IMG/VR virus record: IMGVR_UViG_3300025276_004711
Location: 1 to 33,849 of that record
Strand: one strand, 5' to 3'
Origin: a virus
DNA length: 33,849 nucleotides
Shown here: positions 1-33,849 of the stretch, piece after piece
Layout of the letters: the number at the start of each line of letters is the position of its first letter
Numbering within the stretch: position 1 is the first letter of the stretch
The notes under the pieces: model-generated
Databases searched by the model: none
Told to the model about the DNA's origin: nothing
The model's input: the letters and a program-made list of their open reading frames with translations, nothing else
Made by a program: the position numbers and the translations under genes

Positions 1-120
1 CGCTATAGGTTTATTGACTAATTTATACAATGGCTCACTCAGCTTAATTAACTCAAGCCTGTCATTGAGCCGAGCCGCAAAAAATAAGCATGAAAGACTA
101 GGAGAATGAACAACTATAAT
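1..120 (-). CDS. Partial reading frame after the tail fibre, no canonical start
   Basis: A 40-codon open frame runs off the window start just downstream of the tail fibre stop. The translation looks protein-like and ends in LSEPLYKLVNKPIA. No ATG, GTG or TTG is available at its beginning. A good AGGAG at 131-135 is nine bases from an ATT codon (118-120), the only candidate start I see. The ATG one base after AGGAG opens a different frame that stops after four codons (MSKL). A tail fibre chaperone or a Mu gin/com/mom-type gene could sit here by position, but I do not recognise it. The gene may be degraded, use ATT, or be frame-corrected at the RNA level. Confidence 0.3.
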   Translation of the reverse strand, partial: MIVVHSPSLSCLFFAARLNDRLELIKLSEPLYKLVNKPIA

Positions 121-136
121 TTGCTCATTCTCCTAG
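98..136 (-). promoter_or_regulatory. 12-bp hairpin covering the Shine-Dalgarno of the post-fibre gene
   Basis: CTAGGAGAATGA (98-109 on the plus strand) is exactly inverted at 125-136 around a 15-base loop. In minus-strand RNA the first arm contains AGGAG and the following AUG, so folding would hide that ribosome site. There is no uridine run after the second arm, so this is a poor intrinsic terminator. It could be either a weak terminator after the tail fibre or a translational switch. Confidence 0.5.
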
Positions 137-139
137 GAA

Positions 140-1954
140 TTAGAACCACTCTAGTAAGATGTATTCATTTTGTAATGTAGCATCAGTGGCTAGCGTTGGT
201 GGGGTTGTTGACATATCAAATATTGTGGCTATTGCGCTTTGTCGACCAAGCTCACGTTGAAAAATTTGCAAGACTTTTGTAATGGAGCCTGTCTGTTGAA
301 ATTTAACCGTAATGCCACCATCGGCGCCTGATAACATTTCAAAATTAAACTTAACCTCTATGGCTCCAACAGGCAAAGCAGGGGGTTTACCAACACTAAG
401 AAGGGCGCCATCAAAATCAGAAGATGATGATACGGTCCAAGCTCCAGCTACCATTCGTAATACTGCATATCCTTTAGGCTTAATCACAGCAGGCGTTAGC
501 TGCATTAGCTTAGCTTGGCGGCCTAGTAACGTATTATCTTTGAAGTAAGTTGTACCATCAAAATGACCTAAAAAACCTTTAGCAGAAGAACAAAACAAGC
601 TAACAAAGGCTTTGAAAATCATTGTGTTACCTAGCCTACTCAAATGTATTTGATCGAAAAGATAATTTTTATCATTATAAAAATATCGATAAACATCTAA
701 AAACAAAGCGTCATTTTCTACAGCCACACGCTTTTCGGCCTCTACCATATCTCTCATGGTGTACCCGTTAAAAACGACATTATCTGGATAATGATTAGGT
801 AGCAGTGCTGGATTTCCAGGGGTACTATTCATTAGAATGACCTGAATATTTGGATTACTCAACTTTGCGTTTTGTATTATATCGTTCAAATTTTCAACAT
901 GTTCATCCAGCGTCAGGCTCAATCTATCGTTGGCACCAATTTGAAGCACTAGAATATCTGGTGCATATTGTCCGATTCTTGCTTCGTACTCAGCTAAAAT
1001 GTCAGCAGATGTAGCACCGCCTTTGCCAGTCATTTTTACTGTAGTCTTTTTTGTACCCACTGCATTTACATAAAATGAGCCGGGGGGAGACACTAAAGAG
1101 CTATCATCTACATTCCTAAAATTTTGAAAAGTAATTTTAAGAGGCTTGTCGGCACTAGAGTATTTTGACAAAACCAGCTCAAAAGGGGATAAATTCTTGT
1201 AATTAGTGCTATTACCGATAACTACAACTGATTGAAGTTCTGGGCCAGAACCGTTATCAGCATAAACATCGAACTTAAAGTCATCTCCTTCTGCATTATG
1301 CATCATGTAGATAACGGTTTTTGGAGACTGAACGTTTGCAGAACGTACGCTAAATCCGATTATGTCAGCACTTGTCTGTGGGGAAATTTTGGCTACTCTT
1401 CCATTAAACGGTGCCACAAATGAATTTTCTGTTGTTTTAGAAATAACAGGGCTACCCGCTTTAATGACATAACTAATGTTATCACCATAGACAAAGCATG
1501 GATCGCAGGTATGAATGAAGTCTCTCAGCATAAAAGACCATGAGCGAATACCAGGGTAACATTCGTATGCATTTAATTCGTAAGGAAAGTTATATCCGTA
1601 GTTATTGAATGATAATGAATCACCAGTAATTACCACTGTGTACCCATCGGCCTCTAATTTTGCAGAGATGTCTTTTGGTTTGTTTTTATAAAAAATATCT
1701 TTAATAGGAACATCATATAATGGCTTTATCGGCGCTAAAGCCTTCAACAAATGATCATCTTTTGTTGGGTCAAATATAATCCCCTGAGCGGCCAACGCAT
1801 TCTGAAACTCTGCTATCACATGGTTAAACCAATCTGCACCTGGATAGCTTGGTTTATTGTCATCACCTGACTCAGTAAACCAGCCAGGTGAACCAGATAC
1901 TGGCTTAGCTGCTGGACGCGCTACTGCTTGTGAACCATTACGTAACGGATGCAT
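140..1954 (-). CDS. Tail fibre / tail spike with SGNH (GDSL) hydrolase domain
   Basis: 604 aa. The N-terminus (about 1-80) resembles the virion-attachment segment of Mu-like fibres (PGADWFNHVIAEFQNAL). An SGNH hydrolase core follows: GDSLS at 111-115 with the nucleophile Ser113, IGAND at 339-343, and D434-x-x-H437 with the catalytic His. About 200 residues separate the Ser motif from the IGAND motif; they carry a probably beta-rich insertion that may bind carbohydrate. The C-terminal ~150 residues probably form the trimeric tip. Such enzymes usually deacetylate surface polysaccharides, so this protein likely binds and de-esterifies the host O-antigen or capsule during adsorption; the substrate is inferred. 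The start has AGGAG seven bases upstream. It takes the place of Mu gene S. Confidence 0.88.
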   Translation of the reverse strand: MHPLRNGSQAVARPAAKPVSGSPGWFTESGDDNKPSYPGADWFNHVIAEFQNALAAQGIIFDPTKDDHLLKALAPIKPLYDVPIKDIFYKNKPKDISAKLEADGYTVVITGDSLSFNNYGYNFPYELNAYECYPGIRSWSFMLRDFIHTCDPCFVYGDNISYVIKAGSPVISKTTENSFVAPFNGRVAKISPQTSADIIGFSVRSANVQSPKTVIYMMHNAEGDDFKFDVYADNGSGPELQSVVVIGNSTNYKNLSPFELVLSKYSSADKPLKITFQNFRNVDDSSLVSPPGSFYVNAVGTKKTTVKMTGKGGATSADILAEYEARIGQYAPDILVLQIGANDRLSLTLDEHVENLNDIIQNAKLSNPNIQVILMNSTPGNPALLPNHYPDNVVFNGYTMRDMVEAEKRVAVENDALFLDVYRYFYNDKNYLFDQIHLSRLGNTMIFKAFVSLFCSSAKGFLGHFDGTTYFKDNTLLGRQAKLMQLTPAVIKPKGYAVLRMVAGAWTVSSSSDFDGALLSVGKPPALPVGAIEVKFNFEMLSGADGGITVKFQQTGSITKVLQIFQRELGRQSAIATIFDMSTTPPTLATDATLQNEYILLEWF

Positions 1955-1984
1955 GTTAACTCTCCTAATCGAAATTCATTTAAA

Positions 1985-2030
1985 CGCCGTTTAAAGCGGT
2001 TTTGTTGATGTTAAAAATGCCTAAACGGCG
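1985..2030 (-). other. Hairpin across the gp48-like stop codon
   Basis: CGCCGTTTA at 1985-1993 pairs with TAAACGGCG at 2022-2030. The second arm includes the last codons and the TAG stop of the upstream gp48-like gene. A smaller dyad, TTTAAACgccGTTTAAA, overlaps the first arm. No uridine run follows, so it may limit read-through into the tail fibre gene or protect mRNA, not act as a strong terminator. Confidence 0.4.
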
Positions 2031-2605
2031 TAGTAAAACTCGTAAAATAATCCGCCAACTTTGTAACGCTGTAGCGTGCATTCGAGCACACGGGCATCTG
2101 ACGTTAGCAAAGGGGTTAATACATCATCCAAACAGGTCATGTATGCGCCTGGTATGCCGTACACATTCACCCGTAAGATGTATCGGTATTTCTGTTCCCA
2201 TAATGGGTAAGTGCATGAGCGCAAACAGTGGTGCGGGAACGTCTCATCAACCTCAACCGTAAAGCCCAGATCGGTGGCTAATTTCTGGATATTCCATGCT
2301 TGCAAACCACCCTTACGGTGGTACTTCTCAACCACGGAATAACGACGATATTCAATGCTTGATACTGGCTCCGCTACGCACTCAGGAAGCCCCAAATAGG
2401 TTTCCCACTCATCCAGCATCTGCAAGGTTGTTTCTGGCCGCATCTCAAGTAGCAGATTATCGGCACTGACTTCGGCTTGCTCTAAACGGGGCGCATAACC
2501 TTGGCTGTACTTATAAAGATCTAATGACGTAGAACGCTGCCACAGCACACCACGTGGCATCTGTGACAGGATGGCATTAGTCCACTGCGCTACGGAGTGC
2601 CCCAT
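2021..2605 (-). CDS. Mu gp48-like baseplate protein (YmfQ, DUF2313)
   Basis: 194 aa, the usual length of the family. It begins MGHSVAQWTNAILSQMPRG and carries the family's WxxxxLGLPE region (EWETYLGLPE), followed by an RR-x-Y-x-V-V-E-K segment (YRRYSVVEKYHRKGG). In Mu-like phages gp48 is part of the contractile-tail baseplate and links it with the fibres. The gene overlaps the gp47-like gene upstream by 16 bases, which suggests translational coupling within the baseplate operon. It is followed by the tail fibre after a 66-base gap containing a hairpin. Confidence 0.88.
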   Translation of the reverse strand: MGHSVAQWTNAILSQMPRGVLWQRSTSLDLYKYSQGYAPRLEQAEVSADNLLLEMRPETTLQMLDEWETYLGLPECVAEPVSSIEYRRYSVVEKYHRKGGLQAWNIQKLATDLGFTVEVDETFPHHCLRSCTYPLWEQKYRYILRVNVYGIPGAYMTCLDDVLTPLLTSDARVLECTLQRYKVGGLFYEFYYAV

Positions 2606-3657
2606 GTAATGGCTCCCAATGCATGTAGCTCGGTATCGGTGGCGGTTACATCAGCGCTTAAATCCAGCTCGTAATCACTTATGCCAACGGTTGATCCAAT
2701 AGCTGTTCTAACCGCACTTAATAGCAAGGTTGAACCTGGGCTGAGTGTCTTAAAATAACCATTTACACTGGCCTGCACGCTTTGGCGTAGGCCAGCATTA
2801 TCAGGAAATATCGTGATAGCCAGCGAGGTGGTTTTCAGCGTCAAGGGGATGTAAACCGCTTCTATGCCACCAGGGCGACCAACGTCGGTTCCTGTGGCTG
2901 GGTCTTTATGGCGATAGATATAATCAGCCATGCTGACTTGGTCTATGTAGGTGGGCAAAATGTCGGGGCGACTATCAAATACAAAGGCATAGCCAACCGT
3001 GGCTGGGCCTTGGTAATTATCCACTGCCCACGCACGATCAACGCCTGCTACTTCACGGCACCAACCCACATAATCATGTACAGCACCACCCATTGGTGGG
3101 TTACGCTTACGAAATAACAAACGCTCAAGTACCTGTGCGGGCGTCTCTAACTCAGCACCGCCCGTAAGACCGCCAGAAATACCATTGGGTTGAATGCCTG
3201 GCACAGTTGATACTAAGGTTAATGGCTCACCTGCAAGCAGGTTTCCAGTGGCACCTGTAGCTTTTGCTTCAACCTGCACAATAACATTGCCACCGGAGGG
3301 CGCATTCGATAGCGTCACTTGATATAAGCGGCCATCTGAATGTGTCATCACAGTGTCAATTGGGATCGCTGAATTACCCACAAAGGTCACAGGGCCAGTT
3401 GCGTTGGTAGCCAGCTTTTGAATAACGCCCTCAAAGCGAGCGGTATCGATAATGGTTTGGTCTTCTGACTCAGAAGAGGGAATTATCTGGCGTACTATCC
3501 AGCTTTGATAATCGTAAAGGTCCCGAACGCTGCCGCTCACAGCAGCATTTAGGGCCTGCTCGATACCAAACTTAGGTAAGATGGTATCTAACGAGGCTTC
3601 AATATCAATTAATCCGCTGTCGATTAAACTGCGTAGCGTAGGTACATTAAACGGCAC
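2590..3657 (-). CDS. Baseplate wedge protein, Mu gp47-like (baseplate J)
   Basis: 355 aa, baseplate J-like family. The N-terminus reads PFNVPTLRSLIDSGLIDIEA, and the PPMGGAVHDYVGWCREVAGVD segment is the diagnostic central motif of J proteins. These proteins form the wedge of the contractile baseplate. The frame is open 48 bases further upstream to an ATG at 3705, but GTG at 3655-3657 has GGGAG five bases upstream and gives the usual family N-terminus, so I chose it. It overlaps the gp46-like gene by 11 bases. Confidence 0.9.
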   Translation of the reverse strand: MPFNVPTLRSLIDSGLIDIEASLDTILPKFGIEQALNAAVSGSVRDLYDYQSWIVRQIIPSSESEDQTIIDTARFEGVIQKLATNATGPVTFVGNSAIPIDTVMTHSDGRLYQVTLSNAPSGGNVIVQVEAKATGATGNLLAGEPLTLVSTVPGIQPNGISGGLTGGAELETPAQVLERLLFRKRNPPMGGAVHDYVGWCREVAGVDRAWAVDNYQGPATVGYAFVFDSRPDILPTYIDQVSMADYIYRHKDPATGTDVGRPGGIEAVYIPLTLKTTSLAITIFPDNAGLRQSVQASVNGYFKTLSPGSTLLLSAVRTAIGSTVGISDYELDLSADVTATDTELHALGAITWGTP

Positions 3658-4111
3658 GTTGCGTCTCCCATCGTTTTGACACGGTAAACGAGATAACCTC
3701 GTCATCAGGTTTAGTGATCACAATGTTCAAGGCCAAGGTTTGAAAACGCGGAATAGAACCCGTCACTTTTACGCTTTTGGCCAACGCACCCTCACCGGTA
3801 TCTTTAAGCATCCAAGCCAGTGCATCTTCGGCATATTTAACCGCTTTATTACGCACTTCTGTTGTCAGCTTTTCGCGATACAGCAACCACAATTTACTGC
3901 CCCAAGGCGCATCGTAAAAAGTGTCACCAGGCCAACCTCTAAGGTCGTTAGATGCATCTGGCAATTCATCTGAATCATCCGCTCTTGCATCAGTAAACAG
4001 TGAGATCAAAACGAGGGCGGATATCTCACCATCGATATCACCACCCTCGTTGCTGCCATCAATCAGCACACCTGAATTTTTCACCATGTCTAACACGATG
4101 CTTACACTCAT
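3647..4111 (-). CDS. Baseplate protein, Mu gp46-like
   Basis: 154 aa. It matches the phage GP46 family: a short acidic N-terminus, then DLRGWPGDTF, which in this family reads WWGD or WPGD, and SKLWLLYREKLT. This is the counterpart of P2 gpW/gp25-type wedge components that join the baseplate hub to the wedges. The gene overlaps the gp47-like gene downstream and follows the gp45-like gene by seven bases, so the baseplate genes form one translation unit. Confidence 0.88.
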   Translation of the reverse strand: MSVSIVLDMVKNSGVLIDGSNEGGDIDGEISALVLISLFTDARADDSDELPDASNDLRGWPGDTFYDAPWGSKLWLLYREKLTTEVRNKAVKYAEDALAWMLKDTGEGALAKSVKVTGSIPRFQTLALNIVITKPDDEVISFTVSKRWETQRAV

Positions 4112-4118
4112 AAAAAAC

Positions 4119-4721
4119 CTATTGAGGTGTGGTTGTTGGTCTACCTTCTGCGTCGTTGTGGGTGTGGCCTAGGTAAGAAATATTATTAGCGCTTAAATCA
4201 GATCCAGTAACAACACTGTCTGAGGTAATACCGCTAACGGCATAAATACCGAGGTCTGTTGATATGCCACCTGTCACATGCAAAGGGCCTTGAATTAATG
4301 TTTCAGGTGAGATGATAGTAAAGGAGTTGGCGACTTCGAAAATAACGTCGGTTGCTGTAACCAGTATCTTTCCGTCTTTGGTCAAGCGGATTTTATGCCC
4401 TTCAAGATGGTATAGAAAAACATCACCACTTTCACCTTTTGGCCGATATTTTTTATCTTCAACAGCAATGGCAACCAAACCAGAAAGCGACCCACCCAGC
4501 GCGGCCAATATCGCCTCAGACCCCGCAGGCGGAACAGAGCTAATACCGTAATTTTGAAACCGCTCAATATTATCGGCAGACTCATCTGCATGCATTTTTA
4601 CCTGTAGGTTTTGACGCTGCAGGTCTTCAACAAGGTCAGTCACAATGGCACGGGTCAGCATGCCTGTAATGCGGCGTCTAATGGGGGCAAGTAGCCTATC
4701 AATATAACGAGTCGTTACCAT
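4119..4721 (-). CDS. Central spike protein, Mu gp45-like
   Basis: 200 aa, the length of Mu gp45. The N-terminal helix and OB-type region (about 1-110) is followed by a beta-helical stretch (about 110-180). The apex sequence LGHTHND has a His186-x-His188 pair, the motif that holds an iron ion at the tip of P2 and Mu type spikes. The protein forms the trimeric membrane-piercing needle below the hub. It overlaps the hub gene P by seven bases. Confidence 0.92.
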   Translation of the reverse strand: MVTTRYIDRLLAPIRRRITGMLTRAIVTDLVEDLQRQNLQVKMHADESADNIERFQNYGISSVPPAGSEAILAALGGSLSGLVAIAVEDKKYRPKGESGDVFLYHLEGHKIRLTKDGKILVTATDVIFEVANSFTIISPETLIQGPLHVTGGISTDLGIYAVSGITSDSVVTGSDLSANNISYLGHTHNDAEGRPTTTPQ

Positions 4722-5797
4722 TGGCCACCGCCTAACTTGGTTTCTTTTGCCGCTTCTGCAGGAACATCCATGGCATCAGGTTTAACCACACTAATCACCG
4801 CCAAACGGCCTGCATCGTCTTCGCTAAACATTATCGAGGCAATCAACATCTCTTCATCTAAACCCAATATCTCATCGATAACAGGGGTAATAGTATTGAT
4901 GTTCCAAAGCTTGCCCGTTTGCGGAATGCGCCAGCCTGTTACAGTATATTCAGCACTGTTTGATTTACCTATGCTGCGTTGGCGTTCCCACTGGCCGCGC
5001 TTAGCTGCGCCCTCTGCCGTAGTGATCTCTTCATTGACAATAATCATAGGGCGATAACGGCTAATATCACTGTCTGTAATATCGGCTTTAATACCGCCAA
5101 CGGTAGATAATGCCGAACTATCCCACTTTTCACCAAAGGCAGCACCTGCGGCTTTAACGGTAAACTTGCTATACCGCTGACGCCAACTAAAACGGCCACG
5201 GGCAGCAAGCACGTTTTCACCCAGTATCAATGACACACCCGCCTTAACTTTACTGGCACGGGTGATCACCAAATTACCAAAGGTATCGCTGGTCAACAGT
5301 ACGCCACGCTGTCTAGCCAAACGTGATAACAGTTCATGCGGGGTTTCACCTTGCTCAATTTGAATGCGCGCAAAGGCCTCACCCACATCAGTATTAACAA
5401 CCACCTTAATACCAAACGGCTTGCATACTGTGTTCGCTATCTGCGTTAGAGTTTGGTTATTAAACTGGCCGCTTGGGTGGTCAACTGAGCAATCAACTAA
5501 ATCAGCGGTTTTATCACGACCACTCACACTAATGGTCACTGTGGTGGCATCATAGCTGGGGATCCAATCATCAACATAACCCGTAATAACCCGCTCACTG
5601 CCAATATCAACCGTGCATGCTTGGCCTTGCTTAATGGGTTCAACAAACGCTTTATATTGCTGCTCGCTGTCTTGCCACTTCCACGTTAGCTCTAACGAGA
5701 ACGAGCCAGACATTGCCTCAAGCGAACGAGTCACCTCAACCTTAGTCCAGCCCTGGTAAACATTGCCACCGGCTTTTAATACAATCGGTTCGGCCAT
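4715..5797 (-). CDS. P: Baseplate hub protein gpP (Mu gp44-like)
   Basis: 360 aa. It matches the Mu gp44 hub family: the N-terminal GNVYQGWTKVEVTRSLEAMSG start, then the VTGYVDDW-type strand (ERVITGYVDDWIP) and SGRDKTADLVDCS, which belong to the gp27-like hub fold. It forms the trimeric hub at the end of the tail tube, to which the gp45 spike is attached. Start and stop overlap the neighbouring genes by one base (N) and seven bases (gp45). In Mu a late promoter lies just upstream of P; I see no clear promoter here because the upstream region is coding. Confidence 0.9.
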   Translation of the reverse strand: MAEPIVLKAGGNVYQGWTKVEVTRSLEAMSGSFSLELTWKWQDSEQQYKAFVEPIKQGQACTVDIGSERVITGYVDDWIPSYDATTVTISVSGRDKTADLVDCSVDHPSGQFNNQTLTQIANTVCKPFGIKVVVNTDVGEAFARIQIEQGETPHELLSRLARQRGVLLTSDTFGNLVITRASKVKAGVSLILGENVLAARGRFSWRQRYSKFTVKAAGAAFGEKWDSSALSTVGGIKADITDSDISRYRPMIIVNEEITTAEGAAKRGQWERQRSIGKSNSAEYTVTGWRIPQTGKLWNINTITPVIDEILGLDEEMLIASIMFSEDDAGRLAVISVVKPDAMDVPAEAAKETKLGGGQW

Positions 5798-7113
5798 CAG
5801 TTTATTACCTCAACCTTATCAGTAGGCAAAATAAACGCAGGGTTAGCAAAACCGTTACGTTGCACTATGCTATCACGTCGTTCTGTGTTGGCCGTTTCTT
5901 GCCAGGCAACTAATGCAACCGGTACCGACTCAATAGGCTTGTAAATGCTCACCTGCGGTAATAACTCTGCACGGGCGCGTGTATCAGCTAGCACTGACTG
6001 CCTTAACACACGCATATTACGCCACACTGACGAACGGCTACTCTCAACTGCAGCTGCTGCGTAAACAGCTAATCTATCGGCAATGCCATAACCAATATTT
6101 TTAAGCTGTTGCCCCGTCAATATCGCATTACGCTCAGCACCCGACAGGCTTTGTAATACTGTTGCTTCATCATCAAGCTTTTGCACAATATCGGCATCGC
6201 CCAACGCCAAGCATTCAGACAACACCGCGCGGTTAAGCGTTAAGTTTTTAAACGCCGCAGCATTGGCGATCACCGCCGCCTGCTTTGATGGGTTAGCCAG
6301 CTTAGGTACCGAACCGGCTTTACCCCCTTCGCTTGATATATCACGCGCTAAGCCACCAGTAATCGCCAGCTCTGCACGGGTACCTTGCCAACGGTTTTGC
6401 ACGTTCTGATAAACACCTAAAGCGCGAATAGGGTCTTTAACCACGCCTTTAATGTCTTCCATCAGGCCCATTGTTTCACGTGCCAAGTCACCAGGGTAAG
6501 CAAGCAGCTCACCTATAGAGTCTTTAGCGCGCATCAATCTATCTGTCCACTCACGCAAATCATCAGGCAATGATGGCAGGTTGCGGGTCAGCTCATCTAA
6601 ATCATCTAAAAACAGATCAACCATATCGCCAGCACCTTCTAAGGTGTCGGTATCAAACTCATCTTCAAAGGCTTTATCAACGGCATCTTTGGTATTGTCA
6701 GCATCAGCATTAATCTGTTTGGCGGTATCTGATTTGGCATTCGGGAATAGGTTTTCACCCACTTCAAATACTTCAAAGTTAATGGTGGCGGTACCATCAA
6801 TGCGATTAACCAGCTTGTGGCTAACCTTGCCCACTTGCACTTTACGAATACCAAACCATGGGTGAACCAGCTCACCCGCACCAGGCTTGTTTAATGCTTC
6901 AAGAATAGCTTGCAACTGCTCAAAGTAATCAGCACCCACCACGCGGCCACTAATGCGCTCTTGGGTAAGCACCTTGCCGTTATCTTCGGTATAGCCAATC
7001 TCTTTTTTAGGGTAAGCATGGGGGATGGCGCGACGGCCACTTTCGCCATCGGCTTCTTCTAATAAAAATTCAACACCTCGAAACGAGGCAGTTAAACGGT
7101 CTTCAAATGCCAT
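5797..7113 (-). CDS. N: Tail/baseplate protein gpN (DNA circularisation protein N family)
   Basis: 438 aa. The N-terminal domain (about 1-110) is the DNA_circ_N family, with FRGVEFLLEEADGESGRR and HPWFGIRKVQVG. The rest is mostly helical. The family name comes from an old Mu assignment; structural work treats gpN as a baseplate/tail component like T4 gp53/gp54-type adaptor proteins, so a role in tail assembly is more likely than enzymatic circularisation. It lies directly between the tape measure and the hub gene, the normal Mu position. Confidence 0.9.
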   Translation of the reverse strand: MAFEDRLTASFRGVEFLLEEADGESGRRAIPHAYPKKEIGYTEDNGKVLTQERISGRVVGADYFEQLQAILEALNKPGAGELVHPWFGIRKVQVGKVSHKLVNRIDGTATINFEVFEVGENLFPNAKSDTAKQINADADNTKDAVDKAFEDEFDTDTLEGAGDMVDLFLDDLDELTRNLPSLPDDLREWTDRLMRAKDSIGELLAYPGDLARETMGLMEDIKGVVKDPIRALGVYQNVQNRWQGTRAELAITGGLARDISSEGGKAGSVPKLANPSKQAAVIANAAAFKNLTLNRAVLSECLALGDADIVQKLDDEATVLQSLSGAERNAILTGQQLKNIGYGIADRLAVYAAAAVESSRSSVWRNMRVLRQSVLADTRARAELLPQVSIYKPIESVPVALVAWQETANTERRDSIVQRNGFANPAFILPTDKVEVIN

Positions 7114-7136
7114 TTAAAGCTCCTATAACTTTCGAG

Positions 7137-8849
7137 TTAATTAATGCCATTATCGGCATCAACAGTAACGCCTAGTGGAACATTGCGAGGGGTAACCTTT
7201 ATACGATCATCGGATACCGCAATATCAAGTGCTAGCTTACTACTGACACCATTCACCATGCCTGCAATGTCAGAGCCCGCATTAACATCTTTAATGCCGC
7301 TACCAAATACACTGGGTAACAAATCAGATAACGTGGTGGCCTTAGCCCACTTGGCAAAATCAGTATCACCCACTGTAGCATCAGCAATAGACTCAACAAT
7401 TGGGTACATAAACAAGGTTGCCAAACCGCCCTTAGCCATTGAGCCTGCCTTACTCCATTTGCTTTTGCCTTTGCCATTACCACCCATAGCATCGGTAATG
7501 TCGGCACCCATTGCACCGCCCATACCGCCACCCATATTAACCACATACACAGGCATCACGCCCATATCGGCAAAGCCACCTTTACCGCCGCCAGCGCCAC
7601 CTTTGCCACCGCCAAATACGCCTTTAATAGAGCCAGCAAGATCTAATCCTTTCTTGGCTGCGACCAAACCACCTACTACCCACAACGCGGCCTCGCCCCA
7701 TTTAAGCCAGTTATCAATGGTTTTATCGTCAACACTATTAATGGCATCGGCTAAATCTTGAATGGGTTTTGATAATCTACTTTCAGCAAATTTATTAAAT
7801 GAGGTATTTAATGATTTAATTGCATTATTAAATTCAGCGGCATTTTTAGCAGAGGATTTTTGTGTTTCACCATATTCACCCGATGAAACTGTCATCTGAG
7901 TTAATAGATCTTTATTCTCTTGCGAATATAAAGCAGCCAAACCCTGCAATGATGTTTGGTCAAATATATCACCCAATTTAAGCGGGTCGTTTTTAGCCTT
8001 ATCTAATATCTCTAATAATAATTCAACAGGCTGGCGTAATTCTTTAGTGCCTTTTTTAAATACTTCGATACCTTGCTGATTTAAAAACTCAACTTTCTTC
8101 TTATCTGAAAAAGTTGCAAACACGGCTTGAATAGATGTCAATGATTCATTGGCATTACCCTTTGCTTTAGCAAACAATTGCACTAATGCGCCCATCTGGG
8201 TAATAGCTTGTGGCCCTTTACTTTGATACGTCGCAAATAACTGCTCTGATATTGAGGCCAAATCTTTAACGTTCACACTACCCACCGCAAACTGGCTGTA
8301 TAAATCATCGATAGTGTTCATTACGTCTTTGGCATCTTTAATGCCTTTCTCGCGGAACTGGGCAAATATCGCCCCGCTTGATTTAGCATCAGCGCCAAAT
8401 GCCTGCATAAACAGGCCCATGTTTTCTAGGTTAGCAATGGTAAACTCAAAGTCACCCGTCTTACCCAGCAGCTCATCAATGGCCGAGGCAAACTCTGTGG
8501 TGTCAATGCGAATATCTTGCTGATTAGCCAGTTCAAGAATATTGTTTTTAAGTGAGGCGACTTGATCATCGGTTAACTTGGCGTTGGTACCAATGCGGGT
8601 CATCTGCTCTGAGAAGTTACCAATATTGCGCACCGTTGCACCGGTAGCGAACGCAGCAGCCATACCCACATAACGATTACCCAAGGTATCAATACCGCGC
8701 CCTGCAGCAGCGGCAGAGCTGCGCACCAGCGTCATTGCCTTTTCGTTACGCTTGGCAAAGTCGCTCATTGAATTGCCGTACTGACGCGCTTTAGCAGCAA
8801 GGTTGCCAGCAAGGTTTAAAATGATATCGGTTTTAAGTTGCTGGGCCAT
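7137..8849 (-). CDS. Tail tape measure protein (Mu gp42-like)
   Basis: 570 aa. The N-terminal half has the phage minor tail/tape measure pattern (KTDIILNLAGNLAAKARQYG, then a long helical region around SEQMTRIGTNAKLTDDQV). A hydrophobic segment near the middle (WGEAALWVVGGLVAAKKG) precedes an unusual glycine-rich stretch of about 50 residues (GGGKGGAGGGKGGF and MGGGMGGAMG). In contractile phages the length of this protein sets tail length. Its start codon overlaps the end of the gp41 frameshift extension, as usual for tail chaperone and tape measure pairs. Confidence 0.9.
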   Translation of the reverse strand: MAQQLKTDIILNLAGNLAAKARQYGNSMSDFAKRNEKAMTLVRSSAAAAGRGIDTLGNRYVGMAAAFATGATVRNIGNFSEQMTRIGTNAKLTDDQVASLKNNILELANQQDIRIDTTEFASAIDELLGKTGDFEFTIANLENMGLFMQAFGADAKSSGAIFAQFREKGIKDAKDVMNTIDDLYSQFAVGSVNVKDLASISEQLFATYQSKGPQAITQMGALVQLFAKAKGNANESLTSIQAVFATFSDKKKVEFLNQQGIEVFKKGTKELRQPVELLLEILDKAKNDPLKLGDIFDQTSLQGLAALYSQENKDLLTQMTVSSGEYGETQKSSAKNAAEFNNAIKSLNTSFNKFAESRLSKPIQDLADAINSVDDKTIDNWLKWGEAALWVVGGLVAAKKGLDLAGSIKGVFGGGKGGAGGGKGGFADMGVMPVYVVNMGGGMGGAMGADITDAMGGNGKGKSKWSKAGSMAKGGLATLFMYPIVESIADATVGDTDFAKWAKATTLSDLLPSVFGSGIKDVNAGSDIAGMVNGVSSKLALDIAVSDDRIKVTPRNVPLGVTVDADNGIN

Positions 8850-9319
8850 GAATAAGATCTCTTAACTTATGATAGGTGCGCACCAATCGGCGCAGTGACA
8901 TAGCGCATGAGACGCTAAGCGGAACGCGAGAGCTAATGGCTAGCTGCATGCTCTCGCAAATATCCCCCAGCGCCCTAAGGTCGCCCCCGAGTAGCTAGCT
9001 CCTGTGCAATTAACTGATCAAGCTCGCTGGCTTTGTTTTGCAACAAGGTAAAATCATCCTGGTGCAACTTGCGCAGCTCTTTAATACTAATCGGCCCTTG
9101 CACTGCACCAATGTATTCTACTTGGCGCACTAGCAGCTCTAGGCCATAAAGCACATCACTGGTATAGGCTATGGCTTTACCGTCTTGCACCACTACCTTT
9201 TCAGCCGCTAACTGCGCATCAATGTAATCACCTGAGGTCAGCTCTTTAAGGCCCACCTCAAGGTGGGTACTTTCACCCGCCTTGAGGCCATGCACTAAAT
9301 CAAACGTCATCACCGCCAT
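8833..9319 (-). CDS. Tail assembly chaperone, frameshift fusion product (gp41-prime)
   Basis: Reading gp41 to the GGGGGCGA site and stepping back two bases gives a second frame that stays open for about 50 codons (GDLRALGDICESMQLAISSR and onward) to TAA at 8833-8835, overlapping the tape measure start by 17 bases. Mu itself makes its gp41 extension by a -2 shift at the same GGGGGCGA octamer (Xu, Hendrix and Duda, conserved tail frameshift work). The shorter and longer proteins coat the tape measure during tail assembly. The join coordinates are the two frames meeting at about 8984-8986. Confidence 0.82.
8975..9319 (-). CDS. Tail assembly chaperone, short form (Mu gp41-like)
   Basis: 114 aa, the Mu-type tail assembly chaperone family (Phage_TAC_7). 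The N-terminal half is beta-rich and hydrophobic, and the C-terminal half is helical with a charged end (LLQNKASELDQLIAQELATR). It is the unshifted product of the frameshift pair; the slippery site lies in its last five codons. Its ATG overlaps the stop of the tube gene (TAATG), which indicates translational coupling. Confidence 0.9.
   Translation of the reverse strand: MAVMTFDLVHGLKAGESTHLEVGLKELTSGDYIDAQLAAEKVVVQDGKAIAYTSDVLYGLELLVRQVEYIGAVQGPISIKELRKLHQDDFTLLQNKASELDQLIAQELATRGRP
8981..8988 (-). promoter_or_regulatory. -2 ribosomal frameshift slippery site GGGGGCGA
   Basis: On the minus strand the gp41 codons CGG-GGG-CGA contain the octamer GGGGGCGA. A two-base slip puts the ribosome in a frame without stops until the tape measure start, and the zero frame ends two codons later. 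The octamer is identical to that known for phage Mu. Confidence 0.85.
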
Positions 9320-9672
9320 TAGATACGCTCGACTTTGTTGCCCTGGAACGTGCCGGTCACATCACCACTATCGCTAATGGTAAAAGGTGCCTGTGGCGCG
9401 CAATCGGTCATCATATAGTCAACGCCGTTATCGCCTTCCCACGTTAATGTGGCATTGGTAAGGGCGTTAATTTTAAGCACATCCACATCTTCATCGGCAG
9501 CAATCACCACGGCAATGGTAGGCACAGTGTATTCGTTAGACTGCCCCCACACACGACCAGGGCCAACATGTGGAGTACGGGTATAACCGCCTGGGTTTAG
9601 GGTAGATCCCTTTTTCGTTTTCAGCTGCTTGCTGTTGGCACGAATAACCACTTCACCTAGGATTTGTCCCAT
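9319..9672 (-). CDS. M: Tail tube protein gpM
   Basis: 117 aa, Mu tail tube family. It begins MGQILGEVVIRANSKQLKTKKGS and contains PGGYTRTP and TWEGDNGVDYMMTDC, typical of the tube monomer. Copies stack into the inner tube through which DNA leaves the head. It follows the sheath gene by 19 bases and precedes the chaperones, the standard order of sheath, tube, chaperone, tape measure. Confidence 0.92.
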   Translation of the reverse strand: MGQILGEVVIRANSKQLKTKKGSTLNPGGYTRTPHVGPGRVWGQSNEYTVPTIAVVIAADEDVDVLKINALTNATLTWEGDNGVDYMMTDCAPQAPFTISDSGDVTGTFQGNKVERI

Positions 9673-9691
9673 GTGCTTATGCTCCTATTGA

Positions 9692-11170
9692 TTAGAGTTT
9701 AAATTGCATCAGCGCCGCAAAAATACGGAACTGGTTAACAATGTCTGGGTTAAATACCGTGTTAAGGCGGTTTTGATCGCTACCGTCACGATACACTTCT
9801 AAGCTGTCTTTAAAGCCGTCAAAGTCTTCCATTAGGCCGTTAGGTACCCAATCGTTATTGGCAAGCTCTAACATGGCATTGCGCATAATCTTAGGCGTAA
9901 CCACTGGCTGAGCGGGGTCTAAGCGCGCTAACACATCATCGTTAGCCAACTTATGCCGCGGGAAACGATTCGTCACCATAGTGCGCAGCGAATAACGTAA
10001 GTAGCCTAGCGTGGCGGGGGTGGTAATATCCAAATAGCTTGGGTCTGGGTCACCAAAAGCATTGACGCGATACATAGACACTTCACGCTCAATCGCCACT
10101 TCACCGCCTGGCGTTACCATGTAGGTGGCAATACCATCACCCAGTAACAGATTGCGCTCGGTCATATCCCACTGCACCGCTTTAGCCGGTGGCAAAATAC
10201 CTGTCATGACTAATGTCTGCAGTGGACGCGCAGGATCAATGCCTAACGAGAAAGACGCTTTACCCGCATAAGCCGCAGCAAACTCAAATGGCGAATGAGG
10301 TGAGGCGTTAGTACCCATACAGGTAAATAAGAAGTCATTACGGGCAGTACCAAATGCGCCAGTTTCAGCAAAGGTGCCACGGAACGCGGTATAAGCAATG
10401 CCTTCAATCATCTTAAGTGGGCCCCAACGGGTCACCAGTTCATCACGTAAATCGTTCATCGACTGCGTATCGTTAAACGGCATCACGATATGGTTGTACC
10501 ATTCGTTAGGTATAGCCGCGATAACCGCGTCCATATCTGGGGTGCCAGCGCCGCCCGTCATTTCAACTAAGGTTAAGCTCACGCCACTGGGCAGCACTTC
10601 ACCATCGTAGTAGTTATAACGCACATCAATGTCGTTGCCGGTTGCGCCATTCCATTTACAAGTTAGCTCAACCGTTTCAGTGGTGGCCGTTTTAAGCGCT
10701 GCGGTAACAGGTAGATTTTTGTTAGCCGTAACCGCTGCAATAATCGCCGTAGCAATGGTGGCGGCATCATTATCTTCGGCCACTGCAACCTGCACAGATT
10801 CACCAGCAATCAGCAGGGCAAGCACACCCGCCTTGGCATTAGTGGCCGCAACAGTAATTTCGCCCACGGCTTTACTACCGGTTAAGTCAGCAACACCTAG
10901 CGCGTACACATCGGTATAGCCATTTGATTTACGCAATGTTTTTAACATGCGTGACATCATCGACCCATAACCATAAAGCGAGTCCATTTGGCTTTCGCTT
11001 GTGGTAATACGGTTAAGGGTTAGCGGCGCAGCGCTACCCGTTGTCAGCTGCTGACCAATCACCAATAACTTTTGTGCCTGGGCTGGCGTACCTGAGTTGG
11101 CTTGGCTGTTGTCAATCTCGATATAAACGAGAGGGACCTTAATATCGTTAGGGATGCTACCGAGTGACAT
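9692..11170 (-). CDS. L: Contractile tail sheath protein gpL
   Basis: 492 aa, the family size. The N-terminus (GSIPNDIKVPLVYIEIDNSQAN) and the internal segment GGAGTPDMDAVIAAIPNEWY with FRGTFAETGAFGTARND are characteristic of Mu-type sheath proteins. The C-terminal domain holds the conserved core that binds the tube, including YLRYSLRTMVTNRFPRHKLA. Contraction of the sheath drives the tube and spike into the cell. It is preceded by the short gp38-like gene with a two-base gap. Confidence 0.93.
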   Translation of the reverse strand: MSLGSIPNDIKVPLVYIEIDNSQANSGTPAQAQKLLVIGQQLTTGSAAPLTLNRITTSESQMDSLYGYGSMMSRMLKTLRKSNGYTDVYALGVADLTGSKAVGEITVAATNAKAGVLALLIAGESVQVAVAEDNDAATIATAIIAAVTANKNLPVTAALKTATTETVELTCKWNGATGNDIDVRYNYYDGEVLPSGVSLTLVEMTGGAGTPDMDAVIAAIPNEWYNHIVMPFNDTQSMNDLRDELVTRWGPLKMIEGIAYTAFRGTFAETGAFGTARNDFLFTCMGTNASPHSPFEFAAAYAGKASFSLGIDPARPLQTLVMTGILPPAKAVQWDMTERNLLLGDGIATYMVTPGGEVAIEREVSMYRVNAFGDPDPSYLDITTPATLGYLRYSLRTMVTNRFPRHKLANDDVLARLDPAQPVVTPKIMRNAMLELANNDWVPNGLMEDFDGFKDSLEVYRDGSDQNRLNTVFNPDIVNQFRIFAALMQFKL

Positions 11171-11172
11171 GG

Positions 11173-11370
11173 TTATTCTCCTGCCTTGACCTGAGTTTTA
11201 GCCGGTGCTTTAGTTGCCGACTGTGCTTTGATTTCAATCACATCGCCTTCATTTAGGCGACGTATCCAATAAGATGAGCGCTCAACTTTCTCGCCTGTGT
11301 CGGCAAGATACTCGCCATTTTGTTTACGTACTGGCACCGCAGTTTTAGCGGGTTTTATGTGGATCAACAT
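11173..11370 (-). CDS. Mu gp38-like small protein (DUF2635)
   Basis: 65 aa. It begins MLIHIKPAKTAVPVRKQNGE and has the family's SSYWIRRLNEGDV segment. The frame is open upstream to 11412, but the ATG at 11370 has AGGA eight bases before it and gives the family N-terminus. The function is unknown; members always sit between gp37 and the sheath gene in Mu-like tails. The lysine-rich tail (about 20 residues) looks disordered. Confidence 0.85.
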   Translation of the reverse strand: MLIHIKPAKTAVPVRKQNGEYLADTGEKVERSSYWIRRLNEGDVIEIKAQSATKAPAKTQVKAGE

Positions 11371-11420
11371 GGCTATGTTCCTGTTGTTAATAAAATTAGT
11401 TGTCGTTAGCACTGCAGATG

Positions 11421-12014
11421 TTACTGCGGTAATTCCACTACGCCTTCAAGCTCTGGCGCACCCTCTGCTAATTCGGCTTTAATGCCAAAACGTTCAAAGT
11501 TGTCGAGCGTACTTAGGTCGATTTCTTCATCTAAATACCATTGCTGAGTCCAGCTAACCGACCACACTGCAAGGCCAAGGTCATCAATCTGTGCGCTATA
11601 CAAGTTGTCACCGCGTACCGCTTCGGCCTTACTGTAAGCGGTTGGCATGGCACCACGGCGCAGCAATAAACCCGCTAACTTTCCGGCAATGACTTCAGCA
11701 CGTTCGTCTTTCTGGTACCCAAATTGGTCAGTCGTAAAGACGTAGGCCACAAAGTTCACAGTACCTATGATGCGATTACCAATGCTCTCGTATTGGGGCA
11801 CACGTAGCGCTGCGATACGAACGCCACCATCACGGTTAGCTATCCAGCGTTTAACATCTGTGGGTGTATCAAACTTGCCGATGTGCCGTTCAACCGTTTG
11901 CACTCGATCAAGTTGTTTATCTGTGCCTTCCAGTTCAGGCTTGAGATAATTAACCACTTGCTGGCAAGCCCAAACGGTTGAGCCCACTACACTAAACGCG
12001 GGTCTATCTGTCAT
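11421..12014 (-). CDS. Mu gp37-like tail protein (DUF1834)
   Basis: 197 aa. It matches the Gp37 family, with VERHIGKFDTPTDVKRW near the start, the GGVRIAALRVPQYES region and AVWSVSWTQQWYLDEE toward the end. Its position between the tail completion gene and the sheath gene fits a neck or tail terminator role, which is inferred. It overlaps the gpG-like gene by four bases (ATGA). Confidence 0.85.
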   Translation of the reverse strand: MTDRPAFSVVGSTVWACQQVVNYLKPELEGTDKQLDRVQTVERHIGKFDTPTDVKRWIANRDGGVRIAALRVPQYESIGNRIIGTVNFVAYVFTTDQFGYQKDERAEVIAGKLAGLLLRRGAMPTAYSKAEAVRGDNLYSAQIDDLGLAVWSVSWTQQWYLDEEIDLSTLDNFERFGIKAELAEGAPELEGVVELPQ

Positions 12015-12553
12015 TGGATCAGTCCTTCAAAAAAGCTACCCAGTACGGCATAAACTTCGGTTTTGTTATCCGTGCTTAAGCCTAAGAATTCACGCTGTGG
12101 GATATTCATTAGCCGGCTAAAAGCCCCGACTGATTGATAGACAGGGAACGCCAACGCTTTACCAAATGCTTGTGTAATAAGGCGCGTATGTGCATCCACT
12201 TGAACCGCACCGCTAAAGCCGTCTTGATGCACTGCGGCGTAGGCCAGTGGCGAACCGATTCGAACTTGATTTTTTTCCACCACGAATTGGATTGAGTCCA
12301 GCAAATCTCCGTCACCTTGTAAGGGTGACTGATTGCCATGGCGAGTCTTGGCATACGCACTAGACCACTCAGCCCAAGGCTTACCATTAGGAGATGATTT
12401 CTCATCTTGAATCCTTCGCTCTGTTTGACTTTGCACTTCGGTGCCGAGGGCATCTAACAGTTCCGCTTTGTGCTTAGGATCGCCAAGGGTATCCATGAGC
12501 TGCTGATAGCGTTGCAGCTCATTGGTCCCTGTGACCTGCACACTAATCGACAT
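12011..12553 (-). CDS. G: Tail completion / virion morphogenesis protein gpG
   Basis: 180 aa of the phage virion morphogenesis family. It carries ERRIQDEKSSPNGKPWAEWS, LQGDGDLLDSIQFVV and PLAYAAVHQDGF, the diagnostic family blocks. It helps finish the tail or the head-tail joint. In Mu the G gene lies between F and I; here it sits between gp36 and gp37, with a one-base overlap to gp36, so it has been relocated. The slot it holds in Mu is filled here by the accessory pair at 15739-16433. Confidence 0.9.
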   Translation of the reverse strand: MSISVQVTGTNELQRYQQLMDTLGDPKHKAELLDALGTEVQSQTERRIQDEKSSPNGKPWAEWSSAYAKTRHGNQSPLQGDGDLLDSIQFVVEKNQVRIGSPLAYAAVHQDGFSGAVQVDAHTRLITQAFGKALAFPVYQSVGAFSRLMNIPQREFLGLSTDNKTEVYAVLGSFFEGLIQ

Positions 12554-12984
12554 TACAGAACGCCCCGTAAGCTATCGCGGGTAAATATGCGCTCATTGCT
12601 TTGCACTAACTCCACCTTGCCTAAACTGGTTTCAGTGGGCTTATCGGTCACGGGTAAGCCTAAGTCACGTTTGCCTGAACCGATTTCGCGCAATGTGGTT
12701 AGGGCGTTTTTATAACGATCTTCAAGTAAGTTGGTGGCCTGCTGGTCACGATCCGCTAACCAGTAAAACGCGATAGTGATAGCGAGTTTATTCAACATGC
12801 TTGGCACAACGGCCAAGGGCAGCACATAACGGGTTAAGAATGAGTTAATCTCATCATCCGCTTGCTCTAGTGCCTGATTGATGTAGGTATCGTTTAACTC
12901 GCCTGTAGTGCGGTCAATCGCAAAATTCCACAGCATCGACTCATCACGATCAATCAGGTCTTGCTTAGTTGCATACACTGCCAT
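12553..12984 (-). CDS. Mu gp36-like head-tail connector (DUF1320)
   Basis: 143 aa. It begins MAVYATKQDLIDRDESMLWNF and includes ALEQADDEINSFLTRYVLPL, which resembles the DUF1320 connector family. In related phages these form a ring at the portal like HK97 gp6. A GTG codon is directly before the ATG; the ATG at 12984 has a better distance (8 bases) from the AAGG motif. It overlaps gpG by one base. Confidence 0.87.
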   Translation of the reverse strand: MAVYATKQDLIDRDESMLWNFAIDRTTGELNDTYINQALEQADDEINSFLTRYVLPLAVVPSMLNKLAITIAFYWLADRDQQATNLLEDRYKNALTTLREIGSGKRDLGLPVTDKPTETSLGKVELVQSNERIFTRDSLRGVL

Positions 12985-12997
12985 CACTGCCGCCTTA

Positions 12998-13627
12998 CTA
13001 TTTAATTACACTGGCTGGATCGATAAGGTCTTCAAGTTCAACATCGACCACGACCAAGTGGGGTTCACTGTGGACACGCTGAGCCTTTTCACGAGTGAGA
13101 CACACCACGCGCTCTGGTTCATGCTCCGGCGAATGAACTCCGTGAGTCGCATCCGACTCGTGCTCAACCACAAGCACCAAGGTTTCATCGAGACGATGGA
13201 ACTGTATACCCGAGCGCCAAAATCCAGCGTCTGTTTTAGCGCGTACTGTAAAGGCTCCAATGATGTGCAGAGCATTACCGTTAGCGCCATTAGCGACATC
13301 ATTACCTTGCGATACATGACCTTCATTTGAACCTTCCTGATTTGCTGAGTTGAGTTTGGCTTGTTCTTCCGCTTTGGCTTTCGCCTCTGCTTCAGCTTTA
13401 GCCTGTTCTTCTGCTTGGAGCTTAGCCTTGGCTTCTTCCTGAGCCTTGGCTAACGCTTGTGCTTCTGCTTTAGCTTCTGCATCAGCTTTGGCCTTAGCTT
13501 CATCGCCACTTACTGCCGCGTTCTGTTCGGTTTGCGGCGCATTGATGGCAGTATCCGTTGCCACTGGTGCAACTCCATTGGCCGTAACGGCCTTAGCTTT
13601 CTGCGCTTTAGTTTGTTGTCCACTCAC
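12998..13627 (-). CDS. Mu gp35-like protein with alanine/lysine repeat extension (FluMu N domain)
   Basis: 209 aa. Residues about 45-90 are a low-complexity run of AKA, AEA and AEEQ units that should form a long charged helix, like TolA. The second half contains the FluMu N-type pattern: ITV-like FTVRAKTDAGFWRSGIQFHR, and later a LTREKAQRVHSEPHLVVVDV motif near the end. Between them is an insert rich in His, Glu and Asp (HESDATHGVHSPEHEPE). The function is unknown; Mu gp35 lies between capsid and connector. The DNA repeats in the helix region could have expanded by slippage. Confidence 0.8.
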   Translation of the reverse strand: MSGQQTKAQKAKAVTANGVAPVATDTAINAPQTEQNAAVSGDEAKAKADAEAKAEAQALAKAQEEAKAKLQAEEQAKAEAEAKAKAEEQAKLNSANQEGSNEGHVSQGNDVANGANGNALHIIGAFTVRAKTDAGFWRSGIQFHRLDETLVLVVEHESDATHGVHSPEHEPERVVCLTREKAQRVHSEPHLVVVDVELEDLIDPASVIK

Positions 13628-13670
13628 GTTGAACTCCTTTTAAACAAGGTTTAAACCATTCAGTTGTTAA

Positions 13671-13700
13671 TTAATGGGGCGCGTCCTTGCGCCCCATTAA
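13671..13700 (-). terminator. 12-bp hairpin between capsid and gp35 genes
   Basis: TTAATGGGGCGC (13671-13682) and GCGCCCCATTAA (13689-13700) are a perfect inverted repeat with a six-base loop. It lies 19 bases past the capsid stop codon. The following minus-strand bases are AT-rich but hold no long T run, so it may be a partial terminator or an mRNA end that raises capsid mRNA stability. Confidence 0.7.
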
Positions 13701-13719
13701 TGCTTGTTTCGGCTTTGGG

Positions 13720-14619
13720 TTATGCTGTAATCATTGGTGAAACAACAATCTCAACATCGTTGAAATAGATGTTGGTGTCGCCACCTTCAATCAACATGCG
13801 GCCAATCAACTTCTTCGCAGCGGCTTCATTATCAGGACCAACAACTAACTTAGTGGCGCGTGTACCAATTGGCGTACCGTCAACCTTCTTCATCTTCATC
13901 AGCAGCTTTTTAGCGGTTGCATAGTTGGCTTCGTTCAATACTGCTTTAGAACCAATCGCCAGTTGTGGGAAAGAGAAACCGACGTTACAACGGCCATCAA
14001 CACCCGCCGCATACTTGTTATTAAACCAAGTATATTCTTCGCTCGGGTTCATGTTTTTAAACACAAATGGGCGACGGTTTTGGAACACAATAGGTTTAAG
14101 TACCTTTGTGTCATCAATAATAAACCAAGGTTCACCTGTATCAGTTGCAGGGGTGCCGACTACGTTTGTGAAAACGCTGGCTGGCGTGGTTTCTAACGGA
14201 TGGTCAGTATCAAAGTAGTTTTGGCCGTCATAACATAAGGTCGTAAAACCAGCAGCTAATAGTGGGTAAGCTAAGGTATCTGGGAAGTAGGCAACCTGAT
14301 CACCATAGTTCTGTGCAATCACACCGTACTGACCAATTTGATCATCATCTACGTTATCGCGAGAAATGGAGATTGAGCTTTCGAACGTTTTGTTTTCGAT
14401 TGAGTAGCCACGCTTGCCCATATCTGCTAGCTGACGATCACCCGTCCACTCAGCAATACCAGGTAAGTCTTTTAACCAGCCGTAGTAGTTAGCAGCGCTA
14501 GCACTTGGCACTTCGGTAGCAATCATTGACCACTGCGGTTTTGCCGCAGATAAACCTTTTGTATAGGCCGCTGACATCGTGGCCTGTAGTGCTTCTAGCA
14601 CTTGTGCTTCAGTAGCCAT
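13720..14619 (-). CDS. T: Major capsid (head) protein gpT
   Basis: 299 aa, matching Mu-like gpT in size. The N-terminus is MATEAQVLEALQATMSAAYT; YYGWLKDLPGIAEWTGDRQL and FDTDHPLETTP are conserved in this family. The protein should adopt the HK97 capsid fold and form the icosahedral head. Its start overlaps the stop of protease gene I by one base, and it is followed by a strong hairpin, consistent with high expression needs. Confidence 0.93.
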   Translation of the reverse strand: MATEAQVLEALQATMSAAYTKGLSAAKPQWSMIATEVPSASAANYYGWLKDLPGIAEWTGDRQLADMGKRGYSIENKTFESSISISRDNVDDDQIGQYGVIAQNYGDQVAYFPDTLAYPLLAAGFTTLCYDGQNYFDTDHPLETTPASVFTNVVGTPATDTGEPWFIIDDTKVLKPIVFQNRRPFVFKNMNPSEEYTWFNNKYAAGVDGRCNVGFSFPQLAIGSKAVLNEANYATAKKLLMKMKKVDGTPIGTRATKLVVGPDNEAAAKKLIGRMLIEGGDTNIYFNDVEIVVSPMITA

Positions 14620-15122
14620 TACTTAGCTCCTACGTTAAGTTGTTTTTTGGCCGCTAGGTATTCTTCTTGAGAAACACCCATCTTGCGACACATCGCCAGC
14701 TCATGTTCTTCTAGTGCTGACTCATCGGTGGTTTTTGGCAGTTTCTTCTGTGCGTTGGTCGCAATAGCTGGAGCCGAACCCACGAAGTTGTTGAACTGCT
14801 CTATGCCACCTTCAGCGCGACACATGCCAACAAACATATCTTTGTTAGCGGGTGCGACCTTGCCAGCATCAATGGCGGTTTGTACCAGTGCATCAATCTC
14901 TTTATCAGCAATGGCCTTGAGCGCAGTCTCTGCCGAAGTAGCACGGTTAAGCGCGACTTGGTGCGTCTCAATCGGAATAAACTTGTTTAAGTCCGGTGTA
15001 TTGGTGCGGTTAAGCGCAATCTGTTCTGCTTGCTTAATTGCGTTAATGGCAACAACGGCTTGTTCTGCGGTCGCATCTTCGGCAAGGCCAAGCAGATCAG
15101 TTAAAAGCTTTGGCAGCTTCAT
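14619..15122 (-). CDS. Z: Scaffold protein gpZ, from internal start in gpI
   Basis: 167 aa, in frame with gpI from Met153 (MKLPKLLTDLLGLAEDATAEQ). AGAGGA seven bases before this ATG is a strong ribosome site inside the gene. Mu also makes its scaffold Z from the 3-prime half of I. The sequence is mainly helical and charged, as expected of a scaffold that fills the prohead core and is later degraded. Confidence 0.75.
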   Translation of the reverse strand: MKLPKLLTDLLGLAEDATAEQAVVAINAIKQAEQIALNRTNTPDLNKFIPIETHQVALNRATSAETALKAIADKEIDALVQTAIDAGKVAPANKDMFVGMCRAEGGIEQFNNFVGSAPAIATNAQKKLPKTTDESALEEHELAMCRKMGVSQEEYLAAKKQLNVGAK

Positions 15123-15578
15123 TGGGTCATCCTCTTTTCTGTTAAGGGCGGGTACATCTAAATTGGGACTATTCGTTAGGCCAGCACTTTCAACGCCATA
15201 GATAACGCCTGTCTCTGCATTGTGTGAAAATGCAGGTGAGTAAAAGGCGTATTTCTTTTCCTCAATCATTTCGCGGCCATCGCCATTCCATTCAACATAA
15301 CCCCAAATTTCACCCGCGCGATTTTCTACTTTAGTAATCCAACCATAAGCAGGGGCAGGTTCGCCATTTGGCGCTTTGAGATGTGTTGAGTGCTCAACAT
15401 CGAAGGGGCGTTTTTTGCTAAAGCTGGCGACGACAGCATCAGGATTAGGGTTCATCCATGAACGGCCATCAATCCCTTGAAAGGTTCCAGAGGGGATCAT
15501 GGGTAGCCAAATGCCAGTAGCATTGTCTTCCATGGCCATCATGTTGAAGCAAAGCGCGGTGAGGGCTTTTACTGTCAT
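14619..15578 (-). CDS. I: Prohead protease gpI
   Basis: 319 aa, the Mu-like_Pro family. The N-terminal ~145 residues are the protease domain, with PFDVEHSTHLKAPNG carrying the likely catalytic His63, and EKKYAFYSPAFSHNAETG carrying the likely Ser114. The C-terminal half is the scaffold region that is also made separately (see gpZ). The start has GGAG eight bases upstream, and that site can base-pair with the leader described at 15583-15664. The enzyme should cut the scaffold and possibly the capsid during head maturation. The active-site residues are my reading, not tested. Confidence 0.9.
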   Translation of the reverse strand: MTVKALTALCFNMMAMEDNATGIWLPMIPSGTFQGIDGRSWMNPNPDAVVASFSKKRPFDVEHSTHLKAPNGEPAPAYGWITKVENRAGEIWGYVEWNGDGREMIEEKKYAFYSPAFSHNAETGVIYGVESAGLTNSPNLDVPALNRKEDDPMKLPKLLTDLLGLAEDATAEQAVVAINAIKQAEQIALNRTNTPDLNKFIPIETHQVALNRATSAETALKAIADKEIDALVQTAIDAGKVAPANKDMFVGMCRAEGGIEQFNNFVGSAPAIATNAQKKLPKTTDESALEEHELAMCRKMGVSQEEYLAAKKQLNVGAK

Positions 15579-15582
15579 GGGG

Positions 15583-15664
15583 TGAACTCCGGTTAAGAAT
15601 TACATATCAACCTCCTAATCGTGGTTGGTATGGATAATCTAATATTGATTAACAACGGAGTTCA
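15583..15664 (-). promoter_or_regulatory. Structured leader with AUG-UAA start-stop before gpI
   Basis: In minus-strand RNA, UGAACUCCG (15664-15656) can pair with CGGAGUUCA (15591-15583), which holds the gpI ribosome site. Inside this stem lies a second hairpin: AUACCAACC (15631-15623) with GGUUGAUAU (15612-15604), one mismatch. A perfect AGGAGG sits in the inner loop/stem edge, five bases before AUG (15605-15603) that is followed at once by UAA. Mu has a late promoter at the corresponding site upstream of I, so transcription of the head genes likely begins near here. Translation control of gpI is an inference. Confidence 0.55.
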
Positions 15665-15670
15665 GCATGC

Positions 15671-15707
15671 AAAAAAAAAGCAACCGACGATAAATAACGT
15701 CGGTTGC
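15671..15707 (-). terminator. Strong intrinsic terminator after the accessory pair
   Basis: GCAACCGACG (15680-15689) and CGTCGGTTGC (15698-15707) form a perfect 10-bp stem with an eight-base loop. On the minus strand it is followed by nine T residues (15679-15671). On the plus strand a less perfect T-rich stretch follows. This separates the accessory genes from the gpI leader. Confidence 0.9.
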
Positions 15708-15738
15708 TCTAATTTGAGTTTTATTTTTTGTGACTAAA

Positions 15739-16260
15739 TTAGCTATATAAGTTGGCTTTAAACCTCTCATATCTGCCCATATGGATTTTGTTTTCATCTT
15801 CTAAATCATAAACGGTCACTAATTCGTTATTACAATGATCCATCAACTCTTTAATAATCGGTGGCTCTTCTACTTCTATAGCAATTCGCTTCGCCGTCAA
15901 CGATTTTTGTTCATAATCGTAAATGAAATCCCGCTCTGATAGTTCAAGCTCTAATTGTAAATATTTTTGCCTTAAAGAGGCATGTAGTGTGGTTTTTGAT
16001 TTAGAGTCTATCACTAGCTCTAACGTTTGTATTAAAGCTACTGCACAGGCTAACCATTTCGCCCAACCATTATCATTTTGATAAAAAGTAGCAAACGCTG
16101 CGGAGCTCATAACAAGTGATAAAGCCGTGACAAACTTGCCAAAACGGGCATAACAATTTTGCATGTGCATGTGATAGCGCACACCTAGTTGTGTATTCCA
16201 TAATAACTTCCAATGACGGTTGCAATCATCATCAGATGGTATTTGTTTTGTGTCAGTCAT
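15739..16260 (-). CDS. Two-TM protein resembling SLATT effectors (accessory)
   Basis: 173 aa. After a polar N-terminus with a helix (HWKLLWNTQLGVRYHMHMQN) come two membrane helices, about residues 43-60 and 67-84, separated by a short polar turn (QNDNGWAK). A long charged cytoplasmic helix follows (LRQKYLQLELELSERD) and then a mixed C-terminal domain. This layout resembles SLATT proteins, the two-TM effectors of nucleotide-signalling defence systems, but I cannot confirm the family. It is eight bases downstream of a proline-rich gene and followed by a strong terminator, so the two are a unit. Roles in superinfection exclusion or phage-phage competition are inferences. It is not needed for Mu growth as far as known relatives show. 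Confidence 0.7.
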   Translation of the reverse strand: MTDTKQIPSDDDCNRHWKLLWNTQLGVRYHMHMQNCYARFGKFVTALSLVMSSAAFATFYQNDNGWAKWLACAVALIQTLELVIDSKSKTTLHASLRQKYLQLELELSERDFIYDYEQKSLTAKRIAIEVEEPPIIKELMDHCNNELVTVYDLEDENKIHMGRYERFKANLYS

Positions 16261-16268
16261 GTAGCCCC

Positions 16269-16433
16269 TTATTTTTTTACGGGTGGCCTTGGTGGTGTAG
16301 CTGCACTTTGTGAAATAGTATTGGGATTATTACTAGCCTTATCAGCGTGATCATATACAGGTGTTCGGCCTTCTTGACTAGGCTGTCTCTGATTATTTGG
16401 TTTAGGTTGAGGAGGATTGTTTTTATTTTCCAT
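16269..16433 (-). CDS. Small proline-rich protein, partner of the two-TM gene
   Basis: 54 aa starting MENKNNPPQPKPNNQRQP and ending ATPPRPPVKK. It is rich in Pro, Asn and Gln and has no membrane segment; it is probably disordered. The frame is open further upstream to a TTG, but the ATG at 16433 is the better start; AGAGA lies nine bases before it. I do not recognise it. It sits first in the cassette, with the two-TM gene eight bases downstream, so it may regulate or tether that protein. Confidence 0.65.
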   Translation of the reverse strand: MENKNNPPQPKPNNQRQPSQEGRTPVYDHADKASNNPNTISQSAATPPRPPVKK

Positions 16434-16500
16434 ATTGTAAATATCTCTTGATGTAATTAAAAATTTAAAGTTTGTACTCAAAGACTACCCTAAAAATTAT

Positions 16501-16530
16501 GGTTGGCAAGCGTTCAAACGCAAGCCAACC
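16501..16530 (-). terminator. Hairpin terminator after gpF
   Basis: GGTTGGC-aa-GCG is repeated inverted as CGC-aa-GCCAACC around a six-base loop (16501-16530). On the minus strand ATAATTTTTAG follows. It ends the packaging/portal transcript and leaves the next two accessory genes needing their own promoter in the roughly 70 bases before 16433, where only weak elements are seen (TTGAGT, then AT-rich). Confidence 0.75.
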
Positions 16531-16623
16531 TAAAACATCCAGCACAACCTAGTTTAAACCCTGTTTAAATCTTCTCACAGGCGTTTAAACTTTTTTGCGA
16601 GTAACTTTGTAGCCATCAACTAG

Positions 16624-17403
16624 TTAAGCATCACTAGAGAGCGTTTGACGCACTCTAGCTTCTTTTTCCGATAGGTCATTGGCAAGCATGTTTTCACGTC
16701 CTTTGCCTGGGTTATAGTTCCAACCTGGATCAATCCCTTCAGGCAGTTCCTCCACTTCGCCAGTGCGCCGATTTACCCAACGCTTATTTTTACTGGCGGG
16801 TGAAGTAGTAGACACGTTACCCGAGGCGATCAACTTGTCGGCCTCGTACTGCGAGACTTGCCTTATCCAACACTTGCAGCCCCAACCATTCGGTGCCATG
16901 TGCACGTCCCACCATGGATCATCCGCAGGCAATAAAGTGTTATTCCATTTTAGATGCTCAATCCGGTGTTGCTCACTTGGCCCTAGTTGATATAGCAAAT
17001 AGGGCAAGGTGCGCTTAGTGCGTTGGATACGTTCCCATTGGCCAGCAGAGCGCGCCGTTCTCATATTAGTTTTATAAATGGTCTTTATACGGCCTTCGCT
17101 ACCCAGTTGCACCAGCTTGGTTTCGTCAGTTAATGGGTCTTGCATGGTCTGCACACCCCACCAACCCGACTTCACTAATAGCGGTTTAAGGATATCGCGG
17201 AACTGTTCAAAGGTTTGGCCGCTGGCAATCGCATCTTCGACAATTTGTTTTACGTCAACCAGTAGATCGGCGTTCATCATCTTAGCGACAGTAAAGGCAT
17301 TGGCCTGTTCTTCTTTCCACACGTCCCGAAAGTCGAAGCCAGGCTTAATGCCTTTACGCGTAAACCATGCCAACGCTTCTTTGGGTATCAAGGGCTCAGC
17401 CAT
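16624..17403 (-). CDS. F: Minor head protein gpF (Mu gp30-like)
   Basis: 259 aa, Phage_Mu_F family. It contains RIKTIYKTNMRTARSAGQWE and HIEHL-type RIEHLKWNNTLLPADDPWWD, then GWGCKCWIRQVS, the Cys/Trp-rich block that marks this family. The protein is present in few copies and associates with the portal inside the head. It overlaps the portal gene by eight bases. Between its stop and the next transcription unit is an AT-rich gap holding GTTTAAAC motifs and the hairpin at 16501. Confidence 0.9.
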   Translation of the reverse strand: MAEPLIPKEALAWFTRKGIKPGFDFRDVWKEEQANAFTVAKMMNADLLVDVKQIVEDAIASGQTFEQFRDILKPLLVKSGWWGVQTMQDPLTDETKLVQLGSEGRIKTIYKTNMRTARSAGQWERIQRTKRTLPYLLYQLGPSEQHRIEHLKWNNTLLPADDPWWDVHMAPNGWGCKCWIRQVSQYEADKLIASGNVSTTSPASKNKRWVNRRTGEVEELPEGIDPGWNYNPGKGRENMLANDLSEKEARVRQTLSSDA

Positions 17404-18961
17404 CTTGATTATCTCCTAAGCCGCGCAGTTGAAACATGTACTGCGCCATCTGGGCAATAAACTGCTCTGCACCAAGCTGCTCTTGCAAGGCTGGCAAGCC
17501 TGCGGCGAACTGCTCATAGCTGGCTGACTTGTTAGCGAGTTCAATAATCGGATTCATAAACTCTTCGGCGACTTGTTCCCACTCGCTCATTGCCTCATTG
17601 GTCAGGTTATCAATCTCAGCTTCTGCAGTATTCATCACCCGGTTAAATGCGATACGCCGATTCATGGCGGTAGGACTATTACCCATACCGAGATCAGACA
17701 TTCCAACAGCCTGCAATGGCATCAAGGTTTCATCACCTTCTTTAACCGTACTCAAACCAAACTTATCGGCCATTTCTGAGGATGAGACTTTAAGCCCACG
17801 GTCAATTAATGGCGCTAAGCTATCAACTAACATCTTTAAGTCTTCAGGCTCAGGTACCTTGATCCGCACTTTCGGATAACGTAGCTGCACTCCCCAGTTT
17901 AAAATGATATACGGTTTGATCAAATACTCATTGATAGAGGATTCAAGTTGACGCGCATCCCACTTAGCAATATCGATCCGCACTTCATTATGCACAGTCG
18001 CTTGTGATTGTGAGCTGCCGTTATCGGCTGTCATGGTTTGACCGAGTACTGCTTTTGATACTTGCTCATCACACCAACGGACCATGTTCTCAAACAGCGT
18101 ATTACCGCCATTCCCTTTTGCCGTTTCAACCAGTTCAATTTTCATCGACTCGGGGATCACTGCACCCGCATCGCTGGCAATACGACCAATGGCATTAATC
18201 AAGGTTTCAATATCATCAGTAGTGGCGTTCGCGCCGTACTTACCAATACGAACAGGGATACCAAATACCTCAGCAAAGGCCCACCAGTCGCGAATGGTGA
18301 ATGACTTAAGCATGTACATCACAGCCACTAAGCGAGCAAGGCCATTGCGCCATACGCTGCCAGACTTAGAACGTGGGGTATGTAAAATAAATTTATACGG
18401 TTCAAGTGGTGCACCCGTTGGTGCATCTTCACTAATCAATAGTATCTGCTCAAGAGTCTCTTGGTCTTGGCGCAGATAGCGCGGGTCTACCCATTTATAA
18501 TCCTGTGGCTTCCAGGGGGTAGACTTGGTGTCCCACAAAATTTGTACTAAAGCTAAACCTTTGCCTAGGCCATCAAGCAGATCAAAAAACAGCTCGGGTA
18601 TTTGGTCATCATCCATGATCTCCCTTACTCGCTCAGCCATCAGCACATCAATCGCATCATCACTGGCGGCTTCAACCGTTGGAGGAATCGCAGCCACGGC
18701 TAACTTGCGCGTTCGCAGCTGCGCCGAGTAATGCAGATCGCGCTCTTCAATTTCTTCGGCCAGCGTCATGTAGGCTTCGGGGTCATTACCGTCAACAACA
18801 CTTCGTAGAATACCTGCCAACCGCTGAGGGGTTAGCGTTGATGCCACGCTTGCGGGACGTGGATTACGCACCCCTGTGGTATAGGCTTTGGCAATATCTT
18901 CAGCCATCACCTCTGGCTCTATTTTAAACGGCTTGCCATTAACATCCAAAATTGCACTCAT
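17396..18961 (-). CDS. Portal protein (Mu gp29-like, DUF935)
   Basis: 521 aa, the length of the DUF935 portal family. SNVLTPQRLAGILRS-like STLTPQRLAGILRSVVDGN, LHYSAQLRTRKLAV and NGLARLVAVMYMLKSF are family blocks. It forms the dodecameric ring at the unique vertex through which DNA enters and leaves. The stop overlaps gpF by eight bases and the start overlaps the terminase stop by four, so terminase, portal and gpF are coupled. Confidence 0.93.
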   Translation of the reverse strand: MSAILDVNGKPFKIEPEVMAEDIAKAYTTGVRNPRPASVASTLTPQRLAGILRSVVDGNDPEAYMTLAEEIEERDLHYSAQLRTRKLAVAAIPPTVEAASDDAIDVLMAERVREIMDDDQIPELFFDLLDGLGKGLALVQILWDTKSTPWKPQDYKWVDPRYLRQDQETLEQILLISEDAPTGAPLEPYKFILHTPRSKSGSVWRNGLARLVAVMYMLKSFTIRDWWAFAEVFGIPVRIGKYGANATTDDIETLINAIGRIASDAGAVIPESMKIELVETAKGNGGNTLFENMVRWCDEQVSKAVLGQTMTADNGSSQSQATVHNEVRIDIAKWDARQLESSINEYLIKPYIILNWGVQLRYPKVRIKVPEPEDLKMLVDSLAPLIDRGLKVSSSEMADKFGLSTVKEGDETLMPLQAVGMSDLGMGNSPTAMNRRIAFNRVMNTAEAEIDNLTNEAMSEWEQVAEEFMNPIIELANKSASYEQFAAGLPALQEQLGAEQFIAQMAQYMFQLRGLGDNQDG

Positions 18962-20616
18962 AGTCTTATCCCTTTGCCGCGTAAGTCTTGGTGCGGTCTG
19001 TCTTCAAATCGGTTGTTGTCGGCGGCTGTGCCAAAGAATTTGCGGTGTTGCTCATCTTGCTCGGCTTTGATTGTGTGCAGTTCATAACGAGTGATGTCGG
19101 CTTTTGACGCCAAGATCCCTAAGAAGATAGCGACGGCGCTATCACCGTGGCGCTTATTACCATCACTGCCCGTGGTGCGGCTATCGTCAATGCCTGGCAC
19201 ACCACGATAGATTTGGATTTGCCCTAAGTCGGTAATCACATCCTCATGCTTAGGCAGTAAGATCTCATCATCTTCAAACAGTGCTTTAAAACGCGGCATG
19301 TTTTCGCGATAGAAGGCCACAGATAGCATGACCTCAACCACCTCAGCACCGTATTTATAACGGGCTTGTTCGGCTAAGTATTGACCGTTACCACGTGCAT
19401 CAAGATAGATACCATCACGCCTTGGCAGGCGATCACAGATGTAATACAGCGCTTGCTCTTGCTGCTTAAACGGCACGTTTTTTAATTCAACTAAAAACGG
19501 CACAGTGCGCTTAGTGTTTTCTTCAACAGTGATCGGGGCGAATACGGTTAAGTCGCCACTCCGCGCAAAGTCTTCACCGAGTGCGTGGCGTAAGTTTACA
19601 GGCAAGTCCTTAAGCACAGAGTCAAGATGTTGCTCTAACCACTCTTGCATCTCACCCTTACGCGCATGTTCGCTGGCTTGGTTAAATAGGGTCGAGCCCG
19701 TAAAGCGCAGCACGGGGGCATCGAGTATTGCGGCACGTTCACGTAAGCCACGACTAATGTAGGCACCACCGCCATTCTTGGGTACACAGTAATATTCTTC
19801 TTGGGCATCCTCTTCGGTAGCAGTGGCTTTGATCAAGCCTGCTTTCCATTCATCCTCAGTCGCTTGGCTCCACTCTTTACCACGTACCTGGCAGATGCGT
19901 TTGTAAAGACCATCGGCGCAGGCATCATCTAAGGTGATGCGGTGGACTGAGTAATCTTTTTTACCCGCACGGGAATCATTAATCAGGCTATTGAATAGGT
20001 TATCTGTGCCGTTATGGGTTGAGATCAACCGCACTTTTGCACCCCACATAGTGAGTGCTAAAGCTGCCTTGAGTACTTCGGCTAGCTTCTCATGAAAGGC
20101 GGCCTCATCAATGGTCACGTTACCCTGCATACCCCGTAGATTCGACGGGTTAGACGACAAGGCTTGAATTTTAAAACCAGATGCAAAGTAAATGGCGAAG
20201 GTCAGGATCTCTTTACCGTCCTGACCATCGTCGATAAATAATTCTTCTTGGATCTCGCCAGCCGCTTTATTAAATACCTTGGCCCACATCGCCGCCGCAT
20301 CAATAAACTCCCGCGCCATTTCTTTGTTAGAACCCACATAGAAATGATTGGTCCCACCTTGGCCGCGTGCTGCACTGGCAGATAGGGAAGCATCACAGGC
20401 TTCTGCCCAGGTCAGCCCCGTTCGCCGTGACTTCTCGCCAATCTTTAACGGGGCATCATCGGCTATCCAGTCTTTTTGGTAGCCAAGTAATACTGCCGTA
20501 GGATCAAAGCGACTGAGTACCGATGCTTCATAAGCAGGATCAAAGGTACTGGCCGAGCTGCTAAGAGCTAATGCAACCCCAGCAGCTGCACCTAACGCCT
20601 TTTGCTTATTGCTCAT
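18958..20616 (-). CDS. Terminase large subunit (Mu gp28-like)
   Basis: 552 aa. The ATPase part has a Walker A-like GEKSRRTGLTW (about 60-70) and Walker B VTIDEAAFHE (167-176). The C-terminal nuclease region includes IYLDARGNGQYLAEQA with an acidic metal-binding candidate. It pumps phage DNA into proheads and cuts it; in Mu-type phages packaging starts at the phage left end and runs headful into host DNA. It follows the small subunit with a one-base overlap (TAATG). Confidence 0.93.
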   Translation of the reverse strand: MSNKQKALGAAAGVALALSSSASTFDPAYEASVLSRFDPTAVLLGYQKDWIADDAPLKIGEKSRRTGLTWAEACDASLSASAARGQGGTNHFYVGSNKEMAREFIDAAAMWAKVFNKAAGEIQEELFIDDGQDGKEILTFAIYFASGFKIQALSSNPSNLRGMQGNVTIDEAAFHEKLAEVLKAALALTMWGAKVRLISTHNGTDNLFNSLINDSRAGKKDYSVHRITLDDACADGLYKRICQVRGKEWSQATEDEWKAGLIKATATEEDAQEEYYCVPKNGGGAYISRGLRERAAILDAPVLRFTGSTLFNQASEHARKGEMQEWLEQHLDSVLKDLPVNLRHALGEDFARSGDLTVFAPITVEENTKRTVPFLVELKNVPFKQQEQALYYICDRLPRRDGIYLDARGNGQYLAEQARYKYGAEVVEVMLSVAFYRENMPRFKALFEDDEILLPKHEDVITDLGQIQIYRGVPGIDDSRTTGSDGNKRHGDSAVAIFLGILASKADITRYELHTIKAEQDEQHRKFFGTAADNNRFEDRPHQDLRGKGIRL

Positions 20617-21209
20617 TATGCGATCCCCAAAATTTCACGCTTAAGTAATTCAACCGCATCTTTAGTTAAGCCAGCGGTTTTAGCGACTTTCTCGGCTTTG
20701 TCAGCAGCTTCAACTGCAAATGCACTGCGGATCTCTTTCTCAACTTTAATGCTCGACATGGCTGCGGCTTCAATGCGCTGTACCACAAGCGCCAACTGCC
20801 CAAGAGCTTTGGGTGAAATGGGTTCAGCGTCTTCTTGGTCGGCAGCGTCCATCATCTTCATTGAAGTTTCAAATGCCATAGTGCGCACAAACTCTTGCAG
20901 CAATTTACCCACGTCAGAGGTCGGTGCTTGGCCTAGCTTGGCTGTCCACACCTCGGCTACTTCGCGACTTTGGCGAATACGTTCACCGATAGTTTCAAAC
21001 TTTTTAGCAAAACGATTAAAGCCAGTGCGGCTGAGTTTGGCATCTTCTGGCAAGCCTGCTTCATCAATCATTTGATTGACGGCCTCAAGGATATCTTTTT
21101 GATGCATAGTGCCACTGCGTAACAGTGCATGCAGTTGATCGCGGATGTCCTGCGGCAGCAAGTTCACTTTCGACTTACGACTACTCTTTGCATTGGTAAG
21201 ATTAGACAT
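20616..21209 (-). CDS. Terminase small subunit (Mu gp27-like, DUF3486)
   Basis: 197 aa. It carries SRKSKVNLLPQDIRDQLHAL and SRTGFNRFAKKFETIGERIR, the conserved N-terminal DNA-binding blocks of DUF3486, followed by a helical region. In Mu-like phages this family is treated as the small terminase subunit that recognises the packaging site. The basic N-terminus should contact DNA. Confidence 0.9.
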   Translation of the reverse strand: MSNLTNAKSSRKSKVNLLPQDIRDQLHALLRSGTMHQKDILEAVNQMIDEAGLPEDAKLSRTGFNRFAKKFETIGERIRQSREVAEVWTAKLGQAPTSDVGKLLQEFVRTMAFETSMKMMDAADQEDAEPISPKALGQLALVVQRIEAAAMSSIKVEKEIRSAFAVEAADKAEKVAKTAGLTKDAVELLKREILGIA

Positions 21210-21218
21210 ACAGCCCCC

Positions 21219-21509
21219 TTATGCCCGTGGGCGTTTAACACCTGGCACAGCGGCTTGGCCTGTAGCGACATCTTCACCACGGCCAGTAAGACGGGCAATG
21301 TGACACTCTTGAACGGTACGCAAAGTAATCAAGCCTTGTTCTTCAAGCCAGGCTAAATGACTGCGCACTTGGTCACGGCTAATATTGTGGCCGTAAGCTT
21401 CAAGGCATGAATCAATAATAGATTCGTTAGCCTCGTAACCTTGCATCTCAAGCAGAGAACGCAGGATCACAAGGCGCTGGTCTTCGGTTAATAAAGTTCT
21501 AAATGACAT
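21219..21509 (-). CDS. Mu gp26-like winged-helix protein
   Basis: 96 aa, of the VpaChn25/gp26-type family in Mu-like phages. It begins MSFRTLLTEDQRLVILRSL and has a compact winged helix-turn-helix pattern (QVRSHLAWLEEQGLITLR). The function is not established; its place next to the small terminase suggests a packaging or DNA-binding role, which is inference. Confidence 0.83.
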   Translation of the reverse strand: MSFRTLLTEDQRLVILRSLLEMQGYEANESIIDSCLEAYGHNISRDQVRSHLAWLEEQGLITLRTVQECHIARLTGRGEDVATGQAAVPGVKRPRA

Positions 21510-21517
21510 ATGATCCC

Positions 21518-21820
21518 CTATTTATCATCCTTTAAACGCTGTTCTAATAGCAGTTGTGCCAGGTGTTGAACCGGTTGTATTTTTGCTTCAAGTGATTCCA
21601 TCTTGCCGTTAGTCCGTTCTAATGCGATGAGCAAATCCGTCATCTGTTTTTGGGTCGGTAAGTTATCGACGTGAGCTTTTAACTCATCCACTTTTTTTTC
21701 AACCTTGGCTAAGTCTTCGCGCTTGGCATAAGTCTTAGAGAGCAATGTTAGGATTACCATCCAAGCAATACCGAATAATGTAGATACCATGGGCCAGTTA
21801 GCTTTAAGCAAGATATCCAT
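21518..21820 (-). CDS. DUF2730 membrane/coiled-coil protein (Mu gp25-like)
   Basis: 100 aa. One N-terminal membrane helix (WPMVSTLFGIAWMVILTLLS) is followed by a coiled coil (EDLAKVEKKVDELKAHVDNL and after). This matches DUF2730, found in Mu-like phages between lysis and packaging genes. It might be a spanin-like or holin-associated protein, but there is no lipobox or obvious spanin partner, so the function is unknown. It overlaps the DksA-like gene upstream by one base. Confidence 0.8.
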   Translation of the reverse strand: MDILLKANWPMVSTLFGIAWMVILTLLSKTYAKREDLAKVEKKVDELKAHVDNLPTQKQMTDLLIALERTNGKMESLEAKIQPVQHLAQLLLEQRLKDDK

Positions 21821-22035
21821 TAGCGTTCCTTAGCCGTTTGGCAATCAACACAACGCACTGCTTTAGGCATGGCGCGCAATCGTTCGGCTTCAATGACAAG
21901 CCCACACCCAAGGCAACAGCGCTCGCCATGGCTATTAAAATCCGGTTGCTCAACCAGGTGTTTAAGCTGGTGCGATAAGGCGTCATCCCTAAACTCCTGC
22001 TCACTCTTTTGAGCGCGTTCAAACAGGTCAGTCAT
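21820..22035 (-). CDS. TraR/DksA-type zinc finger protein
   Basis: 71 aa. The zinc site is Cys41-x-x-Cys44 ... Cys62-x-x-Cys65 (CLGCG and CVDCQ), preceded by a helix with acidic residues (QEFRDDALSHQL). This is the short TraR-like form without the DksA coiled-coil stem. Such proteins bind the RNA polymerase secondary channel and can change host transcription without ppGpp. It overlaps the neighbouring genes on both sides by a single base, so it is coupled with the holin and DUF2730 genes. Confidence 0.88.
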   Translation of the reverse strand: MTDLFERAQKSEQEFRDDALSHQLKHLVEQPDFNSHGERCCLGCGLVIEAERLRAMPKAVRCVDCQTAKER

Positions 22036-22643
22036 TAACGGCCCTTAATTACATTGGCACCCGCATTCATCAATGCACCAACCATTTTTTGGCCACTACT
22101 TTTGGGGTGTGGCGCAAAGCCATCTAAGGTACGTAAACCAAGGTAAGCCCACGCAGGGCTTGATAATAATGCTGCTACAGATACATCAATGCCATCGCCA
22201 TAACCAAAGGCATGTAAGCCTTCCATCAAAAAGCAATACAAGATCACCGCCCACATGGACTGACGTGCCATCAATGGCCGAGTGGTACGGATATACGGAT
22301 CTTCCGCTTTATCGCCGTTGCGGATTGTCTCTTGGGTTTCGTGCTGCTCGGCCTGCTTATCGTTGAGCGTAAGCTCTTGACGGCGGGTGATTTCTTTTTC
22401 CATTTCCACTTTAATGCGCTCAAGTTCCACTAAGCTTTCTGGCGGTAGCTTTTGCATTTGGTTAGCAAGTTCAATTTGTGCGCCAGCTTTATTATCGCCA
22501 AACACACTGTCAACCGACTGCACCATGTCAGCCACTTTATTAGCGGTTTCGCTGCCACCGAACAGGGATGAAATACCACGGATAGCGGCAGGGCCAACTT
22601 CCATGGCAAGTTTTGCCGCGCCTAAAATTAGAGAGAGTGACAT
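22035..22643 (-). CDS. Three-TM holin-like protein
   Basis: 202 aa. The N-terminal part is amphipathic (LILGAAKLAMEVGPAAIRGI), the middle is a charged helix (about 60-110), and the C-terminal third holds hydrophobic segments (MWAVILYCFLMEGLHAF, then LLSSPAWAYLGL). It resembles the 3-TM holin family common in Mu-like prophages and gene transfer agents. By position next to endolysin it would form the inner membrane hole that lets the endolysin out. AGGAG lies nine bases before the ATG. Confidence 0.75.
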   Translation of the reverse strand: MSLSLILGAAKLAMEVGPAAIRGISSLFGGSETANKVADMVQSVDSVFGDNKAGAQIELANQMQKLPPESLVELERIKVEMEKEITRRQELTLNDKQAEQHETQETIRNGDKAEDPYIRTTRPLMARQSMWAVILYCFLMEGLHAFGYGDGIDVSVAALLSSPAWAYLGLRTLDGFAPHPKSSGQKMVGALMNAGANVIKGR

Positions 22644-22906
22644 GCGAGTAAACTCCTGAGTTGTGATAATTGTTCAGTAACACTTGGCACTTGGGATTGA
22701 CCAAGATTGGATTGATTTAAATGGATGCGAATATCACATTGGTTAACGCCATTCCAAGCACGTTCAAAGTAAGATTGCATCGTGCCGCAATGGCTAAATA
22801 GCGGGGGCTTAATCGGTACTGGTGTACCAAGTTGTTTAAAATTGAGTTCAGCATTAAGGCGCATTTCGCGCCCCTTAGCTTTTGAGTAGTCCCAGTTCTT
22901 ACCCAT
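22628..22906 (-). CDS. Hypothetical lysis-cassette protein
   Basis: 92 aa starting MGKNWDYSKAKGREMRL. There is no signal peptide or membrane segment; it has two Cys residues in the middle and a Gln/Ser-rich end. I do not recognise it. Its ATG overlaps the endolysin stop (TAATG), and its stop overlaps the holin start by 16 bases, so it lies inside the lysis operon. A further in-frame ATG 15 bases upstream exists but has no better ribosome site. Confidence 0.6.
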   Translation of the reverse strand: MGKNWDYSKAKGREMRLNAELNFKQLGTPVPIKPPLFSHCGTMQSYFERAWNGVNQCDIRIHLNQSNLGQSQVPSVTEQLSQLRSLLACHSL

Positions 22907-23481
22907 TACTGAAGCCCCCATGCAGCATTGGTCAGGTTGACTAGGCGGTTATGCCAGCCTTCAATGAAGCGACCTTGTGAGGTGTTTTTTAACAGAATAC
23001 GGGCATAAAAACGGGCGCGGCGCAGGCCATAACGGGCACACAGATATTCAACATCACAACCATGAATAGCAGCCCGGGAGGCTGGGCCTATCTTGCCATC
23101 AGCCTTAGTGCCGACTATTTCTTGCAGCATCAATAACGCATTCGTTACCCCATGCTGTACTGCGGCATCAAACGTATACAAGGCCACAGCACCCGACCAT
23201 TCTAGGCAATAAGCAGGTTTCCAATAGCGACTGTAATACAGGTTAACGATGCTATCTAACGTGAGAGAGGCAATATCAATACTAGGGAATGCACGTTTAC
23301 TAATGCCGCCCTTGGTTTCACCGCCAGCGTCTTTGGGGTCATGAATATAACCAAGGTTTGGTTTAGGCGAACCATCTGCATACAGTGCGCCTTCTTCAAT
23401 CAGCACAAAGCGAACTGCATGGCAAAACTCAGCGGTATAGCCTTTGGTTGAAAATGAAAAAGTAGGAGAGCCAGAAAGCAT
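22906..23481 (-). CDS. Endolysin, GH108 N-acetylmuramidase with C-terminal PG-binding domain
   Basis: 191 aa. The GH108 core starts around residue 17 (AEFCHAVRFVLIEEGALYAD), with Glu29/Glu30 as the likely general acid, and continues with HDPKDAGGETKGGIS, the family's second block. The C-terminal ~80 residues match the PG-binding_3 region (GTKADGKIGPASRAAI and RARFYARILL). The enzyme cuts the glycan chain at lysis. The only ATG is at 23481, immediately after a hairpin's T run and with no Shine-Dalgarno. The frame stays open for 16 codons further upstream with a hydrophobic run (YILLIGCAF), but there is no usual start there, so the true N-terminus is uncertain. Confidence 0.88.
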   Translation of the reverse strand: MLSGSPTFSFSTKGYTAEFCHAVRFVLIEEGALYADGSPKPNLGYIHDPKDAGGETKGGISKRAFPSIDIASLTLDSIVNLYYSRYWKPAYCLEWSGAVALYTFDAAVQHGVTNALLMLQEIVGTKADGKIGPASRAAIHGCDVEYLCARYGLRRARFYARILLKNTSQGRFIEGWHNRLVNLTNAAWGLQ

Positions 23482-23524
23482 AAAAGCACAACCGATTAAT
23501 AAAATATAATCTGATTGTGCTTTT
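23482..23524. terminator. Bidirectional hairpin between moron and endolysin
   Basis: GCACAACCGATTA (23486-23498) pairs with TAATCTGATTGTGC (23507-23520) with one bulge and one G-U pair. It is flanked by AAAA and TTTT on both sides, as in two-way terminators. Its minus-strand T run touches the endolysin ATG. Mu has the late promoter Plys at this place, so the site may also mark the beginning of the late transcript. Confidence 0.7.
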
Positions 23525-23562
23525 TATAGAGAGGGGGGATTAATTAACGCGGGTTGTTCTGT

Positions 23563-24018
23563 TTACTTTAATACGCAGTTGGCAATTATGCCTTTATCTG
23601 TTTTTATTAATTCAGTCTCAAAGTTATAACCCCATACCATAGTGTTATTTTTGTTCTGATATGTTTTAAGTGAATCAGAAAAACTTTGCATCATATTATT
23701 TACCAGATTTTTATTTTGAGCCATATCAATGGCAATAATTGATGATGCTGCGCAATGCATTCCTGCATAAGCAAATGAATCAGTTATCTCGTCTTCATTA
23801 TTTGAAATGGTCATCATAGATGACACACTATCCGCAGATACAAATAAAATACCGCTTTTCACATTTTGCTGGAAACCATTGCCGATGCTTTTCCATTCAT
23901 TGTGTTTAGTAATTCCAGACAGGTCTAATCTTGCCATTATATCTTCCTGTGGTGGAAGCTCTTTAGCGGAAATACATAGTGGCGCAATGCACGCAACCAA
24001 TAACAATAACTTCTTCAT
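23563..24018 (-). CDS. Secreted hypothetical protein (moron)
   Basis: 151 aa. The N-terminus is a clear signal peptide: two lysines, then LLLLVACIAPLCISA, with predicted cleavage after SAKE-like sequence, so it should be exported. The mature part is about 130 residues with two Cys residues (CAAS and NCVLK) that could form a disulfide. I do not recognise the family. AAGGGAAAGGATT lies directly before the ATG. It sits 11 bases after mor and ends before a terminator, so it would be made with the activator, earlier than the lysis genes. A lysogenic conversion or exclusion role is only an inference. The region is more AT-rich than its neighbours. Confidence 0.7.
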   Translation of the reverse strand: MKKLLLLVACIAPLCISAKELPPQEDIMARLDLSGITKHNEWKSIGNGFQQNVKSGILFVSADSVSSMMTISNNEDEITDSFAYAGMHCAASSIIAIDMAQNKNLVNNMMQSFSDSLKTYQNKNNTMVWGYNFETELIKTDKGIIANCVLK

Positions 24019-24029
24019 AATCCTTTCCC

Positions 24030-24461
24030 TTAAAACAATTCCGGTTGTCTATTCTTGGTATCACGCTTGCGCATCTTAGCAATAACCCGATAAATATGCT
24101 GCATACTCTTGTCGTACTTTCGCGATAACTCCTCAACATTATCGCCCTTAAACTCATGCCAAATAGACAGATTCATGATCTCAGATTCTAGCTGACGGCC
24201 ACGGGGCAAGTACAGCTGCACGCCACCGAACTCACGACAGATACGATTCAACAAGGCGATAGCGATTCGAGTATCAGCGTCGTGAGTTTCCAGCTCATGC
24301 TTAAACATGGCATACATTTGCCGCATTGCTTCAGGCCATCGCTGTGACTCTTCATCATCGGCTATGCGCTCAACATCATCAAGACTGACATTGTCATAAC
24401 CAAAAAAGTCGCCGTTCTCTTCGTTCGCTGCATTATGTATATGATTTGTTGATTGAGTCAT
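24030..24461 (-). CDS. mor: Mor/C-family middle-late transcription activator
   Basis: 143 aa. The GGVQLYLPRGRQLESE segment is the conserved centre of the Mor family, followed by the helix-turn-helix NVEELSRKYDKSMQHIYRVI (about 107-126). Mu has two such proteins, Mor and C; here only one is seen, so it probably does both jobs, turning on the late promoters. The frame opens further upstream to 24554, but ATG 24461 has AAGGTGG close by and gives the usual length (Mu Mor 129 aa, C 140 aa). Confidence 0.9.
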   Translation of the reverse strand: MTQSTNHIHNAANEENGDFFGYDNVSLDDVERIADDEESQRWPEAMRQMYAMFKHELETHDADTRIAIALLNRICREFGGVQLYLPRGRQLESEIMNLSIWHEFKGDNVEELSRKYDKSMQHIYRVIAKMRKRDTKNRQPELF

Positions 24462-24495
24462 CGCCGCCACCTTTGTGCTATCAACAGATAGATAG

Positions 24496-24524
24496 AAACA
24501 CACCCCGCATGGCGAGGTGTGTTT
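24496..24524 (-). promoter_or_regulatory. Dyad at the start of the mor transcript
   Basis: AAACACACC (24496-24504) and GGTGTGTTT (24516-24524) are exactly inverted around an 11-base centre, which also contains CGC/GCG. It begins directly after the -10 hexamer of the promoter below, so it either folds in the mor 5-prime leader or serves as an operator. A terminator for the early transcript is possible, but no T run follows on the minus strand. Confidence 0.55.
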
Positions 24525-24559
24525 AGTATAAGGCACAGATGATCCCATGGTCATGGGAT
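24525..24559 (-). promoter_or_regulatory. mor promoter with operator-like dyad on the -35 element
   Basis: On the minus strand, TGACCA (24553-24548), a 17-base spacer and TATACT (24530-24525) form a plausible sigma-70 promoter. The 18-bp dyad ATCCCATG-ac-CATGGGAT (24542-24559) is centred on the -35 hexamer. This suggests regulation by a dimeric protein bound there. Confidence 0.6.
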
Positions 24560-24574
24560 TGGCTTATTCTGAGA

Positions 24575-25093
24575 TTAAGGCTTAGCGTAAAACTCACTAT
24601 AATAGCCAGCTAACTTTTCATAGCCTGCCTTGTCTGTCAATTTATCATTGAGCGGAACGCGGCCACCACGGGCGATGATTGCATCAGCCATACAGCGCCA
24701 ATGCCACTTCTTTAACGCCTCTAATACCATCACAGCCTGTGCTGACTTTAACCATTCAATGCGGTCAATGCCTTGGCCGTTACTGGTTTTGGTCATACGT
24801 TTAACGTAGGTATTTAACGCTACCTCGGTTTTACTGCGCACAAAGCCCTGGTCAAACATGGTGAGCCAGATGGCGCGGATCTTCGCCACCTCAGCCGCCC
24901 TAGCTTGGGGCTTGCTAGACTTGGGTTTAAAGCCACGGCGTTTCATCTCAGTCACTACCGCATTCAACTGGTTTTCACTCAGCCCCTTGGCACTGCGTTT
25001 ACCTGTTATCAGCTCCAATAGATTGCGGTACATATCATCATCCAAGTGCAGATCTCGTTTACCGATTTGGACTAGCTTGAGGGCGTTAGACAT
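24575..25093 (-). CDS. gemA: GemA protein (Mu gp16-like)
   Basis: 172 aa. GemA/DUF1018 family: IGKRDLHLDDDMYRNLLELITGKRSAKGLS at the N-terminus (quoted in part: IGKRDLHLDDDMYR), then LNAVVTEMKRRGFKP and IRAIWLTMFDQGFVRSKTE. In Mu, GemA changes expression of host genes including gyrase and is part of the early operon. Here it is the last early gene before the mor promoter, as in Mu. AAGGAG is six bases before the ATG. Confidence 0.92.
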   Translation of the reverse strand: MSNALKLVQIGKRDLHLDDDMYRNLLELITGKRSAKGLSENQLNAVVTEMKRRGFKPKSSKPQARAAEVAKIRAIWLTMFDQGFVRSKTEVALNTYVKRMTKTSNGQGIDRIEWLKSAQAVMVLEALKKWHWRCMADAIIARGGRVPLNDKLTDKAGYEKLAGYYSEFYAKP

Positions 25094-25103
25094 GGTTAAC
25101 TCC

Positions 25104-25448
25104 TTATCCCAGCAGCTTAGCTTCTTTGATCGCTTCTGTTCGACCTTGACGCCAATATCTTATCGCTATTCTTCTATGGTTTGATGGTATTTTTGCCATG
25201 ACATTTTTAACCATTTTAGTGGTCAGAGGATGAACAACCGATTCATATCCATCATTTAAATATTCATTAGACAAATATTTAACCCAACCTTTTAAGTTAC
25301 ATTTCGGGCAAGGAATGTCACCACCAATATCTAAATAAATACCCCCATCATCATTAGCGCCACCACTATCCATATCCCACAAGTAACCATTAATACAAAC
25401 AGAGTCTAAATAGAACGCGCCAAATTCACGCCCTTCATAATCACACAT
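25104..25448 (-). CDS. Hypothetical early protein with one Cys pair
   Basis: 114 aa. Near the middle is IPCPKCNLKGWVKYL, one Cys-x-x-Cys pair with a treble-clef look; the N-terminus is acidic and glycine-rich (DSGGANDDGGIYLDIGGD) and the C-terminus basic (HRRIAIRYWRQGRTE). A zinc-bound dimer is possible. I do not recognise it. AGGAG is six bases before the ATG, and it lies 10 bases before gemA. Confidence 0.7.
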   Translation of the reverse strand: MCDYEGREFGAFYLDSVCINGYLWDMDSGGANDDGGIYLDIGGDIPCPKCNLKGWVKYLSNEYLNDGYESVVHPLTTKMVKNVMAKIPSNHRRIAIRYWRQGRTEAIKEAKLLG

Positions 25449-25475
25449 ATTCTTCTCCTAAGCCGCGTTGCGGCT

Positions 25476-25703
25476 TTAATTTCGCTCTTGACGATGCTCG
25501 GCTTGGCATGCCTTACAGCGACACTGTAGACCGTCAGCCTCACGTGCAGATGGCGACCAAAATAAGGTATCTTGCGGCCAAAACTCTTGGCAGCGAGGGC
25601 ATAATTTCTGCAGGCCAAACTCGTTATCAATGATTGCCTTTCCCGTTGCCAAGCGGCGCTGGATTAACATTGGTTTCATTAATGGCGTGTATTCACCGAA
25701 CAT
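25476..25703 (-). CDS. Small zinc-finger-like early protein
   Basis: 75 aa. Two Cys clusters, LCPRCQEFWP and CRCKACQAEHR, probably bind one zinc ion; a short aromatic segment with FWSPSA lies between them. This spacing is typical of small phage Cys4 proteins that bind DNA or RNA polymerase. The function is unknown. It sits between two hypothetical early genes. Confidence 0.7.
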   Translation of the reverse strand: MFGEYTPLMKPMLIQRRLATGKAIIDNEFGLQKLCPRCQEFWPQDTLFWSPSAREADGLQCRCKACQAEHRQERN

Positions 25704-25754
25704 AATTACTTTCCCCTTGGCTGCTCATCAGTGCTCGGCTACCACGCCGAACAG

Positions 25755-25785
25755 ACAAGCAAGGTGCAAACTGCGCCTTGCTTGT
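25755..25785 (-). terminator. 10-bp hairpin after the 25795 gene
   Basis: ACAAGCAAGG (25755-25764) and CCTTGCTTGT (25776-25785) are exact inverses around 11 bases. No T run follows on the minus strand. It lies in the 91-base gap of the early operon, so it may lower downstream early expression or protect the upstream mRNA end. Confidence 0.5.
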
Positions 25786-25794
25786 TTCGCTTAA

Positions 25795-26289
25795 TCAACT
25801 CTGCTCTTGTTGGCTGAGAATGGCTGTGTTGGTAAGGCAATCCGCTTTAATCAATTCCAACCCGTCAAGCTTTTTAAATTGACGGCAAAGCACTGATGCT
25901 TTTGAAAAGTAGGGGGTTACAAATTCAAGTCGTCCATGCAAGTCTGGATACTCTTTTTTAGCATCACGTTTACCGTAAATTTTTATGATGTGTGAAATCA
26001 TCTTGGGCTTATATTTGGCCATAGATTTTGTCGCCCATACCTGCGCTAAAATGCTGGGGGCATCTTCAGGCAGGTTTTTAACTTGTCCAAACCACGCCCC
26101 TTTGATTAACCCATCAATGTAAACCGATAAGCAGGTAGTCGATTCATTTTTACGTTCACGCTGAATAGTTAATTCATAGCCTTTATAGCTAAAGGCGATG
26201 TTTACCCAACTACCCGACATTTCATTTTCAATCTGTTGCCACTGTTCTTTACTGATAGCATGTGCTTTCTTGGCTTGTGGTTTACTCAT
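25795..26289 (-). CDS. Hypothetical early protein
   Basis: 164 aa starting MSKPQAKKAHAISKEQWQQ. The central part (WVNIAFSYKGYELTIQRER, LSVYIDGLIKGAWF) is beta-rich; the end is mostly helical. No known family is recognised. ATG at 26289 has AAGGA eight bases upstream, better than the ATG six bases earlier, which has only two bases of spacing. It overlaps the upstream small gene by eight bases. Confidence 0.7.
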   Translation of the reverse strand: MSKPQAKKAHAISKEQWQQIENEMSGSWVNIAFSYKGYELTIQRERKNESTTCLSVYIDGLIKGAWFGQVKNLPEDAPSILAQVWATKSMAKYKPKMISHIIKIYGKRDAKKEYPDLHGRLEFVTPYFSKASVLCRQFKKLDGLELIKADCLTNTAILSQQEQS

Positions 26290-26461
26290 CGTCATCTTCC
26301 TTATCGTTTGATTCTTTCAATATGATCCGTTTCGATTTAGTCGCTTTACGGCTGCGCCAGTCACTACCAAATTCTTTAACGGCCCAGTCTTCGGCTTGTT
26401 CTTTATTAAGCCTGCCGTAAAACATAATGCTGTTAATGATGTCGTTATGTCGTTTGCCCAT
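26282..26461 (-). CDS. Small hypothetical early protein
   Basis: 59 aa starting MGKRHNDIINSIMFYGRLN and ending in an acidic tail (ESNDKEDDDE). A short helical N-terminal domain is followed by a basic stretch (RSRKATKSKR). It overlaps both neighbours, consistent with coupled translation. No family is recognised. The frame is open upstream to 26509, but only the ATG at 26461 fits the operon spacing. Confidence 0.6.
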   Translation of the reverse strand: MGKRHNDIINSIMFYGRLNKEQAEDWAVKEFGSDWRSRKATKSKRIILKESNDKEDDDE

Positions 26462-26678
26462 GTTCACCCGCCAAAGCTTCAAACTCTTCACGCACATTGG
26501 AACCTTCACGGCCCATTACAAAGTTAAGTGCGGCGATATAGCCATCCTCAAAAGTCGAATCTGGGAATGCCGTTCCTGTGCGTTCACTCTCGGCTACTGC
26601 TTCGGCCATTGCGATTTCACGCTCTAGTTCGCTCAGACTTAGGGCTGTGGTGAACAGTCTTTTTAGTTCATTAAACAT
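26445..26678 (-). CDS. Small hypothetical early protein
   Basis: 77 aa starting MFNELKRLFTTALSLSELE. It is helical and acidic, with ERTGTAFPDSTFEDGYIAAL. It has the look of small helical phage adaptor proteins, but I do not recognise it. AAGGA is nine bases before the ATG. It overlaps the previous gene's end by eight bases and the next gene's start by 17. Confidence 0.65.
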   Translation of the reverse strand: MFNELKRLFTTALSLSELEREIAMAEAVAESERTGTAFPDSTFEDGYIAALNFVMGREGSNVREEFEALAGEHGQTT

Positions 26679-26940
26679 CGGTTTCAATCCTTCGCGTTTT
26701 GTCATACACGGTGACAATGTTGTGGTTAGTGATAAGAAAGTAGGCACACTCGCATTCCAATATCCGTTTGGGTTGCCAGCCTGAACGCTTCCTTATCCGC
26801 CGCAGCTGTTGTTTAGTCGGCCGCTGAGCGGTGGCAATTGCCGCAACCATTTGCGGTAGGTTGCGGCCCGTTCTTTGTCGCCACCGTTGCACTGCATGAC
26901 GACTGACGTTCACTTCTCCATATCGGGTCAGTAGCAACAT
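26671..26940 (-). CDS. Small basic early protein, weakly like DUF4258/RelE-type folds
   Basis: 89 aa, very basic in the middle (KQQLRRIRKRSGWQPKR). SRHAVQRWRQRTGR followed by ECAYFLITNHNIVTVYDKTR resembles the pattern of small nuclease/toxin folds in which an HAxxR segment precedes a hydrophobic strand ending in VVTVY. This similarity is by eye only. There is no antitoxin-like partner clearly next to it. The start has no good ribosome site, so translation may depend on the upstream gene. Confidence 0.6.
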   Translation of the reverse strand: MLLLTRYGEVNVSRHAVQRWRQRTGRNLPQMVAAIATAQRPTKQQLRRIRKRSGWQPKRILECECAYFLITNHNIVTVYDKTRRIETDV

Positions 26941-26949
26941 GGCGCACGG

Positions 26950-27570
26950 CTACAGCTTGGCGATATCGAGCGCAATTTGCTTGAAGGTGCCATCGTCTTG
27001 GCGTTCATAAACGCGCAGGTAAGGCGTACTTCCCATGACTTGGATTGAGTCAGCTATGGCATCCATTGCCTCACGCCAATCTGCGTCATCTATGTTCAAT
27101 TGGCGCAGGCTCAGCACTTGGTTAATGTCGATACAACCCTGTTTATTCACCTTGAATGACAGCTCAACTAAGGCTTTGATATGGTCGTTTGAACCAACTG
27201 ACCAACGCTGAATGCATTCATCAATCTTGGCTTTGGCTGCTTGGATCCGTTCATCAAAAACACGGTGTTCGCCTATGCTGCGTTGCACCTTGTATTTACC
27301 GTCAAATGACACCAGCGAGACATTGCCCTTAGTACCGCCATACTTAACGCCAAACTCGCTGGCGCTGAGGTCGATAAAGTCGGCAACTTCTCGCATTGAA
27401 GTCGCTTTGTAGGTCGCCATGTGGCCTTGCATTTCTTTGGCAGCTATGACGATTTTTAGCACGACTTCATCACGCAATTTGTCGATGTCTTTCACTTGGC
27501 TTTCTGGTACCGCATGGCCGAGTGCATTTAAGCGGAAGCCCTGTGGGGCGGTTGAGTTAGTGGCGTTCAT
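26950..27570 (-). CDS. DUF3164 family early protein
   Basis: 206 aa. GFRLNALGHAVPESQVKDID at the N-terminus and FDGKYKVQRSIGEHRVFDER are typical of DUF3164, widely found in the early region of Mu-like phages. The function is not established. It overlaps the 27557 gene by 14 bases. Confidence 0.88.
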   Translation of the reverse strand: MNATNSTAPQGFRLNALGHAVPESQVKDIDKLRDEVVLKIVIAAKEMQGHMATYKATSMREVADFIDLSASEFGVKYGGTKGNVSLVSFDGKYKVQRSIGEHRVFDERIQAAKAKIDECIQRWSVGSNDHIKALVELSFKVNKQGCIDINQVLSLRQLNIDDADWREAMDAIADSIQVMGSTPYLRVYERQDDGTFKQIALDIAKL

Positions 27571-27760
27571 CTATTAGTTCCTTTTTATATTGTTCAACGT
27601 AGCTCGCTAAGGCACTCGCTACGGCTGCTGGTAGTTCATTCGATACGTGTTGTGCTATTTCATTAAGTCGGGCTGATTTACCATTAGTAACGCCACACTT
27701 AACTTCCATTTTTGGCCCACTTAATGTGGTCAGGGTGATAGTGATACATGCCTTTTTCAT
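27557..27760 (-). CDS. Small hypothetical early protein
   Basis: 67 aa starting MKKACITITLTTLSGPKMEV. A short beta-rich N-terminal part is followed by a helix (AAVASALASYVEQYKKEL). No family is recognised. The frame opens further upstream to 27790, but the ATG at 27760 is preceded by AAGGAACTGCT, a usable ribosome site, and clears the preceding gene's stop. Confidence 0.65.
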   Translation of the reverse strand: MKKACITITLTTLSGPKMEVKCGVTNGKSARLNEIAQHVSNELPAAVASALASYVEQYKKELIDERH

Positions 27761-27771
27761 AGCAGTTCCTT

Positions 27772-28092
27772 TTAAAAATTCTTCGGCCACACGCTGATTA
27801 ACTCAGGTGAATAAGGGTTTAGTGATTGGCAAATCTGCTGAGAGATATCCAGGCCATCATCTACCCAGCGCACTAGGCACCCGCTGTAACTGGCAACACA
27901 TATTTGATTAACTACTCCGTGCAGTACTTCGGTAATATGAGTCGCCTTTGAGCGCAGTTTGAACGGCGGTTTATCAATGTCGATAACAGGCGTTAAGTGC
28001 TGGTTATTAATGCTGATCACTGTGCAACCATGCAGCTTTAAACGACCAACAGCGGTGAGTGCTTGCGCTTGTTTTTCGAGTTGAGTTTTCAT
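27772..28092 (-). CDS. Hypothetical early protein
   Basis: 106 aa starting MKTQLEKQAQALTAVGRLKL. The central region (CTVISINNQHLTPVIDIDKP) and SGCLVRWVDDGLDISQQ suggest a small alpha/beta fold. No family is recognised. Its ATG overlaps the upstream gene's TGA (ATGA arrangement), showing coupled translation. Confidence 0.68.
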   Translation of the reverse strand: MKTQLEKQAQALTAVGRLKLHGCTVISINNQHLTPVIDIDKPPFKLRSKATHITEVLHGVVNQICVASYSGCLVRWVDDGLDISQQICQSLNPYSPELISVWPKNF

Positions 28093-28265
28093 CAGTCTTG
28101 CTCCATTTCAGCTTTAACAATCGGGGCGCATTTAGGGCAGTAATCACCATCTTCAAAATCAATTAACCAACCTGCTAAAGTCAGGTTGTGATAGTTATTT
28201 TCTGCGTCTTCTGCATATGAGCTATCTAAGTAAATCTCGTGATTACAGTCGTTGGCATCACACAT
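28092..28265 (-). CDS. Small Cys-pair protein, probable zinc binder
   Basis: 57 aa starting MCDANDCNHEIYLDSSY, with Cys2, Cys7 and a CPKC pair near the C-terminus (DYCPKCAPIVKAE). These four could hold one zinc ion. An ATG 21 bases upstream is in frame, but AAGGA six bases before this ATG makes it the better start, and the Cys site then sits at the very N-terminus, as is common in such proteins. It overlaps the next gene by one base. Confidence 0.65.
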   Translation of the reverse strand: MCDANDCNHEIYLDSSYAEDAENNYHNLTLAGWLIDFEDGDYCPKCAPIVKAEMEQD

Positions 28266-28287
28266 AACCTTTCCTTCGAAAGCCATG

Positions 28288-28503
28288 TCACACCGCCTTC
28301 ATTTCACGGTAGATCAGCCCTGGCGAAAGAATCACTTCGTCTTCGCGCATCTGGTCTAAGCAGAACCCGCCGCGGGTATTGGCAGCCACGCGATCAAACT
28401 CAAATTTTTCACCTTGGCGATTAGTGATAAAGCGGTCTGCTTCAACTGGCTTACCCTTGATGACTGCAAGCACTTTCTCTTCAATCTTGTTTACTGTTTC
28501 CAT
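28288..28503 (-). CDS. Small hypothetical early protein
   Basis: 71 aa starting METVNKIEEKVLAVIKGKP. It is a short acidic/basic mixed protein with RFITNRQGEKFEFDRVAANT and a final SPGLIYREMKAV. No family is recognised. AAGGA is eight bases before the ATG at 28503; a GTG codon directly before it is less likely the start. Confidence 0.65.
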   Translation of the reverse strand: METVNKIEEKVLAVIKGKPVEADRFITNRQGEKFEFDRVAANTRGGFCLDQMREDEVILSPGLIYREMKAV

Positions 28504-28505
28504 CA

Positions 28506-28937
28506 CTAAATTCCTTTAATTTCAAATTTGATATCAACCATCCACGAATGAAGTTTCACCTCAAATTCATTAACATTTTCCATCGACCAACCAACGTAAT
28601 AGCGCTTACCTTCTTTCCCTTGGTTTGGGTCATATACCTTTTCTAGATCATCAGATAAATCTAAAATTATGTGATGTAATCCGCCTTCTAGATTCAATGA
28701 AGGAACCGTTAATAAGTAAGCAAACCCATAATTCAATATGTGAGAAAACACATCTTTATTAACAACATGTCTAATACCTTGATGAGATAAAAACTCAGAT
28801 GGATTTGATTTAAGGCTCTTCCAATCATCGTGAAAATCACGAATTACATCGCTAACATCGACTCCTGTAATCATTGATAAACAGGCCGATGTACATGTAT
28901 CTAATGTCGGTTGTTGAACAAAACTAATTGAACCCAT
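28506..28937 (-). CDS. C39-like (papain-fold) protein of the early region
   Basis: 143 aa. The N-terminus, QQPTLDTCTSACLSMITGV, matches the C39-type pattern: Gln9 for the oxyanion hole and Cys15 as nucleophile, in the DxCxxACLAMI context. GGLHHIILDLSDDLEKVYDP gives a His88/His89 candidate and Asp103, completing a papain-fold triad. The protein has no signal peptide, so it acts inside the cell. Such domains usually cut double-glycine leaders or peptides; here a phage-host or defence-related target is possible, but unproven. It lies just after B at the start of the accessory early genes. AT-rich codon use differs from A and B, suggesting later gain. Confidence 0.7.
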   Translation of the reverse strand: MGSISFVQQPTLDTCTSACLSMITGVDVSDVIRDFHDDWKSLKSNPSEFLSHQGIRHVVNKDVFSHILNYGFAYLLTVPSLNLEGGLHHIILDLSDDLEKVYDPNQGKEGKRYYVGWSMENVNEFEVKLHSWMVDIKFEIKGI

Positions 28938-28945
28938 CACTCACC

Positions 28946-29890
28946 TCACTCGTTAGTTTCTAGTTCAGCAAATGCAGTGCGCAGCAATTGCTCAGTTATC
29001 AAAGCCCCTTTGGCAAACATGGCCGCAAGCTTTAAGGTTTTACTTAATAGACGCAGGCCACCTGGGCGTTCACTAATTTGGATCATCAAACTCATTTCAC
29101 TGCCACCGCCAATGTTCCATGCCTCGCTAATGGCACGAACATCAGCCACTTTGGTTTTATGGATGCCGCGCTTTTTGGCAATGCGCGAGAATAGGCGAGC
29201 AAAGTCTTCGTTACGGCGTCCACCGGTTAATTGGGTGTAAACCTTGTTGTTACCCACAAGTGCCATTCCTATGCCTGTTTCTTCTTGCAAAATGCGCAAC
29301 TCCTCCAGCGTTGGGTAATCAAGGTGATCGGCTTCATCAATAATCACTAAGCCTTCACTTCCCTTAAGGCGTTGACGAATAACCCGACTAAGCGGCCCCT
29401 TGCGGCGTGGCGCATCGTCCATGCCCAGTTCCATGGCTATCTCATATAAGCACTCAGTCAGGCTTGAACGGCTTGGACTAGCAGTGACTTTCCACACGTT
29501 GTTATTGGTGCGTTGGTATTCATCTAATGTTTTGGTTTTACCTACACCAGAGGCACCGTAAAGCACCACGATAGATTCGGTAATTTGCGCATAAGACAAG
29601 TCATCCATTATTTGTTTGGCGGTAACGGTCATCACAAAGCCAGGGTCAACACTGGGGTTGGCATCACGTTGTTCGCGCAGGCGCAGCCAGTTCTCTAACT
29701 TCTCAACAATTTTCACCGGATCAGCTTTATATAAACCGTTCAATACTTGGCTCAAGGTTGATGGTGATACGCTGATTTCTTTTGCAATCTGTGAAGAACT
29801 CACGCGCTTGGCATCTATCAAAGTACTTACTCGCATCAGTACATCTGTTGCTCTCATTTCTGCCTTCGGCAGGCTTAATATATTGGTCAT
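28946..29890 (-). CDS. B: Transposition target DNA activator gpB (AAA+ ATPase)
   Basis: 314 aa, the length of Mu B. The N-terminal domain (about 15-60) has a helix-turn-helix (SSQIAKEISVSPSTLSQVL) that binds DNA. The AAA+ part has Walker A GASGVGKT (112-119) and Walker B LVIIDEAD (181-188), then a sensor-like ALVGNNKVY. In Mu the protein forms ATP-dependent filaments on target DNA, attracts the A transpososome and gives target immunity. It is 24 bases downstream of A, as in Mu. Confidence 0.95.
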   Translation of the reverse strand: MTNILSLPKAEMRATDVLMRVSTLIDAKRVSSSQIAKEISVSPSTLSQVLNGLYKADPVKIVEKLENWLRLREQRDANPSVDPGFVMTVTAKQIMDDLSYAQITESIVVLYGASGVGKTKTLDEYQRTNNNVWKVTASPSRSSLTECLYEIAMELGMDDAPRRKGPLSRVIRQRLKGSEGLVIIDEADHLDYPTLEELRILQEETGIGMALVGNNKVYTQLTGGRRNEDFARLFSRIAKKRGIHKTKVADVRAISEAWNIGGGSEMSLMIQISERPGGLRLLSKTLKLAAMFAKGALITEQLLRTAFAELETNE

Positions 29891-29914
29891 TATCAGTCCT
29901 CTTTTAACTTGGGT

Positions 29915-31924
29915 TTAAAGTCGGTTTTTACTTTTCAGCTCACGCAGGTAGGCAACGCTTTCGCTAAAGTTAGCGGCGCACTCTGCTTGGTGATCAGTGT
30001 CTTGTTCGTGGTCGTAGGCAATGGCGGCAGCGGTGTTACCTATTGAGGTCGGGCGCATCATCATGACCACTTTAGTTTCAGGGATGATCTCTTCTTCAAC
30101 AGGGCGCATCATTGCGGCCAGTTCCATTTGGTCTATGCTGATCTTCGCTTCTGCTGCGATTTTTTCTGCTTTGGTAAACTGAGTGCGTTTACGTTTGGTT
30201 TCTCGTGCGGCCTGAGTGTCGCCATATCCTGATTTTTCAAGACATTCAGCACTGCAAATATGCACCCCGTTAAGGGCATAAATTTCTAACGAATCATGCA
30301 GCTTTAACGGGTCAAATCTGGCAACCAGTTTTTGGCCGACATAGTTCATCATCGTTTCATTGAAGTAACGATTCTTGCGACCTTTTAAACTTCCGCCAGC
30401 ATCGAGCACGATGGTGCCGTGCTTAGATACGCGTACCGCTTCGGCTTGCAACATCATCAGTTGCAATTGAGCTGTTGTAGCTTTACGTATTTCGGCGCTT
30501 TCATAGCTGGCATTAAATGCTTGGTCAAAGCTCATAAAACCTTTACAGATTTCTGTATTGCGGTTGGTTTTGGCGTTATACATCTCAACGCCTTTAGCAA
30601 TGGCGTTTAAAAAGTCTTCTGCTTCTATGGCTTTGCTGCCGTAGTTATCAGGCTTTGCCATAGGATTTGGACCTGTGTAGGCACCACGACATAACGGATG
30701 TTTGTCTATGTACTCTTCAAGACCACCTACACCAAAAGCCCTCTCTATCGGTTTAGCTTGGCCGTGGCCTTTACCAAGGATCACACTCGACCAATGCAGC
30801 TTGATACCCATCATCGGGATGATGCCTAATGGATCATCTTCTTTGACTTTAAAGCGGTAGCGGTTAGCGACACCTCCGGTCATCCATTTGTTGGCAGCGG
30901 CGCGGGTGTTATCTATGGTGATTTCTTTTGGCACGCCATATTTTTCGCACACGTCCATTAATGACAAGCGAATGCTGTCGGTGTTTTCGCTGATATCACA
31001 ACGCCAACCGATAATTTTGCGGCTATAGATATCTTGCCAAAACCATGTTTTTGGACGGAGGATTTCACCGTTAAACCACTTAACAAATACGTTGTGTTGA
31101 TAGCCGTCACCGTTGATCCATTCAAGTGCGTGCAAGCCTTCAACTGTGCGTTCTTGTGGCGGGTAAAGTTGGTGTAAGGCATGTTCACCTTCACGCAGTA
31201 GCACTAATTGCTGTGCAGGTATTTCATGTGCCATACGTCGTGCAAGGCTTTTTAAACTAGGAACAACCCAGTCTTTACCTTTGGCGTTATCCAGTAATCG
31301 CTCAAAACACACCGTCATTGCAGGTTGTTCTAGGCTGAGATAATCGGCCTTGAATGATTCCCACGCATCTGGCGTAACAAAGGCAAACTGGTTTTTCTTC
31401 TTAGCCTGGGAGGCTTCAAAGTGTTTAGGTAGTAATGCAGGTGCCCAATCGGCTTCATCAATCCCTTTGACCATAGCGCAATGACGGCGCAGCGTGCTAA
31501 GTGCAACGTCATATTCGTCACATACAGAGTCATAAGCATCCATCAATTTAATGCCATTACGCTTGAGAGCAAACACAGCCTGCACCGCACGCAAGGCTTG
31601 CTCCGCCTTGGCTTTAGCTTCGTTGTTGTTTTTACTCCAACGTGCCCAAAGTGCTTCACGGCAATAGGCATCTGATTGTGATTTTTTCTTTGGCAATTTA
31701 AGTAACTGATCGCCAACTTTGATTTGCCCTTTACGCTTGTATAAGGCTGTTTGGACAGATACTGGCAAGATGCTGATGTGATATTCAAAAGCCTTGGTGC
31801 CTTGACGTTTCCTTCTTTCCATGCAACTGGATGCAGCTAAGTTTTCAACTAACTTGCGAATACCTCGCTCTGTAGTTGGTAAACCACAAAGTCCAATAAG
31901 CTCGCTAACAACAAACCATTCCAT
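29915..31924 (-). CDS. A: DDE transposase gpA
   Basis: 669 aa (Mu A has 663). An N-terminal DNA-binding region of about 240 residues is followed by the RNase H-like catalytic core. The acidic triad is Asp273 (INGDGYQHN), Asp338 (TIDNTRAAA) and Glu394 (AKPIERAFG), close to Mu D269, D336 and E392. The C-terminal part (EIYALNGVHI, then a basic linker) would contact B and ClpX. It cuts both phage ends and joins them to target DNA. The frame is open 30 bases further upstream, but ATG 31924 has GGGGT six bases before it and lies just after the ner stop. Confidence 0.95.
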   Translation of the reverse strand: MEWFVVSELIGLCGLPTTERGIRKLVENLAASSCMERRKRQGTKAFEYHISILPVSVQTALYKRKGQIKVGDQLLKLPKKKSQSDAYCREALWARWSKNNNEAKAKAEQALRAVQAVFALKRNGIKLMDAYDSVCDEYDVALSTLRRHCAMVKGIDEADWAPALLPKHFEASQAKKKNQFAFVTPDAWESFKADYLSLEQPAMTVCFERLLDNAKGKDWVVPSLKSLARRMAHEIPAQQLVLLREGEHALHQLYPPQERTVEGLHALEWINGDGYQHNVFVKWFNGEILRPKTWFWQDIYSRKIIGWRCDISENTDSIRLSLMDVCEKYGVPKEITIDNTRAAANKWMTGGVANRYRFKVKEDDPLGIIPMMGIKLHWSSVILGKGHGQAKPIERAFGVGGLEEYIDKHPLCRGAYTGPNPMAKPDNYGSKAIEAEDFLNAIAKGVEMYNAKTNRNTEICKGFMSFDQAFNASYESAEIRKATTAQLQLMMLQAEAVRVSKHGTIVLDAGGSLKGRKNRYFNETMMNYVGQKLVARFDPLKLHDSLEIYALNGVHICSAECLEKSGYGDTQAARETKRKRTQFTKAEKIAAEAKISIDQMELAAMMRPVEEEIIPETKVVMMMRPTSIGNTAAAIAYDHEQDTDHQAECAANFSESVAYLRELKSKNRL

Positions 31925-31928
31925 ATGG

Positions 31929-32153
31929 TTACCCCGCTTTCGGTAATTCTGCATAGCGGCTTGGCCATACTTCAGCAGGAGTCAAACCAATGGCATTGGC
32001 TATAATTCTTTCCCCCTTCGGCCATGGTCTCTCTAGAGCATTTGCAAGAGTTGTAGAAGCAAGCCCGTTTTTACGGCTTAGCGCGCTCATGGAAAGCCCC
32101 TTCTTTTTTAATGCAGCAATAATATCTGCTCGATGTAAATCTGTGCGTTCCAT
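31929..32153 (-). CDS. ner: Ner-like DNA-binding regulator
   Basis: 74 aa, the Ner/Nlp family size. It starts MERTDLHRADIIAALKKKG; SMSALSRKNGLASTTLANAL is the helix-turn-helix, followed by the family's ERPWPKGERIIANAIGLTPAEVWPSRY ending (quoted: ERPWPKGERIIANAIG). It represses both the early and repressor promoters in Mu-like phages. Three in-frame ATGs are near; the last at 32153 has AGAGGA six bases upstream. Confidence 0.93.
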   Translation of the reverse strand: MERTDLHRADIIAALKKKGLSMSALSRKNGLASTTLANALERPWPKGERIIANAIGLTPAEVWPSRYAELPKAG

Positions 32154-32187
32154 TCCCATTCCTCTCATTTTCTGTAATGATTGGCAG

Positions 32188-32221
32188 TTAGTTAACTATC
32201 TAAACTAACTAACTTAGTTAA
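32188..32221. promoter_or_regulatory. TTAGTTAA dyads, likely Ner operators
   Basis: The palindrome TAGTTAACTA at 32189-32198 is followed by a second dyad, AACTAAcTTAGTT, at 32208-32219, with the motif TTAGTTAA at 32188 and at 32214. They lie in the early-mRNA start region just upstream of ner. Two dyads separated by about two helical turns suit a small dimeric HTH protein. Assignment to Ner is inferred from position. Confidence 0.6.
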
Positions 32222-32224
32222 TCT

Positions 32225-32294
32225 AGGAACAGTATTGATCAACAATAGGAACAGGTCAATAGATTTATGTTCCTTTTTGAATCACAGTGTTCCT
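32225..32294. promoter_or_regulatory. Four repressor-type operators, AGGAACA/TGTTCCT
   Basis: AGGAACA occurs at 32225-32231 and 32247-32253, and its complement TGTTCCT at 32268-32274 and 32288-32294. Start-to-start distances are 22, 21 and 20 bases, so all lie on one face of DNA with the pair orientation switching in the middle. The sites overlap both the early and repressor promoters. They are the best candidates for binding by the repressor at 32327. Confidence 0.72.
32231..32259 (-). promoter_or_regulatory. Early promoter Pe
   Basis: On the minus strand, TTGACC (32259-32254), 17 bases and AATACT (32236-32231) make a good sigma-70 promoter driving ner, A, B and the early genes. Two operator copies overlap it, one in the spacer and one at the -10. 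Confidence 0.72.
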
Positions 32295-32305
32295 ATGTTT
32301 AAACT
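32277..32305 (+). promoter_or_regulatory. Repressor promoter Pc
   Basis: TTGAAT (32277-32282), 17 bases and TAAACT (32300-32305) form a moderate promoter reading into the repressor. An operator copy sits between the two hexamers, so the repressor could regulate its own gene. Pe and Pc run in opposite directions with -35 elements about 17 bases apart. Confidence 0.6.
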
Positions 32306-32326
32306 TTTAAAAGGCAGAAACAAACA

Positions 32327-33061
32327 ATGACTTACGATGAAAAGGAACATGAAAACCATAAAGGGAACTTGGATCCTTTTGTGGAACATGCAAAAGGATC
32401 TTCTTTTTCAGAAAGACTTGGGACGGTATTAGGTAATAAAAGCGGACGAGCTTTCTCTAAAGAAATAGGTATTTCATACAGTACTTTGCACAATTATCTA
32501 TCTGGCGTTAGCTTACCAACGTTAGATAATTTGATTACCCTTGCTGAAAAAACAGGAGTATCAATAGAATGGTTAGCTACTGGTAAAGGCGATGAAATCA
32601 AAGAGGTAAAGACTTTATATAGTACGGGCCTAGATATAGAAGATTTTGCACTAATACCAGGATATAGAATTCAAGTATCAGCGGGGCATGGTGCTTTAAA
32701 TTCTGATCAACTAAAACCGAGCAGGTACTTAGCATTTAGGCGTAAGTGGTTGAAGTTTAGAGGCTTCAATGAGTCTGAGTTAGCTATTGTGTGGGCGAAA
32801 GGCGATAGCATGGAACCAACCATCCATAGCAACGATACGCTAGTGGTTCACTTAGGCCGCAATATTCCAGCAGACGGTCATATCTATATTTTCAGAAACG
32901 GTGAGGAGCTATTTGTTAAGCGGTACCAGAGCATGTTGGGAACCTGGCGCTTGATAAGTGATAATAGTTTTTACAGTGCGTTAGATGTTCCTAAACAGGA
33001 ACAGCATCAGTTTGAAGTAGTTGGCCAAGTGGTACACATAGCCAAAGACATAGGCGACTAA
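32327..33061 (+). CDS. CI/LexA-type prophage repressor (HTH + S24 peptidase)
   Basis: 244 aa. An N-terminal HTH_3 domain (about 27-85) contains GRAFSKEIGISYSTLHNYLS as its helix-turn-helix. The C-terminal domain is LexA/CI-like: the cleavage-type Ala119-Gly120 (VSAGHG), Ser161 in GDSMEPTI and Lys198 in ELFVKRYQ form the self-cleavage machinery. RecA-stimulated self-cleavage would induce the prophage after DNA damage, unlike classical Mu c, which is controlled by ClpXP and temperature. The ribosome site is weak (AAAGG about 12 bases before ATG). It is the only clear plus-strand gene. Confidence 0.93.
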   Translation: MTYDEKEHENHKGNLDPFVEHAKGSSFSERLGTVLGNKSGRAFSKEIGISYSTLHNYLSGVSLPTLDNLITLAEKTGVSIEWLATGKGDEIKEVKTLYSTGLDIEDFALIPGYRIQVSAGHGALNSDQLKPSRYLAFRRKWLKFRGFNESELAIVWAKGDSMEPTIHSNDTLVVHLGRNIPADGHIYIFRNGEELFVKRYQSMLGTWRLISDNSFYSALDVPKQEQHQFEVVGQVVHIAKDIGD

Positions 33062-33193
33062 TTTAAAGGTTTAAACAGGTTTTAAACTGACTTCCAACAC
33101 AATTCGCCACTGCTCAATTTACTAGGCTAAATCTACGTTTTTAAAAAGGACTGCTCAAACCTGCTAAGATTACGGAATGCTTAAAATGAACAA

Positions 33194-33223
33194 GGGGCCC
33201 AAGTTATAAAAACCTTGAGCCCC
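33194..33223 (+). terminator. Hairpin after the repressor gene
   Basis: GGGGC-c-CAAG (33194-33203) pairs with CTTG-a-GCCCC (33214-33223), ten bases apart, with one mismatch. It lies about 130 bases beyond the repressor stop and has no T run. It may be a weak terminator protecting the phage end from repressor transcription. Confidence 0.4.
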
Positions 33224-33235
33224 GCGCTGTATCTA

Positions 33236-33320
33236 GATCCAATCAACATTACGATCCCGTTTAATCCACTAGGATCCAATTTGATCCCTAACATTACCCA
33301 GTGTTCATTTAACTAGACCC
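33236..33320 (-). repeat. GATCC-type repeats with exact 10-bp phasing near the phage end
   Basis: (G/A)ATCC begins at 33253, 33263, 33273 and 33283, exactly 10 bases apart, with additional GATCC at 33236 and GACCC at 33316. Read inward from the phage end they are GGATC/GGGTC units, some followed by TAG. They may be transposase A end-binding sites or sites for a bending protein; either reading is inferred from position. Confidence 0.5.
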
Positions 33321-33407
33321 TATACAGCCATTAAAAATACCCCAACGCAGTTTGGCTGTTTTAGGCAATTCAGATGGTTTTAAGAATAAGTCAGCTTTGT
33401 GTAGCAT
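33309..33407 (-). pseudogene. Possible host reading frame broken by the prophage end
   Basis: A 32-codon frame starts at ATG 33405-33407 with AGGG six bases upstream (MLHKADLFLKPSELP and onward) and reads across the proposed phage boundary at 33326 before stopping at 33309. The N-terminus looks protein-like, with LKPSELPKTAKLRWG. It could be the first part of a host gene disrupted by insertion. The length is too short to be sure. Confidence 0.25.
33325..33326. other. Proposed left terminus of the prophage (CA dinucleotide)
   Basis: Transposable phages of this class end in 5-prime TG ... CA. The minus strand here reads TGTATAGGGTC going into the phage; Mu begins TGTATTGATTC. The distance to the repressor stop (265 bp) resembles Mu. 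Without the other end or the empty site this is only a candidate. Confidence 0.35.
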
Positions 33408-33694
33408 GGTGGGCCCTATTTAATATTTTCAATCGGCATAGGAAGTGGTTTAACTTAGCGCGGTCAAGGATCTCAATATTTCTCCCTAAAATTGACCTTA
33501 CGCTATGACTCATATTGTTTAAATAGCGTATCGTCCTTCAACACCAAATAGATACAATAGCGACAGGAATTACGACAGCATACCATTGATAACATTAAAC
33601 AATCCTAACGATTATCTTTGACTAGTTCAAAGCGTGTTACTCGCTTAAACTAAGTAACTGCAACATCCATGTTCCGCAATGTACGACTAACACT

Positions 33695-33741
33695 CAAGTA
33701 AGGCTGAACTGCTTATGTAAAGTCTTACTTGGGCGCTTTTT
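33695..33741 (+). terminator. Intrinsic terminator in the host flank
   Basis: CAAGTAAG (33695-33702) pairs with CTTACTTG (33724-33731), followed by GGCGCTTTTTT. It would stop plus-strand transcription. No clear gene ends just upstream, so its gene may lie to the left and have been separated by the prophage, or it may serve a small RNA. Confidence 0.55.
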
Positions 33742-33849
33742 TGTAGTATATGACCGATAAATAACGACGTTAAAAGACTACCGTTTTATTACCGTACACC
33801 ACAACTTGTTCATTTAATACTAATTGTAGCGCTTTGCTTAATACGCTTT

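Follow-up and report, generated by a model that had tools for sequence, protein, structure and literature searches.

Conserved AUG-stop element and promoter-overlapping hairpin in the leader of the gpI head protease gene of Mu-like phages

The leader of the head maturation protease gene gpI in the window (the whole stretch of viral DNA analyzed, 33,849 nucleotides) contains a start codon followed immediately by a stop codon, preceded by a near-perfect Shine-Dalgarno (SD) sequence. Comparison with related phages indicates that this start-stop is under strong selection, and translational control at the element is well supported by its conservation. The same leader can fold into an outer stem that covers the gpI SD and reaches into a predicted late promoter, PI. 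We give roughly even chances to the reading that the PI leader carries two devices, a silencer of read-through RNA and a start-stop that limits the protease. The phage is Mu-like, and its closest match in the collections was Shewanella phage vB_SspM_MuM16-2. The features of the region are compiled in Table 1.

Table 1. Features of the gpI leader and the late promoter region (window coordinates).
Feature	Position	Strand	Basis or remark
gpI, Mu-like head maturation protease	14619-15578	-	Pfam PF10123 Mu-like_Pro, E 1.4e-46; PHROG 328
3' arm of outer stem, CGGAGTTCA	15583-15591	-	Holds the gpI SD GGAG
gpI SD, GGAG	15590-15587	-	Within the 3' arm of the outer stem
Start-stop AUG-UAA	15600-15605 (AUG 15605-15603, UAA 15602-15600)	-	AUG and stop in all carriers
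Start-stop SD, AGGAGG	15611-15616	-	GGAG invariant in 24 thinned leaders, fifth-base G in 23/24
5' arm of inner stem, CATACCAACC	15623-15632	-	Pairs with GGUUG-N-UAUG
5' arm of outer stem, TGAACTCCG	15656-15664	-	Between predicted -10 and +1; covaries with the gpI SD arm
Predicted PI transcription start	15656 +/- 2 nt	-	By the spacing of Mu lys, I, and P
Predicted -10 box of PI, CATGCT	15664-15669	-	CATNNT or TAATCT there in nearly all thinned leaders
Hairpin and U-run, AGCAACCGACG-TTATTTAT-CGTCGGTTGCT-T8	15671-15708	-	Sequence, fold
Predicted C-box of PI, CGTTATTT	15692-15699	-	TTATTT begins exactly 28 nt upstream of the -10 box

The element AGGAGG-TTGAT-AUG-UAA occupies positions 15616 to 15600 of the minus strand, with the five-nucleotide spacer TTGAT between AGGAGG and the AUG. 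The UAA is separated by 21 nt from the gpI AUG at 15578, which places the two start codons in the same frame. The first-pass annotation had described AGGAGG, five bases, an AUG, and an immediate UAA upstream of gpI, and this description was correct. The 17-mer occurs once in the window, where 0.22 occurrences would be expected even with up to three mismatches. When both strands were scanned, it was the only AUG-stop behind a strong SD (0.19 expected). Its SD forms an anti-SD duplex of -11.4 kcal/mol. The decisive evidence that the element stands above chance is its conservation in relatives.

In a first pass, an exact-motif search revealed the motif ahead of gpI in about twenty phages. As a control for bias, gpI genes were gathered by protein similarity from viral contigs and genomes, and the DNA upstream of them was then read; the search for relatives was centered on two host genomes reached via the loci. 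The resulting 125 unique gpI leaders were examined for the pattern GGAGG-5nt-AUG with the next triplet left open. This pattern was found in 52 leaders, and the triplet following the AUG was a stop in 52/52 (TAA 28, TGA 20, and TAG 4) and a sense codon in none; one further leader carries GGAGA in place of GGAGG. Carriers grouped into a single clade (60 rows, support 98) when a tree was built from 141 gpI proteins. The history of the element on this tree consisted of one gain, no losses, and at least ten stop-to-stop switches, a count that recombination between the leader and gpI could inflate. If single-base changes struck the codon freely, the probability of all ten ending on stops would be 3e-7 to 3e-3, depending on the transition bias. 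Since the three stops interchange, with at least ten switches and no sense codon, the comparison shows immediate termination itself to be the selected trait, and the free identity of the stop makes reliance on a single release factor less likely. The conservation in relatives that had been proposed as a check was thus borne out, with all three stops represented and all gpI leaders of one clade carrying an AUG-stop.

The SD, the spacer length (5 nt in all carriers), the AUG, and the first T of the stop were nearly fixed, whereas the bases around the start-stop were poorly conserved. Two subclades differed in the gap between the stop and the gpI AUG, which was 10-12 nt in the first and 19-24 nt in the second (lengths of 10, 11, 12, 19, 20, 21, 22, and 24 nt, covering all frames), and the gpI SD GGAG was retained behind the stop in every carrier. 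The mean anti-SD duplex was -11.9 kcal/mol for the start-stop SD versus -6.0 kcal/mol for the gpI SD, about a twofold difference. As a separate observation, the string AGGAGGTTGTTATGTAA is also present in two unrelated phage contigs, L023 (near 5027) and L029 (near 9480; both strand-read offsets), where it leads into an HTH repressor-like gene that opens with ATGGAA, forming AUG-UAA-AUG.

Both stems claimed in the first-pass annotation, an outer one of 9 bp over the gpI SD and an inner one with 8 of 9 pairs, are present. The outer stem TGAACTCCG/CGGAGTTCA forms 9/9 pairs, and the inner stem ATACCAACC/GGTTGATAT forms 8/9 pairs with one C-A mismatch; the CAACC of the inner 5' arm recurs in most relatives. 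The leader fold had an energy of -22.9 kcal/mol (z -2.8), with 4 of 200 shuffles as good. The covariation of the outer stem was examined across relatives with the arms anchored on homology and not on pairing. The covariation score was 0.215 compared to 0.117 for shuffled alignments and was reached by 0/500 shuffles, and 14 cells were changed on both sides versus 7.9 expected (1/500 shuffles); these values are indicative because the shuffles do not remove relatedness. Paired cells amounted to 81%, compared to 35-43% when the partner was slid, and own arms paired better than swapped arms in the long-gap clade (p = 0.010) and borderline so in the short-gap clade (p = 0.052). The compensatory changes that had been suggested as a check were therefore found, and on this comparative evidence the outer stem is real.

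The region upstream resembles a C-dependent late promoter (PI) followed by its leader, with putative activation by the Mor/C protein of the phage. In the four annotated late promoters of Mu (lys, I, P, and mom), the C-box lies exactly 28 nt before the -10 box by our own count, and the window has the matching layout CGTTATTT-28-CATGCT. Comparison of the leaders revealed CGT(T/C)ATT-28-CATNNT or TAATCT in nearly all of the thinned set, a result that is partly circular because the C-box also counted toward the score in the search for the -10 box. The same 28-nt spacing was found in the lys promoters of the window and two relatives, while the most distant leaders (L234, L253, and L254) do not fit it. 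Two earlier candidates were dropped, TTAACTCC as C-box and CATAYC as -10 box, on the grounds that the distance of TTAACTCC to the start-stop varies (26-48 nt) and that the CGTTATT-28-CATNNT layout fits the Mu spacing exactly. Oligonucleotides designed around the mapped starts of Mu lys, I, and P (PMC4461284) put +1 at the eighth to ninth nucleotide after the hexamer, again by our own count. From this spacing we infer a start at about 15656; therefore, TGAACTCC is predicted not to be transcribed from PI. In Mu, the same count predicts a start at the C or A of GCTCACAAACC.

A single Mor-family late activator gene (24030-24554, minus strand, PHROG 532) was noticed in the window, as in the annotations of the relatives, whereas Mu has two (Mor and C). 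Just upstream of the leader, the hairpin with a U-run at 15671-15708, kept in Vibrio and Shewanella relatives, is a probable intrinsic terminator judged by its fold, and its loop overlaps the predicted C-box. The lysozyme-like gene is directly preceded in four phages by a conserved inverted repeat AGCACAATC...GGTTGTGCTTTT (23482-23530, minus strand), whose 5' arm holds a predicted -10 box, CACAAT, 28 nt after TTAATTA; this repeat shows the same hairpin-on-promoter plan and may serve as a terminator for read-through. Between F and gpI, the window contains two extra genes (15739-16260 and 16269-16481, both minus strand). The former matches PHROG 11791, of unassigned function in PHROG, and is shared with the near-identical contig L009; apart from this case, both genes are absent from the other relatives compared. 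After F, a hairpin GGTTGGCTTGCG...CGCTTGCCAACC with a T-run (16500-16540, minus strand), kept in Shewanella relatives, is probably the terminator of the F operon. An Rfam search found no family match in the gpI leader; its only match in the window was a type II hammerhead ribozyme between early or middle genes (25715-25792, minus strand, 61 bits, E 1.6e-10).

The 5' arm of the outer stem ends at the predicted +1, so this stem should form only in read-through RNA. Such RNA, entering from upstream, would hold both arms and hide the gpI ribosome site, while late mRNA started at PI, predicted from the Mu spacing to be without the 5' strand, would expose the gpI SD. In the models, the gpI SD of the long-gap clade, to which the window belongs, had an unpaired probability of 0.04 in the read-through RNA versus 0.38 in the PI RNA; in the short-gap clade the modeled hairpin hides the gpI AUG and not the gpI SD. 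In relatives without the start-stop, including Mu, the 5' arm of the hairpin begins right after the -10 box, and its 3' arm covers or touches the gpI ribosome-binding site (RBS). The first-pass annotation had proposed a nested switch on the working mRNA, in which a ribosome held at the start-stop opens or closes the outer stem and tunes the protease against the scaffold. The folding of the two stems and the covariation of the outer one speak for such a switch. Against it, the predicted -10 and +1 flank the outer 5' arm in this clade and the relatives examined, which means that PI mRNA should not carry the stem, and we regard this switch as unlikely. The outer stem is better explained as silencing read-through RNA, whose presence in vivo is presumed. 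Translational control at the start-stop thus stands from the earlier proposal, through the conservation of the AUG-stop. Of the proposed protease-scaffold tuning, the outer-stem switch on late mRNA falls away, while a possible internal start for the scaffold (Z) was found in gpI, an ATG at codon 153 behind GAGG.

We favor an explanation in which the start-stop was a later addition, placed inside the enlarged loop of the hairpin and within the predicted late mRNA. On this mRNA, the near-perfect SD and AUG-stop would attract initiating ribosomes to a point 10-24 nt ahead of the gpI start, and ribosomes should prefer the start-stop because its anti-SD pairing is twice that of gpI. A ribosome starting there would terminate at once, covering or abutting the gpI ribosome site, so that gpI would be initiated only when the site is clear or via reinitiation, and the protease would be limited relative to the internally started scaffold. 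By keeping the leader occupied, the start-stop probably restricts the amount of protease made, with reinitiation accounting for part of gpI translation, and such a limiter would favor the scaffold from its possible codon-153 start. The direction and size of this effect on gpI are inferred. A point against the favored explanation is that the gpI GGAG was kept, although a weaker SD could lower gpI more simply; its retention is as compatible with ribosome recapture, which would be a positive role, as with a limiter.

Such a positive role is possible, and nearly as likely as dosage limitation: ribosomes loaded at the start-stop would be relayed to gpI, reinitiating 10-24 nt downstream and raising its translation. 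The gap from stop to gpI AUG lies within reinitiation distance in both subclades (10-12 or 19-24 nt), the gpI SD persists behind the stop in every carrier, and E. coli is documented to use termination-reinitiation where start and stop codons overlap (PMC9841429). However, a stronger gpI SD would be a simpler route to the same effect, and gpI cannot be occupied by a second ribosome while one sits on the start-stop. It is improbable that the element instead guards the late mRNA, with a ribosome on a strong SD near the 5' end shielding the transcript and the stop barring elongation. Ribosome-bound SDs stabilize some Bacillus mRNAs, and the near-perfect SD here lies within about 26-51 nt of the predicted 5' end; yet an SD without an AUG-stop would suffice for this, whereas the AUG and stop are among the most conserved parts and their spacing to gpI is bounded.

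Two further readings were rejected. It is very improbable that TTGNTATGTAA serves transcription, as an extended -10 element of a promoter (TGnTATNNN), and is no translation signal. The TGN-TAT resembles such an element with N free, but the next codon varies only among the three stops, and the variants L099 (TCGCCATGTAA) and L215 (TTGCCATGTAA) lose TGnTAT and keep the ATG-stop. In addition, the T at the end of the hexamer is missing, transcription in the short-gap clade would begin past the gpI SD, and a better promoter, PI, lies upstream. Least probable of all is a leaky stop, by which readthrough of AUG-UAA would yield an N-terminally extended gpI; the shared frame in the window would allow it, but the frame is not conserved among relatives, whose gaps of 10-24 nt take several lengths, and the identity of the stop is free.

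Very short frames acting on nearby translation include the lambda bar minigenes, which have at least one sense codon after the AUG. The axe-txe minigene is likewise a very short reading frame affecting nearby translation (PMC8708949) and differs from the phage element in the same way, by at least one sense codon. Start-stop sites proper were detected in E. coli by ribosome profiling, with candidates in Campylobacter (PMC11955535 and its reference 20). They share with the phage element a start followed by a stop at once or after one codon and a proposed regulatory role, but they are reported mainly inside genes and out of frame, whereas the phage element belongs to a 5' leader, where it comes with a near-perfect SD and is conserved throughout a phage clade. 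The AUG-stop of Arabidopsis NIP5;1 (Tanaka 2016, as cited in PMC5972666) is similarly a minimal leader uORF with reinitiation at the main ORF, but, as that citation presents it, it involves eukaryotic scanning and boron-dependent stalling and no SD. For the hairpin, the closest parallel is T4 gene e (also soc, 49, and I-TevI), with an inhibitory leader hairpin and a late promoter in its 5' strand (PMC3014915). There too, the RBS is hidden in longer transcripts and the late mRNA is without the 5' strand of the hairpin; here, in contrast, the promoter is of the Mu C type, the gene encodes a head protease, a start-stop sits in the loop, and the arrangement is predicted from sequence. Mu itself shares the C-box, the 28-nt spacing, the -10 box, and the hairpin over the gpI RBS, but its gene I leader is about 24 nt long and has no start-stop.

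Start-stop sites and late-promoter hairpins are thus each known in kind (PMC11955535, PMC5972666, and PMC3014915). Neither a phage leader with a conserved start-stop nor a gene e plan in Mu-like phages turned up in the literature searched, which was open-access only and incomplete. Start-stop sites are known from bacterial ribosome profiling, and none conserved as an element was found in the searchable papers. That the conserved AUG-stop is a dedicated regulator in these phages, setting the dose of the capsid protease by retaining or recycling ribosomes on the late leader, on top of a shared silencer hairpin, seems to us about as likely as not. The clade that carries it offers a clean natural system for studying how a ribosome that starts and stops without elongation affects the gene that follows. 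The presence of a hairpin over the late promoter suggests that Mu and other Mu-like phages block premature capsid protease much as T4 blocks premature lysozyme, and such gene-e-like silencing is testable in Mu with existing genetics.

Follow-up and report, generated by a model that had tools for sequence, protein, structure and literature searches.

The question raised by this locus is what two small genes are doing between two head genes of a Mu-like phage. The window, by which the whole analysed stretch of 33,849 bases (one IMG/VR record) is meant, is Mu-like phage DNA; of the phage records searched, that of Shewanella phage vB_SspM_MuM16-2 comes closest to it (84.8% identity, covering 92% of a 15-kb query). 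A preliminary description, made from the letters alone, had proposed that a SLATT-like protein with two transmembrane (TM) helices and a proline-rich peptide form an exclusion or defence unit, enclosed by terminators and inserted where Mu has gene G. The genes concerned are the following:

16624..17403, minus strand: gpF, Mu F-like minor head protein (Phage_Mu_F, 2.9e-14), upstream border gene
16269..16433, minus strand: partner peptide of 54 aa, Pro/Asn-rich and predicted to be disordered, with a conserved C-terminal tail
16284..16316, minus strand: codons of the tail motif ISQSAATPPRP, residues 40-50 of the peptide
15739..16260, minus strand: two-TM protein of 173 aa, assigned to the SLATT superfamily from profiles, a predicted model and Foldseek; phrog_11791 (no function assigned)
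14619..15578, minus strand: gpI, Mu-like head maturation protease (Mu-like_Pro, 1.4e-46), downstream border gene
12011-12553: gpG-family morphogenesis protein (Phage_tail_S, 2.4e-20)
32327-33061: CI-type repressor gene, 16 kb from the pair

The two genes and the 8-base gap between them were confirmed. The order along the minus strand, which is the late strand, is gpF, the 54-aa gene, the 8-nt gap, the 173-aa gene and gpI, and the window pair is part of the late head operon, away from the repressor. GC content is about 37% in the cassette and mostly 45-50% in its flanks. The insertion between gpF and gpI was correctly placed before, but gene G has not been displaced: replacement of this gene was ruled out by the gpG-family protein encoded elsewhere in the window. 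The gene for this protein lies behind the capsid genes and not between F and I, and in relative L010 it lies ahead of the pair.

The gpF-gpI slot was surveyed in 18 contigs with a related gpI, a number that counts near-duplicates too. It is empty in 7/18 (302-374 nt), longer but without the pair in 9/18, and occupied by the pair in 2/18, these last being the contigs of L002 and L001. No annotated gene is present in the gap of three named relatives, MuM16-2 (342 nt), Vibrio phage martha 12B12 (328 nt) and Vibrio phage 1.028.O (312 nt). The long slots without the pair (1169-2268 nt; L095-L097, L100, L102, L104-L107) contain other DNA; the products recognised where it was scanned are a tail-needle-knob protein (in L095) and a GDSL lipase (in L107). 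The gpF-gpI slot of this Mu-like group is a cargo site, and the search for other cargo that had been suggested for relatives did find it, together with empty slots.

The location of the pair, flanked by head genes that share its strand, would suit two virion or lysis proteins of Mu-like phages. This reading was rejected because 16/18 slots are empty or hold other DNA and because the pair also occurs outside Mu-like phages and on non-phage DNA, and it is now highly improbable. Two results named at the outset as contrary to a defence role, conservation as structural genes in all relatives and similarity to a virion family, were both looked for, and neither was found. The two genes form a real unit, and this unit is cargo, not a structural part of Mu.

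Comparison with the empty slots also gives the approximate borders of the cassette and the context of the hairpins around it:

15712..16474, minus strand: cassette, approximate extent; DNA missing from empty-slot relatives (alignment; ends approximate)
15677..15710, minus strand: hairpin of 13 pairs followed by T9, terminator-like, phage backbone (shuffle z -6.1)
16501..16530, minus strand: hairpin of 7+4 bp with an internal loop and a short T run after it, 3' of gpF, phage backbone (shuffle z -4.7)

Enclosure of the pair by a 10-bp stem with T9 and by a 10-bp hairpin had been described. The hairpins are real and T9 is present, but the first stem has 13 pairs and the second structure is not a single 10-bp stem. 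Moreover, both hairpins are retained in empty-slot relatives (most clearly in L090, L091 and L098, in degraded form in L094), so they are phage backbone and bound the slot rather than the cassette; as borders of the cassette itself they were discarded. TTTAAAC boxes are likewise kept in the empty slots of relatives and for this reason are also backbone.

Concerning the 173-aa protein, its membership of phrog_11791 is supported by an E-value of 8.6e-24, and that of four relatives by values of 2.4e-25 to 2e-86. Hydropathy analysis gives hydrophobic segments at residues ~40-61 and 66-85, in agreement with the TM helices proposed at 43-60 and 67-84. The AlphaFold2 model, built from an alignment of 31 sequences, is all helical (pLDDT 94.5, pTM 0.85) and presents both features of the SLATT superfamily, a two-TM helical hairpin and a cytoplasmic helical part. 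When this model was compared with viral structures by Foldseek, the best matches were SLATT-domain proteins: eight of the first 20 bear that name (TMq 0.49-0.67, probability 1.00), with a best E of 1.4e-3 and none reaching E 0.001. Furthermore, hhalign against four SLATT_4 proteins gave P 5.7e-6 and a probability of 85, and the PADLOC 2TM effector model matched 15/31 members of the family alignment (best 3e-6; window protein 5.9e-4). The likeness to a SLATT two-TM effector noted from the letters thus finds backing in the PADLOC model, the confident structure prediction, Foldseek and hhalign.

The SLATT-family HMM searches that had been recommended gave a match to NCBIfam SLATT_4 (NF033632) at 3.3e-4 and 20.6 bits, though the curated cut-off is 55 bits, and Pfam SLATT_1 and SLATT_4 matched 2/31 and 1/31 members (best E 0.044 and 0.12, respectively). 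The protein is below all the curated SLATT cut-offs tested (NCBIfam SLATT_4, Pfam SLATT families). Since the model is SLATT-like and the scores stay under these cut-offs, we read the protein as one of SLATT fold belonging to a subfamily new to the profile libraries searched. Among solved structures, no match was found by sequence to E 1 or by Foldseek against the PDB to E 0.001; a repeat comparison gave Z <= 8.2, which was deemed unspecific for helical bundles. Pfam matches such as ERK-JNK_inhib were below cut-off and were treated as chance.

The SLATT superfamily was reportedly defined in a 2015 paper. The partners on record in the literature consulted are CD-NTase/SMODS, TIR, GAP1 and the reverse transcriptases DRT9/DRT10 (PMC12632851, PMC12483538, PMC9503650, PMC7159879, PMC10655114), and SLOG can be added from the name of a Pfam family. 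The 173-aa protein resembles SLATT two-TM effectors in its helical hairpin with cytoplasmic helices, in structural and profile similarity, and in its mobile and defence-type contexts. It differs from them in scoring below the curated cut-offs tested and in its partner, which is a short proline-tail protein where theirs is an enzyme. In CBASS, SLOG, TIR and DRT systems with SLATT, a signal enzyme or reverse transcriptase is adjacent, whereas the neighbours in the window are gpF and gpI. Likewise, phrog_11791 contains the SLATT member of the pair, while the peptide has no PHROG match at all. The kind of effector is known and the partner is new; no proline-rich SLATT partner is described in the titles or abstract starts among the matches listed.

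How regular this partner is was determined in SLATT-gene relatives collected from viral contigs, plasmids, phages and genomes, of which 52 remained after the removal of near-duplicates (88%). An ORF with a proline-rich end that falls within -90 to +25 nt of the SLATT start is found directly upstream in 48/52 of them, compared with 15/274 control ORFs of the same loci. These counts follow a loose proline rule, adopted once a strict rule had overlooked Vibrio-type peptides visible by eye; the strict rule gives 25/34 versus 4/153 controls in the first set and 40/52 versus 11/274 in the larger one. As for the four misses of the loose rule, L069 and L011 have a similar tail by eye, L089 ends at the contig edge, and L035 has a broken frame and no peptide. 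Left outside the 52 were L119 (a degraded SLATT frame without a proline-tail ORF), L123 (a false hit), 5'-truncated copies on Klebsiella plasmids and the later relatives L113, L118, L121 and L122, which have a proline-tail ORF by the same rules (start codons of L121 and L122 set by hand). Intergenic gaps are between -20 and +20 nt in 45/50 cases and the genes overlap in 13/50, as expected of co-translated partners. With this pairing, the earlier proposal of a two-gene unit is upheld.

The same rules were applied to 11 other SLATT-like loci that the SLATT_4 model picked out beyond this clade (4 above its cut-off, 7 weak). The tail motif described below was present in 0/11 and the proline rule was passed by 1/11, L048, which satisfies the loose rule through the end of a 190-aa ORF and the strict rule as well; the ORF ends concerned look like chance in GC-rich DNA. 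The upstream ORF of L047 was read by eye as a nucleotidyltransferase. Judged from these loci, SLATT proteins in general do not have the proline-tail peptide as a partner; it is specific to the clade of the 173-aa protein.

The peptide was described before as Pro/Asn rich and disordered, which holds, and it also carries a conserved C-terminal tail that had gone unremarked. This tail and the near-constant presence of the peptide beside the SLATT gene go beyond the preliminary description. No match to the peptide was found in Pfam, PADLOC, PHROGs or NCBIfam. Its relatives diverge over most of their length and have in common a C-terminal stretch with the motif I/V-x-N/D/E/Q-T/S...PPxP. The pattern [ILVM]x[NDEQ][TSR]x(1-4)P(x)P, which was written after inspection of the peptides, occurs in 37/50 of them, compared with a mean of 1.8 and a maximum of 7/50 in 2000 rounds of shuffling, and with a mean of 2.3 and a maximum of 9 when prolines were kept fixed; it is absent in 13/50 and in all 4 later peptides (L113, L118, L121, L122). 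The pN/pS ratio of the peptide genes is 0.02-0.53 in 10/11 pairs, those with synonymous changes (0.53 for the window versus L002), and the eleventh pair has a single non-synonymous change and nothing synonymous. These ratios and the conservation of the pair in distant genomes indicate that both genes are more than chance ORFs, and by its substitution pattern the gene of the 54-aa peptide is genuine and evolves under purifying selection. Such a short gene can be missed by annotation, as in phage TC7, where the peptide gene (L006:7806-7963) has a strong ribosome site and is unannotated, and the deposited SLATT gene start overlaps it.

A tail of this kind could also act during translation. As a ribosome-arrest leader, the peptide would stall by its proline tail at the SLATT start and so tie SLATT expression to the state of the ribosome. 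Polyproline stalling is established (PMC4176338), and the peptides would suit it in that PPP occurs within the last 45 aa of 28/50, most tails terminate within a few bases of the SLATT start and conservation lies mainly in the tail. However, a masked SLATT ribosome site was looked for and the opposite was found, with a mean openness of 0.55 versus 0.40 in controls (50 versus 94 sites; the rule for choosing control starts differed somewhat), so nothing points to a mask that stalling would lift. In 31/50 peptides a net positive charge follows the last proline, and the window tail has PP, not PPP, which also argues against arrest and makes it quite unlikely.

Regarding its distribution, the module is scattered across proteobacterial phages, plasmids and genomes. 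Outside Mu-like phages, the pair is hosted by other prophages, a Vibrio sagamiensis genome contig, a Salinivibrio plasmid, Klebsiella plasmids and rhizobial plasmids, and in some genomes and plasmids no phage genes lie alongside. Relatives of the SLATT gene are rare in genomes (3/296, 7/369 and 11/398 in three draws, each including the starting genome), and in 50,697 phage records three protein queries each matched one and the same record, TC7. No DNA-level copy of the L064 pair was found in E. coli complete genomes. The L007 protein matched 48 plasmid records, 36 of them at 80-90% identity, with coverage of roughly half the query in nearly every case; in the one Klebsiella plasmid that was opened (L114), a 5'-truncated SLATT copy lies beside transposase genes.

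A match to a CI-type repressor lies on the same strand and less than 1 kb upstream of the pair in 13/30 viral records, a count given without a chance expectation and obtained with a generic model, phrog_4, that also matches 14/14 control genomes; the match in one of the 13 (L081) is weak (3.3e-6). In the remaining viral records, the repressor match is within 2.1 kb in 5/30, elsewhere in 5/30 and missing in 7/30. A defence-type position, in line with the earlier proposal of a defence unit, is seen in a good part of the relatives. Ten upstream genes were scanned singly, and 3 encode repressors and 3 match the moron membrane protein family phrog_6521, a short distance upstream of the pair in L064, L085 and L086. 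In Rhizobium sp. C104, a caspase-family gene (97.8 bits, model cut-off 140) is located two genes upstream of the pair, and 1.4 kb separate the end of a TIR/SEFIR protein from the peptide gene that follows it in V. sagamiensis.

What the pair does can be proposed from its parts and contexts. The module, undescribed as far as the searches reach, probably lets the carrier cell shut down upon attack by another virus. More specifically, we give about an even chance to a two-gene switch, in which a membrane pore effector would be gated by the tail of its partner, giving abortive infection or exclusion. The 173-aa protein would insert in the inner membrane as a helical hairpin and assemble into a pore, as predicted for other SLATT proteins, which the literature presents as putative pores that respond to signals (PMC7159879, PMC9503650, PMC12632851); DRT10 defence also requires a SLATT protein (PMC12632851). 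The co-translated, disordered partner would use its C-terminal tail to dock on the SLATT protein, at the cytoplasmic helices, and so gate it, with the tail as the shared connector and the variable N-terminal part as the sensing part. In the resting cell the partner would hold the pore shut; an infecting phage that alters, consumes or removes it would cause the pore to open, the membrane potential would be lost and infection would be aborted. As to the direction of gating, we lean slightly towards a partner that holds the pore shut rather than one that triggers it. Pore formation, binding of the tail to the SLATT protein and the antiphage role are what we infer from these features. A read-through fold of peptide and SLATT protein (L024) gave pLDDT of about 52-70 around the motif and no confident docking.

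Among the closest known systems is the RexAB type (lambda RexAB and RexABpp of Pseudomonas putida), which also consists of two genes, for a cytosolic partner and a membrane effector. Many relatives of the pair sit just behind a CI-type repressor (the 13/30 above), which is the position of lambda rexAB, though in the window itself 16 kb lie between the two. RexA and RexB are thought to work much like the tail-gated abortive switch proposed here (PMC12894663). RexA is a DNA-binding protein and RexBpp has four predicted TM helices (PMC12894663), whereas the present partner is a 54-aa disordered peptide without profile matches and the present membrane protein has two hydrophobic segments.

Cargo near a repressor (3/10 upstream genes) or near the moron gene phrog_6521 (3/10) would equally suit superinfection exclusion without killing, in which the membrane protein would block DNA entry or the receptor of related phages and the peptide would be an assembly partner. 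This is unlikely, as the fold matches that of predicted pore effectors and the pair is also found in genomes and plasmids without adjoining phage genes.

The peptide is not the only kind of protein found with such a tail, although the two folded cases, both in distant relatives, are one example each. In L038 the motif is at the end of a 261-aa ORF with TPR repeats (TPR_12, 2.2e-30), 6 nt ahead of the SLATT start, and an internal ATG that could open a separate peptide has no visible ribosome site. In L113, on plasmid pAtS4b, ORF 1576-2499 encodes a nearly complete ribosomal protein S2 (TIGR01011, 1.5e-98, above cut-off; also the longer model PRK12311, below cut-off) with an extra proline-rich tail that lacks the motif pattern, and its stop lies 10 nt ahead of the start of a distantly related SLATT protein (SLATT_1 8.7e-7, below the family cut-off). 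Some alphaproteobacterial S2 proteins carry long tails of their own, and for this reason, together with its being a single example, the S2 case needs more members.

These fusions bear on whether the pair might be a toxin-antitoxin addiction module, built of the same parts and triggered by loss of the element, so that the gain would be maintenance of the prophage or plasmid instead of defence. The peptide gene comes first, the genes are close or overlapping, the pair is found on plasmids, and the sole peptide-less relatives among the 52 are L089 (contig end) and L035 (broken frame), all of which would agree with addiction. However, a partner that can be a TPR or S2 fusion is odd for a labile antitoxin, and a CI-type repressor upstream in 13/30 viral records is typical of exclusion genes; addiction is accordingly regarded as unlikely.

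Returning to the tail-gated switch, the fusions could be accommodated if exchangeable sensors gate one kind of SLATT pore via a shared C-terminal proline tail. Most sensors would be short disordered peptides and some would be folded, such as the TPR protein, while the S2 copy would serve as a decoy built into the system, so that a phage factor directed against the ribosome would also engage it and open the pore. This would amount to a signal-by-tail branch of SLATT immunity without a nucleotide messenger. The proposal, marked down for the absence of the motif pattern from the S2 tail, is put forward very tentatively and is improbable as a whole. A TPR or S2 protein with a proline tail would offer a direct handle on what is sensed.

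The SLATT proteins known so far are predicted to form pores that answer to nucleotide or nucleic-acid signals from an adjoining enzyme, while the regular neighbour in the present branch is a small tail partner. Should gating by the tail hold, SLATT immunity would have an additional type of input, and with two such small parts the gating step would be easy to study.

As for the expression of the pair in the window phage, no sigma-70 promoter of its own stands out above chance in the window (2 promoter-like sites versus 3.8 expected); with 16 kb between the pair and the repressor gene besides, the earlier suggestion of expression from the lysogen is unsupported here. The palindrome GTTTAAAC occurs 5 times in the window, compared with 0.7 expected (at 13649, 16552, 16583, 32297 and 33069). 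Two of these sites are in the gpF-gpI slot, one is between two other late genes and two flank the CI-type repressor gene, and the palindrome may be an operator.
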